Below, piece by piece: positions 1-53,021 of a DNA stretch of 53,021 nucleotides. The translations under genes and the position numbers were made by a program. The number at the start of each line of letters is the position of its first letter. Position 1 is the first letter of the stretch. Location: positions 1 to 53,021 of the forward strand of contig JAFTIH010000004.1 in assembly GCA_017456985.1 (NCBI GenBank), written 5' to 3'. This stretch comes from Clostridia bacterium (GTDB lineage: Bacteria > Bacillota > Clostridia > Oscillospirales > CAG-272). The notes under the pieces were generated by a model, which worked only from the letters and a program-made list of their open reading frames with translations, was not told the origin of the DNA and ran no database searches.

Positions 1-891
1 CTTGGGCTGATAGTTCTCGTCGAGGTAGAACAGCGAAGCACCTGCGCTGGGAGCGATCGCCCAGTCGGTGACGTTGTTGATGGAGAAGCCGATGACCTTA
101 TCGTTCTTATCCGTCTTACCCGAAACGTTGCCCGACTTCATTGCGTCGGACATCTTTTTAAGCATATCGAAGTCCCAATCGCCCGCTTCAACGCGTGCGT
201 AGAAGTCGTCGATGCTGTCGAGCCAGGACACGGAGCCCTTGTTCTCGTTCATCACGTCGTTGTTGACGTAAACGACCCACGCAAGGCGGATCATATCGAT
301 GAAGTAGTCGCCTGCAAAGAGGTAGTACTTGTTCTGGTCGAAGGTACAGCCCTTGATGAACTCGGTGTACCAGCCGTCTGCCTCGTAGTCAAAGTAGTTG
401 ACGTACGCGTTGCCGCCGGCATCCGCACCGGGATCCTTGGTATTCCAAAGATAGCCGCTGTACATCGCACGGGAAAGTCCCCACAGGTCGTTGTTGTAGA
501 TGTCGGGGGAGGTTGCCGAATTGGAAAGAACGATGTCCTTCACGTCCTCGTGAACCTTGATGTAGGGCAGGTCGCGCTCCATATACTTGATGGTCACGTT
601 GAGGTCAGCCACAGCGCGCGCGTTGCGGGCAAGGACCTCCTTGGTCACCTCGTTGGAGTCTGCCGTGTCGGGTCCCTTGGTGTAGATGTTTGCCGCAGGG
701 AAGGTGCATTCGTCGTACTGGTTGATGGAAACCGCAAAACGAACCTCCTGACCGCCGAAATCGACGGTATCCCAGCTGCCGTCCACTCTCTCACCACCGC
801 CGCCGCCGGCACCGCCGCCGTCGCACGCAACGAGAAGCGAGAACATCATCGCGAAGACGAGAAGCAAGGAAATGATCTTGGTTGCTTTCAT
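1..891 (-). CDS. ABC transporter substrate-binding lipoprotein, C-terminus cut by window edge
   Basis: Extracellular solute-binding protein of the carbohydrate-uptake type; 297 codons are visible and the 3' end lies beyond the left edge. Residues 1-23 form a lipoprotein signal peptide: Lys-2 and Lys-5, a hydrophobic core, and a lipobox ending LVAC with Cys-23 as the lipidated residue. A Gly-rich linker follows, then the start of the mature domain (WDTVDFGGQEVRFAV). The aromatic- and Asp/Asn-rich body is typical of sugar-binding proteins of Clostridia, but the ligand cannot be read from the sequence. AAGGAG at 899-904 fixes the ATG at 891, and a consensus promoter lies about 45 bp upstream. 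Permease genes, if linked, would be to the left. Family assignment is from the signal peptide and overall sequence character, without a database search. Confidence 0.8.
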   Translation of the reverse strand, partial: MKATKIISLLLVFAMMFSLLVACDGGGAGGGGGERVDGSWDTVDFGGQEVRFAVSINQYDECTFPAANIYTKGPDTADSNEVTKEVLARNARAVADLNVTIKYMERDLPYIKVHEDVKDIVLSNSATSPDIYNNDLWGLSRAMYSGYLWNTKDPGADAGGNAYVNYFDYEADGWYTEFIKGCTFDQNKYYLFAGDYFIDMIRLAWVVYVNNDVMNENKGSVSWLDSIDDFYARVEAGDWDFDMLKKMSDAMKSGNVSGKTDKNDKVIGFSINNVTDWAIAPSAGASLFYLDENYQPK

Positions 892-935
892 TGAGAAACT
901 CCTTTACAATATTATTTAATTTCCAAGCAAAACAA

Positions 936-964
936 ATTATAGCACCCCGCGCGGTTTTTGTCAA
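936..964 (-). promoter_or_regulatory. Sigma-A type promoter of the solute-binding protein gene
   Basis: On the minus strand TTGACA (959-964) and TATAAT (936-941) are separated by exactly 17 bp. Both hexamers are perfect matches to the vegetative consensus, and the start codon is 45 bp downstream. Confidence 0.85.
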
Positions 965-1000
965 GCCGTCGGGGTGATTTTGCGGTATTTTTCCTACAAA

Positions 1001-2932
1001 TTATACATTTTGTTCACGATTTTCCCGTCCGCCGTGCGTTTCCTTTGCCAAAAGCGCACGCGCAACGGCAGATGCGACCGCCTTGGCGTCAATGCCGCAG
1101 GACGCAGGTAAAGGAACGCCCGCCTCGCCCTCGGCAAAATGCCCGTCAATAGCAAGCGTCGTATAAGAAAGATCGGACGGGGACTTTATTTGCAGGCGAA
1201 GCGCCGCTTCAAGAAGCATACCCGCACCGCCCCCGCGGATGCCCTCCTCCACGAAAATGACGGGAGCGCCCACAGGCAGAAGCGGAAGCACCCTTTCTGC
1301 CGTTTCGGCGTAGGGTGCAAGCGCTTCAAGAAGGATCATCCCCACGCGAACACCCGATTTTCCGAGCAGAAGCATCGCGTCGAGCGCTGCACTCACGGCG
1401 TTCCCGTAGGCGATCAAAACCGCCTCGGCACCCTCCAACCCGACGGCGCGGACGCCGTACTCTGTGAAGTCCTCCTCGGGGTAAAACAGCGCGTGGACGC
1501 GCTCGTCCTCGGCGCTGTTCGGATAGCGAATAAGTAAACAATTGTTTACATTTTGCGAGGAAATGAGCATCGCGCACAGCGAGCCGTAGCAGGCAGGCGT
1601 CAGGATGCGAACGTTCGGAATGTGGGAGGCAAACGCCACGTCGAAGATGCCGTGATGGGTCGCACCGTCCGCCTGCGCCAGCCCCGCGCGATCCACGAGA
1701 ATGCGCACGGGAAGTCCTTGCAGGGCAACGTCGTGGAGCAGGTTGTCGTAGGCGCGCTGTAGGAAGGTGGAATACACCGCAAAATACGGCTTCATCCCCG
1801 CGGCGCAAAGCCCTGCGGAAAAGGTCAGGGCATGCTCCTCGGCGATGCCCACGTCAAAATAGCGCTCGGGATATTTTTCGCCGAAGGCGGACAGTCCCGT
1901 TCCCTCTCCCATCGCCGCCGTGACCGCACAGATCGCCTCGTCCCGCCGGGCGAGCGCGCAAAGCATTTGCGAGGCAACGGAATGGAAGGTGTCGGGGGAC
2001 CCCTCTTGCGCGTTTTCGGCAGGCGCGGAGGGGACGCCGTGAAAGGCGGTCGGATCGTTTTCCGCCACGGCGTAGCCCTTGCCCTTGACGGTGCGCACGT
2101 GAACGACGACGGCGCATTCTCTGGCTTTTGCCTCTGCAAACGCCTTTTCCAGCGCGCGCACGTCGTGTCCGTCCACGGGACCGAGGTAGATGAGGCCGAG
2201 CTCCTCAAAGTAGTTATCGCGATAAACGCGCCGCTTGATGGCGCTTTTGGTTTTGGAAAGAAGCGCGGTCATCCCCTTGCCGAGGAGGGGAATATGCGAA
2301 AGAAAATTGCGCGTTCTCGTTTTGGTGGCACGGTATTTGCGAGAAATGCGGATGCGCGAAAGGTAGCGCGCAAACAGTCCGATATTTTTCGAGATGGACA
2401 TTTCGTTGTCGTTGAGCACGATGACCAGACGCAAATCGCGGCGGCAGTTATTGAGCGCCTCGTGGATCATACCGCCCGTAAAGGCACCGTCCCCCACCAC
2501 GGCGACGGTGTAGGCGTCCTTTTTCCGCAGCGCGTCCGCCTCGGCAAAGCCAAGGGCAGCGGAAACGGAGGTGGAGGAATGCCCCGTGCCGAAGGGGTCG
2601 TGCGCGCTCTCGGCGCGGCGGGGGAATCCCGACAGCCCGCCCGGGGTGCGCAGCGCATCAAAGCGGTCGGCTCTGCCCGTGAGGATCTTATGCACGTAGG
2701 ACTGATGCCCGACGTCGAAGATGACGTGGTCCTCGGGCGAGGAAAAGACGCGATGAAGCGCCACGGTGAGCTCCACGGCGCCGAGATTGGAGGCAAGATG
2801 CCCGCCCCGCGCCGTCACCTTCTCGACGAGAAAGCGGCGAAGCTCCTCACAAAGCGGAGAAAGCGCCTCGGGCGGGAGCCCTTTGACGTCCTCGGGGGAC
2901 TTTATTTGCGAGATATAGGGATAGTCGTTCAT
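1001..2932 (-). CDS. dxs: 1-deoxy-D-xylulose-5-phosphate synthase
   Basis: Thiamine-diphosphate enzyme that condenses pyruvate with glyceraldehyde-3-phosphate, the first step of the MEP isoprenoid pathway; it also supplies precursors of thiamine and pyridoxal. The protein is 643 aa, normal for the family. The N-terminal part has DVGHQSY (about 73-79), the ThDP motif GDGAFTGG (147-154) continuing to NDN (174-176), and the transketolase-like middle domain has GIAEEHALTFSAG with the catalytic Glu. AAAGGAAAAG precedes the ATG. It is the last gene of a three-gene unit with two small membrane proteins upstream. A perfect 16-bp AT-rich palindrome (1534-1549) is embedded in the coding sequence at NVNNCL, just before the conserved RYP segment. 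No clear terminator follows the stop. Assignment is secure. Confidence 0.97.
   Translation of the reverse strand: MNDYPYISQIKSPEDVKGLPPEALSPLCEELRRFLVEKVTARGGHLASNLGAVELTVALHRVFSSPEDHVIFDVGHQSYVHKILTGRADRFDALRTPGGLSGFPRRAESAHDPFGTGHSSTSVSAALGFAEADALRKKDAYTVAVVGDGAFTGGMIHEALNNCRRDLRLVIVLNDNEMSISKNIGLFARYLSRIRISRKYRATKTRTRNFLSHIPLLGKGMTALLSKTKSAIKRRVYRDNYFEELGLIYLGPVDGHDVRALEKAFAEAKARECAVVVHVRTVKGKGYAVAENDPTAFHGVPSAPAENAQEGSPDTFHSVASQMLCALARRDEAICAVTAAMGEGTGLSAFGEKYPERYFDVGIAEEHALTFSAGLCAAGMKPYFAVYSTFLQRAYDNLLHDVALQGLPVRILVDRAGLAQADGATHHGIFDVAFASHIPNVRILTPACYGSLCAMLISSQNVNNCLLIRYPNSAEDERVHALFYPEEDFTEYGVRAVGLEGAEAVLIAYGNAVSAALDAMLLLGKSGVRVGMILLEALAPYAETAERVLPLLPVGAPVIFVEEGIRGGGAGMLLEAALRLQIKSPSDLSYTTLAIDGHFAEGEAGVPLPASCGIDAKAVASAVARALLAKETHGGRENREQNV
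1534..1549. repeat. Dispersed palindrome GTAAACAATTGTTTAC, copy 1, inside dxs
   Basis: Perfect 16-bp dyad within the dxs reading frame. The same or a near-identical sequence occurs at 17023-17040, 28773-28790 and 51348-51363. It is AT-rich in an otherwise GC-rich gene. Confidence 0.7.
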
Positions 2933-2992
2933 TCTTTTCCTTTCTTCGTCTGCCGTGCAAAAGGCGCATCGGCTTGCGACAGGGACGCCAAC

Positions 2993-3220
2993 TTATTTTC
3001 TGCTTAACAGCGGGCGGATGATGCCAAAGCCAAGGGCAAGAAGCACCGTGACCGTGCAAAGCGCCAAAACCGCCGTGCTGTACGGAAAGGGCTCCGCGGC
3101 GAACAAAAAGAAGCCGAGTGCAAACGCAAGGGCGTTTAAGAGCGACCAAAGCACGTAGAAGAAATTGCGGACGGGGTGTGCGGGATGCGTGCTTTCGGTA
3201 TGCGTGTTTTTTTGTTTCAT
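2993..3220 (-). CDS. Small membrane protein, unknown function
   Basis: A 75-residue protein starting MKQKNTH, with a hydrophilic Thr/His-rich N-terminus of about 17 residues and two predicted membrane segments (about 19-40 and 45-68) ending in a basic tail. The start was set at 3220 rather than the upstream ATG because AAGGAGG sits just in front of it and overlaps the stop of the DUF1294 gene, which implies translational coupling. I recognise no family. It lies between a DUF1294 protein and dxs in one transcription unit; nothing in the sequence ties it to isoprenoid synthesis. Confidence 0.7.
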   Translation of the reverse strand: MKQKNTHTESTHPAHPVRNFFYVLWSLLNALAFALGFFLFAAEPFPYSTAVLALCTVTVLLALGFGIIRPLLSRK

Positions 3221-3233
3221 TCTCTTCCCCTCC

Positions 3234-3524
3234 TTACGCCGATATGCTCGCATAGGCAAAGCATGCGGCAACTGCCACCTGCAAGATCACGGACACGTTC
3301 AAAATGATGGCGAAGTGCCATTTGCGGCGTGCGTTTGACTTATGACGAAGGAGCACCTTACCGAGAAGCGCGCCCACGCCGCCGCCCAGCGTGGCGAGCG
3401 TCAGCAGAACGATCTCGGGCACGCGCGCACCGCTCCCCTTGGAGGCGAGCTTGTCGGCGAGGAAGAAGAAAAAGGTGATGAGCGACATCGCTCCCACGGT
3501 GATCAGATATATTTTGAGCATCAT
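3234..3524 (-). CDS. DUF1294 family membrane protein
   Basis: A 96-residue membrane protein. It matches the DUF1294 pattern: a first membrane helix (about 2-20), then DK, a short loop ending in RVPE, LLTLATLGGGVGALLGK and the RHKS motif, then a last membrane helix. The function of the family is not established. The ATG at 3524 (or 3521, an ATG-ATG pair) is preferred because it begins the first membrane segment and follows AAAGGG; an upstream in-frame ATG would add a charged stretch not expected in the family. It is the first gene of the unit that continues into the 75-aa protein and dxs, with a promoter at 3596-3624. Confidence 0.8.
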   Translation of the reverse strand: MMLKIYLITVGAMSLITFFFFLADKLASKGSGARVPEIVLLTLATLGGGVGALLGKVLLRHKSNARRKWHFAIILNVSVILQVAVAACFAYASISA

Positions 3525-3595
3525 TTTACCCTTTCCGCCGTCAAAAGCAGGGGTGCGTTCTCCCCGCAAAAGGCGGCGCATTCGTTACTTCGTTT

Positions 3596-3624
3596 ATTTT
3601 ATCACATTTTTCTGCCGCCGTCAA
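3596..3624 (-). promoter_or_regulatory. Promoter of the DUF1294-dxs operon
   Basis: TTGACG (3619-3624) and TAAAAT (3596-3601) on the minus strand, 17 bp apart, about 70 bp upstream of the first start codon. One mismatch in each hexamer. Confidence 0.75.
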
Positions 3625-3714
3625 GAGCGTTCCTTCGCATTTTTCCGCTTTTTTTCGCAAGGGCTCCTATACAAAAAATTCACGATTTTTTTGAGCAAAC
3701 GAGCCATCATCGCC

Positions 3715-3743
3715 TTGACATCGTGCGCGCTTTATAGTATAAT
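3715..3743 (+). promoter_or_regulatory. Promoter of the MarR-acyl-CoA synthetase operon
   Basis: TTGACA (3715-3720), 17 bp, TATAAT (3738-3743): a perfect vegetative promoter 31 bp upstream of the regulator's start. A MarR operator would be expected to overlap it; the imperfect AT dyad AAAAAT/ATTTTT just upstream (about 3674-3692) is a candidate only. Confidence 0.85.
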
Positions 3744-3774
3744 ATTTATGTTAATCTTGTTTTGGGAGGCAGGC

Positions 3775-4248
3775 ATGGCATATTTCGACCGCTTCGTCGC
3801 ATTCACGACGATGATCGACGACATCGGCAAATCCATTCAAAAGATCAAAACGGACCGTATGGAGCGCTTTGGTTTGCAAAGCACCGACGCCCTCTGTCTT
3901 GCCGTTCTCAGCCGCCGTCCCGAGGGACTTTCGCTGACGGCGCTTGCCGCCGCCTGCCGTTTGGACAAGGCTGCCGTTTCCCGCGCGATGCATCGCTTGT
4001 TTGAGAGCGGCAACGTTGCTTACCGCGAGAGCGCGACAAAAAACACCTACCGCGCCCCGCTCGTGCTGACTGACAAGGGCAAAGCGGTCGTCGGCGCGAT
4101 GCGGGAGCTTGCCGCGGACGCCGTCACGCACGCCTCTGCGGACGTTTCACCCGAAAGCCTTGAGATCCTTTACGCATCGCTTGAGCAGATCCGCAAAAGC
4201 CTTGCCCGGTACGCATCCGAGCTTGAGCAGAGTGCGCAAGACGAATAA
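3775..4248 (+). CDS. MarR-family transcriptional regulator
   Basis: A 157-residue winged-helix regulator. The core LSLTALAAACRLDKAAVSRAMHRLFESGNV (helix-turn-helix with recognition helix around KAAVSRAMHRL) is followed by a wing and an LTDKGKAVV segment, the usual MarR order, with flanking dimerisation helices at both ends. The ATG at 3775 follows GGGAGGC at proper spacing; the longer upstream reading frame is noise. The next gene, an acyl-CoA synthetase, starts 45 bp downstream in the same direction, so the likely role is a repressor of its own operon that senses a fatty acid, acyl-CoA or aromatic acid. The ligand is inferred from context only. Confidence 0.88.
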   Translation: MAYFDRFVAFTTMIDDIGKSIQKIKTDRMERFGLQSTDALCLAVLSRRPEGLSLTALAAACRLDKAAVSRAMHRLFESGNVAYRESATKNTYRAPLVLTDKGKAVVGAMRELAADAVTHASADVSPESLEILYASLEQIRKSLARYASELEQSAQDE

Positions 4249-4293
4249 GCGCGCCGCAAGCATCCTCTCCAACCACACCGAAAGGAAATTCTT

Positions 4294-5994
4294 ATGAAGC
4301 AAAGAATCCGCATTCAAAACAAAGACAAGACCGCACGCATCTTCCGCCCCGCCGCATCCTTTGCGGAGCTGGTGGAGCATATGAAGGAGCACGGCGGAAA
4401 AACGGCGTTTATGTGGAACGCCTCCTCCGAGAATGGTATCGACGGTACCCTCAATTACGAGCTGTTGACCGAAAGGATCACCGCCGTTGCCGCCGCACTC
4501 TCGGCAAGAGGACTCGCAAGCGCGCACGTCGGCTTCGTAGGCGCCCCTTCCGTCGCTTATATGGCGGCAATGCTGGGCGTTCTTCTCGCGGGCGGCGTGA
4601 TCGTCCCTCTCGACCGTGAGCATACGACGGAGCGTGCCGCAACGCTCTTGCGCCGTGCCAAGGTCAAGGCGCTGTTTTTCGGGGCGGGTATCGCCGCCGA
4701 CGGCGTCAAGCTGGGCGCAAAGCGGAGCCTTTGCTGTGATATGACCGACACCGCCGAGGGGGAGAGCGCGATCTCCTTTTCCGCACTCGTAGAGGAGGGA
4801 CGGGCGGCGATCGCTGCGGGATATACGCCCCCCGCTGTCCCCGAGGATCGTCTTGCGGCGCTGCTTTTTACCTCGGGCACGGTGGGAGAGCGTAAATGCG
4901 CGATGCTCACGGCAGGCGCCCTGCTTGCGGGCGTGAACGCCGCGTGCGCCTCGGTGGAGCTGGAAAAGTCCGACCTCGTGCTTTCCGCACTTCCCTTCCA
5001 TCACCCCTTCACCTTCTCGTCGCTGTTCGTGATCTTTAATTACGGCGCGACGGTGGCGATCAACGACGAGCCCAAAAATCTCGTCGCGAATATGAAAAAA
5101 TACCGTCCGACGGCGATGTTCCTCGTGCCGCTCTACATCAGCGCGCTTTACAACCGTCTGTGGGACGACAACAAGCAGATGAACCACGCGCGCGGGCTTC
5201 ACCTCGGCATCAGGACCTCCAACGTCTTCTTGAATTTCGGCATTGATCTGCGTGACAAGCTCTTCTCGCACACGAGAGGCTTCTTCGGCGGCAGACTGCG
5301 CACCGTCATCTCGGGCGGCGCGCCGCTCAACCCCAAGCTGATCTACGCCTTTGAATCGCTGGGCATTTCCGTTTACGAGGGCTACGGCATCACCGAATGC
5401 GGTCCCTTCGTCAGCGTCACCCCTTATTACGCAAGACGCGTCGGCTCGGTGGGCAAGCCCCTGCCCGGTGTTTCCGTCCGTATCGACGGTGAGGGCGTGC
5501 GCAGCGAGCACGGCTACGAGGAGGGCGAGATCGAGGTCAAGGGCGCGGGCGTGATGCAGGGTTATCTTGACGAGGAGCACAACGACCTCGTTTTCACGCT
5601 CGACGGCTACTTCCGCACGGGCGACGTGGGATATCTTGACCGCGACGGCTATCTGTACGTGACGGGACGCAAAAAGTCCGTGATCGTGCTGGACAACGGC
5701 AGAAACGTTGCCCCCGAGGAGCTAGAAGAATACCTGCTTTCCATCCCCGAGGTAGAGGACGCGCTCGTTTCGGGCAAAAAGGACGAGGCGGGCATCGTAC
5801 GACTGCACGCGGCGCTCTTTCCGAAGGCAGACGCGCGTGCGGAAAGGGGCGACGAGGAGATGCTGGCGCTTTTGCACGAGCGTGTAGAGGAGCTTAACCG
5901 CCGTCTTCCTCTCTTCAAGCGGATGCACGAGGTCTCCCTTTCGCCTGAGCCCTTTCCCCGCAACGCCTCGGGCAAGCTCATTCGTACCCTCTGA
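4294..5994 (+). CDS. AMP-dependent acyl-CoA synthetase (long-chain fatty acid-CoA ligase type)
   Basis: ATP-dependent activation of a carboxylic acid, most likely a fatty acid, to an acyl-adenylate and then acyl-CoA. The 566-aa protein has the ANL superfamily motifs in order: LLFTSGTVGERK (phosphate loop, about 193-204), a HHPF segment, ISGGAPL, YEGYGITECGP (about 360-370), YFRTGDVGYLD with the conserved TGD, GRKKSVIV (hinge), and a C-terminal NASGK with the catalytic Lys. AAAGGA precedes the ATG. It follows a MarR regulator in one operon, as many regulated fatty-acid activation genes do. An acyl-ACP synthetase role for recycling fatty acids into lipids is an alternative; substrate chain length cannot be read. 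No obvious terminator separates it from the purine promoter downstream. Confidence 0.88.
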   Translation: MKQRIRIQNKDKTARIFRPAASFAELVEHMKEHGGKTAFMWNASSENGIDGTLNYELLTERITAVAAALSARGLASAHVGFVGAPSVAYMAAMLGVLLAGGVIVPLDREHTTERAATLLRRAKVKALFFGAGIAADGVKLGAKRSLCCDMTDTAEGESAISFSALVEEGRAAIAAGYTPPAVPEDRLAALLFTSGTVGERKCAMLTAGALLAGVNAACASVELEKSDLVLSALPFHHPFTFSSLFVIFNYGATVAINDEPKNLVANMKKYRPTAMFLVPLYISALYNRLWDDNKQMNHARGLHLGIRTSNVFLNFGIDLRDKLFSHTRGFFGGRLRTVISGGAPLNPKLIYAFESLGISVYEGYGITECGPFVSVTPYYARRVGSVGKPLPGVSVRIDGEGVRSEHGYEEGEIEVKGAGVMQGYLDEEHNDLVFTLDGYFRTGDVGYLDRDGYLYVTGRKKSVIVLDNGRNVAPEELEEYLLSIPEVEDALVSGKKDEAGIVRLHAALFPKADARAERGDEEMLALLHERVEELNRRLPLFKRMHEVSLSPEPFPRNASGKLIRTL

Positions 5995-6041
5995 TACAAA
6001 AAAGCAATACCGCACCGTCGAAAATTCGGCACTTTTGCCGA

Positions 6042-6070
6042 TTGACAAGATTTCTTCAATGAAATAAAAT
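6042..6070 (+). promoter_or_regulatory. Promoter of the purine biosynthesis operon
   Basis: TTGACA (6042-6047), 17 bp, TAAAAT (6065-6070), 50 bp before the purE start. The leader is too short for a purine riboswitch, and I saw none of its conserved core, nor an obvious paired PurR box. Confidence 0.85.
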
Positions 6071-6120
6071 ATATTTATAAAATTCGCGCGCCGCGTGCGC
6101 CGAGCGAAGGAGATTTTACT

Positions 6121-6615
6121 ATGAAAAAAGTCGCCATTATCATGGGAAGCGACAGCGACCTTCCCGTCGTTGAGAAAGCCGCCGACGTTCTGAAGGAATA
6201 CGGCGTTCCCTTTGAGGTCCACGTATATTCCGCGCACCGCACGCCCGAGGAGGCGCGCGCGTTTGCACTTGGCGCCCGCGCAAATGGCTTTGGCGCCGTG
6301 ATCTGCGCCGCAGGTATGGCGGCACACCTTGCGGGTGCGTTTGCTGCAAACACCACGCTTCCCGTTATCGGTATTCCGATTGCAGGCAGCCGTCTTGACG
6401 GTATGGACGCCCTGCTTTCCACCGTACAGATGCCCACGGGGCTTCCCGTAGCGACCGTCGCCATCAACGGTGCGGCAAACGCCGCGCTGCTCGCCATCCA
6501 GATGCTCGCCATCACCGACGGCGCGCTTGCCGAGAAATTAGACGAGGCAAGAGATGCGGGCAAAGCAAAGGTCCTTGAAAAGGACGCTGCCGTTTGCGCA
6601 AGATTCAACGGCTGA
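6121..6615 (+). CDS. purE: N5-carboxyaminoimidazole ribonucleotide mutase, PurE catalytic subunit
   Basis: Class I PurE converts N5-CAIR to CAIR in de novo purine synthesis. The 164-aa length and motifs fit: MGSDSDLP (8-15), SAHRTPEEA (37-45, with the active-site His), ICAAGMAAHLAGAFAA and the mobile loop GSRLDGMDALLSTVQMP. GAAGGAG precedes the ATG. First gene of the pur operon, directly behind the promoter. Class I enzymes normally need PurK to make N5-CAIR; no purK is present in this cluster, so it must be elsewhere in the genome or be replaced by direct use of AIR and CO2. Confidence 0.96.
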   Translation: MKKVAIIMGSDSDLPVVEKAADVLKEYGVPFEVHVYSAHRTPEEARAFALGARANGFGAVICAAGMAAHLAGAFAANTTLPVIGIPIAGSRLDGMDALLSTVQMPTGLPVATVAINGAANAALLAIQMLAITDGALAEKLDEARDAGKAKVLEKDAAVCARFNG

Positions 6616-6622
6616 TCGCTAA

Positions 6623-6675
6623 GAGCGACACGGCTGTCCACTCTGCGGACCCGCATTGCGTGCAGCTCGTTTTTT
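6623..6675 (+). terminator. Possible terminator or attenuator between purE and purF
   Basis: Interrupted stem GAGC...CACG (6623-6632) pairing with CGTG...GCTC (6659-6668), enclosing a small GTCC/GGAC hairpin and followed by six T residues (6670-6675). A second hairpin, TTCCGCAC/GTGCGGAA (6682-6700), follows without a T tract. The two lie in the 130-bp purE-purF gap, so transcript levels could drop here. The stem is imperfect, so this is tentative. Confidence 0.4.
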
Positions 6676-6745
6676 CACTGCTTCCGCACAACGTGCGGAA
6701 AGCACTTCACCCTTGTGATCTAAAAAAAGGAGATACAGTTTTTCT

Positions 6746-8179
6746 ATGGGCAATTTGAAAGAAGAATGCGGCGTGTTCGGCGTCTTTTCGCGTGAGCCCT
6801 ACGACGTAGCCAGAATGACCTATTACGGTCTTTTTGCATTGCAGCACCGCGGACAGGAGAGCGCGGGCATCGTGGTCAACGACGACGGGCTTTTCCGCAC
6901 GCATAAGGATGCAGGAACGGTGGAAGAGGTCTTTAGCGCCCCCGTTTTCGAGAAGCTCGGTCTTGGCAACATGGCAGTGGGTCACGTGCGCTACGGCACC
7001 GCCGAAACCAAGGAGCGCATCAACGCACAGCCAATGGTCATCAACCATATCAAGGGAAAAATGGCGATCGCAAACAACGGAACTCTCGTCAACGCCTTGG
7101 CACTGCGCGAGGAGTTAGAGCTTACCGGCTCTATTTTCCACACGGCGTCGGATGCCGAGGTCATCGCGTATCTTATCACGAGAGAGCGCCTTACCGCGCC
7201 CTCCATTGAGGTTGCCGTTGAGCGCGCCGTTGCACATCTCGTCGGCTCCTTCTCGCTGCTCGTGATGTCCCCCAAGAAGCTCGTCGCCGTGCGCGACCCC
7301 TGGGGCTTCCATCCCCTTTGCTACGGACAGACGGCAGACGGACGCATCGTGATCGCCTCTGAAAGCTGTGCGCTCGACTCTGTGGGCGCTACGCTCTGCC
7401 GCGATCTCGCCCCCGGTGAGATCATCGTCGTTGATGAAAACGGCATCCGCAGCATCACCACGCACGTAGGCTCGCGCCCCCATGCGAAGTGCGTATTCGA
7501 GTACATTTATTTTGCACGTCCCGACTCCTGCATTGACGGCACGACGGTACATAGCGCCCGTCTTGCGGCAGGTGCGGCACTTGCCAAGGAGCATCCCGTA
7601 GAGGCAGACGTGGTCATCGGCGTTCCCGACTCGGGACTTGACGCCGCCATCGGCTACGCGAAGGAATCGGGCATTCCTTACGAGATCGGTTTTATCAAAA
7701 ACAAATACATCGGTCGTACCTTTATCGCGCCCGGACAGGCAAACCGCGAGGACAAGGTGCGCATCAAGCTCAACCCCATCGCAGAGGTCGTACGCGGCAA
7801 GCGCGTGGTGCTGGTGGATGACTCCATCGTGCGCGGTACGACGGGTGGGCGCATCGTGCAGCTTTTGCGCGATGCAGGTGCAAAGGAGATCCATATGCGC
7901 ATCTCCTCTCCCCCCTTCCTTAACCCCTGCTACTACGGCACGGATATTGATTCACGCGATCACCTGATCGCCTGCAAGCATACGGCAGAAGAGATTGCTC
8001 GCATCATGAACGCAGATTCGCTCGGCTACCTCAGCCTTGACAGTGCAAAGCGCCTTGCGGGAGAGGAAAACGCGTGCGAGTTCTGCACCGCTTGCTTTGA
8101 CGGTAAGTATCCCACCGACGTTCCCGAGGTCAAGCCCGTATGCAAATACGAGCGCAAGATCTCCGAGGGAAAGAAATAA
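6746..8179 (+). CDS. purF: Amidophosphoribosyltransferase
   Basis: Commits PRPP and glutamine to purine synthesis by forming phosphoribosylamine. The 477-aa protein begins MGNLKEECGVFG: the short propeptide must be cleaved so that Cys-8 becomes the N-terminal glutamine-amidotransferase nucleophile. The Ntn domain contains LQHRGQESAG and GHVRYGT; the phosphoribosyltransferase domain has VVLVDDSIVRGTT, the PRPP loop. Cysteines in KCVFEY, NPCYYG and CEFCTACF match the [4Fe-4S] ligands of the Bacillus-type enzyme, whose cluster makes it oxygen sensitive. AAAGGAG lies unusually far (about 12 nt) from the ATG. Separated from purE by possible attenuator hairpins and followed by a terminator-like hairpin. 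Confidence 0.97.
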   Translation: MGNLKEECGVFGVFSREPYDVARMTYYGLFALQHRGQESAGIVVNDDGLFRTHKDAGTVEEVFSAPVFEKLGLGNMAVGHVRYGTAETKERINAQPMVINHIKGKMAIANNGTLVNALALREELELTGSIFHTASDAEVIAYLITRERLTAPSIEVAVERAVAHLVGSFSLLVMSPKKLVAVRDPWGFHPLCYGQTADGRIVIASESCALDSVGATLCRDLAPGEIIVVDENGIRSITTHVGSRPHAKCVFEYIYFARPDSCIDGTTVHSARLAAGAALAKEHPVEADVVIGVPDSGLDAAIGYAKESGIPYEIGFIKNKYIGRTFIAPGQANREDKVRIKLNPIAEVVRGKRVVLVDDSIVRGTTGGRIVQLLRDAGAKEIHMRISSPPFLNPCYYGTDIDSRDHLIACKHTAEEIARIMNADSLGYLSLDSAKRLAGEENACEFCTACFDGKYPTDVPEVKPVCKYERKISEGKK

Positions 8180-8187
8180 ATTTCGGC

Positions 8188-8219
8188 AAGCCCGCCAAGC
8201 GTTTTCGCGACGGGCTTTT
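8188..8219 (+). terminator. Terminator-like hairpin after purF
   Basis: AAGCCCG (8188-8194) pairs with CGGGCTT (8211-8217), with an inner GCG/CGC pair, and is followed by TTTT. It sits in the 105-bp gap before the IMP cyclohydrolase gene, so it may reduce read-through or mark a sub-operon boundary. No strong new promoter was seen downstream of it. Confidence 0.6.
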
Positions 8220-8284
8220 CCGCGTTATCCGGCTTCTTTAATAAAACAATATAAATCGAGAGAACGAAAGGAAGGACACAAGGT

Positions 8285-9016
8285 ATGTCAGTCAATCTTA
8301 CCTACGATACGCACACCCTGCGTGAGCGCATCGCCCCCAATCCCTATCCCGGTCGCGGCATTGTCATCGGCAAGCTGGACGAGGAGCACGCCATCTTCGC
8401 TTACTTCATTATGGGCAGAAGCGAAAACAGCCGCAACCGCGTCTTCGTCAAGGACGGCGAGGGCAATATTTTCACCGAGCCCTACGACGCGAGCCGTGTC
8501 AAGGACCCCTCGCTCATCATCTACGCGCCCGTGCGCGCATACGGCAGCGACGTCGTCGTGACCAACGGCGACCAGACGGATACTGTGGTAGAGGGGTTAA
8601 AAAAGGGTCTTTCCTTCTCCGTGGCACTCACCGCGCGTGAGTTTGAGCCCGATGCGCCCAACCTGACCCCCCGCATCAGCGGCATTCTGCATTTTGCGGA
8701 CGGCTTTACTTACGAGATGAGCATTCTCAAAAGCGCCGACCCCGAGGGAAGCGCTTGCAACCGCTTTACCTATGCGTACGCACCCCTGACGGGACTCGGT
8801 CACTTCATTCATACCTATATGGGCGACGGTAACCCCCTGCCCACCTTTGCGGGCGAGCCCGAGCGCGTCAGCCTTTCCGGCGATATTGACACTGTGGCAA
8901 ACGAGATCTGGGAGAGCCTTGACGAGGACAACAAGATCTCGCTTGCAGTGCGCACCTACAAGATTTCGGACGGCTCGCTCGTTGCGGAGCGTCTGTTCAA
9001 CAAATACGTCAAGTAA
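8285..9016 (+). CDS. IMP cyclohydrolase, PurO-like family
   Basis: Predicted to close the purine ring, FAICAR to IMP, the last step of the pathway. The 243-aa protein is not related to the N-terminal domain of PurH. It matches the archaeal PurO (IMP_cyclohyd) fold by NPYPGRGIVIG near the N-terminus, VVTNGDQTDTV in the middle and FEPDAPNLTPRISG, which aligns with the family segment Y-E-x-D-E-x-N-T-P-R-I. The next gene encodes only the transformylase half of PurH, so the pair completes the bifunctional activity. Ribosome site AAAGGAAGG precedes the ATG, and the gap to the next gene is 12 bp. Family recognised from memory of PurO motifs; no search was run. Confidence 0.85.
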   Translation: MSVNLTYDTHTLRERIAPNPYPGRGIVIGKLDEEHAIFAYFIMGRSENSRNRVFVKDGEGNIFTEPYDASRVKDPSLIIYAPVRAYGSDVVVTNGDQTDTVVEGLKKGLSFSVALTAREFEPDAPNLTPRISGILHFADGFTYEMSILKSADPEGSACNRFTYAYAPLTGLGHFIHTYMGDGNPLPTFAGEPERVSLSGDIDTVANEIWESLDEDNKISLAVRTYKISDGSLVAERLFNKYVK

Positions 9017-9028
9017 GAGAGGAGCAAA

Positions 9029-10216
9029 ATGATGAACGAATTTGAACTCAAATACGGCTGTAACCCCAACCAGAAGCCCGCGCGTATCTTTATGGAGGAC
9101 GGCGGCGAGCTCCCGATCGAGATCCTTTCGGGCAGACCCGGATATATCAACTTTCTCGACGCGTTCAACGCGTGGCAGCTTGTCAAGGAATTGAAGGCGG
9201 CAACGGGTCTTCCTGCGGCGACCTCCTTCAAGCACGTCAGCCCCACCTCGGCGGCGGTCGGCATCGTGCTTCCCGAGAAGCTCAAGCGCGCTTGCTTCGT
9301 GGACGACGTGGAAGGACTTGACGACTCGCTTCTTGCCTGCGCGTTTGCCCGCGCAAGAGGCACCGACCGTCTTTGCTCCTTCGGCGACTGGATCGCCCTG
9401 TCGGACGTGTGTGACGTGACGACGGCGCGCCTCATTGAAAGAGAGGTGTCCGACGGCATCATCGCCCCCGGCTACGAGCCCGAGGCTCTTGAGATCCTGA
9501 AGAGCAAGAGAAAGGGCAATTACAACGTCGTGAAGATCGACCCCGACTACGTTCCCGCCGCACGCGAGCGCAAGCAGGTGTTCGGCATCACCTTTGAGCA
9601 GGGCAGAAACGAAGTGAAGATCGACGAAGAAATGCTCGCAAACATCGTCACCGAGCGCAAGGATCTTCCCGAAAGTGCAAAGCGCGACCTCATCGTTTCG
9701 CTCATCACCCTCAAATACACCCAATCCAACTCCGTTTGCTACGCGGTGGACGGTCAGGCGATTGGCGTGGGCGCAGGTCAGCAATCGCGCATCCACTGCA
9801 CGCGTCTTGCGGGCGGCAAGGCAGACACCTGGCAGCTGCGCCAGCACGATAAGGTGCTCTCCCTTCCCTTCCGTGCGGAGCTTGGCAGACCCGACCGCGA
9901 CAACGTCATCGACGGCTACATCAACCAGAACGAGGAGGACGTGTGCGCTGAGGGCGTATGGCAGAAATACTTCACCGAGCGCCCCGAGCCCTTCACGCGC
10001 GAGGAGCAGCAGGCATACCTTTCCACCCTCTCGGGCGTTTCCCTCGGCTCGGACGCCTTCTTCCCCTTTGACGACAGCATTGAGCGCGGTCACAGAAGCG
10101 GCGTGTCCTACGTGGCAGAGCCCGGCGGCTCCATCCGCGACCAGCTCAGCATCGACGCTTGCAACAAGTACGGTATGGTGATGGCGTTTACCGGCCTTCG
10201 CCTGTTCCATCACTAA
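9029..10216 (+). CDS. Stand-alone AICAR transformylase (PurH C-terminal domain only; PurV-like)
   Basis: Transfers a formyl group from 10-formyl-tetrahydrofolate to AICAR, giving FAICAR. The 395 residues cover only the AICARFT domain: NPNQKPAR near residue 11, TSFKHVSPTSAAVG (with the conserved Lys-His pair), SDVCDV, KYTQSNSV, GVGAGQQSRIHC and a C-terminal DACNKYGM. The usual MGS-like IMP cyclohydrolase domain of PurH (about 200 residues) is absent, and no in-frame remnant precedes the ATG; the PurO-like gene 12 bp upstream replaces it. AGAGGAG precedes an ATG-ATG pair, so the start is 9029 or 9032. Confidence 0.92.
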   Translation: MMNEFELKYGCNPNQKPARIFMEDGGELPIEILSGRPGYINFLDAFNAWQLVKELKAATGLPAATSFKHVSPTSAAVGIVLPEKLKRACFVDDVEGLDDSLLACAFARARGTDRLCSFGDWIALSDVCDVTTARLIEREVSDGIIAPGYEPEALEILKSKRKGNYNVVKIDPDYVPAARERKQVFGITFEQGRNEVKIDEEMLANIVTERKDLPESAKRDLIVSLITLKYTQSNSVCYAVDGQAIGVGAGQQSRIHCTRLAGGKADTWQLRQHDKVLSLPFRAELGRPDRDNVIDGYINQNEEDVCAEGVWQKYFTERPEPFTREEQQAYLSTLSGVSLGSDAFFPFDDSIERGHRSGVSYVAEPGGSIRDQLSIDACNKYGMVMAFTGLRLFHH

Positions 10217-10237
10217 AAAAGAAAAAGGAGAACGAAC

Positions 10238-11287
10238 ATGTCCGAATTTTCCAAATCCGAAAGCTACGCGGCTGCGGGCGTTGATATTACCGCAGGCTAT
10301 CGCTCGGTCGAGCTGATGAAATCCTCCATCGCACGCACCTTAACGGCGGGCGTTGCCTCCGATATCGGCGGCTTCGGCGGTCTTTTCAAGCTCGACACGG
10401 AGAAATACAAGAACCCCATCCTCGTGAGCGGTACCGACGGCGTCGGCACCAAGATCAAGCTCGCGTTCCTGCTTGACAAGCATGACACCATCGGCATCGA
10501 CGCGGTGGCGATGTGCGTCAACGACATCATCTGCTCGGGCGCAGAGCCGCTGTTCTTCCTCGATTACATCGCTTGCGGCAAGAACTATCCCGAAAAGATC
10601 GCCGCCATCGTTTCGGGCGTTGCCGAGGGCTGCGTGCAGGCAGGCTGTGCGCTCATCGGCGGTGAAACGGCAGAGCATCCCGGTCTGATGCCAGAGGACG
10701 AGTACGACCTCGCGGGCTTCTCGGTCGGTGTCGTTGACCGCGACAAGGTGATCGACAACAGCTCGATGAAGGCGGGCGACGTGATGATCGCGCTCCCCTC
10801 GACGGGCGTTCACTCCAACGGCTTCTCGCTCGTGCGCAAGGTGTTCGATATCGAGAACGCCGACCTCACCTCTCCCCGTGCGGAGCTTTGCGGACAGAGC
10901 CTTGGCGAAGCCCTTCTCACCCCCACCCGCATCTACGTGAAGAGCATTCTTGCCCTTCTTGAAAAGGTCAAGGTTTCGGGCATCACCCACATCACGGGCG
11001 GCGGCTTCTACGAGAATATGCCCCGCTCCATTCCCGAGGGACTGTGCGTCGAGATCAAGAAGTCGGACGTGCGCGTGCTTCCCATCTTCGATCTGCTGGC
11101 GAAAACGGGCAACGTTCCCGAAAGAGATATGTATAACACCTTCAATATGGGTGTGGGTATGTGCGTCGTGGTTGCAAAAGAGGACGTGGATACCGCACTC
11201 GCTTCCCTTCGCGCATCGGGTGACGACGCTTACGTGATCGGCACCATCGTTCCCTCCGAAAACGGCGAAGGCGTGCGTCTTCTGTAA
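10238..11287 (+). CDS. purM: Phosphoribosylformylglycinamidine cyclo-ligase (AIR synthetase)
   Basis: ATP-dependent closure of the imidazole ring, FGAM to AIR. The 349-aa protein has the PurM signatures: [11 protein letters not shown] at the N-terminus, [22 protein letters not shown] (nucleotide-binding), [23 protein letters not shown] and [18 protein letters not shown] precedes the start. It belongs to the AIRS family, like the two central halves of PurL further down the same operon. Its product feeds PurE at the head of the operon. Confidence 0.97.
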
Positions 11288-11296
11288 GGTGGCGCG

Positions 11297-11902
11297 ATGA
11301 AGAAGGCTAAGATCGCCGTGCTCGTTTCGGGCGGCGGCACCAATTTACAGGCACTCATCGACGCCGAGAAGAGCGGCGTCATCCAAAGCGGCGAGATCGT
11401 CGCCGTCATCGCAAGCAACGAGGGTGCGTATGCGCTCACGCGCGCAGAGCAGGCGGGCATCGCGACCTTCGTCGCCTCGCGCCGCGCGCTCGGCTCGCAA
11501 GAGGCGTTTGAGGACGCGATCCTCGCCGCCATCCAAAAAACGGGCGCCGAGCTTATCGTGCTTGCGGGCTTTATGAGCATTTTGAGGGAGAGCTTCACGA
11601 AGCGCTTCCCCCGCCGCATTCTCAACGTACACCCCGCGCTCATTCCCTCCTTCTGCGGAAAGGGCTTTTACGGACTTCGCGTGCACGAGGCGGCACTTGC
11701 CTACGGCGTGAAGGTCACGGGTGCGACGGTGCATTTCGTCAACGAGATCCCCGACGGCGGCGAGATCATTCTCCAAAAGGCGGTAGAGATCAAGGAGGGG
11801 GATACCCCCGAGATCCTTCAGCGCCGCGTGATGGAGGAAGCCGAATGGAAGATCCTGCCCGCGGCGACCGAGCTCGTTTGCCGCGAGATCCTCTCAAACT
11901 AA
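11297..11902 (+). CDS. purN: Phosphoribosylglycinamide formyltransferase
   Basis: Transfers a formyl group from 10-formyl-THF to GAR. The 201-aa protein has LVSGGGTNLQALID (phosphate binding), ILNVHPALIPSF with the catalytic Asn and His, GATVHFVNEIPDGGEIILQKAV with the catalytic Asp, and the C-terminal helix containing RRVMEEAEWKILP. It starts 9 bp after purM with a GGTGG ribosome site. The folate-dependent PurN is present, so the formate-dependent PurT is not needed. Confidence 0.96.
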   Translation: MKKAKIAVLVSGGGTNLQALIDAEKSGVIQSGEIVAVIASNEGAYALTRAEQAGIATFVASRRALGSQEAFEDAILAAIQKTGAELIVLAGFMSILRESFTKRFPRRILNVHPALIPSFCGKGFYGLRVHEAALAYGVKVTGATVHFVNEIPDGGEIILQKAVEIKEGDTPEILQRRVMEEAEWKILPAATELVCREILSN

Positions 11903-11919
11903 CGGAAGGATAAAAGAAT

Positions 11920-13194
11920 ATGAAGATTATGGTAGTCGGTGGTGGCGGCAGAGAGCACGCCATCATCAAGAAATTAAAGGAAAACGAAAGCGTCACGGAG
12001 ATCTTCGCGCTTCCCGGTAACGGCGGCATCGCCAAGGACGCAACGTGCGTGCCGATCGGCGCCAAGGATATTGAAGGCGCGGTGCGCTTCGCCAAGGAAA
12101 ACGGCATCGACTTTGCCGTGGTCGCGCCCGACGATCCCCTCGTTCTCGGTATGGTGGACGCACTGGAAGCGGCGGGCATTCCCGCATTCGGTCCCAAGGC
12201 AAACGCCGCGATCATTGAGGGCAGCAAGGTCTTTTCCAAGAACTTAATGAAGAAATACGGCATTCCCACCGCGCGCTACGAGGTGTTCGAGAAGGCAGAG
12301 GATGCCCTTGCCTATCTTGCAGACGCGCCCATCCCCACCGTCATCAAGGCGGACGGACTTGCCCTGGGCAAGGGCGTCATCATCGCCACGACGAGAGAAG
12401 AGGCGACGGACGCCGTCCACGCGATGATGGAGGACCGCGTCTTTGGCGCGAGCGGCAGCCGCATCGTGATCGAAGAATTTCTCACGGGTCCCGAGGTTTC
12501 CGTCCTTGCCTTTACCGACGGCAAGACGCTCGTGCCGATGGTGTCCTCGATGGACCACAAGCGCGCACACGACGGGGACACGGGGTTAAATACGGGCGGT
12601 ATGGGTACCGTTGCCCCCAACCCCTACTATACCGACGATATTGCTAAGGTGTGTATGGAAACCATCTTCCTGCCCACGATGGAGGCAATGAACGCCGAGG
12701 GTCGTACCTTCCGCGGCTGTCTTTACTTCGGACTGATGCTGACGGCGGACGGTCCCCGCGTGATCGAGTACAACTGCCGCTTCGGTGACCCCGAAACGCA
12801 GGTGGTGCTTCCCCTTCTCGAGAGCGATCTGCTCACCGTGATGCAGGCGTGTGCAAACGGCACGCTCGCAAGCACTCCCGTCCGCTTCCGCGACGGCGCG
12901 GCTTGCTGTGTCATCGTAGCATCCAAGGGCTATCCCCAGAAATACGAGAGCGGCTTCCCGATGATCCTGCCCCCCGATGAGAAGGAATCCTTCATTTACG
13001 TGGCTGGCGCCAAGTGTGCCGAGGACGGCACGCTGCAAAGCGCGGGCGGACGCGTGCTTGGCGTAACTGCCGTGCGCGACGATTTAGCGAGCGCCGTCAA
13101 GGGTGCTTACGAGATGACCGCGAAGGTCCGTTTTGACAACGGCTTCTATCGGAGCGACATCGGTGCCAAGGCACTTGCCGCAAAAAACGTATAA
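11920..13194 (+). CDS. purD: Phosphoribosylamine-glycine ligase (GAR synthetase)
   Basis: ATP-grasp ligase joining glycine to phosphoribosylamine, the second step of the pathway. The 424-aa protein has the N-terminal GGGGREHAI (8-16), FALPGNGG, the ATP-grasp segment VIKADGLALGKGVIIA, MSSMDHKRAHDGDTGLNTGGMGTVAP and EYNCRFGDPETQ with the Mg-binding Glu/Asn. GGAAGGA precedes the ATG. It lies between purN and purL with short gaps, consistent with one transcript. Confidence 0.97.
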   Translation: MKIMVVGGGGREHAIIKKLKENESVTEIFALPGNGGIAKDATCVPIGAKDIEGAVRFAKENGIDFAVVAPDDPLVLGMVDALEAAGIPAFGPKANAAIIEGSKVFSKNLMKKYGIPTARYEVFEKAEDALAYLADAPIPTVIKADGLALGKGVIIATTREEATDAVHAMMEDRVFGASGSRIVIEEFLTGPEVSVLAFTDGKTLVPMVSSMDHKRAHDGDTGLNTGGMGTVAPNPYYTDDIAKVCMETIFLPTMEAMNAEGRTFRGCLYFGLMLTADGPRVIEYNCRFGDPETQVVLPLLESDLLTVMQACANGTLASTPVRFRDGAACCVIVASKGYPQKYESGFPMILPPDEKESFIYVAGAKCAEDGTLQSAGGRVLGVTAVRDDLASAVKGAYEMTAKVRFDNGFYRSDIGAKALAAKNV

Positions 13195-13221
13195 ATTACC
13201 TTTTTCAGAAAGGATACTGCT

Positions 13222-16200
13222 ATGGTATATCGCATCTACGTAGAAAAGAAACCCGCCCTTGCCAACGAGGCGAAGGGTGTTTTCGGGGACTTAACGGAGC
13301 TGATCGGCATCAAGGGACTGACGGGCGTTCGCCTTCTCAACCGCTACGACGTGGAAAACGTCAGCGAAGAGCTGTTCCGCGCCACCATCGCCACCGTATT
13401 CTCCGAGCCGCAGCTTGACGACGTGTATGAAACGCTTCCCGAGGGCGCGTTCGCCGCAACGCTTGCGGTCGAATATCTGCCCGGTCAGTTTGACCAGCGC
13501 GCCGACTCCGCCGCGCAGTGCATTCAGATCATCTCCTGCGGCGAGCGCCCCACCGTGCGCACCGCAAGAGTGTATCTCTTTGAGGGTGAGCTGTCCGCGG
13601 AGGACGTTGCCCGCATCAAGAAGTACCTTATCAACCCCGTAGAGTGCCGCGAGGCGTCGCTTGACACCTTTGAAACGCTGGCGGCAGAATACCCCATTCC
13701 CACCGAGGTAGAAACGCTTGACGGCTTTATCGCGCTTGACCGCGATGCGCTTGGCGCCTTCGTCAAGGAAAAGGGTCTTGCGATGGACCTTGAGGACGCG
13801 CTCTTCTTGCAAAGCTACTTCCGCGACGAGGAGCACCGCGACCCCACCATCACCGAGATCCGTATGATCGACACCTATTGGTCGGACCATTGCCGTCACA
13901 CCACCTTCCTTACCACCATCGATAAGGTGCGCTTTGACGACCCTCTGACCGAGGCGACCTACAAGGAATATCTCGCCGCGCGCGAGCGCCTTGGCAGAAA
14001 GAAACCCGTCAATCTGATGGACGTCGCGACGCTTGCAACCCGCGTGCTCAAAGCAGAGGGCAAGCTCGGCGGTCTTGACGAGAGTGAGGAGATCAACGCC
14101 TGCACCGTCAAGATCCACGTGACGGTCGACGGCAAGGAAGAGCCTTGGCTGCTTCTGTTCAAGAACGAAACGCACAACCATCCCACCGAGATCGAGCCCT
14201 TCGGCGGTGCGGCGACCTGCATTGGCGGTGCCATCCGCGACCCGCTGTCGGGACGCTCTTACGTTTACGCCGCGATGCGCGTCACGGGTGCGGGCGACCC
14301 TACCCGTCCCGTAGCCGATACGCTGGAAGGCAAGCTTCCTCAGCGCAATATCGTACAGACCGCCGCCGCAGGCTATTCCTCCTACGGCAACCAGATCGGT
14401 CTTGCAACGGGTCTTGTGGATGAGATCTATCACCCCGGCTACGCCGCAAAGCGTATGGAGATCGGTGCGGTCGTTGCCGCCGCTCCTGCGGAAAACGTGC
14501 GCCGTGAGCGCCCCGAGGAGGGCGACGTGGTGATCCTGCTTGGCGGCAGAACGGGTCGTGACGGCTGTGGCGGCGCTACGGGCTCCTCCAAGTCCCACAC
14601 CCTCTCCTCGCTCGAAAGCTGTGGCGCCGAGGTCCAGAAGGGTAACGCGCCCGAGGAAAGAAAATTGCAAAGACTCTTCCGCTCCAAGGAAGCTTGTCAG
14701 ATGATCAAGCGCTGTAACGACTTTGGCGCGGGCGGTGTGTCCGTCGCCATCGGTGAGCTCGCGGACGGTCTTTTCATCGATTTGAACGCCGTTCCCCGTA
14801 AGTACGACGGTCTTGACGGCACCGAGCTTGCCATCTCCGAGTCGCAAGAGCGTATGGCAGTCGTGGTGGAAGCCAAGGACGTCGAGCGCTTCCTCGCACT
14901 TGCCGACGCCGAGAACCTTGAGGCTACCGTGGTTGCCCGCGTGACCGCAGACGCACGCCTGACGATGGTTTGGAACGGCAAGAAGATCGTGGACGTTTCG
15001 CGCGCCTTCTTAAACTCCAACGGTGCGGAGAAGCATATTTCCGTGCAGGCGGCTCACGCCCGTCCCTACGGCAAGCCCACCGTTACCGCGTTTGCAGACG
15101 GTATGCGTGCGCTCGCGGGCGACCTCAACGTCTGCTCCAAGCGCGGTCTTTCCGAGCGCTTTGACTCCACCATCGGTGCGGGTACGGTGCTGATGCCCTT
15201 CGGCGGCAAATATCAGCTCACCCCCGCGCAAGCAATGGCAAACCTCGTTTCGGTCGAGGTGGGTCACACCGAGGACTGCTCGGTGATGGCGTACGGCTAC
15301 AACCCCTACGTGACCGAGGCATCCCCCTACCACGGCGCTTATCTTGCCGTTGTGGAATCGCTTTCCAAGCTGATCGCGACGGGCGCCTCCTACGACGACA
15401 CCTATCTCACCTTCCAAGAGTATTTTGAAAAGCCTATGAAGAACCCCGCCCGCTGGGGCAAGCCGCTGTCGGCTCTGCTTGGCGCTTACCGCGCACAGAC
15501 CGAGCTTTCGGTCGCTTCCATCGGCGGTAAGGACTCGATGTCGGGCTCCTTCGAGCATCTTGACGTCCCCCCCACGCTCGTTTCCTTTGCCGTGACCACC
15601 GCGAAGGCAAGCGAGATCGTAACGGGCGAGTTCAAGGAGGCGGGACACACCGTCGCCCTTCTCTCCCCCGCATACGGCACGGACGGTCTGCCCGTCGCCG
15701 CTTCCCTTCTCGACACCTTCCGCAAGGTCACCGCACTCTGCCGTGCAGGCAAGGTCGCGGCGATCTACACCCCCACCTTTGGCGGTATCGCGGAGAGTGT
15801 GATGAAGATGGCATTCGGTAACGGCATCGGCTTCTCCTATGCCGCAACCCTTCCCGTTGCGACGCTGTTCGGCTACGCCTACGGCTCCTTCGTGATCGAG
15901 CTGACGGACGGCACCCTTCCCGAGGGCGCACTTCTGCTCGGCAAAACGACCGATAGCGGCGCCATCACCTACGGTGACGAGAGCATCACGCTTGACGAGG
16001 CGCTTTCCATTTACGAGGGCAAGCTTGAGGGCGTATTCCGCTGCAACATCGAGCAGACGCCTCGCGAGATCCCCGCATTCACCTACACCGAAGGCGTGAA
16101 GGCAAAGGCGCCCGCCGTCAAGACGGCGAAGCCCACCGTGCTGATCCCCGTCTTCCCCGGCACCAACTGCGAATACGACAGCGCCAAGGCGATGCGCGAC

Positions 16201-16926
16201 GCAGGCGCCGAGCCCCGCATTATGGTTCTCAACAACAAGACCAAGGAGGGCATCGCCCGCTCGGTCGAAAGCTTTGCCGAGGCAGTTAAGGACGCGCAGA
16301 TGATCTTCGTGCCCGGTGGCTTCTCAGGCGGCGACGAGCCCGACGGCTCGGGTAAGTTCATCACCGCCTTCTTCCGCTCTGCGGCGGTCAAGAGCGCGGT
16401 CACGGATCTGCTTGATACGCGCGGCGGCTTAATGGCAGGTATCTGCAACGGCTTCCAGGCGCTCATCAAGTTAGGACTCGTTCCCTTCGGTAAAATTATG
16501 GATACGGACGCCGACGTCCCCACGCTCACCTTCAACACCATCGCCCGCCACCAGTCGCGTATGGTACAGGTGCGCGTATGCTCCAACCTCTCTCCCTGGC
16601 TTGCCGAGGCAGAGGTGGGCAAGACCTACTCCGTGCCGATCTCGCACGGCGAGGGTAAGTTCTTCTGCTCCAAGGAATGGGTGGAAAAGCTTGCCGCGAA
16701 CGGTCAGATCGCAACGCAGTACGTGGATCTTACGGGCGCGCCCAGCTACGACGTGCACTTTAACCCCAACGACTCCGTTGCCGCGATCGAGGGTATCACC
16801 TCGCCCGACGGCAGAGTCTTCGGTAAGATGGGTCACGCAGAGCGTATCGGCTACGGCTTATACCGCAACGTTCCGGGCGACTACGACATCGGTATGTTCC
16901 GCGCCGCTGTGAAGTTCTTTAAGTAA
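13222..16926 (+). CDS. purL: Phosphoribosylformylglycinamidine synthase, single-chain large form
   Basis: Glutamine-dependent conversion of FGAR to FGAM. At 1234 aa this is the large PurL, combining in one chain the functions of PurS, small PurL and PurQ. The N-terminal PurS-like domain (about 1-150) is followed by the AIRS-type synthetase with the DHCRHTTF signature near residue 222 and GGRTGRDGCGGATGSS. The class I glutamine amidotransferase starts near 971 (PVFPGTNCEYD), with nucleophile Cys about 1075 in AGICNGFQ and the His/Glu region HGEGKF. Single-chain PurL is usual in Gammaproteobacteria and eukaryotes and in many Clostridia, unlike Bacillus. Last gene of the operon; two terminators follow. 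Confidence 0.97.
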   Translation: MVYRIYVEKKPALANEAKGVFGDLTELIGIKGLTGVRLLNRYDVENVSEELFRATIATVFSEPQLDDVYETLPEGAFAATLAVEYLPGQFDQRADSAAQCIQIISCGERPTVRTARVYLFEGELSAEDVARIKKYLINPVECREASLDTFETLAAEYPIPTEVETLDGFIALDRDALGAFVKEKGLAMDLEDALFLQSYFRDEEHRDPTITEIRMIDTYWSDHCRHTTFLTTIDKVRFDDPLTEATYKEYLAARERLGRKKPVNLMDVATLATRVLKAEGKLGGLDESEEINACTVKIHVTVDGKEEPWLLLFKNETHNHPTEIEPFGGAATCIGGAIRDPLSGRSYVYAAMRVTGAGDPTRPVADTLEGKLPQRNIVQTAAAGYSSYGNQIGLATGLVDEIYHPGYAAKRMEIGAVVAAAPAENVRRERPEEGDVVILLGGRTGRDGCGGATGSSKSHTLSSLESCGAEVQKGNAPEERKLQRLFRSKEACQMIKRCNDFGAGGVSVAIGELADGLFIDLNAVPRKYDGLDGTELAISESQERMAVVVEAKDVERFLALADAENLEATVVARVTADARLTMVWNGKKIVDVSRAFLNSNGAEKHISVQAAHARPYGKPTVTAFADGMRALAGDLNVCSKRGLSERFDSTIGAGTVLMPFGGKYQLTPAQAMANLVSVEVGHTEDCSVMAYGYNPYVTEASPYHGAYLAVVESLSKLIATGASYDDTYLTFQEYFEKPMKNPARWGKPLSALLGAYRAQTELSVASIGGKDSMSGSFEHLDVPPTLVSFAVTTAKASEIVTGEFKEAGHTVALLSPAYGTDGLPVAASLLDTFRKVTALCRAGKVAAIYTPTFGGIAESVMKMAFGNGIGFSYAATLPVATLFGYAYGSFVIELTDGTLPEGALLLGKTTDSGAITYGDESITLDEALSIYEGKLEGVFRCNIEQTPREIPAFTYTEGVKAKAPAVKTAKPTVLIPVFPGTNCEYDSAKAMRDAGAEPRIMVLNNKTKEGIARSVESFAEAVKDAQMIFVPGGFSGGDEPDGSGKFITAFFRSAAVKSAVTDLLDTRGGLMAGICNGFQALIKLGLVPFGKIMDTDADVPTLTFNTIARHQSRMVQVRVCSNLSPWLAEAEVGKTYSVPISHGEGKFFCSKEWVEKLAANGQIATQYVDLTGAPSYDVHFNPNDSVAAIEGITSPDGRVFGKMGHAERIGYGLYRNVPGDYDIGMFRAAVKFFK

Positions 16927-16938
16927 TCCTTATCAAGC

Positions 16939-16973
16939 AAGGCACCCCCACGCGGCGCGCGGGAGTGCCTTTT
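16939..16973 (+). terminator. Terminator after purL
   Basis: AAGGCACcCCC pairs with GGGaGTGCCTT around a GC-rich loop and runs into TTTT, 12 bp past the purL stop. Confidence 0.8.
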
Positions 16974-16990
16974 GCTATCCCAAAAAAGTA

Positions 16991-17020
16991 ACGCAGGTGT
17001 TTCGGATGAAGCACCTGCGT
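16991..17020. terminator. Bidirectional terminator between purL and ddh
   Basis: ACGCAGGTG (16991-16999) and CACCTGCGT (17012-17020) form a 9-bp stem. TTTT follows on the plus strand, and a T-rich tract (TTACTTTTTT) follows on the minus strand, serving the two convergent genes. Confidence 0.8.
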
Positions 17021-17022
17021 TT

Positions 17023-17040
17023 TGTAAACAATTCTTTACA
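17023..17040. repeat. Dispersed palindrome, copy 2, abutting the ddh stop codon
   Basis: TGTAAACAATTCTTTACA differs from the perfect dyad by one base. It lies directly between the ddh stop codon (17041) and the bidirectional terminator. Confidence 0.65.
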
Positions 17041-18021
17041 TTATAGAAGCTTTTCTAAAAGATCCTCATAGGACATCGGGGAAAGAAGCGCGGGAGGAAT
17101 ATCAAGCACCGTCTTGCATCCGACGTCCCCCTTTTCGGCAAGGCGGTATGCGGCACGCGCGTACGCGACGAGCACCGAGGCGGTAAACTCGGGGTTAGAG
17201 TCGAGCGCAAGGCTGAACTCCACGGTGTGACCGTTCCCGCCCGCAAGACCCGTTCTGCCCGTGCGGATGACCCTGCCGCCGTGCGGAAGAGCGGCGTGCT
17301 TTTCCTTCATTTCTTCGGCAGTGATAAAGGTAACGGTGGTGTTATAATCGGCAAAGTAGTTGGGCATTTCCTTGATCTCGCGCTCAATGCGAGCAAGATC
17401 CGCCCCCTCTTTTGCGACGACGAAGCACTCACGGGTATGCTTCTCACGGGCGGTGAGGGTGGGCGCCTCGCCGCTGCGAACGCGCGAGAGTGCGCTTTCA
17501 ACGGGAACGGTGTACTGTCTTGCGTCAAGCACGCCGTCGATACGGCGGATGGCGTCCGAGTGCCCCTGGCTGACGCCGCGTCCCCAGAAGGTATAGTCCT
17601 CGCCCTCGGGGAGAATTGCACCCGTATAGGCACGGGCAAGTGAAAAGAGTCCGGGGTCCCAGCCCACCGAGATAACGGCGATCTTACCGCCGCGCGTTGC
17701 CGCTTCGTCGACGGCGGCGTAGTGGGCGGGGATCTTTGCGTGCGTATCAAAGCTATCAATGACGTGGAAATGCGAAGCGAGAGCGGGGGTCTGCTCGGGC
17801 AGGTCGGTGGCACTGCCGCCACAGAGGATCACGACGTCGATCTGATCGCGCATCGAAAAAATTTTGCTCGCCTCGAACACGGGAGCGCCCGTGCGTGTCT
17901 TGACCGTGGCGGGGTCGCGGCGTGAAAAAACGCCGACGAGCGCCATATCGGGATTTTGACGAAGTGCGGCTTCCACGCCGCGACCGAGGTTTCCGTAACC
18001 GTAAATTGCTACTTTGATCAT
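17041..18021 (-). CDS. ddh: meso-Diaminopimelate D-dehydrogenase
   Basis: NADPH-dependent reductive amination of tetrahydrodipicolinate directly to meso-diaminopimelate, giving lysine and peptidoglycan precursor in one step. The 326-aa protein opens with the Rossmann motif VAIYGYGNLGRGVE, then VGVFSRRDP (NADP specificity), LCGGSATDLP, DSFDTH and SVGWDPGLFSLARA, a family signature. FWGRGVSQGHSDAIRRIDGV and the substrate-binding C-terminal half follow. The ATG is 2 bp past the dCMP deaminase stop, with AAGAAGGC inside that gene, so the two are coupled. This route occurs in a limited set of bacteria, including some Clostridia. Confidence 0.95.
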   Translation of the reverse strand: MIKVAIYGYGNLGRGVEAALRQNPDMALVGVFSRRDPATVKTRTGAPVFEASKIFSMRDQIDVVILCGGSATDLPEQTPALASHFHVIDSFDTHAKIPAHYAAVDEAATRGGKIAVISVGWDPGLFSLARAYTGAILPEGEDYTFWGRGVSQGHSDAIRRIDGVLDARQYTVPVESALSRVRSGEAPTLTAREKHTRECFVVAKEGADLARIEREIKEMPNYFADYNTTVTFITAEEMKEKHAALPHGGRVIRTGRTGLAGGNGHTVEFSLALDSNPEFTASVLVAYARAAYRLAEKGDVGCKTVLDIPPALLSPMSYEDLLEKLL

Positions 18022-18023
18022 TT

Positions 18024-18524
18024 TTATTTGCCTTCTTTCATAGGGAGCGTAATAAAATCCATTTTAGAGGTGAACTTTCGTACCGTCACGCCTGCGGATG
18101 CGAGCATTCTTTTGGATGCCTGCGTCGAGGGCGTTGCGGCGTATTTATCCGAAAGATAAACGACCTCGCGGATGCCCGCCTGTATGATCGCCTTCGCGCA
18201 CTCGTTGCAGGGAAAAAGTGCTACGTAGATGCGCGATCCCGCAAGGTTCTTGCCGCGATTGTTTAGGATCGCGTTGAGCTCGGCGTGGACCACGAAGGGA
18301 TATTTGGTGGCGTTTGCTTCCTCGCCGTCGCGCGCCCAGGGGTACTCGTCGTCCGAGCAGCCGAGCGGGAAGCCGTTGTAGCCCGTAGAGAGAATGCGGT
18401 TGCTGTCGTCCACGATGCAAGCGCCTACCTGCGTGCTCGGGTCCTTACTGCGCTTGGCGGCAAGCTGTGCGACACCCATAAAATATTCGTCCCAAGAGAT
18501 ATATTCCTGTCTTTTATCACTCAT
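18024..18524 (-). CDS. comEB: Deoxycytidylate (dCMP) deaminase, ComEB type
   Basis: Zinc enzyme that deaminates dCMP to dUMP, feeding dTMP synthesis. The 166-aa protein carries the cytidine-deaminase zinc motif: VVHAELNAIL (His and catalytic Glu) and LFPCNECAKAI (two Cys). STQVGACIVD and GYNGFPLGCSDDEYPW are typical of the bacterial dCMP deaminases named ComEB in Bacillus. A longer reading frame begins at a TTG, but the ATG at 18524 has AAAGGA-type sequence upstream and fits the family N-terminus (YISWDEYFMGVA). Sits between the zinc-ribbon membrane protein and ddh on one transcript; the gene mix looks like housekeeping rather than one pathway. Confidence 0.93.
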   Translation of the reverse strand: MSDKRQEYISWDEYFMGVAQLAAKRSKDPSTQVGACIVDDSNRILSTGYNGFPLGCSDDEYPWARDGEEANATKYPFVVHAELNAILNNRGKNLAGSRIYVALFPCNECAKAIIQAGIREVVYLSDKYAATPSTQASKRMLASAGVTVRKFTSKMDFITLPMKEGK

Positions 18525-18555
18525 TGTCCTTTTTCCTTTAACCTTTATCAATTTG

Positions 18556-19254
18556 TTATATAAAAAATTTTTTCTTCAAGCGCTCACGGAGCGGCGAAAC
18601 GATGCCGATCACGATAAAAAGCATCCCGAGCAAGAATAAGCTCGTTAAGGGATACAGCGACCAGAACACGAAACGGTCGGGCGTATGGAAAACCACGAAA
18701 ATAAGGTTTTCAAGCAAAGCGAGCAACACGCCCAGCGCGATCAGCGCCCCGCCCGTGATATAAAACACACCGCGCGGCGTATAACGCAGAAGCGTAACTA
18801 CGGTACAAACGATCAGGGCGGTGCTGCCGAGGATAGGGAAAGCAAACGGCAAGAACCAGCCCCCCTGTGTCAAAAGATCCACGCCAAGCACGTATAATGC
18901 GATCACCGCAAAGCAAACGGGCGTGAGGATCACGGGGTGCGCGCGGCGGAACCAGCAGGGAAACAAAAGAATAAAATACAAGCACACGATGCCGCCGGCG
19001 GCGTAATAGGACCACGAAAGAGTACCGGTGAAGCGCAGATCAAAGGTCACGAGCTGTAACGCGACGATGGCGAGCACGATGGTGACGATCATCATCACGA
19101 GCGATCGGTTGACACGCTTGGGTTCGCTCTCGGTCGAGGGATAGGGCGGTTCGCCGATCTCTCGCGCAAGGTCGGGATGATAGGCGCGCGTGCCGCAAAG
19201 GGGACAGCTTTGTTCACTGTCGGCAAGGCGGACGCCGCATTTCGCACAATACAT
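18556..19254 (-). CDS. Zinc-ribbon multi-pass membrane protein (DUF6320-like)
   Basis: A 232-aa protein with an N-terminal zinc ribbon (YCAKCG...SCPLCG, Cys at about 3, 6, 17 and 20), a linker of about 30 residues, and some six hydrophobic segments from residue 52 to 223, ending in a basic tail. This layout resembles proteins called DUF6320 in Clostridia; function unknown. Start ATG has AAGGAG overlapping the stop of the esterase-acyltransferase gene 2 bp upstream, so the two are translationally coupled and may work together at the membrane, for instance in export or attachment of an acylated product. That role is inference from position. Confidence 0.75.
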   Translation of the reverse strand: MYCAKCGVRLADSEQSCPLCGTRAYHPDLAREIGEPPYPSTESEPKRVNRSLVMMIVTIVLAIVALQLVTFDLRFTGTLSWSYYAAGGIVCLYFILLFPCWFRRAHPVILTPVCFAVIALYVLGVDLLTQGGWFLPFAFPILGSTALIVCTVVTLLRYTPRGVFYITGGALIALGVLLALLENLIFVVFHTPDRFVFWSLYPLTSLFLLGMLFIVIGIVSPLRERLKKKFFI

Positions 19255-19256
19255 CG

Positions 19257-21449
19257 TTACTCCTTTCTGCCGCGGGGCGCGTTTTGTCCGTTACTCTCTA
19301 CCGTAACGGAAAGCCCGAGGCTCTGCAAGACCGAGAAGAACTGCCGCTCGAGGTACGGCTCGCGGATCTTGCGCACGAAATCAATGCACAGCACGTCCCC
19401 AAAGGAGATCGCGCTGACGTTGTTGGGGGTGTCGCGGGGAACGCTTAACACAAAGTTTGCCTCGGACACGTGCCGAGCAAGTGTCTCGGGTAAGCGAAAG
19501 GCGCCAAGGTTCGAGAAGGTAAAGGCGCTTTTTCTCTCTCCCACTGCCAAAAAGATCAGCTTCATCACGGTGTTTTTGATAAACAGGGGCATCGCACGCA
19601 CGAAAAGGCTTTGCTCGCTTTTAACGTTGGTGGTGATGCGCGCGCTCATCCGCTTGGGGGTGATCTCCATTTCCATCTGATGCTTGACACAGCGGCAGAT
19701 CTCGTCGAAGGTATATTCGCCCATTCTGGGGTCGATCTCGGGCGTCACGTACAAAACGAAATTGCGAAGCGTTTTCGCATCCTCGGGATAAAGGCGGCGC
19801 AAATTCACGGGGATCAGCACCTTGACGGGGCGGTAGCGCTTGGGGCTTTTGATCTGCTCCTCTTGGATCGCCACGCACGCCTGCATCAGCGCCGCCGTTA
19901 AGAACGCGGTAATGCTCACGCCGTGTGCGGCGGCGGCTGTGTGGACCTCCTTCACCGAAAGGCGCATCGAAAGGGCGTGTACGAAGGGCGCCGCCTCGGG
20001 CGTGCCTCGCACGTGGAAGGAATCCTCCTCGCGGCGGCTCATCGCCTTGCCCGTACAGTGCTTGGGAAAGCAGTCGGTCAGCTCTTCCTCTGCGGGAAGC
20101 GCGCGGCGGTCAAGAACGCCGTCCTCGTAGGGAATGCTCTCGCCGTATTTTTGTTCGGCGTACTCGGCAAGCAGATTTTTAAGGAAGACCAAGCCGCCGT
20201 TTCCGTCGGTGGTGGCGTGGAAAAATTCCACGGCGATGCGCCGACCGTACACCAAAACGCGGAAGGCGCAACGGCGAAGCTCCTTTTTGCTCATATGGCG
20301 GAGCGGATAAGCACTCTCCTCCATAAGCTCGGGCGCTGAGGAAAGCTCCTCAAGATAGTACCAGAAAAGCCCCTTATCGAGTCGCACGGAAATGGAAGGA
20401 AAGCGGCGTGCCGTCACGTCGAGGGCGTGTTGGAGCACGACCGTATCGACCTCGTCAAAGAGCGTAGCGGACACACGGAAGGCGTTGCTCCAACGGCGGG
20501 AGCGCGCCGCAGGATAGATCTTGGCGGCGTTATCCAGCCGCATCCAGCGAAGCTGGCGCGGGCGGGGCAAATGCGCGTTCATAAACGTCTGCACCATACG
20601 GTAATCGGCGGCACATTCGCGCAGGTCGTATAAAAGGTAGCCGTGCCAAAGTCCCGCGGCGACGTGCAGTGTGCTATCCACGCCCGCGGCAAGCAGGCGC
20701 TCGTGGAGCAGACGGCTGTCGTCGAGCATGATCTCATCCCCGCCAACGCAAATGAGCGTCGGGGGCATTTTTTCAGAAAATTCGGCAAACAAAGGGGAAA
20801 CGAGCTCGTCACGCGCATCCATACGGCACTGTGCCGCAAAAAGCGCAAGGCGCTCCTTGGTCATCGAGGGATCGATCTCACGATTCGCTTCATACGAGGC
20901 ACCGCTGAACGTAAAATCCGTCCAGGGCGAAAGCAGGACGGCGGCGGCAGGGGCGGGATGCCCTTCCGCAACGAGCGTGCGGCAAAGCGAAACGGTCAAG
21001 CCACCCCCCGCACTCTCCCCAAACACGATGATCTGCTCGGCGCCATACCCCATATCGAGAAGGGCTAAATACGCTGCAAGGGCGTCCGCAAGCGCCTCCC
21101 TCGGCGTTGCCTCGGGGGCAAGACGGTAAACGGGCGCAAAGACGCGAAGTCCCCACTTATCCGCTAAATACGCGCCTACACCGCGCGCATACGCGCGGTC
21201 GCCACAGCAATATCCACCGCCGTGCAGATAAAGGATCACGCCCGAGGAAAGCTCGTTTTTGGGAATGCACCAAACGCCCTCCCGTTCCCCAAGCACTTCA
21301 CTCTTATACTCCACGCGTCGGCGGCAAAGCCCCGCAAACAGCGCGCCGAGAAGATTCTGCCCGCGGCGCAAGCCTGCGATGGAATCGGAGGAAAAAAGGC
21401 CGCCAAAGCGCGCGAGCTGCTTGCGCGCAAACGCAGTTGACATCGGCAT
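19257..21449 (-). CDS. Fusion of HSL-type alpha/beta-hydrolase and condensation-like acyltransferase
   Basis: A 730-aa two-domain enzyme. Residues about 60-300 are an alpha/beta-hydrolase of the hormone-sensitive-lipase group: HGGGY oxyanion motif (76-80), nucleophile Ser-146 in GESAG, Asp-238 in GGDEI and His-269. Residues about 305-725 resemble condensation/alcohol acyltransferase proteins (the COG4908 type), with the active-site HxxxDG at 411-416 (HATTDG) and a later SNLGAF segment. One half cleaves short acyl or acetyl esters while the other transfers acyl groups, so the protein may make, remodel or break an acylated lipid or polyketide-like ester; the substrate is unknown. GGGAGGA precedes the ATG. 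First gene of the operon leading to ddh; a cre site overlaps its promoter region. Confidence 0.85.
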   Translation of the reverse strand: MPMSTAFARKQLARFGGLFSSDSIAGLRRGQNLLGALFAGLCRRRVEYKSEVLGEREGVWCIPKNELSSGVILYLHGGGYCCGDRAYARGVGAYLADKWGLRVFAPVYRLAPEATPREALADALAAYLALLDMGYGAEQIIVFGESAGGGLTVSLCRTLVAEGHPAPAAAVLLSPWTDFTFSGASYEANREIDPSMTKERLALFAAQCRMDARDELVSPLFAEFSEKMPPTLICVGGDEIMLDDSRLLHERLLAAGVDSTLHVAAGLWHGYLLYDLRECAADYRMVQTFMNAHLPRPRQLRWMRLDNAAKIYPAARSRRWSNAFRVSATLFDEVDTVVLQHALDVTARRFPSISVRLDKGLFWYYLEELSSAPELMEESAYPLRHMSKKELRRCAFRVLVYGRRIAVEFFHATTDGNGGLVFLKNLLAEYAEQKYGESIPYEDGVLDRRALPAEEELTDCFPKHCTGKAMSRREEDSFHVRGTPEAAPFVHALSMRLSVKEVHTAAAAHGVSITAFLTAALMQACVAIQEEQIKSPKRYRPVKVLIPVNLRRLYPEDAKTLRNFVLYVTPEIDPRMGEYTFDEICRCVKHQMEMEITPKRMSARITTNVKSEQSLFVRAMPLFIKNTVMKLIFLAVGERKSAFTFSNLGAFRLPETLARHVSEANFVLSVPRDTPNNVSAISFGDVLCIDFVRKIREPYLERQFFSVLQSLGLSVTVESNGQNAPRGRKE

Positions 21450-21475
21450 TGGATCTTCCTCCCTTTCCCTCTTTT

Positions 21476-21490
21476 TTGAAAACGCTTACA
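21476..21490. promoter_or_regulatory. Candidate CcpA cre site at the esterase-acyltransferase promoter
   Basis: TTGAAAACGCTTACA fits the cre consensus WTGNAARCGNWWWCA at every position. It lies 9 bp downstream of the -10 box (so near +3 to +17) and 26 bp before the start codon, a position where CcpA would block transcription when good carbon sources are present. Confidence 0.6.
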
Positions 21491-21499
21491 GTTATACTT

Positions 21500-21528
21500 A
21501 TTTTATCATATTCTTCCTTTTTTTACAA
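21500..21528 (-). promoter_or_regulatory. Promoter of the esterase-acyltransferase operon
   Basis: On the minus strand TTGTAA (21523-21528), 17 bp, TAAAAT (21500-21505), 50 bp before the start codon. Confidence 0.6.
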
Positions 21529-21537
21529 GTACTCTCG

Positions 21538-21580
21538 AAAAAAAACAAAATAGAAATGCAAACAAATGTTTGCATTTCTA
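21538..21580 (-). terminator. Terminator of the HAD phosphatase gene
   Basis: A 14-bp inverted repeat (21551-21564 with 21567-21580) around ATGCAAACA...TGTTTGCAT, followed on the minus strand by TTTTGTTTTTTTT. It lies 16 bp past the HAD stop codon. The AT-rich stem resembles the dispersed palindrome in character but is a different sequence. Confidence 0.75.
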
Positions 21581-21596
21581 CGAATTTTAAGAGATT

Positions 21597-22247
21597 TTAT
21601 TTGATGCGCTTGGTGAAGCCATCCTCAAAGTAGGCAGTGGCGATCGCGAGCATATCCTCCCTGATGTGCGCTTGCCACTCGTCCTCGGTCACAACGATCG
21701 GGATGCCCATCGCATGCGCCGTTTGCATACTGTAAAAGGAATCCTCAAACAGATACATCTCGCGCACGTCACAGCCAAAGCGCGCCGCCGCGTCAAGGAA
21801 GATCTCGGGACTCTTTTTGCCATTCGGATAGTCCTCTCCTGTAAAGACGAATTCAAAATAGCCGTCGATGCCAAGACTCTTTAAGCAGACCTCGGCTTGC
21901 GCCTTGGGCGTGAGCGTGGCAACGCCCATCCGCACCCCCTGTGCCCGAAAGCGGTCAAGCAGCTCCCGCACGCCCGCCTTCAGGCGTGCGTCACGGCGAT
22001 AATGCCCCTCAAGGATGGTGAGGATCTCCTCGCGCGTGATCTCCTCTACGCGGGGGATCTTCTTTTCCCGCAAATAGGCAACGCCCTGACTAAAGGTCAG
22101 CGTTCCCAAAGCAGAAATATCCTCCTCGGAGAGTGTCACACCGCGTCGGGCAAGTGCCCGAGGCGTGAGCGTTTTCCAATATCCCATCGTATCGGCAAGC
22201 GTGCCGTCCATATCGAAAAGCGCGTATTTGACCGAAAGCTCTTGCAT
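21597..22247 (-). CDS. HAD-superfamily phosphatase, beta-phosphoglucomutase-like subfamily
   Basis: A 216-aa haloacid-dehalogenase-fold hydrolase. Motif I is LFDMDGTLADT (nucleophile Asp-12 and Asp-14), motif II lies in GVATLT, motif III Lys in NGKKSPEIFLDAA, and motif IV in YLFEDSFYSM. The alpha-helical cap between motifs I and II (about residues 20-90) is that of subfamily IA, which acts on sugar phosphates or similar small metabolites. The start is MQELSV at 22247, just after GGAGGAC; the longer upstream reading frame crosses the divergent promoter region. Monocistronic, with its own terminator. Substrate unknown. Confidence 0.85.
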   Translation of the reverse strand: MQELSVKYALFDMDGTLADTMGYWKTLTPRALARRGVTLSEEDISALGTLTFSQGVAYLREKKIPRVEEITREEILTILEGHYRRDARLKAGVRELLDRFRAQGVRMGVATLTPKAQAEVCLKSLGIDGYFEFVFTGEDYPNGKKSPEIFLDAAARFGCDVREMYLFEDSFYSMQTAHAMGIPIVVTEDEWQAHIREDMLAIATAYFEDGFTKRIK

Positions 22248-22335
22248 TTCCCCGTCCTCCGTCACCGTCGTTATTCTTATTATAACGCCCGCCTTTGTCT
22301 TTTTTGTGAACGGTGGACAAAAAAGCGAAAAAAGG

Positions 22336-22364
22336 TTGCAAAGCGGCGACGCTTGTGATAAAAT
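22336..22364 (+). promoter_or_regulatory. Promoter of mnmG
   Basis: TTGCAA (22336-22341), 17 bp, TAAAAT (22359-22364), 33 bp before the mnmG start. Confidence 0.65.
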
Positions 22365-22397
22365 AAAGAGGAAAACAATCCATCGTTCGAGGTAATT

Positions 22398-24275
22398 ATG
22401 ACGGACAAGACAACGATAGCAGTAGTGGGCGCGGGTCACGCAGGCATCGAAGCGGCGCTTGCCGCGGCGCGCATGGGGATCGATACGGTCCTCTTTACGC
22501 TCAACCTAGACTCTCTTGCCAACCTTCCCTGCAACCCCTCCATCGGCGGTACGGGAAAGGGGCATTTGGTCTATGAGATCGACGCGCTGGGCGGTGAGAT
22601 GGGGCGCGCGGCGGACGCGGTCACGCTCCAATCCCGCACCCTCAATCTCGGCAAGGGTGCCGCCGTACATTCCAAGCGCATCCAAGCGGACCGTATGCGC
22701 TACCGCGCGCTGATGAAGCAGACGATAGAAAAGACGGAGCATTTGCGCCTCGTGCAGGCGGAGATCACCGCCGTTTTGACCGAACAGCGCGAGGGTCGTC
22801 CTCACGTGACGGGCGTGCGCACCTCGCTTGGCGAGGAGTGGGGCGCCGAGCGCGTCATTCTTTGCACGGGAACCTATCTTTCCTCCGCCATCTTCGTGGG
22901 TGACGTGACCTATGCGGCGGGTCCCGACGGACTGATGGGAGCATATGCACTTTCGGACTCTCTGCGCGCACTTGGGCTCCCCCTTCTCCGCTTTAAAACG
23001 GGAACCCCCGCCCGCGTGCTTCGCCGCACGGTGGACCTTTCGCAATTAGAGGAGCAGCCCGGGGAAACGGAGATCACGCCCTTTTGCGCCGACACCCCGC
23101 GCGAGCGCTTTGAAAATTTAGAGCAAATTCCCTGCCACATCGTCTATACCAACCAAGAAACGCACCGCATCATTCGGGAAAATATCGGGCGAAGCGCGCT
23201 TTATTCGGGCAACATTCACGGCACGGGACCGCGCTACTGCCCCTCGATCGAGGACAAGATCGTGCGCTTTGCGGACAAGGAGCGCCATCAGCTCTTTTTA
23301 GAGCCCTGCGGCGCAGACACGGAAGAGATGTATTTGCAAGGCTTCTCCACCTCCCTGCCCACCGACGTACAAAGGCAGATGCTCGCCTCGCTCCCCGGCT
23401 TTGAGCACGCACAGATGATGCGCTACGCCTATGCAATCGAGTACGACTGCATCGATCCGCTCGCGCTCTATCCCACGCTTGCCGTCAAGGCGGTGGAGGG
23501 GCTTTACGGCGCGGGACAGTTCAACGGCACCTCGGGCTACGAGGAGGCGGCGGCGCAGGGGCTCGTCGCAGGCATCAACGCTGCGCTCTCCGTGAAGGGT
23601 GAGGAGCCGCTCATCCTCACGCGCGATTCCTCGTACATCGGTACGCTCATCGACGACCTTGTGACCAAGGGGACGCGCGAGCCCTACCGCATTATGACCT
23701 CGCGCTCGGAATACCGTCTTTTACTCCGTCAGGATAACGCCGATTTCCGTCTTTCGGAGATGGGACACCGCGTGGGGCTGTTGCCCGAGGCGCGCTATAC
23801 CGCCTTTCTCGCACGGCGGGACGCCGTTTTTGCGGAGATCGCACGCGCAGAGCGCACCGTGATCCCGCCCTCTATCCCCGTCAACGAGCTTTTGGCAGCG
23901 TACGGCTCGACGCCCATCGAAACGGGTGTTAGACTCGCCGACCTTTTGCGCCGCCCCGAACTTTCTTATGCGGCGCTCACTCCCATCGATCCTTCCCGTC
24001 CCACCCTCTCACCCGACGTCGAGAGGACGGCGGAAATTGAGATCAAATACGCGGGCTACCTTGCGCGCCAGCGAAAAGAGGTGGAGCGTCAGAGAAAGCT
24101 TGAGGACTACCGACTGCCGAAGGATATTGACTACAAGGCGATCAAGGGGCTTCGCCTGGAAGCGGCGGCAAAGCTTGACGCCATCCGTCCTGAGAGCATC
24201 GGGCAGGCGTCGCGCATCAGCGGCGTCAATCCCGCCGACATCAGCGTGCTGCTCATCGTGCTGGGAAAGTCGTGA
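22398..24275 (+). CDS. mnmG: tRNA uridine-5-carboxymethylaminomethyl(34) synthesis enzyme MnmG
   Basis: FAD enzyme that, with MnmE, modifies wobble uridine-34 of several tRNAs. The 625-aa protein has the dinucleotide-binding [19 protein letters not shown] at the N-terminus, the signatures [25 protein letters not shown] and GTRFKTGTP-like [11 protein letters not shown], the second FAD-contact region [20 protein letters not shown], and the C-terminal helical domain for MnmE and tRNA contact ([19 protein letters not shown]). Length is normal. The ribosome site is weak (GAGG). In many Firmicutes it sits beside mnmE, rsmG and the origin-proximal parA/parB genes; here it stands alone, flanked by its own promoter and terminator. 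Confidence 0.97.
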
Positions 24276-24303
24276 CTTCTTCATAATTGAATATTATTGG
24301 CAA

Positions 24304-24336
24304 AATACGGAGTCCCTTTTAGGAACTCCGTATTTT
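24304..24336 (+). terminator. Terminator of mnmG
   Basis: ATACGGAGT pairs with ACTCCGTAT (stem about 24305-24313 with 24324-24332), followed by TTTT, 29 bp beyond the mnmG stop. Confidence 0.8.
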
Positions 24337-24389
24337 AGCGTTTATATACCAAAAACGATATAAAAACGATATAAAAAGTCGCAAAAACC

Positions 24390-24418
24390 TTGACAATTCT
24401 CTTGCAATGTATTATAAT
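24390..24418 (+). promoter_or_regulatory. Promoter of the candidate structured RNA
   Basis: TTGACA (24390-24395), 17 bp, TATAAT (24413-24418): perfect consensus. The expected start site, about 24425, is exactly the first base of the long terminal helix described in the next entry. Confidence 0.85.
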
Positions 24419-24424
24419 ATCATC

Positions 24425-24638
24425 GTCACACAAAACTGAATTAACAAGTTGCAGGGAAAACTCTCTCTTTTTTTGAGAGAGCTTTGTTTCTATGCTTACT
24501 GTCAATAATGAATTTGGCAAAAATGCAAATTTCACTTGACAGTAGGTAGAGTTTTCTCTATACTTGTTAGGTTTTGTGTGACAACAATCGAAATTTGCGT
24601 TTTTCGGTGCGCATAGCTTCGGTTGTGCGCACTTTTTT
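24425..24638 (+). ncRNA. Candidate structured small RNA, 6S-RNA-like rod with its own promoter and terminator
   Basis: About 214 nt lie between a perfect promoter and a strong intrinsic terminator, with no convincing reading frame inside. The transcript folds on itself. A 12-bp perfect terminal helix joins 24425-24436 to 24571-24582. A 7-bp helix joins 24442-24448 to 24563-24569. An upper arm joins 24495-24505 to 24536-24546 (11 bp, one G-U) and 24510-24515 to 24527-24532, capped by GCA-AAAA-TGC. Between lower and upper arms both strands can open into a bubble: the 5' strand holds CTCTCTC-T7-GAGAGAG, and the 3' strand holds TAGAG-TTTT-CTCTA. Alternatively 24453-24464 pairs with 24548-24559. 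A closed rod with a central bubble is the shape of 6S RNA, but no primary-sequence identity to 6S was recognised. A leader RNA for the gene at 24659, or an inserted inverted-repeat element, are alternatives. Confidence 0.55.
24607..24638 (+). terminator. Intrinsic terminator with cUUCGg tetraloop
   Basis: An 11-bp stem (24607-24617 with 24622-24632, containing GTGCGCA/TGCGCAC and two G-U pairs) is closed by TTCG and followed by six T residues. It ends the candidate RNA and lies only 20 bp before the next start codon, so it could also act as an attenuator for that gene. Confidence 0.85.
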
Positions 24639-24658
24639 ATTTTAAGGAGGTCATCACT

Positions 24659-25063
24659 ATGTATGACAACATTGGCAACAAAATTAAAACATTAGCAAAA
24701 ATTTCGACATGGATAGGCATTGTTTTCGCTTTAATTCTGGGTATCGCCTTAATCGTTTTATTGGGAGCTTTTATAGGCCTTTTGGTAATGTTTGGAGTCA
24801 TTCTGATTGTTTGGATCACGTCATTTCCCCTCTATGCCTTAGGTGAAATCACAACCACACTCTCTGACATTGAAAGGAATACCCGTCCAAACCTTGCGAA
24901 TGGCGCAGAAACACCGAAAAAAAAGAAGATTTTCTCCCCTGCTCCAATAGCACCTGCCGACGGATCTACCCCTCAAATTGTCTGTCCCAAGTGCGGTACG
25001 CAGCACGATTTTGATTATCCCAAATGTCCTAAATGCAAATATGAGTACAATTGGGCGAAGTAA
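24659..25063 (+). CDS. Small membrane protein with C-terminal zinc ribbon
   Basis: A 134-aa protein of unknown function. Residues about 15-38 and 40-62 are strongly hydrophobic and probably form two membrane helices or a hairpin. A charged linker with KKKK follows, and the C-terminal 30 residues hold CPKCGTQHDFDYPKCPKCKYEY, a four-Cys zinc ribbon. AAGGAGG precedes the ATG at 24659; the longer reading frame starting at 24623 overlaps the terminator and is rejected. Base composition is lower in GC than the neighbours. It lies directly behind the structured-RNA terminator, so expression would need read-through or an unseen promoter. Confidence 0.75.
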   Translation: MYDNIGNKIKTLAKISTWIGIVFALILGIALIVLLGAFIGLLVMFGVILIVWITSFPLYALGEITTTLSDIERNTRPNLANGAETPKKKKIFSPAPIAPADGSTPQIVCPKCGTQHDFDYPKCPKCKYEYNWAK

Positions 25064-25125
25064 ACCGAAGACTCCGTCTTAATTTGAACAGGAAAGCGCG
25101 GACTATTCTTTTTTTACTGTTTATT

Positions 25126-25160
25126 AAAAAGCCGTATGGAGGTTTTCCATACGGCTTTTT
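25126..25160. terminator. Bidirectional terminator between the zinc-ribbon and cupin genes
   Basis: AAAAAGCCGTATGGA (25126-25140) and its exact complement (25146-25160) form a 15-bp stem with loop GGTTT. The A and T tracts make it work on both strands for the convergent genes. Confidence 0.9.
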
Positions 25161-25162
25161 CT

Positions 25163-25579
25163 TTATTCGTGCCGCCCGTCTGCGGCGGTGCGGTGGACGG
25201 TTCCCTTCGCGTGTGCGGGCGGACCGTAGACCGAGGAAAGCTGCAACGGCGTGCGTGCGAGGTTGCGCACGTTGTGCCACACGCCGCGCGGAATGAGGAT
25301 GGCGCACCCCGCGCCAAGGCGCCGCTCGTCGTGTAAGCGGTCCTCGCCCCTTCCCATCTGCACGAGCGCAACGCCCTCCTCGATGCGGAGCATCTGGTCA
25401 AGGTCCTCGTGCATCTCGACGCCGATCTCGCCCCCTGCGGGAACGGACATCACCGTCAGCTGTAACCCCTCCCCCGTCCAAAGCGTGTTGCGGAAGAAAC
25501 GGTTTCTCTCGGCGGCAGTATGTAGATTGATGAGCAAGGGCGCGCCGCCGGCGTCACTCATCGCGTGAAAACGGTTCAT
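25163..25579 (-). CDS. Cupin-domain protein
   Basis: A 138-aa single-domain cupin. The metal-site motifs are recognisable: GVEMHEDLDQMLRIEEGVALVQMG (motif 1, with the His and a Glu/Asp set) and IPRGVWHNVRNL (motif 2, with the second His). Small cupins of this type are found as stress-related or sugar-binding proteins; the substrate cannot be deduced. GGAGGTTCCC precedes the ATG. Monocistronic, with its own promoter (25602-25631) and a shared bidirectional terminator. Confidence 0.85.
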   Translation of the reverse strand: MNRFHAMSDAGGAPLLINLHTAAERNRFFRNTLWTGEGLQLTVMSVPAGGEIGVEMHEDLDQMLRIEEGVALVQMGRGEDRLHDERRLGAGCAILIPRGVWHNVRNLARTPLQLSSVYGPPAHAKGTVHRTAADGRHE

Positions 25580-25601
25580 CGGGAACCTCCTTTTTTCTTT
25601 C

Positions 25602-25631
25602 AGTATATGCCGAAGAAAAAAGGCGTGACAA
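25602..25631 (-). promoter_or_regulatory. Promoter of the cupin gene
   Basis: TTGTCA (25626-25631), 18 bp, TATACT (25602-25607) on the minus strand, 22 bp before the start codon. Confidence 0.55.
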
Positions 25632-25676
25632 TCAAAGCTATAACGGTTGCACCGTTTTGGGCATTCCCAGAGAGTA

Positions 25677-25704
25677 AAAAAGGAGAGCGTACGCTCTCCT
25701 TTTT
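25677..25704 (-). terminator. Terminator after the M20 peptidase gene
   Basis: Perfect 28-bp palindrome AAAAAGGAGAGCGT/ACGCTCTCCTTTTT directly after the stop codon at 25707, giving a stem with a T tract on the minus strand. Confidence 0.85.
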
Positions 25705-25706
25705 CT

Positions 25707-27155
25707 TTAACACTGCGCGATCAAGGCAAGATAGAAGGACACGGCGTCCGAAACACCCTCGACGCGAATGCGCTCGTTGTTGCCGTGAATGGTCGCGCGC
25801 TCCGCACTCGTGAGTGCCATTGCGGAAAACCGATAGACGCGGTCCGAGATCTCGCCGTAGTGACGGGAGTCGGAGCATTGCATCATCAAATAGGGAGTCA
25901 CAAGGCACCCTTGCCAGGTGGAAGCGACTGCGTGTGCCACGCGATCCCATCCCACGCAATCGGTGCGCGAGATGCGGCTGGGATTCATACCGCCGAGCGA
26001 GGTGATCTCCACGGCGTCGTTATCCACCGTTTTCTTTAAGCGCGCCAGCGCGCCATCCACCGTGTCGGCGGGGTTTAAGCGGATATTGGATACCATCACA
26101 GCCTCGGGCGGAATGACGTTACGCGCCGTGCTGCCCTCCATTTGCGTGAAGGCAACCGTCGTGCGAAGCAGGGCGTTCAGCTCACCGCCGCTCTTTTTAC
26201 AGATGCCGTCAAGGACACCCTTAAAGAGCCAGAGGTTTGCAAAGATCATACGGTAGAGGAAGCTCGAATGCCTGCCGAGCGTATCGAACATCGCCGCGAC
26301 GGGGTACGACAGATGCGAGGGGAAGGGGTTGTTTTCGATCTTCACACAGGCATCCGCCAAAACGCCCACGGGCGTATGGGGCTTGGGTGCAGAGGCGTGA
26401 CCACCCGCCGAGCGCGCGCGGTAGCAAACGTCCACCATTCCCTTTTCGGCGATGCCGATCATACCGCACGCCGCACGAACGCCGGGAAATACGTTTTCGA
26501 CCACGGCGCCGCCCTCGTCAAGCACGAGCGCGGGAGTGATGCCCTGCTCCTTAAAGTAGGAAACGATATTCACAGCCCCCTTGCCGTTGACCTCTTCTCC
26601 GCCCGAGAAGGCGAGATATATGTCATTTTCGGGGGTGAAGCCGCGAGAAAGAAGCGTTTCGGTCGCGTACAGCGCGCCGTGGAAGGTGACCTTGGTGTCG
26701 AGCGTACCGCGTCCCCACACCACGCCGTCCTCTAAAACGGCGTCAAAGGGCGGCTTCTCCCACGCATCCTCGTTGACGGGGACGACGTCGTAATGCGCCA
26801 TCAGAACGGTAGGCTCGCCCGCCTTCTTACCGCGCCAATGAAAGAGGATCGCACGGTCGGGAAGCTCGGTGTAGGAAAGCGTTTCAAAAACCTTGGGGTA
26901 CAGCGTGGGAAGCGCGTCAAGAAGTCCGCGGAATGCCTGCTCGTCCTCTTTTTCTTTTTCGCGGTAGGACACCGTAGGAAAGCGAATCAGCGTGCGGAAG
27001 ACGTCGAGCGAGCGCTCCTTGTCAAAGTCCTCGTCCTTGGGGGACGCGGGAGCCTGTGCCCTCGGGCGGAAGCGAAGCGTGCGGATCAAAACGACCGCTA
27101 AGAACGCGCAAAGGAGCGCCGCGAGGATCAGCAAAAAAATCGTTACGGGCGTCAT
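25707..27155 (-). CDS. Membrane-anchored M20 family metallopeptidase (carboxypeptidase S / PM20D1-like)
   Basis: A 482-aa zinc peptidase. Residues about 5-25 form an uncleaved membrane anchor. The catalytic domain has VLMAHYDVVPV (first zinc His and catalytic Asp), WGRGTLDTK (bridging Asp), FSGGEEVNGKGA (catalytic Glu pair), LDEGG and a late SDSRHYGEI with the last zinc His; the lid domain contains GGHASAPKPHTPVGVLA. Members hydrolyse dipeptides or N-acyl amino acids. Last gene of a three-gene operon behind two uncharacterised membrane proteins, whose stop overlaps its ribosome-site region. This suggests an uptake-and-hydrolysis module for a small peptide or acyl-amino acid. Confidence 0.88.
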   Translation of the reverse strand: MTPVTIFLLILAALLCAFLAVVLIRTLRFRPRAQAPASPKDEDFDKERSLDVFRTLIRFPTVSYREKEKEDEQAFRGLLDALPTLYPKVFETLSYTELPDRAILFHWRGKKAGEPTVLMAHYDVVPVNEDAWEKPPFDAVLEDGVVWGRGTLDTKVTFHGALYATETLLSRGFTPENDIYLAFSGGEEVNGKGAVNIVSYFKEQGITPALVLDEGGAVVENVFPGVRAACGMIGIAEKGMVDVCYRARSAGGHASAPKPHTPVGVLADACVKIENNPFPSHLSYPVAAMFDTLGRHSSFLYRMIFANLWLFKGVLDGICKKSGGELNALLRTTVAFTQMEGSTARNVIPPEAVMVSNIRLNPADTVDGALARLKKTVDNDAVEITSLGGMNPSRISRTDCVGWDRVAHAVASTWQGCLVTPYLMMQCSDSRHYGEISDRVYRFSAMALTSAERATIHGNNERIRVEGVSDAVSFYLALIAQC

Positions 27156-27156
27156 A

Positions 27157-27831
27157 TCAGATCTTTCCTTTTTTGTAAAGAATACGGGCGATCAGCACGG
27201 TAAACACCACGCCCACGGGGACCATAATGCCCACGGAGCCCTCGTTGAGCCCGGGAACGAAGATGAACAGCGCAAGCATCAGGATCATCGGTGCGATGGC
27301 GAGCTTAAAGTTCTTAGACACGAACGCCACTGCAAGTCCGCCGAAGAGGGCGGGCAGGATCATATCAAAGGCGGGCGCTAAAACGGGAGATTCGAGCAGA
27401 GGGCGAAGCGGCACGATGAGAAGCACGCCCAGCGCGATGATCAGCGTCGTGACGATGCTTGAGGTCGCAATGGCGATGGTGGAAACGATCTCTCCCTCCT
27501 CGTCCGATGCCTTCACGCCTGCACGGTTCATTGCATCCAGCGCGCAAGGAAGCTTTAAGTTGGAGATGTTACCCGTCACGAAGGAAAGGTAGGCACCGCC
27601 CGCGCCCAGCATCGGGACGTAGGTAAACATTTCCACAAGTCCAACCGCCCAATACATCGGCAAGATCGCGACCGTGCCCGCAAGGAGCGCGGTATAGTTG
27701 GGCTGTGCCTCAAAAAGGATGGCTACGATAAAGGGAACGGCGAGGATGAGCGCGGCAAGCGCAAGTCCCCAGATGCGTCCATAGTAATGAAGGCTTTCAA
27801 GATACGTTCTTTTTTCTTTCACATCGTCCAC
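27157..27831 (-). CDS. Multi-pass membrane protein of unknown function, partner of DUF5058
   Basis: A 224-aa protein with about six membrane segments and a short charged N-terminus. A central hydrophilic stretch (LKLPCALDAMNRAGVKASDEEGEIVST) separates two hydrophobic halves and looks conserved in character; a Gly-rich GAGGAYLSFVTGN precedes it. I recognise no named family, though such proteins are commonly found beside DUF5058 proteins and M20 peptidases in Clostridia. AAGGAGG precedes the ATG, 4 bp after the DUF5058 stop. A permease subunit is the simplest guess. Confidence 0.75.
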   Translation of the reverse strand: MDDVKEKRTYLESLHYYGRIWGLALAALILAVPFIVAILFEAQPNYTALLAGTVAILPMYWAVGLVEMFTYVPMLGAGGAYLSFVTGNISNLKLPCALDAMNRAGVKASDEEGEIVSTIAIATSSIVTTLIIALGVLLIVPLRPLLESPVLAPAFDMILPALFGGLAVAFVSKNFKLAIAPMILMLALFIFVPGLNEGSVGIMVPVGVVFTVLIARILYKKGKI

Positions 27832-27835
27832 CTCC

Positions 27836-28558
27836 TTATCCTAACCAAGCCGTGATCGGAATGGCAAGCGCCATACCGCCCACAAGACTGAACGGAAGCG
27901 CATAGTCGAGCATCCACTTCATTCCCTTCAAGCGAGAAAGCAATCCGCACGCGACCATGATCAGCGCACTTGCCGCCATCACGAGCACGGGGATGAGCGC
28001 CTTCGTTTCACCGCTGAAAACGGTGGTGAAATCGCAAAATACGTAACCGAGAAAAGCGGAGATCATACCGAGGAACATCGCGGTATTGAAGATCTCGCCC
28101 CACTTTTTGTCGCGTTTTTCCATCGACTTCAAGCCCTTTTGAATGCTCTTTGTAAAGATGGGGACCAGAACAAGACCAAAGGCGATACCAAAGGTCATCA
28201 CGAACAGCACCGTCACGAAGCCCGAGGCATCCAACGCCCCCTCGGGCAGGAAGCCTGCCGTGGTTTCCGCCGCAATGGTCTCGTAGCTGAGCGAGCCGAT
28301 GATCGAAAGGCGAAGCCAGGGAAGCGCCACGCCAAAGCTACCCGCAAGCGCAAGCACGCCCACGAGGATCGAAACGGCGGGCGCGATCGTAAAGATGGCG
28401 GACGAGGATACCGTTTTGCGCAGGATCTTCGTATCCATACCAAGCTCCTTGGCGCGGCGCCACGCGCGCACAAGGAAAAAGACGGATTGTGTCAAAACGA
28501 GCAAAATGACGATGCCCGCAATAACGAATAAAATCGGATGATTGACAGAAAACTCCAT
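27836..28558 (-). CDS. DUF5058 family membrane protein
   Basis: A 240-aa multi-pass membrane protein. The N-terminus MEFSVNHPILFVIAGIVILLVLTQSVFFLVRAWRRAKELGMD matches the family called DUF5058, whose function is not established. About six to seven hydrophobic helices follow, with a basic cytoplasmic loop SIQKGLKSMEKRDKKWGE in the middle. First gene of the operon with the 224-aa membrane protein and the M20 peptidase; the two membrane proteins are of similar size and may form a heteromeric transporter. A promoter lies at 28591-28619. Confidence 0.82.
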   Translation of the reverse strand: MEFSVNHPILFVIAGIVILLVLTQSVFFLVRAWRRAKELGMDTKILRKTVSSSAIFTIAPAVSILVGVLALAGSFGVALPWLRLSIIGSLSYETIAAETTAGFLPEGALDASGFVTVLFVMTFGIAFGLVLVPIFTKSIQKGLKSMEKRDKKWGEIFNTAMFLGMISAFLGYVFCDFTTVFSGETKALIPVLVMAASALIMVACGLLSRLKGMKWMLDYALPFSLVGGMALAIPITAWLG

Positions 28559-28590
28559 CGAAAAGCTCCTTCCAAAAGATTTCTCCTCTC

Positions 28591-28619
28591 ATTATACACG
28601 AAAAAGAGAAAAAAAGCAA
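28591..28619 (-). promoter_or_regulatory. Promoter of the DUF5058-M20 operon
   Basis: TTGCTT (28614-28619), 17 bp, TATAAT (28591-28596) on the minus strand, 32 bp before the start codon, in the divergent gap with the M20D amidohydrolase gene. Confidence 0.65.
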
Positions 28620-28647
28620 GAGTATTCCTCCCTTTTCCGCGAATACT

Positions 28648-29838
28648 ATGCGTATGGAAATTCAAACGCTAAAACGGGAGGCTGAAGCCCAAAGAGAATG
28701 GCTGACGCATCATCGTCGCCGCCTGCACGCCTTTGCGGAATGCGGATTCAACCTTCCAAAAACGCTCGATTATGTAAAGAATTGTTTACAATCTATGGGA
28801 TATTCGCCACGGCTTGTTGGAAAGGGCGGGGTCGTTTGCACGCTCAAGGCGGTGACGAGCCACGCTCCGACCGTTCTTTTGCGCGCGGATATGGACGCCC
28901 TTCCCTTGCAGGAGGAGAGCCGTTTATCCTTCCGCGCGGAGAACGGCAACGCGCACGCTTGCGGTCACGACATGCACACGGCGATGCTCCTTGGAGCAGC
29001 GGCACTCTTGCGCGCGCATCAAAAGGAGCTGCCCTGCCACGTGCGCTTTTTCTTTCAGGGAGCGGAGGAGATCCTATGCGGTGCGCGCGACGGCATCGAC
29101 GCAGGTGTCCTCGATGGGATCGCGCGTGCTTTTATGCTCCATTGCGCGGTGGCAGTTCCCTACCCCACGGGAACGGTGCTTTTGCCGCACGCAGGCGTTG
29201 GCGCGCCCGCCTCTGTATTTTTTGATCTGACCCTTGCGGGAGAATCCGCCCACGCAGGGATGAAAAGCGAGGGGCGCGACGCCCTCTTTGCGGGAGCGAC
29301 ACTCTTGTGTGAGGCGTCGGCGTTTGCCGCACGCGACGGGGAGATCTCCTTCTCGGTCGGAAAATTTTCGGGCGGTAGTGCGCCCAACGTCGTCGCGGCG
29401 CGTGCTACGCTTGCGGGGACCTTTCGCGCATACCGAGAAGAAAAGGCGGAAGAAATGCGCGCCCATCTTTTGCGCCTGGCAAAGGACGCGCGTGAGCGCT
29501 TTGGCGTTACCGCTACGGTACGCTTTGGGGGTGCGTGTCCGCCGCTCGTTAACGATGGAGAGGTGCTTTCCGCCTTTACGGCACTGTTAAAAAAAGCGGA
29601 GATCCCTTTCGCATCTCCCGACGGACGCTCCTTTGCCGCAGAGGATTTCGCCGCGATCGCCGCGCGCGTTCCCGCGCTTGCCGTCGCCATCACCGCGGGG
29701 CAAAGGGGACACGGCTACGAGCACCCGCTGCACCATCCGAAGGTGATTTTTGACGAGGACGCCCTGCCATACGGCGCCCTTCTTTACACGCTGGGTGCGT
29801 TGGGAAAGCCTATTATTACCAGCCCCCCGACTGCATAA
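28648..29838 (+). CDS. M20D family amidohydrolase (hippurate hydrolase / N-acyl amino acid hydrolase type)
   Basis: A 396-aa metal-dependent amidohydrolase that should release an amino acid from an N-acyl or similar conjugate. Motifs: LLRADMDALPL, HACGHDMHTAMLLGAA (metal-binding Cys and His), FFQGAEEILCGAR (catalytic Glu), SAHAGMKSEGRDA in the lid and the C-terminal HPLHHPKVIFDEDAL. It is transcribed divergently from an operon holding a different M20 peptidase. No ribosome site is visible before the ATG at 28648 (nor before the ATG six bases on), so initiation may be weak or leaderless. The dispersed palindrome interrupts the coding sequence at YVKNCLQ. The end of the gene overlaps the likely sigG promoter. 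Confidence 0.88.
   Translation: MRMEIQTLKREAEAQREWLTHHRRRLHAFAECGFNLPKTLDYVKNCLQSMGYSPRLVGKGGVVCTLKAVTSHAPTVLLRADMDALPLQEESRLSFRAENGNAHACGHDMHTAMLLGAAALLRAHQKELPCHVRFFFQGAEEILCGARDGIDAGVLDGIARAFMLHCAVAVPYPTGTVLLPHAGVGAPASVFFDLTLAGESAHAGMKSEGRDALFAGATLLCEASAFAARDGEISFSVGKFSGGSAPNVVAARATLAGTFRAYREEKAEEMRAHLLRLAKDARERFGVTATVRFGGACPPLVNDGEVLSAFTALLKKAEIPFASPDGRSFAAEDFAAIAARVPALAVAITAGQRGHGYEHPLHHPKVIFDEDALPYGALLYTLGALGKPIITSPPTA
28773..28790. repeat. Dispersed palindrome, copy 3, inside the M20D gene
   Basis: TGTAAAGAATTGTTTACA, one base off the perfect dyad TGTAAACAATTGTTTACA, lies in the coding sequence at VKNCL. Confidence 0.65.
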
Positions 29839-29863
29839 AAGAAGGGCGGTTTTGCCAATACTT
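29833..29863 (+). promoter_or_regulatory. Possible sigma-F-type promoter of sigG
   Basis: GCATA (29833-29837) fits the forespore -35 box GYATA. GCCAATACTT (29854-29863), 16 bp on, fits GGnnAnAnTw except for one G. The -35 box overlaps the stop codon of the amidohydrolase gene, and the sigG ATG is 35 bp further on. SigG genes are SigF-dependent in model spore formers. Confidence 0.45.
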
Positions 29864-29898
29864 TTCTCACAACGCAAAAAAAGGATGCAAGCACGCAT

Positions 29899-30669
29899 AT
29901 GTATTATAATAAGGTAGAAATCTGCGGTGTGAACACCGCAAAGCTCCCCCTGCTTTCCGACGAAGAGAAAAGAAGCCTGCTCTTGCGCGCCCAAACGGGC
30001 GACAAGGCGGCACGGGACGAGCTTGTCTATGGTAATTTACGCTTGGTGCTCTCCATCGTACAGCGCTTTTCGGGACGGCGCGAGTGTCTTGACGACCTCT
30101 TTCAGGTGGGGTGCATTGGGCTGATCAAGGCGATCGACAATTTCAACACCGACCTCGACGTCAAGTTTTCCACCTATGCCGTACCGATGATCATCGGCGA
30201 GGTCAAGCGGTATTTGCGTGACAACACCCCCGTGCGCATCTCTCGCTCTATGCGCGATCTTGCCTACCGCGCTCTGCGCGCCCGCGAGGCTCTCGTGCGT
30301 GAGCTTGGCGAGGAGCCCACCGTCGAGCAGATCGCCGATGCGCTGGGCGAGGACAAGCGCGAGGTGGCGCGCGCGATGGAGGCGACCGTGGAGCCGATGT
30401 CCTTATACGACGCCGTATATGGCGACGGCGAGGACGCCGTGTTCGTGATCGACCAGCTTGCAGACGGCGAGACGGACGAGGATTTCGTAGAAAGCTTCGC
30501 TCTGCGCGACGCGCTCGCAAAGCTCTCGGAGCGCGAGCGGCATATCATTCTAATGCGCTTTTACCGCGGCAAAACGCAAATGGAGATCGCGGGGGAGATC
30601 GGCATCTCCCAAGCGCAGGTCTCGCGCCTTGAAAAGGGCGCACTCTCCAAAATGCGAAAATATATGTAA
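29899..30669 (+). CDS. sigG: RNA polymerase sporulation sigma factor SigG
   Basis: Late forespore-specific sigma factor. The 256-aa protein begins YYNKVEICGVNTAKLPLL, the N-terminal signature of SigG. Sigma region 2 follows with GNLRLVLSIVQRF, DDLFQVGCIGLIKAIDNF and KFSTYAVPMIIGEVKRYLRD (-10 recognition), then region 3, and region 4 with LSERERHIILMRFYRGKTQMEIAGEIGISQAQVSRLEKGAL (-35 recognition helix-turn-helix). The ribosome site AAAGGA is rather distant (about 14 nt). In Bacillus and many Clostridia sigG follows spoIIGA and sigE; here it stands alone with a strong terminator. Its presence implies that the host makes, or recently made, endospores. Confidence 0.96.
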   Translation: MYYNKVEICGVNTAKLPLLSDEEKRSLLLRAQTGDKAARDELVYGNLRLVLSIVQRFSGRRECLDDLFQVGCIGLIKAIDNFNTDLDVKFSTYAVPMIIGEVKRYLRDNTPVRISRSMRDLAYRALRAREALVRELGEEPTVEQIADALGEDKREVARAMEATVEPMSLYDAVYGDGEDAVFVIDQLADGETDEDFVESFALRDALAKLSERERHIILMRFYRGKTQMEIAGEIGISQAQVSRLEKGALSKMRKYM

Positions 30670-30716
30670 AAAAGCACCGCGCACGCTTCTTTTGAGGGCG
30701 TGCGCGGTGCTTTTTT
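30668..30716. terminator. Bidirectional terminator between sigG and the deacetylase gene
   Basis: A 13-bp GC-rich stem GCACCGCGCACGC (30674-30686) with its complement (30698-30710), flanked by six A and six T residues. It ends sigG on the plus strand and the polysaccharide operon on the minus strand. Confidence 0.92.
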
Positions 30717-30725
30717 CAATGAAAA

Positions 30726-31589
30726 TTATGCTAAGAAAAGTGTCTCGCCGGGCGCGATCTTATAAGGCTTGCGGTCGATCTCAAACCAGATCGTGTAGAG
30801 CGTGGGGTTATAGATGCGGTCCGACTCCAAGCTAAATACAAGCGAATTGTACGCGGTAACGTAGTCATAGATCTCCATATTCGTGGCGTACCAGACGTCG
30901 GGATGCCCTGCGATCTTTTTGCAGATCTCCTCGATCCGCTCCCAGCCGCCCTCGCGACGCGTAAACTCGTACCCGTGCCCCCAAAGGTAAAAGAGTCGGG
31001 GGTAGCGGTTAGCAACGTACGCGTTTTCAAAATCAATCGCAAGAAACTTATCGATATACTCGAATACGGCGTCGTTTTCCTGGTGCGCAGTCGGCATCCA
31101 GGCAAGGAAGTCCTGGGGCAGGCGAAACAGATCGTTATCCGCGCCAAGCGTACGGGCGTAAACGATGCCGAGCGACTGCAAGATCGCCTTGATCTCCTCG
31201 TAGCTGTTGCCCGGGAACATATTGCGGATGCCCGAATCGGGATACGCCATACCACGGATGATGCGACCGAAGCGCGCCTCAAGCTCGCGGCGGGATTCAA
31301 GCACGTCCCGCACCAGCTCGGTGGGGGTGATCATACCCGGGGCGCGGTGAAAATAGCCGTGTACGGCAACCTCGTGTCCGCGGTCTAAAAACTTCTCCTT
31401 GACGGTTTCCGTCTTCATCGCGTCCTCACCGTGGAGCGCCATAGAATTTAAATTGAAGGTGCATTTGAGCCCGTAGGACGTAATGAGATCCGAAAAGCGC
31501 ACGTCCTCGCGACAGCCGTCGTCATAGCTCATCGTAAACGCGCGCGTCTTTCCCTCGGGAAAGCGTAAAAAGCGATAACGAAAATTCAT
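30726..31589 (-). CDS. Polysaccharide deacetylase (NodB-like) family protein
   Basis: A 287-aa protein of the carbohydrate esterase 4 fold. The catalytic and metal residues are visible: TMSYDDG with Asp-23 and Asp-24, then GHEVAVHGYFH with His-72 and His-77, and RGMAYPDSG as the third motif. CE4 enzymes remove N- or O-acetyl groups from sugars in surface polymers. No signal peptide is present, so a cytoplasmic substrate such as a lipid-linked repeat unit or precursor is possible. GGAGGC precedes the start. Last gene of the polysaccharide operon, right before the shared terminator. Confidence 0.85.
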   Translation of the reverse strand: MNFRYRFLRFPEGKTRAFTMSYDDGCREDVRFSDLITSYGLKCTFNLNSMALHGEDAMKTETVKEKFLDRGHEVAVHGYFHRAPGMITPTELVRDVLESRRELEARFGRIIRGMAYPDSGIRNMFPGNSYEEIKAILQSLGIVYARTLGADNDLFRLPQDFLAWMPTAHQENDAVFEYIDKFLAIDFENAYVANRYPRLFYLWGHGYEFTRREGGWERIEEICKKIAGHPDVWYATNMEIYDYVTAYNSLVFSLESDRIYNPTLYTIWFEIDRKPYKIAPGETLFLA

Positions 31590-31602
31590 AACAAGCCTCC
31601 TT

Positions 31603-32238
31603 TTATTCCTCTAACAGCTCGGAAAAATCCGTAATATAGCGATCCGTCGCGGCGCGGATGTCGTCCGCATAGGCGCGCGAGCTTTCGTCAAACACGCCGT
31701 AAACGATCATACCCGCGCGCTTTGCGGTGCGGTCGGCGTCGAGGTTATCGTCGAGAAAGATGACCTCCTCCACGCGCCGTCCGATGCGCGCTGCCGCCAT
31801 CTCGTAGATCTTCGGGTCCGCCTTGGAGGTGCCGAAGTCCTCGCACGACCAGACGTTGTCGAACAGCTCGAACATCCCGTTGCTTTTTAAGCACGGGTCA
31901 AGCATTCGGTGGGGACTCGCCGTGAGCACGTGTAGATCGTCCCCGCGTGCGCGGAGTGCAACGAGCGTTTCCTTGACGTTTGGCTTTGCAAGAATGCGGT
32001 GTGCATACGCCTCCGTCGCATAGTCGTCCACCATCGTAAGGATTTCTTCTACCGTCATCGGGACGCCGAGCGAAACGAAATATCTCGCCGCGCCCGTATA
32101 GCCGAGCGGCGTGATGGTCTTGACGGTGTCTCCATCGTGCGGAATACCATGCACGTCCAGCACGTTGAGCATCGCGCCCACGAAGGTGGGCATCGAGTCA
32201 ACGAGTGTGCCGTCAAAGTCAAAAAGATACGATGCCAT
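31603..32238 (-). CDS. HAD-superfamily phosphatase
   Basis: A 211-aa HAD hydrolase of subfamily IA. The nucleophile motif is YLFDFDGTLVDS (Asp-7, Asp-9), motif II the Thr of VLTASP, motif III Lys in SKADPKIYEMAA, and motif IV EVIFLDDNLDAD. Substrate unknown; its place between a nucleotidyltransferase-like protein and a deacetylase at the end of the polysaccharide operon suggests a sugar phosphate. The ribosome site is weak, and it starts 5 bp after the preceding gene, so translation is probably coupled. Confidence 0.85.
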   Translation of the reverse strand: MASYLFDFDGTLVDSMPTFVGAMLNVLDVHGIPHDGDTVKTITPLGYTGAARYFVSLGVPMTVEEILTMVDDYATEAYAHRILAKPNVKETLVALRARGDDLHVLTASPHRMLDPCLKSNGMFELFDNVWSCEDFGTSKADPKIYEMAAARIGRRVEEVIFLDDNLDADRTAKRAGMIVYGVFDESSRAYADDIRAATDRYITDFSELLEE

Positions 32239-32243
32239 AGCGT

Positions 32244-33398
32244 TTATTCAATGCCGAGGGTGTGAAAGAGCTCCAAGCGCTCTCGACCCGTTTCCTCCTT
32301 GATCGTTGCATTTTGCTTTAATTCCGTCACCGCCGCGCCCGCGCGCCTCGTAAACAGGATGCGGAAGAAGCGGTGGATCTGACAGAAGGGATATAAAATG
32401 GGATATTTGTTTAAAACGGGGTACTTCTTTTTCAAAAGGCGAAGCGGCATAAAGATGCGCTGCATCGCATAGGCAAAGCGCCCGCCCGTCTTGGCTTGAT
32501 CCACGGAGATGCGGTTTTTCTCGGTGCCATACACGCCGCCGTCTAACAAAAAGCGCTCCATCGCCTGCGTGATCTCGGTGTGTGTTCCCTCGCCGAACCA
32601 AGCCTCGGAAAGTGCGACGGCATTCTCGTAAAAGGAAACCAGCTCCGACCGCGCAAGCAGATCGTGAAGCGTCGCGCCCTCGCGCACACCCTTTTCGTGA
32701 GAAAGCAGGTAAATATCGAGAAAAGGACGGATGCCGCAGCCACCGATCTTAAAGTGCCGCGCGGCGTGTGCGATCTGATGAAAATAGAAAAACTCGTCCG
32801 TCATACGGTAGCGGTAACCCTCGTCGCACACCGCGTAGTCCCACACGGGGGCAAGCACGGCGTCGATAACGGGCATCAATAGTCCAAGATGAAAATGCAG
32901 CTCAAGATGCATCCCCGTCGGGGAATGCATCGAAACGTCGTGGTAGATCTCGTGATCGTCAACCGTATATCCCTTTGCCTGCAAAGCCTCGATCGCGGCG
33001 GAAAGCTGCTCTTCCCTGACGAGAACGTCCACGTCACAGCTGGTACGCATCCACGGCTCGGGATACGCCGCGCGCAGCACGGAGCCTTTAAGCGGCATAT
33101 ACGGGATCTTTGCCTCGGCAAGCGTTAAGGCGATCTCGTCAAGCGTGAAGCGAAGCTGCTCTACACGGTAGATAGCAAGCAAAAGCTCCCGCTCAAGCGC
33201 CGCAAAGATTGGATCCTCGCCCACAAAGCCCAGCTCGTGCACCGCGTGCGCAAGCAAATGCGCCAGGTCGTGCCGCTTTGCAAGAGCGTAAAGCCCCTGT
33301 AAGCGCGGCACCGTCAGCGCACTGCGAAGCGCTTCTGCGTCCCCCGTGCCAAAAACGGCAAAGCGGAGCAGAGCAAATAAAAGCGTTTTTTTATCCAT
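32244..33398 (-). CDS. Nucleotidyltransferase-fold protein of the NTP_transf_5 family
   Basis: A 384-aa protein. The central YMPLKGSVLRAAYPEPWMRTSCDVDVLV (about residues 99-127) matches the NTP_transf_5 family, with the DVDVLV acidic pair in the place of the nucleotidyltransferase metal ligands. MHLELHFHLG, carrying a third acidic residue, and a helical C-terminal half with a basic tail follow. Members are common in capsule and exopolysaccharide operons of Clostridia and gut bacteria, but no reaction is established. AAGGAACG precedes the ATG. It may transfer a nucleotidyl or phosphoryl group to a sugar or lipid. Confidence 0.8.
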   Translation of the reverse strand: MDKKTLLFALLRFAVFGTGDAEALRSALTVPRLQGLYALAKRHDLAHLLAHAVHELGFVGEDPIFAALERELLLAIYRVEQLRFTLDEIALTLAEAKIPYMPLKGSVLRAAYPEPWMRTSCDVDVLVREEQLSAAIEALQAKGYTVDDHEIYHDVSMHSPTGMHLELHFHLGLLMPVIDAVLAPVWDYAVCDEGYRYRMTDEFFYFHQIAHAARHFKIGGCGIRPFLDIYLLSHEKGVREGATLHDLLARSELVSFYENAVALSEAWFGEGTHTEITQAMERFLLDGGVYGTEKNRISVDQAKTGGRFAYAMQRIFMPLRLLKKKYPVLNKYPILYPFCQIHRFFRILFTRRAGAAVTELKQNATIKEETGRERLELFHTLGIE

Positions 33399-33411
33399 AG
33401 GACGTTCCTTT

Positions 33412-34596
33412 TTAAAATTTTCTCCAAACCATCTTGTTGACCACGCCCGTATAGGACTGAATGATCTTGACGACCTTGGTAGAAACGTTTTCCTCCACGT
33501 AGGTGGGAACGGGAATGCCGTGATCCCCCGCCTCGGTCATCGAAACGGCGGTGTCAACCGCCTGCAAAAGACTGCCCTCGTCGATGCCCGCAAGGATAAA
33601 GCACGCCTTGTCCAGTGCCTCGGGACGCTCGGTCGAGGTACGGATGCAAACGGCGGGGAAGGGATTTCCCACGCTCGTAAAGAAGGAGCTCTCCTCGGGA
33701 AGCGTGCCACTGTCCGAAATGACCGCAAAGGCGTTCATTTGCAGGTTGTTATAGTCGTGGAAGCCGAGCGGCTCGTGCATCTTTACGCGCGCATCAAGCC
33801 GGAAGCCCGACGCCTCCAGTCGGTTGCGCGAGCGCGGATGGCAGGAGTAAAGAATGGGCATATCGTACTTTTCTGCGATCGCGTTGATGGCAGTAAAGAG
33901 CGAAAGAAAATTCTTTTCGGTGTCGATGTTCTCCTCGCGGTGTGCGGAGAGCAGGATATACTTTTTCTTTTCAAGACCCAGCCGCGCAAGGATATCCGAC
34001 GCACGGATCTCGTCGAGATTCGCGTGAAGCACCTCCGCCATAGGCGAGCCCGTCACGTAGGTGCGCTCCTTGGGCAGTCCACACTCGTGCAGATAACGGC
34101 GCGCGTGCTCGCTGTACGCGAGATTGACGTCCGAGATGATATCCACGATGCGGCGATTGGTCTCCTCGGGCAGGCACTCGTCCTTGCAACGGTTTCCCGC
34201 CTCCATATGGAAGATAGGAATGTGCAAGCGCTTTGCCGCGATCGCGGAAAGGCAGGAGTTGGTGTCGCCGAGGATGAGAAGCGCGTCGGGCTTCGTCGCC
34301 ACCATCAGCTTGTACGAGCAGTTGATGATGTTGCCCACCGTCGCGCCGAGGTCGTCCCCCACCGCATCCATATACACCTCGGGCGCGGCAAGCTTCAAGT
34401 CCTTGAAGAACACGCCGTTGAGGTTATAGTCGTAGTTTTGTCCCGTGTGCGCAAGAATACAGTCAAAATACTTGCGGCACTTGGTGATCACCGCCGCAAG
34501 GCGAATGATCTCGGGGCGCGTGCCCACGATGATCAGCAGCTTAAGTCTGCCGTCGTTTTGAAATGAAACGTCCGAATAGTCAAGCTTGATTTGCAT
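33412..34596 (-). CDS. capG: UDP-N-acetylglucosamine 2-epimerase family enzyme, CapG/FnlC type
   Basis: Last enzyme of UDP-N-acetyl-L-fucosamine synthesis, epimerising C2 of the UDP-6-deoxy-L-talose-type intermediate. The 394-aa protein is of the non-hydrolysing 2-epimerase fold: IIVGTRPEIIRLA near the N-terminus, AHTGQNYD, LILGDTNS, HMEAGNRCKDECLPEETNRRIVD, LLSAHREENID and the C-terminal SDSGTLPEESSFF with UDP-contact residues. The extra N-terminal KLDYSDVSF stretch and the CRKYFD context, together with capF and capE upstream, favour the CapG branch over WecB. AGAGGAT precedes the start. Confidence 0.88.
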   Translation of the reverse strand: MQIKLDYSDVSFQNDGRLKLLIIVGTRPEIIRLAAVITKCRKYFDCILAHTGQNYDYNLNGVFFKDLKLAAPEVYMDAVGDDLGATVGNIINCSYKLMVATKPDALLILGDTNSCLSAIAAKRLHIPIFHMEAGNRCKDECLPEETNRRIVDIISDVNLAYSEHARRYLHECGLPKERTYVTGSPMAEVLHANLDEIRASDILARLGLEKKKYILLSAHREENIDTEKNFLSLFTAINAIAEKYDMPILYSCHPRSRNRLEASGFRLDARVKMHEPLGFHDYNNLQMNAFAVISDSGTLPEESSFFTSVGNPFPAVCIRTSTERPEALDKACFILAGIDEGSLLQAVDTAVSMTEAGDHGIPVPTYVEENVSTKVVKIIQSYTGVVNKMVWRKF

Positions 34597-34619
34597 ATTT
34601 GTATCCTCTTGATCAAGAA

Positions 34620-35819
34620 TTATTCTACTACTTCGAAGAAGGTGTCAGGATGTGCGGGGTCAAACGGCTCGTTTGCCCACATCACCGTGACGAGGTCCTC
34701 GGTGTCCGAGAGATTGATGATATTATGCGTGTAGCCGGGGAGCATATGAAGCGCCTCGATCTTCTCGCCAGAAACCTCGAAATTCAAGACCTCTTCCGTA
34801 CCGATCTTGCGCATTTGGATCAGTCCCTTACCCGAAACCACGATGAAGAACTCCCATTTGGTGTGGTGCCAATGCTGACCCTTGGTGATGCCCGGCTTCG
34901 AGATATTGACGGAAACTTGCCCGCATTTCTCGGTACGAAGCAATTCGGTAAAGGAGCCGCGCGCGTCCACGTTCATCTTTAAAGGAAAGGACACCTTTTC
35001 CTTCGGTAAATAGGAAAGGTAGGTCGAGTATAGCTTTTTGGCGAAGCTGCCGTGTGCGATCTCGGGCACCGTGAGGGTGGTGGGCTGTGCGCGGAAGGCT
35101 TCGAGCAGGCGCACGATCTCGCCCAGCGTGACGCGATGCGTCACGGGCGCGGCACAGTATTTGCCGTCAGGCACAAGGACGGTCGTGGTTCCGTCAAAGT
35201 CACAACGGTGCTCCTTGCCCTCCAGCGCGTCCAGCATCTCGGTAACGAGGTCGTCAATATAAAGAAGCTCAAGCTCCACCGACGGATCGTTCACGGTATA
35301 AGGCAGATCATTCGCGAAGGCGTTGCAAAAGGTTGCCACCGCGCTGTTGTAGTTAGGACGGCACCACTTGCCGAACAGATTGGGGAAGCGGTACACAAGC
35401 ACCCGCGCACCCGTTTCCCGTCCGTAGGCAAACAAAAGCTCCTCGCCCGCCTTCTTGCTCCTGCCGTATTCGCCGTCATAGCGGCCAAGGCAGGTTGCTT
35501 GGATGGAGGACGAGATCATCACGGGACAGGTGTTGCCGTGACAGCGCAGAGTATCGAGCAGGGTCGAGGTAAAGCCGTAATTCCCTGCCATAAACTCGGA
35601 GGCATCCTTCGGGCGGTTGACGCCCGCAAGGTGAAAGACGAAGTCTGCCTTCTTGCAGTATTCATCAAGCAGCGCGGGGTCAGTGTCGATATCGTACGGA
35701 TAGATCTCCCCGATCGACAGCGCGGGGCGGGTCTTGTCCTTGCCGTCGCGCAGGCTTTCTAACGCCGCCGTGAGGTTTTTTCCCACGAAGCCCGCGGCAC
35801 CCGTAACTAAAATTTTCAT
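34620..35819 (-). CDS. capF: Bifunctional C3-epimerase/C4-reductase CapF (SDR plus cupin) for UDP-L-FucNAc
   Basis: Second enzyme of UDP-N-acetyl-L-fucosamine synthesis. The 399-aa protein has two domains. Residues 1 to about 270 are a short-chain-dehydrogenase reductase with VTGAAGFVGKNL (6-17), HLAGVNRP, ISSSIQA and YGRSKKAGEELLF (the catalytic Tyr-x-x-x-Lys). Residues about 285-399 are a cupin with GQHWHHTKWEFFIVVSGKG (metal His) and PGYTHNIINL, which performs the epimerisation. This fusion is diagnostic of CapF/WbjC/FnlB. GGAGTTG precedes the start. It lies between the interrupted acetyltransferase and capG. Confidence 0.94.
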   Translation of the reverse strand: MKILVTGAAGFVGKNLTAALESLRDGKDKTRPALSIGEIYPYDIDTDPALLDEYCKKADFVFHLAGVNRPKDASEFMAGNYGFTSTLLDTLRCHGNTCPVMISSSIQATCLGRYDGEYGRSKKAGEELLFAYGRETGARVLVYRFPNLFGKWCRPNYNSAVATFCNAFANDLPYTVNDPSVELELLYIDDLVTEMLDALEGKEHRCDFDGTTTVLVPDGKYCAAPVTHRVTLGEIVRLLEAFRAQPTTLTVPEIAHGSFAKKLYSTYLSYLPKEKVSFPLKMNVDARGSFTELLRTEKCGQVSVNISKPGITKGQHWHHTKWEFFIVVSGKGLIQMRKIGTEEVLNFEVSGEKIEALHMLPGYTHNIINLSDTEDLVTVMWANEPFDPAHPDTFFEVVE

Positions 35820-35832
35820 AACATAACAACTC

Positions 35833-36486
35833 CTATACTCGTTCTCTGCACCAATCAGTATTCTCTTTTACCTTTTTAGCAGGAACACCTGCTAAAACAA
35901 TGTTTTTTTCTTCAAATTTCGAAAGAACCAAAGCGCGACATCCCACGATAGAACCGTTACAAATCCGGCTTCCTTTTAATATATCTACCTTTGTACCGAT
36001 CCAACAATGATCGCCTATAATAACATTTTCCGAAGGATTAACCCTTTTTCCGTCCTGTAAAATCGAATGCGAATCACCTGTACTAATTCTTATGTCGCTA
36101 GAAAACATACAATCAGATCCAACAAGGATTTTTGTTCATTCGATTGCAGCAAACTCACACGCACCACTTGTGGTGGTGTGCTTCCCAATGCAAATTTCAT
36201 TATTGGAATCCTCGATCCAAAACATAGCTTTGTACAAAGAGCATCCTTCTCCGATTGTGATAGTGTTATTATCTCCGCATATGTAGATCACACACTCTCG
36301 AAGCCTAGCAGTATCTGATACGAGTATCGTATTGTTTTTTCCATTTCCCTTAACATTCACTCGCGCAAATGCCCTTTTGTCTCTCCTAATCATCGTTCCG
36401 CGCGCTTTTATTTTATTTTTGAAGAAAAAATCAATACATTTCCAAGGCATTTTCTTGAATAGAGAATTTAAAAAAGCGGCTTTACT
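35833..36486 (-). pseudogene. Hexapeptide-repeat acetyltransferase gene interrupted by an in-frame TGA
   Basis: The minus-strand frame from the ATG at 36486 (overlapping the capE stop as ATGAGTAA) to 35833 encodes one left-handed beta-helix acetyltransferase of 217 codons, broken by a single TGA at 36136-36138. Reading across gives CEFAAIE-stop-TKILVGSDCMFSSDIRISTGDSHSI, then IGDHCWIGTKVDILKG and a C-terminal AGVPAKKVKEN. Relatives have a Gly at the stop position, so GGA to TGA is the likely change. Both halves keep the same frame and the C-terminal catalytic region (GDSH) looks undecayed, so the mutation is recent, phase-variable, read through, or a sequencing error. The gene is richer in AT than capE and capF around it. 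Confidence 0.85.
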
Positions 36487-37528
36487 CATATTTGTTACCA
36501 AATTTGAAAAGCTCTTCACGAATATATGATAGTGTCAAAAGCTTTTTCTTGACTTGTTCTACCGTCATCAGCGTGGTGTTGTTGGAATTAAACTCGGTCA
36601 GGGGATTGCGCTCCACGTCACCGTCCTTAAAATACTTGTCGTAGTTTAAACCGCGATTGTCCGAGGGGACACGGTAAAAGTCGCCCATATCCACGGCGTT
36701 TGCGCATTCCTCGTTGGTGAGAAGCGTTTCGTACAGCTTTTCGCCGTGACGGATGCCGATGACCTTGATGGGCGTTTGGGGACCAAACAGACCCGTGACC
36801 GCCTTAGCTAGCGTTTCGATGGTGCAGGCGGGCGCCTTTTGCACGAGAATATCGCCGTTTGTGCCGTGCTCAAAGGCAAAGAGAACGAGATCCACCGCCT
36901 CGTCCAGCGACATCACGAAGCGCGTCATCGAGGGCTCGGTGATGGTGATGGGATTGCCCGCCTTGATCTGGTCGATCCAAAGCGGCACGACAGAGCCGCG
37001 CGAGCAAAGCACGTTGCCGTAGCGCGTGCAGCAGATCTTGGTTGCGGTGGTGTTTCTGGATTTCGCTACGATGACCTTTTCCATCATCGCCTTGGAGGTT
37101 CCCATCGCATTGACGGGGTACGCCGCCTTATCGGTAGAAAGACATACAATATTTCTAACGCCCGCATCAATGGCGGCAGTCAGCACATTTTCCGTGCCAA
37201 TCACGTTAGTCTTAACCGCCTCAATAGGGAAAAACTCACACGAGGGCACCTGCTTGAGGGCTGCCGCGTGGAAAATGTAATCCACGCCATGCATCGCGTT
37301 CCGAACCGAGGCGATGTCACGCACATCGCCGATGTAAAACTTAATCTTGTCTGCCACCTCGGGCATCCTTGCCTGAAACTCGTGGCGCATATCGTCCTGT
37401 TTCTTTTCGTCGCGCGAGAAGACGCGAATCTCCCCGATATCCGTATTCAGAAAGCGATTGAGTACCGCGTTACCGAAACTTCCCGTTCCACCCGTGATGA
37501 GCAACGTCTTATTTTGAAAAAGTGACAT
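36482..37528 (-). CDS. capE: UDP-N-acetylglucosamine 4,6-dehydratase/5-epimerase, CapE type
   Basis: First enzyme of UDP-N-acetyl-L-fucosamine synthesis. The 348-aa SDR protein has LITGGTGSFGNAVL (10-23) for NAD(P), the RVFSRDEKKQDDMRHEF signature, HAAALKQVPSCEFFPIEAVKTNVIGT and LSTDKAAYPVNAMGTSKAMMEK, the CapE/FlaA1-type active-site region in which Met replaces the usual catalytic Tyr. The C-terminal extension (RGLNYDKYFKDG) is typical of CapE. The PseB/FlaA1 dehydratases are close relatives, but capF and capG downstream decide for CapE. AAGGAGA precedes the start. Confidence 0.92.
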   Translation of the reverse strand: MSLFQNKTLLITGGTGSFGNAVLNRFLNTDIGEIRVFSRDEKKQDDMRHEFQARMPEVADKIKFYIGDVRDIASVRNAMHGVDYIFHAAALKQVPSCEFFPIEAVKTNVIGTENVLTAAIDAGVRNIVCLSTDKAAYPVNAMGTSKAMMEKVIVAKSRNTTATKICCTRYGNVLCSRGSVVPLWIDQIKAGNPITITEPSMTRFVMSLDEAVDLVLFAFEHGTNGDILVQKAPACTIETLAKAVTGLFGPQTPIKVIGIRHGEKLYETLLTNEECANAVDMGDFYRVPSDNRGLNYDKYFKDGDVERNPLTEFNSNNTTLMTVEQVKKKLLTLSYIREELFKFGNKYE

Positions 37529-37557
37529 GTTTTTTCTCCTTATCTGTATTTGTAATT

Positions 37558-39054
37558 TTACTCAAATGCTTTTTTTATATATTGCCAATCCTTCTTTTTA
37601 AAACCAATCAAAAATGCTGTTACTAAATAAATCATAACAATGATTGCAGCCTTTATGATAAAAAAGAACCATGTTTGTTGTGGAAGCATGTAGCCAATAC
37701 CAATTCCACCTCCGATTGAGATAACAATAGGAATAGACATTCTAAGATAACACGACCGAATCAAGGCGGGGATATTTAGCTTCAAGATCCGATAGCTGAC
37801 AATGTTAATTGCAATCGCTCTTAACATATATGCAATGAAGATTGAAATACACGCACCAAGTACACCATAAAACATCGAAAGGGGGATTGACAGCATAACG
37901 TTTACAACCCCTGCCATAATCGATATAAGTGCTTGAATTTTGACCTTATTCTCAACCACGAGCGTGGTATTGGCAATCTGTAGAGAATTGAAGAAAAGAC
38001 CGGGAACGATTACAAGCAAAATACCCCAATATGCCATAGCATAATCACTTCCTACCCATAAATGGATAAACGTTTTTCCTACCACAGCAAATCCTGTAAC
38101 GATGAGTCCATTGAGCGCATATTGAAATTTCCCTACTGAAAGCAACAACGAGGAAAGCTCTTCTCGTGATTTGTCTTTAGCAACAAGCCGTGAAATTTTC
38201 GGCAAAAACATACCGTTGATTGCCGTTGTAATTGTATAGGTGTATCCTTCAATCGTCACTATGACACCAAAAACTGCAATCGCAGCGGTATTGGCAACCA
38301 CCCCCAAAATAGAAGGTGTAATATTGAAAATCAAACGTTGCGCCAATGCCGTAATCGTTACCCACAACGAAAAGCCAAATAAGCTTTTATAAAGAGTTCT
38401 ATCTGTCGTTCTAAAATTCACCTTGATGGGAATGGTGACCTTTATCGTAATGAATTTGACTACGAGCACCAAAAATCCAACCAAGACATGCACGGTAACC
38501 AGCGCGTATAAGCCACCGCCCAAAAGCAACGCCACAACTGTAAAACCAACGTTAAAAACACGGTATGCAATATCAATCAGCTTCAGTGGGACAAATTTTT
38601 CATAAGCAGTCAAAATACCATTGAAGGTCACGAATGGGAAATTCACTACGCTAAAAAGAGCAGAGATTACGTAAACAACTTTAAACTGCTCAAGCTCTAC
38701 GGGAGTTAGCTTCACATAAATGGTGTCAATAAGGAAGAAAATGACCGTCAACACGACCAAAATCACGGCATCTACTATTAAATACAGCTTATAGATGGCA
38801 CCAAGAACGCTCTCCGCTGCTTCCTTGTTGCCCTCCGCATTGTATTTTGACAAATATCTTGCCGTCGCAGAGCTTAAACCGAAATCTACCAAAAACAACG
38901 TGATCAAGGAATTCGCCAAAGTGTAAAGACCATACTGACTCTGACCTATCTTCGCAATCATCCACGGCGTATAGAATAGCCCTGCAACAATATTAACTAC
39001 GATCGCAACGTAGGAAAGAAAGGCTCCTACTTTAATCTGTTTTACTTTCCCCAT
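37558..39054 (-). CDS. Polysaccharide repeat-unit flippase (Wzx, PST/MATE-like)
   Basis: A 498-aa integral membrane protein with about 12-14 hydrophobic helices across its whole length. It begins KVGAFLSYVAIVVNIVAGLFYTPWMI and contains GQSQYGLYTLANSLITLFLVDFGLSSATARYLSKY, the conserved N-terminal region of oligosaccharide flippases. It should move undecaprenyl-diphosphate-linked repeat units from the inner to the outer leaflet. GAGGAGA precedes the ATG. The gene is clearly AT-rich compared with capE next to it, so the composition break falls here. Confidence 0.9.
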   Translation of the reverse strand: MGKVKQIKVGAFLSYVAIVVNIVAGLFYTPWMIAKIGQSQYGLYTLANSLITLFLVDFGLSSATARYLSKYNAEGNKEAAESVLGAIYKLYLIVDAVILVVLTVIFFLIDTIYVKLTPVELEQFKVVYVISALFSVVNFPFVTFNGILTAYEKFVPLKLIDIAYRVFNVGFTVVALLLGGGLYALVTVHVLVGFLVLVVKFITIKVTIPIKVNFRTTDRTLYKSLFGFSLWVTITALAQRLIFNITPSILGVVANTAAIAVFGVIVTIEGYTYTITTAINGMFLPKISRLVAKDKSREELSSLLLSVGKFQYALNGLIVTGFAVVGKTFIHLWVGSDYAMAYWGILLVIVPGLFFNSLQIANTTLVVENKVKIQALISIMAGVVNVMLSIPLSMFYGVLGACISIFIAYMLRAIAINIVSYRILKLNIPALIRSCYLRMSIPIVISIGGGIGIGYMLPQQTWFFFIIKAAIIVMIYLVTAFLIGFKKKDWQYIKKAFE

Positions 39055-39101
39055 TCCTTCTCCTCGCTATTTTACAAACTTTTTAAATTGGGATAAAAGT
39101 T

Positions 39102-40241
39102 TTAGTTTTGTCTCTCTTTCGTTTGTAAAACCTTTGTGACATCTTTTGTGAATTCCAAATTTAATCTTTGTATCCATTCTCGTCCACTGTTTTTATCATT
39201 CAATTTTATTTGTCTGATAGCATCGGCAAACGCTCTAGGGGAATATTCGTTTGCATAATGCACATAACCATCAACGGCAGACGACTCAACAACGGGGATT
39301 CTAACACTAACAACATCTAACCCATTTGCCATATACGACAAGATTTTGGAAGGAAACGAAGAATCGTTAAAGTTCTGTTCGGGATTTTGCGTGCTCAATC
39401 CGACGTGGCACGCTTGCAGAAAGTGCTTATATTCATCCCCCAACAAGCACCCATCGTAACTAATCTGGCATTTCGTTTCTTGTTGAATCCAGGAAATTTT
39501 TTTGCGAATTTCTTCCACTAAACACGCTTCACCAAAGCCAAGAATATGAATATGGTACCCCTCGTCCAAAAATGTAGCAATCTCTGTAGCGATGTAAGCC
39601 CCACCTTTAACCGGATCAAGCGTTCCTGCATAAACCACATGCAGAATGCCATCTTCGGCAGGTGAGTTTAGAACAGGCTCCACTTCATACGTGCCATGAA
39701 TAATGGCATACGGCCTCCCTGTCTTGTTTACCAACTCATTTAGCCTTTCTGTTGGAAAAATAAACGCATCTGCTGCTTGAAATTCGCGTTGTTCCTCTCG
39801 AATTTCTTTCTTGGTAAGCTTCCGCGCATTTGCATAGATTTCCTCAACCTCGAGTATCAAACGAAACTTTTTAATCTTTTTTGCTAAAAGGACAGGATAT
39901 GACCGTTCTATCGCATGATAAAACAATACGTCTTCGCCCTTCTTCACATTACAAAGCAGCGTGAAGAAGGTTCTCACATTTGCCCAATAATATTGCAATC
40001 TTCGTGCTAGTCCAATTTTTGAGGAAAAAAAGCCTATTTGACGACACGCAATCCCCACATCGAGATCAAAGTTTCGCTTGGAAATCCATCCGCCTTTTGT
40101 AGCAGTCGTACAGGTCGAATATATTTTTATACGGTATCCGTTTTTTTGCAAAGCACGAGAAATAGACAGCGTTTTTGCATTTGCTGCTGGCGAACTGATT
40201 CTCACATCCTGGGAATCAGTATAATACGAAATATATATCAT
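39102..40241 (-). CDS. Glycosyltransferase, GT4-like
   Basis: A 379-aa GT-B-fold protein. The N-terminal half contains SSPAANAKTLSISRALQKNGY, a Gly/Ala-rich nucleotide-sugar fold entry. The C-terminal half has HVVYAGTLDPVKGG, LGFGE and NDSSFPSKILSYMANGLDVVSV, which corresponds to the GT4 donor-binding segment (the usual E-x7-E motif is reduced, with Ser-Lys in place of the first Glu). Donor and acceptor unknown. Its start overlaps the stop of the preceding gene (ATGA), so translation is coupled. Confidence 0.8.
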   Translation of the reverse strand: MIYISYYTDSQDVRISSPAANAKTLSISRALQKNGYRIKIYSTCTTATKGGWISKRNFDLDVGIACRQIGFFSSKIGLARRLQYYWANVRTFFTLLCNVKKGEDVLFYHAIERSYPVLLAKKIKKFRLILEVEEIYANARKLTKKEIREEQREFQAADAFIFPTERLNELVNKTGRPYAIIHGTYEVEPVLNSPAEDGILHVVYAGTLDPVKGGAYIATEIATFLDEGYHIHILGFGEACLVEEIRKKISWIQQETKCQISYDGCLLGDEYKHFLQACHVGLSTQNPEQNFNDSSFPSKILSYMANGLDVVSVRIPVVESSAVDGYVHYANEYSPRAFADAIRQIKLNDKNSGREWIQRLNLEFTKDVTKVLQTKERQN

Positions 40242-41158
40242 TTTGTCCTCGTAGAAAAGGTTTTGGGGAAAATTCTCAAAAGGCGTTCAATAACTCTTTG
40301 ATTTTCGCCCTCTATGTCGTTTATCTGTGTCAATCTTTCCTTTTGACTGCCCCCAACTACACATAAAGTTGCAATTGTTTCTCTTGTCTTCAAAACCAAA
40401 ACCTCGTTTTGCAAGCTACAAAAACGCATCCAAAGATCATCTGCCGTAAGGGCGTTTTCTTTCACAATCTCAAAATCAAAGGTAATTTCAGGCATACATC
40501 CATATGGATAGAGGCAGCCATCCCCCGTAGAAGGCATTACATACAATGAAGGGGAAGCGACACCTTCCGCCGAATGGATTTTCCATTTCACATAGGGGAG
40601 CAACTCTCCCGTTTCTTTGTCAAAGCAAATCTCGTGCCCGCGATTGCAAATGATACAGTCCTTATAGAGCGCGTGTGCCTTGATCAACTTTTCAATTGAA
40701 TCCGCTTCATAAATCAAATCATCATCATACGTAATGACCAGCTCGTTCTCTTTCTGCTCCTGCAAAGCATAATGATATTTTTTGTGTGAGCGAAGATTCT
40801 GGCACCAACGAACGGTAAGACCACACTCCTGCAATTTCTCAATTTTTTTAGGAAGAGTTTTGTTGGGGAACTGTTCCTCTGCAAGCCACAATACAATGCG
40901 ATCCGCCTTGTACGTTTGAAGCATCAACGATTTAATGGCATAATAAACCTTATTAATTCTAGCCGGAAAGGATGTAAGTGATACCGTTACGCTTTCTTCA
41001 CGTTTTTCGATTTTATTAGTTCCTTCTGAAGGTGTTTTTACCAAACGAATAAACAAATTTTCTGCAACACAATCAAGCTTGTAGTGTAAACTCCTCAGGC
41101 CAGGAAAACCACTTTTTACACCTTCTGGACGCCTTAGTTTATAGGGAATACGAATCAT
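40238..41158 (-). CDS. Glycosyltransferase, GT-A fold
   Basis: A 306-aa protein. After about 50 residues, VTVSLTSFPARINKVYYAIKSLMLQTYKADRIVLWL opens a GT-A nucleotide-sugar domain, and ELVITYDDDLIYEADSIEKLI carries the acidic DDD metal motif. The rest resembles the group of small glycosyltransferases that decorate capsular polysaccharide and teichoic acids. Sugar specificity unknown. Both ends overlap the neighbouring genes by 4 bp (ATGA), a tight co-translation arrangement. Confidence 0.78.
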   Translation of the reverse strand: MIRIPYKLRRPEGVKSGFPGLRSLHYKLDCVAENLFIRLVKTPSEGTNKIEKREESVTVSLTSFPARINKVYYAIKSLMLQTYKADRIVLWLAEEQFPNKTLPKKIEKLQECGLTVRWCQNLRSHKKYHYALQEQKENELVITYDDDLIYEADSIEKLIKAHALYKDCIICNRGHEICFDKETGELLPYVKWKIHSAEGVASPSLYVMPSTGDGCLYPYGCMPEITFDFEIVKENALTADDLWMRFCSLQNEVLVLKTRETIATLCVVGGSQKERLTQINDIEGENQRVIERLLRIFPKTFSTRTK

Positions 41159-42123
41159 TTTTTGCCCCTTTTCTTTAGCATTCGTTTAATTTTCAGTTTA
41201 ATCCTTTCAAAAAGCATAAAGAATCTTTCTTTTTTGGTTCCTCTGCGCTTGATTACGCACTTTTTTTCAAACGCAATATCAGGAATCATGTATTTGGGAT
41301 GCTTCAACGGAAATTCAACATCATATGTAGGTGTGTTAAAATATTGCCATATTTTTTGGGGAAGCCACTCCAAGCTTTCAGGCGCGTGCGTAGAATTTGC
41401 TGAAAGACCAACATTACAAATCATATTGTTTTTGGGATATATTACCAGCCGATGGTTCAGCAACACTTGCGCCCCGATAATATGCTCCCAATAGGGAATC
41501 TTCTCCTCCTTATGCTGCAAACATTCCTTCTCCCACACCAAATGCGGTTTCACATCAGGTTGAATATCTCGCATCGCATTAACTGCATAAGGATCGTCCA
41601 TAAACTCATAGTTTTCTTCCCATTTTTCCGCAACTCTACGCCAACTTGCCCATCCCCAAGAGTTTCCAATGGAAGAAAACAAGTAATCGGACGCAATCTC
41701 ATACTTTCCTAAAAGGTTTGTCCCGCAAATACGGTCAATACGTTCATCGTGTTCGTATTTATCAAGCAATGCCTTACAGAAAGGAAAAAAGGTGGGACAC
41801 GGAACAAGATCATCTTCAAGAATAATGCACTTTTCTACGATAGAAAACGCCCATTTATGCGAATAAAAAGTAGAAGGATCACATCCCATGTTTTTTTCGT
41901 GATAATTGCGATGCACCTCACACTCCCAATCAATATTCTCGGCGATTTCACGACACTTTTGGATGTTTTCTACATCATCCTCTCTACCCTCGCGAGGACC
42001 ATCCTGCCATAAAAGCAAAACACGCGGGCGTGCTCTGCGCACAGTTTCAAAAGATTGTTTGAATTGTTCGGGTCGAGCAAAGAAAATGCAAAGCACCGCC
42101 ACATCAATATTCCATTTTTCCAT
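41155..42123 (-). CDS. Glycosyltransferase, GT-A fold with LEDD motif
   Basis: A 322-aa protein. AVLCIFFARPEQFKQSFETVRRARPRVLLLWQDGPR starts a GT-A type domain. CIILEDDLVPCPTFFPFC contains the acidic metal-binding pair, and SWGWASWRRVAEKWEENYEF is a segment typical of the so-called HlpA-type sugar transferases found in polysaccharide clusters. The C-terminus is strongly basic (KLKIKRMLKKRGKK), probably for membrane contact. AAAGGAG precedes the ATG. Confidence 0.78.
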   Translation of the reverse strand: MEKWNIDVAVLCIFFARPEQFKQSFETVRRARPRVLLLWQDGPREGREDDVENIQKCREIAENIDWECEVHRNYHEKNMGCDPSTFYSHKWAFSIVEKCIILEDDLVPCPTFFPFCKALLDKYEHDERIDRICGTNLLGKYEIASDYLFSSIGNSWGWASWRRVAEKWEENYEFMDDPYAVNAMRDIQPDVKPHLVWEKECLQHKEEKIPYWEHIIGAQVLLNHRLVIYPKNNMICNVGLSANSTHAPESLEWLPQKIWQYFNTPTYDVEFPLKHPKYMIPDIAFEKKCVIKRRGTKKERFFMLFERIKLKIKRMLKKRGKK

Positions 42124-42187
42124 AATACGGCTCCTTTCTTAATCAAATCCTATACTCTGGATTGTTAAAAAACTATGTATTACACTA

Positions 42188-43180
42188 TCAGGGACTCAAA
42201 TAGCGAATTCCTGTAACCAGCGCATATGCTTTTTCTAATCGTATTCTTCGTGAAAATAACCGACCAATTAAAAAAAATAGAAAGCAAACAGCAACAATGA
42301 CAAAAGGCAAAAGCAAGCGCGTGATTTCAAAAAAGCCAAGCCATCGATCCAAAAGTCCAATAAAAATCATATGAACCAAATAAATTCCGAATGAGCTTCC
42401 AGACAGTCTGGCGAAAAAAGAAATCTTCGTCAGCGAGAAGGTGGAAAGTGACAAAATCGCCCAACCACCAAGCAACTCATAGGGAATAGCAAAATAAGAA
42501 AAATAATAAAATGGAACATTTTGAAACAGGAGCAAACCTATGAAAGTGAGGAGAAAAAGTCCTATGCTCGCCCATTTCGTTTTTCTCAAAAACACCAACA
42601 GCTTTTCGTCGTCCACTTGCTGCACCAACATACCAAAGGTGAAAAAACCCAACCAGTTAAAAACATTCAAATAATGGTTTATCCCCAAAAAGGACACCGC
42701 AAAATCTAACAGTCCTGCCGCCGTGAGGACCACGGAAAGCACATTTATAAGCAAGGCAAGATATAAAACGCCTTTTGGTGCTTTGTAAAACAGTAAAAAG
42801 CAAAGCAAAATCACAGGAATATAATAAAGATAGCTTCCATTTCCGAGCATCCAGTTGAAATAGCCCTCTACGGAACGGAAAAGAGAAGACTGTATGGCAT
42901 TATATAGCCATGTTAAGCTACCTAGGCACAACCACGGGACGCCTATCGTTAAAGATTTCTTCTTTATTAGCTGCCAAACGGATTCAAATCTTGAAGGGAC
43001 AAAAAAATACCCTGCCATGAACAAAAACAACGGCACACCAACCGTTCCCAATCGGCTCCAAAACGTTTCAGCAAACGTTGCGGGATAAGAAACATGAGCC
43101 GCTACGATTGATAAAAGACACCAAATGCGCGCCGTGGCAAAGGTCTGAGACAGTTTGTCGCTGACTTTTGTTTCTTTCAT
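42188..43180 (-). CDS. Membrane O-acyltransferase, acyltransferase-3 family
   Basis: A 330-aa protein with about ten membrane helices. RIWCLLSIVAAHVSYPATF near the N-terminus carries the conserved His of the acyltransferase-3 family, and VGVPLFLFMAGYFF matches the second family motif. Such proteins acetylate or succinylate surface sugars using acyl-CoA from the cytoplasm. Its start overlaps the end of the polymerase gene by 4 bp. A second member of the family is at 48637. Confidence 0.85.
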   Translation of the reverse strand: MKETKVSDKLSQTFATARIWCLLSIVAAHVSYPATFAETFWSRLGTVGVPLFLFMAGYFFVPSRFESVWQLIKKKSLTIGVPWLCLGSLTWLYNAIQSSLFRSVEGYFNWMLGNGSYLYYIPVILLCFLLFYKAPKGVLYLALLINVLSVVLTAAGLLDFAVSFLGINHYLNVFNWLGFFTFGMLVQQVDDEKLLVFLRKTKWASIGLFLLTFIGLLLFQNVPFYYFSYFAIPYELLGGWAILSLSTFSLTKISFFARLSGSSFGIYLVHMIFIGLLDRWLGFFEITRLLLPFVIVAVCFLFFLIGRLFSRRIRLEKAYALVTGIRYLSP

Positions 43181-44427
43181 ATTTTTTTCCTTTTTTCAAG
43201 CTTTTCTTTTTTTGCTGGCATACCAAGCAAGGAGCAGATCACGGGGAAAATGAAGTATACCGCTATGGTAATTTCGAATGTGTATTTCGTATCATTAAAG
43301 ACCGACAATGCAGTAAAATAAATCATACCAATATGAAATAGCGATGCGTTCATCCCTCTGCTCCCAAGTTGTTTGTACATAAACCGCCAAGTATAAACGT
43401 ACAAAAACAGCCATATAGCAATTCCAACCAAGCCGTTTTGCTGCAAAAGTTCAAGGAACAACGAGTGTGAGGGTGTGGTATAGTGAGCACCAAAAAGCGG
43501 CGTTTTTATCCAGTTTTCCAAAGCAAGTTTGGCGAGCTGCGGTCGTCCTCCTAACGCATCTACACCTTCACCGGAAACAGCATTATACATCTGTTCGAAT
43601 TTTACCGTAAGAAGCGATCCTTCTTCAAACACACCACTCAAATATTGAAGTAGTGGCGGTAGCCCCACAAACACCCCTACTGCAATCAGCACAAGTATAA
43701 TCTTAGCACCAATGCTTTTTGTGTAAAAAAATAGCAAGAAAAAAATGGATACCGTTGTTAAAAGCAACAGTGTAGTGTACATAGTTTGAATGATATACGT
43801 GTAAGCGCCGATGATACATAAAACCATAAGCACCTTCTGCCACCACCGCTTAAACCACAAGGCAAGATACGCACACGCAACTGTCAGCGCTCCGATCATA
43901 TACGCGAATGAATATCCACCCACGTTATCCAAGCGGTATTGGTTGATCTCATCGCTACTATAGCTTTGATCCTGTGCCAAAAGTCTTGCAATCCAAGGAT
44001 CTTCTCCAAGCGCTATGTTCGTTTTAACAAAAACCAGCAAAGCAACGGCAAAAAAGCCGATCAAAATGAATTTTCGTTGTTTTACGGTGCAAAATCTAAC
44101 AGCGTATGCACCCCATAGTATAGGCAAAAAGAACCGCAGGTTTCTAACGGCATCGTTAATTGCACTCACAAGTCCAGAAAAGCAAGCGAAGAAAAAAAGC
44201 ACAAGAGTAAAAAACATAAGAGCGACGCTATATACGCTCCACTCATTTCTCAAAAACATCAATGCCGGCAAAGACAACAGCATCAAAAGCGCAACAGGAA
44301 TATACGGAAAAACTAATTTCGTATAAGGCAACATGTATATCGCCATCGTTATGATAACGTAACCACAAAATACTGCGCTTCGCTTTGAATTGGTTATATT
44401 TTCTTTTCTGGCTAAACGGTTAACCAT
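43177..44427 (-). CDS. Wzy-like polysaccharide polymerase / O-antigen ligase family protein
   Basis: A 416-aa membrane protein with about 11 helices and one large outer loop (around EGVDALGGRPQLAKLALENWIKTPLFGAHYTTPSHSLFLELLQQNGLVG), which holds the conserved H-S/N-x-x-L-x-x-x-x-x-x-G motif of the Wzy_C/O-antigen-ligase family. It probably polymerises the repeat unit outside the membrane. The ATG at 44427 with GGAGTTGC is preferred. A longer frame to 44535 would overlap the upstream gene by about 100 bp. Confidence 0.85.
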   Translation of the reverse strand: MVNRLARKENITNSKRSAVFCGYVIITMAIYMLPYTKLVFPYIPVALLMLLSLPALMFLRNEWSVYSVALMFFTLVLFFFACFSGLVSAINDAVRNLRFFLPILWGAYAVRFCTVKQRKFILIGFFAVALLVFVKTNIALGEDPWIARLLAQDQSYSSDEINQYRLDNVGGYSFAYMIGALTVACAYLALWFKRWWQKVLMVLCIIGAYTYIIQTMYTTLLLLTTVSIFFLLFFYTKSIGAKIILVLIAVGVFVGLPPLLQYLSGVFEEGSLLTVKFEQMYNAVSGEGVDALGGRPQLAKLALENWIKTPLFGAHYTTPSHSLFLELLQQNGLVGIAIWLFLYVYTWRFMYKQLGSRGMNASLFHIGMIYFTALSVFNDTKYTFEITIAVYFIFPVICSLLGMPAKKEKLEKRKKI

Positions 44428-44438
44428 ATTAGCAACTC

Positions 44439-45632
44439 CTATTTTTGGTAAAGCTCCATATACTTTCGCGTCATTTTTTGTTTTGAATATACCAACGCCG
44501 CCCTTGATGCCACCAACGATCGTTTTGACGGACACATAAGCATTTCTTCTGTTTTCTTTCGTAACGATTCTACATCTCCGTGTTTTACAAAAGCGCTATA
44601 CTCTTCAACAGCAATGCTTTCCGGTCCTCCGGCTCTAAACCCCACGACAGGAGTCCCACAGCACAGGCTTTCAGCCACGATCATAGAAAAAGTTTCACGC
44701 TTGCTCGTCAAAACAGTAAGATCCGCTGCAGAATAGTATTCCGACAATACGTTTTGGTCACTGACCTTTCCAAGCAAAACCATATTTTCGGGAACACGCA
44801 ACCTCTCGGCATATCTGCCTGCAACTACAAAAACCACACTCGGCATCTTTTCAGCAAGACGGATCAGATAACATCCACCTTTAATATTGTCGGGATCATC
44901 GTCAAATTTGGGAGTCGCATGAAATATCATTTTGCGCTCGCCAATACCCAATCGTTCCCGCACGTTAGATTCTTTCGGTTGAAAAACAGTTATATCAAGA
45001 CCGTTCAAGATCGTAGTATGTTCGCAATCGCGCAAAATCGGAGAGCTTTTTGCACGTTCCATCAACCACGGTGATACCGAAACGACGCGCAAACCTTCAA
45101 AATCCGCAAAAGCCTTTTTCATTTTCATCCAAGAACGATGCGTGCCGTCAAGGAGCAACGATCTTGTTTCTTGCTTGCATCTCGAGCAGTGTCCGCACCC
45201 AGTTTTCCACTTTTCGCAATCGAACGCATGAGCACAATTAGCAGTATGCATAAATTCAGCATGCAACGTTAAAACCGTTTTAATTTTGCTTTTTTTCAAC
45301 CACGAGATCAAACGATAGATATTAACAAAATAACCGTTCAAACAATGCAAATGTACGATATCAGGACGTTCTTTCTTTATCCTTCTAATTAGCCTTTGAG
45401 TAGAAATGAAACATCCTCCATACATTAATCCAGTAAGTCGAGAAAACAGATTGTTGAACTTTGAATAAAGCTCTCCACACGTTTTATATACGTTTTTTTC
45501 TGTTACCCTCGGACCACGACCATAGCAAATTACCGAATCAATTTGTTCTTCTGTCAGCACTGTTCGAATATCACACATGATTTTTCCAGTACTACCGGTA
45601 TTGTATACAACATTGATTTGGAGAACTTTCAT
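44439..45632 (-). CDS. Glycosyltransferase, GT4 family
   Basis: A 397-aa GT-B protein. MKVLQINVVYNTGSTGKIMCDI is the N-terminal Rossmann entry with the acceptor-side Gly-Ser motif. VHLHCLNGYFVNI and a Cys-rich insert CAHAFDCEKWKTGCGHCSRCKQETRS (likely zinc-binding or structural) lie in the middle. The donor domain has KGGCYLIRLAE, AADLTVLTSKRETFSMIVAESLCCGTPVVGFRAGG, with the E-x7-E motif. The Cys-rich insert is shared by a group of capsule GT4 enzymes. Starts at the ATGA overlap with the next gene upstream. Confidence 0.88.
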   Translation of the reverse strand: MKVLQINVVYNTGSTGKIMCDIRTVLTEEQIDSVICYGRGPRVTEKNVYKTCGELYSKFNNLFSRLTGLMYGGCFISTQRLIRRIKKERPDIVHLHCLNGYFVNIYRLISWLKKSKIKTVLTLHAEFMHTANCAHAFDCEKWKTGCGHCSRCKQETRSLLLDGTHRSWMKMKKAFADFEGLRVVSVSPWLMERAKSSPILRDCEHTTILNGLDITVFQPKESNVRERLGIGERKMIFHATPKFDDDPDNIKGGCYLIRLAEKMPSVVFVVAGRYAERLRVPENMVLLGKVSDQNVLSEYYSAADLTVLTSKRETFSMIVAESLCCGTPVVGFRAGGPESIAVEEYSAFVKHGDVESLRKKTEEMLMCPSKRSLVASRAALVYSKQKMTRKYMELYQK

Positions 45633-46906
45633 TGCTCCCGCACTCCCATCAGTTTTTCGCTTAACATTTCACAATTCTTTGCCGAATTATGATTCTCTCG
45701 CGCCAAGGCAAGGGCATTGGCGATTACGATTTCTCTTTGGACGCCATCTGTGAGAAGTGAGTGAAGCGCCACAGAGAGCTCCGCTTCATTCGTGACGCAA
45801 AACGCTGCACGATTCTCAATCAAATACTCCATGGATGCAACCTCTGCAGGTCCGTACGCCAAAAGGCAGGTTCCCGAGGCAAGGCTATCCGCAATTTTAG
45901 TGGAAACAGAGTATGCCACGACCTTTCTTGTCGCGGGATCAAACGCTTCGGTATGTATGATGGCAAGGCTTTGCCCTATAATTTCGAGCACCTGCTCGGC
46001 GGAAACACCGCCATGAAAGCAAATGCCGTTTTCCTCGGTGAGATCCTTTAAAATTTGCGGATCCTTTTCCATAGAGTAAACATCGATGCAATCGGGCTTA
46101 CCGGGAAGATCCAATGCTTTCAGTGCTCGTCCTATTGAAACGATCTGCTCGTTTCTTTTATATCCAAGATTGCCGACGTAGGAAATGGCGTTTGTTTTTT
46201 CAAGTGCAAGCGGCGCAGAAATTGCAGACGGCGTGCAGAGTGTGTAATACGGCTTGCCGAAATACTCCCCGTATTCTCTTCCCATTTTTTCACAAATCGG
46301 GAAAATAGCAAACGCATAATCCATCGCCCTTTTTACCTGCTTCATAAAGCAACGATGCAGAAATTTTCCACCAAAGCGTCCTGCATTTTTGTTGTAAAAA
46401 TAGTAATCATCCATGCAAGAGATTGCGAGCGGAATGTTGCGTCGTTGCGCGATCTGCAGGGCTATTCGATACATAAAGGCATAGTCGCCCGAAGCAAAAA
46501 ACACAACATCAGGTGAAAAATCGTCCACCCAAGCATTTAATTTTTTTGTGTTCCATTTTCCAAGCTGCCACCACAAATTACGCGCAAAGTAGATAAGCGG
46601 ACTCCTTTTTCTTGCTTTCTGATACAGGCGAGCAGCATGTCCCTTGTCAGTTCTCGCGTTCAAAATGTCAGTCCGAATATCCTTCTCCCCAAAAACCTTA
46701 CCACTTTTACGCAACAGAATAGATTTAATGGCATCCCTATCCGTGATGCGGTAGTACTTTTTGCACAGAGGATTCGTAGGTATTTCGGAATGAATGTAGA
46801 ACTGTGCCAGTTCCACATCATTCATGCCCTCGAAATAAGACAGCAAGGTCTTTCCCATATTGGAAGTTTTGGAAAAGACGTTATGACTAATCACCAAAAT
46901 TTTCAT
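45629..46906 (-). CDS. Glycosyltransferase, GT-B fold
   Basis: A 425-aa protein. MKILVISHNVFSKTSNMGKTLLSYF opens the acceptor domain, DVVFFASGDYAFMYRIALQIAQRRNIP lies in the middle, and the C-terminal half has AISYVGNLGYKRNEQIVSIGRAL and VSTKIADSLASGTCLLAYGPAEVASMEYL, a donor-binding region of the GT4 type. Specificity unknown. The ribosome site is weak. Confidence 0.78.
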   Translation of the reverse strand: MKILVISHNVFSKTSNMGKTLLSYFEGMNDVELAQFYIHSEIPTNPLCKKYYRITDRDAIKSILLRKSGKVFGEKDIRTDILNARTDKGHAARLYQKARKRSPLIYFARNLWWQLGKWNTKKLNAWVDDFSPDVVFFASGDYAFMYRIALQIAQRRNIPLAISCMDDYYFYNKNAGRFGGKFLHRCFMKQVKRAMDYAFAIFPICEKMGREYGEYFGKPYYTLCTPSAISAPLALEKTNAISYVGNLGYKRNEQIVSIGRALKALDLPGKPDCIDVYSMEKDPQILKDLTEENGICFHGGVSAEQVLEIIGQSLAIIHTEAFDPATRKVVAYSVSTKIADSLASGTCLLAYGPAEVASMEYLIENRAAFCVTNEAELSVALHSLLTDGVQREIVIANALALARENHNSAKNCEMLSEKLMGVREQ

Positions 46907-46922
46907 CGTTTGCTCTGGACCC

Positions 46923-47741
46923 TTATTTTCTCAGCACGTTCTCATAAAGAAATTTTCGAACAAACGATGGGACACAACAAAATGCGATCGTTTCCACTGA
47001 ATAAAGCACATAGTGGAAAAAGCTGTAATATCCCATTTTCCAAAGTTTTTTTCTGAAAAACAACGCAGTTTTCAACCGCTTCTTATTGCCGCGCCGCTTA
47101 TACATATCCTTGCCGACTCGAACATTTACAAAGACCTTGTCCACGTTTACGATCTTTTTTCCCGCAAGAATGAGACGAATCCACAGGTCATAATCCTCGT
47201 ATCCAACGTCCTTGACCTTCTGGTAGCTTCCCACCTCTATGATATCCTGTTTCTTGAACATAACGGTAACGTGGTTAACGGGATTTCTTTTTCGACCATA
47301 TTTGCGCAATTCATCAGGATCGGAAGGAACCTTTCTCATTGATACAATGTTATCTGGCGTGTCAATGAATTCCGTAATATGCCCGCCAACAACAGAAGCA
47401 TCGGGATCCTCTTCAAACACCTTCACCTGTGTTTCAAAGCGCTCTGGCATACAAATATCATCTGTATCCATCCTTCCAATCAGCTCGTTTTTACAGTGAT
47501 CCAAGCCATAATTCAAGGCGATTCCCAATCCACTATTTTCTTCAAGCGCAATCACATGAAACGTTGGATACCGTTTCGCGTATTCTTCTAAAACTCCATC
47601 CAGTTCGGGCGTCAGCGGTCCATCTTTCACGATGACAACATCATCCGACGGAAAAGACGACGCGTAAACACTTCTCAAGCACTCTTCAAGATATTCCGGT
47701 TTTTCTTTAGCATAGACTGACATTAAGACACTATAATTCAC
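46923..47741 (-). CDS. Glycosyltransferase, GT2 family
   Basis: A 272-aa GT-A enzyme. VNYSVLMSVYAKEKPEYLEECLRSV is the GT2 entry, and DVVIVKDGPL, NSGLGIALNYGLDHCKNELIGRMDTDDICMPERF includes the acidic DTDD metal motif; a C-terminal amphipathic segment follows. The start is most likely the GTG at 47741. It has AAGGAGCG at the right distance and overlaps the upstream stop as GTGA; the ATG further upstream would overlap that gene by 109 bp. Confidence 0.88.
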   Translation of the reverse strand: MNYSVLMSVYAKEKPEYLEECLRSVYASSFPSDDVVIVKDGPLTPELDGVLEEYAKRYPTFHVIALEENSGLGIALNYGLDHCKNELIGRMDTDDICMPERFETQVKVFEEDPDASVVGGHITEFIDTPDNIVSMRKVPSDPDELRKYGRKRNPVNHVTVMFKKQDIIEVGSYQKVKDVGYEDYDLWIRLILAGKKIVNVDKVFVNVRVGKDMYKRRGNKKRLKTALFFRKKLWKMGYYSFFHYVLYSVETIAFCCVPSFVRKFLYENVLRK

Positions 47742-48640
47742 GATTCGCTCCTTAAATTTTGAATGATAAGATTTGCAAGCCTTTCCGCATTTTTTTCTCC
47801 AACGAAGGAGTTGTGCGGTGTTAAAATGACGTTTTTCTTGTCCCAAAGCGGATTGCTTTCGGGGAGCGGCTCCGTTTCAAAGACATCCAGCACTGCACCG
47901 CCAAGATGCTCGTCAAGCGCCCAAAGTAGCGCACTACTGTCTACGATTGCACCGCGTGCGATGTTGACGAGAAGCGAGCCCTTTTTCATTGTCGCAAGGC
48001 GCGTACGATCCATCAGGTGCCGCGTTTGCTCCGTCAAAGGAAGCGTAAGCACCGTGATGTCTGCTTCAGCGAGTGCGACATCCAGCGCATCAAGACCAAC
48101 TATATCCGCGTACAACGCATCGGCGCGTGGATAAAGGTCCACGCCTTTTACCGTGCATCCAAACGCACCAAAGCGCTTAGCACACTCATTACCGACACTA
48201 CCACAACCAACGATGAGAACCGTTTTTTCGCAAAGCTCTATAAGATCGCGACGTTTTTCCCACGCTTGGCGCGTGCGCGAACATTCAAATGCTCGCAATT
48301 GTTTGTACAGGGACAACACCCCCGCAAGCGCGAACTCCGCCATCGGAACACTGTAAACACCGCCTGCATTTACCACACGGATGCCACGTGCACGAACTGC
48401 ATCCATCGGCACACGATCTAAGCCAGCACTCGTCAACTGAATGTAGCGAAGATTTGTGAAGGCATCTATGGAATGATGCAAGAAAAGGCCATTACACACA
48501 ACACCTTGTACATCATCATATGCAAGTGGCAACGGATCATCTTTTTCGTTTTGCAGAAAGAATACACAATGCCCCATTTGAGAAAGCTGCTCAAAATACG
48601 CCTTTGCATCACTCCAAGCACCCGTAATCAGTAGATTCAT
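47738..48640 (-). CDS. D-isomer-specific 2-hydroxyacid dehydrogenase
   Basis: NAD(P)-dependent interconversion of a 2-keto acid and a D-2-hydroxyacid. The 300-aa protein has the NAD motif VLIVGCGSVGNECAKRFG, the catalytic Arg in NIARGAIVD, Glu in FETEPLP and His in TPHNSF, all in order. Placement one gene away from an HpcH/HpaI-type aldolase inside a surface-polysaccharide operon suggests that the pair makes a hydroxyacid substituent or recycles a keto acid. The true substrate is not known. Coupled to both neighbours by 4-bp overlaps. Confidence 0.9.
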   Translation of the reverse strand: MNLLITGAWSDAKAYFEQLSQMGHCVFFLQNEKDDPLPLAYDDVQGVVCNGLFLHHSIDAFTNLRYIQLTSAGLDRVPMDAVRARGIRVVNAGGVYSVPMAEFALAGVLSLYKQLRAFECSRTRQAWEKRRDLIELCEKTVLIVGCGSVGNECAKRFGAFGCTVKGVDLYPRADALYADIVGLDALDVALAEADITVLTLPLTEQTRHLMDRTRLATMKKGSLLVNIARGAIVDSSALLWALDEHLGGAVLDVFETEPLPESNPLWDKKNVILTPHNSFVGEKNAERLANLIIQNLRSES

Positions 48641-49623
48641 TGGAGCTTCTCCTCTTTTTTATTGTGAAAAAGCTTTAAAATCATCGCGTCTGTCGCTCGC
48701 ATAATCAATCGACACACAACATGCAAAGCAAACGCCGCTGCAATGATGGAAGCCGTTAACACAATCCAGTTGATTGGGAAAACCAGCCCCAAATCACGAA
48801 TCAAATCGATTAAAACATACTGTACAACATAGATTTCCAAGGTAATGTTCGCTAAAAAAGTAAGGAGCTTCTTGATGGGATTGGGAAGTTTACTTAATTT
48901 TCCGTCCAAACCCGAGAAACTCTCCATAAGGAAGACTAAGAGCGTGAAGATTACGAACTGATTGATGATTTGAACTTGTGCCAGCGCTGTATGTCTTGAA
49001 AAAAGAAGTTTGCTTGCAAAATATCCAACAAACAAAATGCCCGTCACAACAAGATACCACCAAGAGAAATGGTTTCTAATCCTTGCGTCGTTTTGCTTAA
49101 AATATGCTCCAAGCAACATGCACTCCATAAATAAGAAACGAATAAATGGCTCGCGCACATTGTCGATGTGATAAAAAGATTTATCGTAAACAAAAACATA
49201 CAAGATTAAATACACAACGCCGATCCCTATCATCAAAAGAGGAATATGCTTGCGCAAAAAATCGATCTTCATAACAACGAAGAAGGGAACATACAAAACA
49301 ACGATCGAGGCGACAAAGTGATAATATGTAGGATACACATACCACCAAAGAGCCGAATGCGTCTCCAAGGAATAAAATCCCAAGATCATATAAAACGCCG
49401 TAATCAAGATGACAGGCAAGTAACACCGCCAAACACGTTTTCCGTACCAGCGAAAGAAGTTCCCCTTCACATGATACAAACAGTAACCCGATACTGCAAA
49501 AAATACCACATCTCCCAACAGCCCCCCATTGGCAATTAAATCGGTCGGATAAATGCCGGTGTAATGGGAATTGGTAATAAGACAGGTTGCAATTGCTCTC
49601 AAAAAGGTGATAAAGAAAACCAT
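48637..49623 (-). CDS. Membrane O-acyltransferase, acyltransferase-3 family
   Basis: A 328-aa protein with about ten membrane helices. FLRAIATCLITNSHYTGI supplies the conserved Arg and His of the first family motif, and GDVVFFAVSGYCLYHV the second. A basic segment RWYGKRVWRCYLP follows as in other members. It is expected to acylate the polysaccharide or its lipid-linked precursor. It lies between the dehydrogenase and the aldolase, so an acyl group made by those two could be its donor, although this is inference. AGGAAC precedes the start. Confidence 0.85.
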   Translation of the reverse strand: MVFFITFLRAIATCLITNSHYTGIYPTDLIANGGLLGDVVFFAVSGYCLYHVKGNFFRWYGKRVWRCYLPVILITAFYMILGFYSLETHSALWWYVYPTYYHFVASIVVLYVPFFVVMKIDFLRKHIPLLMIGIGVVYLILYVFVYDKSFYHIDNVREPFIRFLFMECMLLGAYFKQNDARIRNHFSWWYLVVTGILFVGYFASKLLFSRHTALAQVQIINQFVIFTLLVFLMESFSGLDGKLSKLPNPIKKLLTFLANITLEIYVVQYVLIDLIRDLGLVFPINWIVLTASIIAAAFALHVVCRLIMRATDAMILKLFHNKKEEKLQ

Positions 49624-49624
49624 A

Positions 49625-50464
49625 TTATGTTCCTATAATCTCTTTCACGATTTTTGTTACATCGATTCGATTTCTTTCAAAATAATCGGCTTCCATTCGA
49701 TGTTCGACACATTCTTTTTCAAGTGCGCGAATTTTAGCAAGCCCCTCTTCGAAAATACGCGTCACCTCGGAGGGGGCAGTCACAATAGCGGTATTGCAAA
49801 AGCTTCTTGCAAGAATAACGCAACTCGAACCAAGACGGTAATGCTCCTTAAGCACCATTTTCCCCGGCAAAAGCCCGCCCTCTAGCGAGGCAAGCCCGCC
49901 GAAGCCGTACGGAATGCCCTTCTCCTTGAACTTATTACAAAGGCACTCCACAGTGCCGTTGGCAAGCAGCTCAAACATAAACTTCATCCCATACCCGAGA
50001 CTTAAATCGTTCAGCCCCACGAAAATCTCGTCAAGCCCATCAAGCGCAAGAATCTCATCAATACATGCGACTGCCTCAGGTGTTTCCACCAAAGGAAGCG
50101 TACGCGCGCGTCCGTCAACAAGGCGAATAAACTCGCGAACCTCGTTCGCTGTTTTGAAGTACGGAAGCATCAAAATATCTGCGCCTGCAGCGATAGCGGC
50201 GTCAATCTCTTCCTGCGAAGAGGGATATTGCTCCGTTTTTTCGTGGATTGGGTTGCAACGCACCATAATCTGCGCCGTTTTTAGCACTGCGCGAATGGCG
50301 CGAATATCTTCCGTCGTATGGTGACTTTGAACAGTATCCATACCGCCTTGGCGCAAGGACTTACCAATGTACTCCATATCGATGAAGATTCTATCCACGC
50401 CCGTGCGCTCCGCAATACTTGCGATTTCAGGTCGATTGGTGATATACATAAGCTTTAAAGCCAT
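49625..50464 (-). CDS. HpcH/HpaI aldolase / citrate lyase family protein
   Basis: A 279-aa class II (metal-dependent) pyruvate aldolase-type TIM barrel. VDRIFIDMEYIGKS is the N-terminal motif, VRCNP holds the substrate-binding Arg, LVETPEAV the metal-binding Glu and FVGLNDLSLGYGM the metal-binding Asp. Known members cleave or form 4-hydroxy-2-keto acids using pyruvate. Next to an acyltransferase and a hydroxyacid dehydrogenase, right after the initiating transferase gene, it may supply an uncommon acidic building block of the polymer. Confidence 0.85.
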   Translation of the reverse strand: MALKLMYITNRPEIASIAERTGVDRIFIDMEYIGKSLRQGGMDTVQSHHTTEDIRAIRAVLKTAQIMVRCNPIHEKTEQYPSSQEEIDAAIAAGADILMLPYFKTANEVREFIRLVDGRARTLPLVETPEAVACIDEILALDGLDEIFVGLNDLSLGYGMKFMFELLANGTVECLCNKFKEKGIPYGFGGLASLEGGLLPGKMVLKEHYRLGSSCVILARSFCNTAIVTAPSEVTRIFEEGLAKIRALEKECVEHRMEADYFERNRIDVTKIVKEIIGT

Positions 50465-50485
50465 TTTGTGCGTTCTCTTTTCGTG

Positions 50486-51145
50486 TTAATTTTCAACGCT
50501 TTGAGATACCTCTTCTGCCTCGATTTCCGCTTGGGCGCTCTCTTTGATAAGCGTTTCTGTGGAGTTGACGTTATCTTCGTTTTTGAGGACCTTGACGAAG
50601 GTTAAAAAGAAAATCTTGACGTCAAGGAAAAAGGATAAATGATCCACGTAATAAACGTTAAGCACGATGCGCTTGTGCCACTCGACCTCTTTTCTGCCGT
50701 TGACCTGCGCCCAGCCTGTAATACCGGGACGAACGTCAAACATTCTTTTTTGCTCATCGGTATATTCTCCGATTGGCCAAGGATGATATGTAAGTGGCGG
50801 GCGCGGACCGATAAAGGACATATCGCCCTTTAAAACGTTTAAAAGTTGAGGAAGCTCATCAAGACTTGTTGCGCGTAAAATCCGTCCCACGCGCGTCACA
50901 CGCGCGTCATCCTTGCCGGAATACACACCGCTTCCCGTATGCTCTGCACCGACGCACATGGAGCGAAACTTCAGGATATTAAATTCCTTGCCTCCTCGAC
51001 CAAGCCGCACCTGCTTGAACAAAACGGGACCTTTGGAATCAATACGTACGGCAAGTGCAATAATAAGCATCGGTAACCAAAGCAAAGTTAAAGCAAAAAG
51101 CGCCATCAAAAAGTCAAAAACCCGCTTCAAAAAATGCCTGTACAT
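50486..51145 (-). CDS. Initiating phosphoglycosyl transferase (bacterial sugar transferase, PglC/WcaJ core)
   Basis: Transfers a sugar-1-phosphate from a UDP-sugar to undecaprenyl phosphate, the first step of repeat-unit assembly. The 219-aa protein has a re-entrant membrane helix (about 10-31), KFRSM, SLDELPQLLNVLKGDMSFIGPRPPL with the catalytic Asp-Glu pair, and RPGITGWAQVNGR: the complete short monotopic PGT core. UDP-FucNAc or a UDP-diacetamido sugar is a likely substrate given capEFG. A Glu-rich tail of about 30 residues (about 189-219) is not part of the family. First gene of the operon, with a long 75-nt leader behind a strong promoter. Confidence 0.93.
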   Translation of the reverse strand: MYRHFLKRVFDFLMALFALTLLWLPMLIIALAVRIDSKGPVLFKQVRLGRGGKEFNILKFRSMCVGAEHTGSGVYSGKDDARVTRVGRILRATSLDELPQLLNVLKGDMSFIGPRPPLTYHPWPIGEYTDEQKRMFDVRPGITGWAQVNGRKEVEWHKRIVLNVYYVDHLSFFLDVKIFFLTFVKVLKNEDNVNSTETLIKESAQAEIEAEEVSQSVEN

Positions 51146-51227
51146 TATGTAGCTTTCCCTTCCGTAGAACGACCCGCTAAAAAGATTTCAGCGAAACTTT
51201 CGTACATATAATATAATAATTACATTC

Positions 51228-51256
51228 ATTATAGCACGCGCGCACACAAAAGTCAA
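51228..51256 (-). promoter_or_regulatory. Promoter of the surface-polysaccharide operon
   Basis: TTGACT (51251-51256), 17 bp, TATAAT (51228-51233) on the minus strand; one mismatch. It is the only strong promoter seen upstream of the roughly 20 kb operon. Confidence 0.8.
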
Positions 51257-51294
51257 GGAAAAAACCGCTTTTTGCGTACTTTTTCATACGAAAG

Positions 51295-51347
51295 TAAAAA
51301 AGAGGCGCATCCCCCGTCGGTCGCCCCTCCGAGAATGTCCTCTTTTT
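51295..51347. terminator. Terminator downstream of the serine hydrolase gene
   Basis: AAAAAAGAGG (51295-51304) pairs with CCTCTTTTT (51339-51347), with CAT/ATG continuing the stem around a GC-rich loop. On the minus strand it ends in six T residues. Confidence 0.65.
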
Positions 51348-51363
51348 GTAAACAATTGTTTGC
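51348..51363. repeat. Dispersed palindrome, copy 4, between terminator and serine hydrolase gene
   Basis: GTAAACAATTGTTTGC, one base off the perfect 16-bp dyad. As at 17023-17040, it lies between a minus-strand gene's stop codon and its terminator. Confidence 0.6.
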
Positions 51364-51399
51364 TTTTTTTGTATTAAAAATAACCGTTGGTTTGCTTTT

Positions 51400-52563
51400 T
51401 TAAATAAGTGCGTCGTGAACGTCGCACTCGAAATTCGCAGAGGTCAAAGCCCCCGAGCCACCGTCGTAAGCAGAATTTTTAAGGTAAATACCCACGACGT
51501 CGTTGACAGGATCGATAAAGAAATGCGTGCCGTAGGCACCGCTCCAGCCGTAGGCGCCGACGGGCAGACGCTCGTAGGCTTCTTTCGCCACGATGCGCAC
51601 GCCGAGTCCCCAGCGCTCGGAATAGGTAAAGGGATCCTGCCTAGCCGTTTGGATCGGAATGGGTGTTTGCACCTGTGCCATCATACGGACGGAGGATTCC
51701 GAAAGGAGTCTTCCCGATTCGCTGTTACCGCCGCGGCGAAGCATATCCGCAAAGCGGGCGTAATCGTCGAGCGAGGAAACGAGCCCCGCACCGCCAAGGT
51801 ATCTGTTTGCAGGAATGTTCTGGAATACACATCCCGCCCATCGCGTGCTCGAAACACTCTTGCCATCTACGCGGTTATGCATCGTAATGAGCCGCGCCCA
51901 CTGCTCCTCACTCGGCACGAAGGTGGTGTCGCGCATTCCGAGGGGGGTGAAGATCTCTTTGGTTAGATAGTCAAGGTAGTCCATCCCCGTGACGTCCTCT
52001 AAAATGACCGTAAGCACGTCAAACGCCGCCGTCGCGTTATACTCTGCCGCGGTAGCGGGTGTAAAGGCGAGGGGCTTTGTCGCAAGCGCATCCACGTACT
52101 CCCGCAAGGAAAGCGACGCGGCTTTAAGATCAGAAAGTGCAGGGAGCGCGCGGCTGTTTGCAAGCCCCGAGGTGTGGGTCAAAAGGTGCCAAACGGTCAG
52201 CGGCTCTTCGCACAGATGGGTGTCGTAGCTACCGTCCGCCTTCGGGTCGATCACCGTCATATTTTCATAAGCGGGCAGATAACGCGAAACCTTGTCCGAG
52301 AGTGAAAGCAATCCTCGCTCTACCGCAATCAGTGCGGCGGCGGTGCTGATCGGCTTGGTCATCGACGCCATACGATAAAGCGTGCGCGCAGAAACGGGGA
52401 CGTCGCCACACGGCACCGTCGTTCCGAAATAGGCGCGGTAGCATTCTGCCCCGTGTTGAGAAACGAGCACGGACGCGCCGCTTATCTTGCCTTCTGCGAG
52501 ATCCGAGGCTGCACGCGCTTCTATCGCGGCAGCCAGCTGCTCTTGATCGATGGTTTTCATCAT
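51400..52563 (-). CDS. Serine hydrolase of the class C beta-lactamase / DD-peptidase family
   Basis: A 387-aa penicillin-binding-protein-fold hydrolase. RMASMTKPIS holds the nucleophile in S-x-x-K; HLLTHTSGL is the usual following motif; YNATAA supplies the Y-x-N; the W/G-rich GAYGWSGAYGTHFFIDP occupies the place of the third KTG-like motif. No signal peptide is visible, so it is probably a cytoplasmic esterase or a peptidase of the EstB type rather than a secreted beta-lactamase. The ATG at 52563 (or 52560) is preferred over an upstream frame that crosses the promoter. Confidence 0.88.
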   Translation of the reverse strand: MMKTIDQEQLAAAIEARAASDLAEGKISGASVLVSQHGAECYRAYFGTTVPCGDVPVSARTLYRMASMTKPISTAAALIAVERGLLSLSDKVSRYLPAYENMTVIDPKADGSYDTHLCEEPLTVWHLLTHTSGLANSRALPALSDLKAASLSLREYVDALATKPLAFTPATAAEYNATAAFDVLTVILEDVTGMDYLDYLTKEIFTPLGMRDTTFVPSEEQWARLITMHNRVDGKSVSSTRWAGCVFQNIPANRYLGGAGLVSSLDDYARFADMLRRGGNSESGRLLSESSVRMMAQVQTPIPIQTARQDPFTYSERWGLGVRIVAKEAYERLPVGAYGWSGAYGTHFFIDPVNDVVGIYLKNSAYDGGSGALTSANFECDVHDALI

Positions 52564-52591
52564 AATCCCCCCGAAAAGATTTCTTTTCGGT

Positions 52592-52620
52592 ATTATAGCA
52601 CGAGCCGCTCTAAAAGTCAA
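52592..52620 (-). promoter_or_regulatory. Promoter of the serine hydrolase gene
   Basis: TTGACT (52615-52620), 17 bp, TATAAT (52592-52597) on the minus strand, 28 bp before the start codon. Confidence 0.8.
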
Positions 52621-52709
52621 GCGGTGCCTGTTTTTTATTCTAACGCGCACCCATTGTCGTTTTTTAGGGATTTTTGCGAAAAGAAATTTCTTTTTTTACA
52701 AATTGGGGC

Positions 52710-52738
52710 TTGACAAACACGTTTTTTTGTGTTATACT
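52710..52738 (+). promoter_or_regulatory. Promoter of the tRNA pair
   Basis: TTGACA (52710-52715), 17 bp, TATACT (52733-52738), 27 bp before tRNA-Leu. Confidence 0.8.
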
Positions 52739-52765
52739 AATCGAGCATTGTACGGAACGTCGTAT

Positions 52766-52853
52766 GCCGGAATGGCGGAATTGGCAGACGCCCGGGACTT
52801 AAAATCCCGTGAGATCACATCTCGTACCGGTTCGACCCCGGCTTCCGGCACCA
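52766..52853 (+). tRNA. tRNA-Leu (anticodon UAA)
   Basis: An 88-nt class II tRNA. Acceptor GCCGGAA (52766-52772) pairs with TTCCGGC (52843-52849), and ACCA is encoded. The anticodon loop CTTAAAA gives UAA, the long variable arm is as expected for Leu, and the T arm GGTTCGACCCC is canonical. Confidence 0.96.
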
Positions 52854-52856
52854 TAT

Positions 52857-52933
<77 letters not shown>

Positions 52934-52940
52934 AAACGAA

Positions 52941-52964
52941 AGACACCCATTCGGGTGTCTTTTT
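52941..52964 (+). terminator. Terminator of the tRNA operon
   Basis: AGACACCC (52941-52948) pairs with GGGTGTCT (52953-52960), followed by TTTT; the flanking AAAACGAA/TTCGTTTT extends the stem. It lies 8 bp after the last tRNA. Confidence 0.88.
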
Positions 52965-53021
52965 CGTTTTGGTTCCCGCTGCGCGGGCGGGATTTGAACC
53001 ATTTTTACGCCCTTCGGGTTA

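Follow-up and report, generated by a model that had tools for sequence, protein, structure and literature searches.

A multicopy structured RNA family of gut Clostridia with a covarying loop-linker pairing and an intrinsic terminator: a candidate leader RNA

Introduction

Type III toxin-antitoxin systems are built in the order promoter, pseudoknotted RNA, terminator and gene, and the element described here has the same order of parts as their RNA (ToxI). A single genome can hold many riboswitches of the c-di-GMP type, placed in front of surface and regulatory genes; the element likewise occurs in many copies per genome, but no Rfam model matches over it. 6S RNA (RF00013) is alike in size and in having a terminal helix, whereas the element differs from it by its terminator, its pseudoknot and its leader position, which do not fit a 6S RNA. 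As a working precedent for an attenuator we take the guanidine-IV (GGAM-1) riboswitch, because it has a potential pseudoknot and its terminator stem belongs to the proposed binding structure; in the parts of PMC7736828 drawn on here, it is a leader RNA that acts by termination and sits upstream of several unrelated genes. The element shares with it the potential pseudoknot, the intrinsic terminator and the position as leader of several unrelated genes (PMC7736828, same parts). It differs in having a long terminal helix at its predicted 5' end and a length of about 215 nt, in occurring many times per genome, in preceding genes that are mostly of other kinds, and in lacking a match at curated cut-offs among the models that Rfam 15 contains.

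Leaders with a terminator and a pseudoknot are already known; what appears to be new here is the family itself, its distribution and the block-wise exchange of its interiors. The sections of PMC11109978, PMC8632094, PMC7736828 and PMC8040213 considered here do not describe it. PMC8040213 mentions 3161 candidates, listed in its supplements, and an unnamed earlier listing of the family among them is possible.

Anatomy of the element

We analysed a stretch of 53,021 nucleotides (contig JAFTIH010000004.1 of the Clostridia assembly GCA_017456985.1; henceforth the window), in which an original prediction had placed a structured RNA at 24390..24640. A base-by-base check confirmed this structure as real, with the following features.

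24390..24418, + strand: promoter, with TTGACA at 24390-24395, a 17-nt spacer and TATAAT at 24413-24418 (sequence)
24425..24437, + strand: 5' strand of P1, GTCACACAAAACT, its first base being the predicted transcription start (fold)
24442..24463, + strand: 5' strand of P2, comprising 24442-24449 and 24453-24463 (MFE fold)
24464..24480, + strand: internal hairpin P2a, stem 24464-24469/24475-24480 (MFE fold)
24493..24548, + strand: hairpin P3, stem 24493-24505/24536-24548 (MFE fold)
24519..24533, + strand: segment of the P3 apical loop, 5' strand of the pseudoknot, AAAAATGCAAATTTC (sequence)
24549..24582, + strand: 3' strands of P2 (24549-24559 and 24562-24569) and P1 (24570-24582) (fold)
24590..24604, + strand: linker, 3' strand of the pseudoknot, GAAATTTGCGTTTTT (sequence)
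24607..24638, + strand: intrinsic terminator with an 11-bp stem (24607-24617/24622-24632), a UUCG loop and six T at 24633-24638 (fold)
24644..24650, + strand: Shine-Dalgarno sequence AAGGAGG of the downstream gene (sequence)
24659..25063, + strand: downstream gene encoding a 134-aa protein (ORF)

The promoter is as perfect as had been claimed, in both hexamers and their spacing. Since six bases separate the -10 box from P1, transcription probably starts at G24425, the first base of the terminal helix, as originally proposed. P1 comprises 13 pairs in the window (24425-24437/24570-24582), and because the innermost of these is a G-U pair, the earlier count of a 12-bp perfect helix (24425-24436/24571-24582) was correct for Watson-Crick pairs. 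Second helices lie inside P1 (24442-24449/24562-24569 and 24453-24463/24549-24559), and the fold predicted for the element is a three-way junction formed by P1/P2 and the hairpins P2a and P3, in place of the 6S-like rod with two facing bubble hairpins that had been described. The key feature was absent from the original prediction: the loop segment 24519-24533 is fully complementary to the linker 24590-24604 over 15 bases, with one G-U pair, and the linker stops 2 nt short of the terminator stem. The UUCG-capped terminator said to end the transcript was recovered by folding, and the next gene does begin 20 nt past its T-run, with an ATG at 24659.

The RNA from 24425 to 24640 has an MFE of -89.7 kcal/mol, compared with a shuffle mean of -45.0 (sd 4.0; z -11.1), and 0 of 200 shuffles folded as low. 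The region was also correctly described as AT-rich amid GC-rich surroundings, with a GC content of 33% in 24281-24660 against 62% in mnmG and 53% in the window. Behind mnmG, an inverted repeat followed by a T-run (24300-24336) is probably that gene's own terminator, separating it from the element. The 134-aa downstream protein has a hydrophobic N-terminal half and a zinc-ribbon-like C-terminal end, with a weak Pfam match to Zn_ribbon_3 (19.2 bits; cut-off 27).

Covariation and the loop-linker pairing

Copies of the element share a common anatomy, i.e., a promoter, P1 at the predicted transcript start, a pairing between hairpin loop and linker, a terminator and a gene start; the loop-linker complementarity is typically 15 bp, and the linker lies just before the intrinsic terminator. 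Covariation tests took in P1, the loop-linker pairing and the terminator stem, while P2 and P3 rest on the MFE fold. Specifically, in a MAFFT alignment of 32 copies, made after six regex matches had been removed by hand, P1 showed two-sided changes in 10 of its 14 pairs (99.1% of cells paired), and the loop-linker pairing in 7 of its 15 (96.3%); 0 of 500 column shuffles reached the observed values for either helix, and slid versions were 36-55% paired. In a 29-copy alignment, from which three mis-trimmed matches had been removed, 7 of 10 pairs of the terminator stem changed on both sides, and the loop-linker pairing and the terminator exceeded 500 column shuffles and the slid versions on all measures reported. 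The search for compensatory changes in relatives that had been proposed as a check was thus positive for all three helices, which indicates a structure under selection.

The P3 loop carries a conserved GG[CT]AAAA, while the interiors vary strongly. Its AAAA sits in the pseudoknot and pairs with the last four T of the linker in 29/29 and 32/32 aligned sequences. For wider counts we used sets of 206 and 224 elements, which required P1 and a terminator by construction and retain a few false or mis-framed entries (e.g., L235:2032- and L171:144-). The longest loop-linker helix reached at least 10 bp in 203 of 224 elements, compared with 127 of 672 shuffled interiors that preserved base composition only. 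There are 59 distinct linkers among the 224 copies, many of which have identical loop and linker letters; two elements (L058:1790+ and L164:3179+) retain long loop-linker complementarity despite wholesale sequence change. Rare in the P1 core, where they take up 32 of 2058 cells (positions 3-12), G-U pairs are more frequent in the loop-linker pairing (425 of 2773).

In 191 of the 203 elements a local apical hairpin draws 4 nt or more from the pseudoknot segment into its 3' strand, and because the same loop letters are used, the apical hairpin and the loop-linker pairing compete. An internal hairpin adjoins a T-run in 144 of 224 members, a count whose listed rows do not include the window's P2a, and its 5' arm re-pairs distally in 99 of these (MFE); a hairpin in this position may be a folding intermediate or a pause.

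Promoter position and downstream genes

A -10 box precedes P1 in 193 of 206 elements, at a distance of 4-6 nt in 166; where a -35 box was found (161 elements), its spacing is 17 in 151. A Shine-Dalgarno sequence with a same-strand start codon lies at most 70 nt past the T-run in 167 of the 206, compared with 95 of 398 other terminators at the same loci; the remaining 39 elements have no qualifying gene start. Both features looked for in a cis-regulatory leader, an excess of gene starts after the terminator and a covarying structure, were therefore found. Of the two roles originally left open, the conditional leader fits better than the autonomous RNA gene because of this excess of gene starts.

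The downstream genes are very diverse and include six-cysteine, zinc-ribbon, membrane and lipoprotein-like proteins, with a lipobox-like motif in 20 of 167 and two or more CxxC in 34 of 167. When ten downstream proteins were scanned against Pfam, six matched families at E 0.01 (single examples being BspA-type, MazE/AbrB-like, SLOG and TfoX_N proteins) and four matched nothing. A six-cysteine member from the window's own genome (L003) likewise had no Pfam match. Within the genus, this family of 68-aa six-cysteine proteins gave 31 matches, spread over 21 of the 69 genomes, and all 21 fall within the 52 that contain a match to R1, a covariance model built from 29 copies of the element. Of the 31 six-cysteine loci found, 30 were fetched (L315-L344), and at 29 of these an R1 element lies directly upstream of the gene. 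Internal stops were present in 7 of the 31 matches, and some element-linked genes are therefore decaying. Homologues of the window's downstream protein gave a mixed picture: none of six distant ones (36-44% identity) has an element, and by eye elements at L025, L163 and L231 precede proteins similar to it.

Distribution of the family

The element belongs to a large RNA family of gut Clostridia that is absent from Rfam 15 and has many copies per genome. The window's own genome holds five diverged copies by R1, including the window element, and a first DNA search gave matches in 29 of 59 genomes, its own included. R1 matched 52 of 69 genomes of the genus, with up to 15 matches per genome. Beyond the genus, matches were found in 141 of 394 genomes of the order (73 of 168 genera), in 100 of 391 genomes of the class (59 of 223 genera) and, at E 1e-4, in 1 of 398 genomes of an even sample of the phylum that also contained some other genomes of the class, the single match being the own genome; these three counts are lower bounds, since only 8 candidates were scored per genome. 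About a quarter of the sampled class genomes thus carry an RNA family without an Rfam 15 match. The consensus pattern matches at least 118 stretches in records titled uncultured Clostridia, Oscillospiraceae and similar; among the pattern matches listed, many record titles refer to gut samples from deer, sheep, goat, yak or cattle, and two human faecal records also contain the element.

Two records filed as phages, MT835845 and MT835503, contain elements (90.7 and 76.9 bits, respectively). Because their flanking genes, presumably ClpB-like, YicC-like and MATE-like, look bacterial, we did not count them as phage evidence. In the second, a bacterial-looking record filed as a human faecal phage (MT835503.1; L307, 417-1723), the element lies ahead of two genes, which we take to encode an EcoRI-like DNA methyltransferase and an HNH/DUF262-like protein. 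A virus-borne element was rejected: a strict pattern matched 0 viral contigs, and the four matches of a looser pattern lack the element and look like chance. Plasmid searches returned no element matches.

At gathering cut-offs, Rfam 15 gave two tRNAs in the whole window and nothing over the element. At E 10 the window element had 17 matches to mixed families, all far below their cut-offs and none of them 6S, and 35 further distinct loci, four of which hold the own genome's other copies, showed no Rfam 15 match over any element. Together with the covariation in relatives, this supports the earlier suggestion of a new class of promoter-driven structured RNA.

Exchange of interiors

Interiors and downstream genes do not diverge in step. 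At six-cysteine loci where the 200 nt behind the terminator are 0.93-0.95 identical, interiors are either 0.85-0.92 or 0.66-0.68 alike, and at a downstream identity of 0.85-0.88 some interiors are as low as 0.57, which is the average for random pairs. The converse pair L066/L024 has a downstream identity of 0.77 and an interior identity of 0.95. In a tandem array of three copies (L060, 637-1323), the promoter, linker and terminator are nearly identical, the interiors are 0.69-0.74 alike, and each copy forms its own stems. Swapping structured interiors as blocks between nearly identical genes is an unusual way for an RNA to evolve.

Similar upstream flanks (84.5% alike over 155 nt between L013 and L034) suggest that interiors may have been exchanged in place, for which homologous recombination between the constant flanks would suffice. 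At some six-cysteine loci, a 1400-base stretch beginning 300 nt downstream showed no similarity, and synteny is thus lacking there on the downstream side; in view of this lack of further similarity, the gene could alternatively have moved together with its flank. Avoidance of like modules within genomes was considered and dropped: interiors at least 0.8 identical occurred in 1 of 165 within-genome pairs and 50 of 3405 pairs between genomes of the genus, a difference too weak to claim. Further tandem arrays, likewise combining constant flanks with differing interiors, were seen at L117, L118, L058 and L041, several of them without an intervening gene.

Transcription attenuation as the favoured reading

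We consider it probable (about 0.62) that the element acts in cis as a leader RNA, governing read-through of its terminator into the next gene. Transcription would start at the first base of P1, and the nascent RNA would fold as P1, P2 and P3. The P3 loop segment would then either stay in the local apical hairpin or pair with the linker, making a pseudoknot immediately ahead of the terminator. These states would be mutually exclusive, and the one formed while RNA polymerase is at the terminator would decide between termination and read-through. The signal could be a metabolite, a protein or an RNA.

Such an attenuator is supported by the covariation, the gene starts behind 167 of 206 elements, the linkage to six-cysteine genes at 29 of 30 loci and the promoter at a fixed distance. 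Against it stand the 39 of 206 elements without a gene start, tandem copies without a gene, the absence from all six distant homologues of the window's downstream protein, the decay of linked genes and the great diversity of the downstream genes. By eye, we saw no strand that pairs with the terminator arms as an antiterminator would. A NusG paralogue was rejected as a trans factor: it matches in 44 of 69 genomes, nearly always once, with or without elements. The possibility that the linker encodes a leader peptide was likewise dropped by eye, since some copies carry linker indels that disrupt such a frame.

On the attenuator reading, the element marks a set of genes, including lipoprotein, zinc-ribbon membrane, SLOG-like and AbrB/MazE-like ones, as probably controlled in one way, and offers a concrete, testable switch (loop versus linker before the terminator) in gut bacteria that here are represented chiefly by metagenomic data. 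A bolder extension, which we regard as tentative and rather doubtful, is a class-wide system in which a constant output (promoter, pseudoknot and terminator) is combined with exchangeable P1-P3 modules that serve as individual addresses or sensors. If so, these modules, which move between genes and rarely recur in one genome, would be read by some partner, and many accessory genes would be separately switchable by one mechanism.

Alternative explanations

The element is unlikely to be a stand-alone, trans-acting small RNA whose downstream gene is read only through leaky termination and whose conserved loop and linker act as antisense between copies or to other transcripts. Its own promoter and strong terminator would suit such an RNA, as would tandem copies that each have both and no gene between them, and the identical loop and linker letters of many copies (59 linkers among 224) make pairing between copies possible. 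The linkage in cis argues otherwise, both in the excess of gene starts right behind the element (167 of 206 versus 95 of 398) and at the six-cysteine loci (29 of 30). A second alternative, on the model of type III toxin-antitoxin systems with their like order of parts, would make the RNA the partner of the protein encoded behind it; some elements precede SLOG-like proteins, and one precedes what we take to be a DNA methyltransferase-like gene. Yet the downstream proteins are diverse and mostly unrelated to one another, none of the ten scanned against Pfam is a ToxN-like nuclease (four had no match), and the element RNA does not consist of an array of short tandem repeats, which makes a partnership of this kind very improbable.

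It is only slightly less improbable that the unit is a DNA-level element (an inverted-repeat transposon, an invertible segment or a recombination site), with the RNA fold as a by-product. The copy number, the almost G-U-free P1 core (32 of 2058, compared with 425 of 2773 in the loop-linker pairing), the exchange of interiors as blocks and the presence of elements in two phage-filed records, though with bacterial-looking flanks, could all be read in this way. However, the inverted repeat includes neither the linker nor the terminator, and still the loop-linker pairing and the terminator covary; plasmid searches yielded nothing, and the four viral pattern matches were without the element. An invertible segment in particular was rejected on orientation, as we saw no interior in reversed orientation: 178 of 206 elements carry the exact loop motif facing forward, and 27 of the remaining 28 keep a forward loop-linker helix of at least 8 bp. 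A mobile repeat at many loci had been named at the outset as what would speak against an RNA gene; the element is indeed multicopy, but its copies are unlike a simple mobile repeat, since they have diverged from one another with covariation, point forward and have genes behind them.

There remains the divergent 6S RNA of the original prediction, which length and terminal helix had suggested and which can now be given virtually no weight. RF00013 has no match on 24380-24660 even at E 10, and 6S RNA lies elsewhere both in the own genome, as a candidate, and in a relative (L233), where it scores above threshold (61 bits) about 350 nt downstream of the element; 6S identity was therefore rejected. 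The sole RF00013 match in the own genome, on another contig (C41:42651-42858, minus strand; L009, 1501-1708), scores 38.8 bits against a cut-off of 46.4 and is possibly its true 6S RNA. On a further contig of the same genome (C18; L003), two Gut-1 RNAs (RF01706; 906-983 on the + strand and 1047-1128 on the - strand) are oppositely oriented and located some 200-430 nt upstream of an element.
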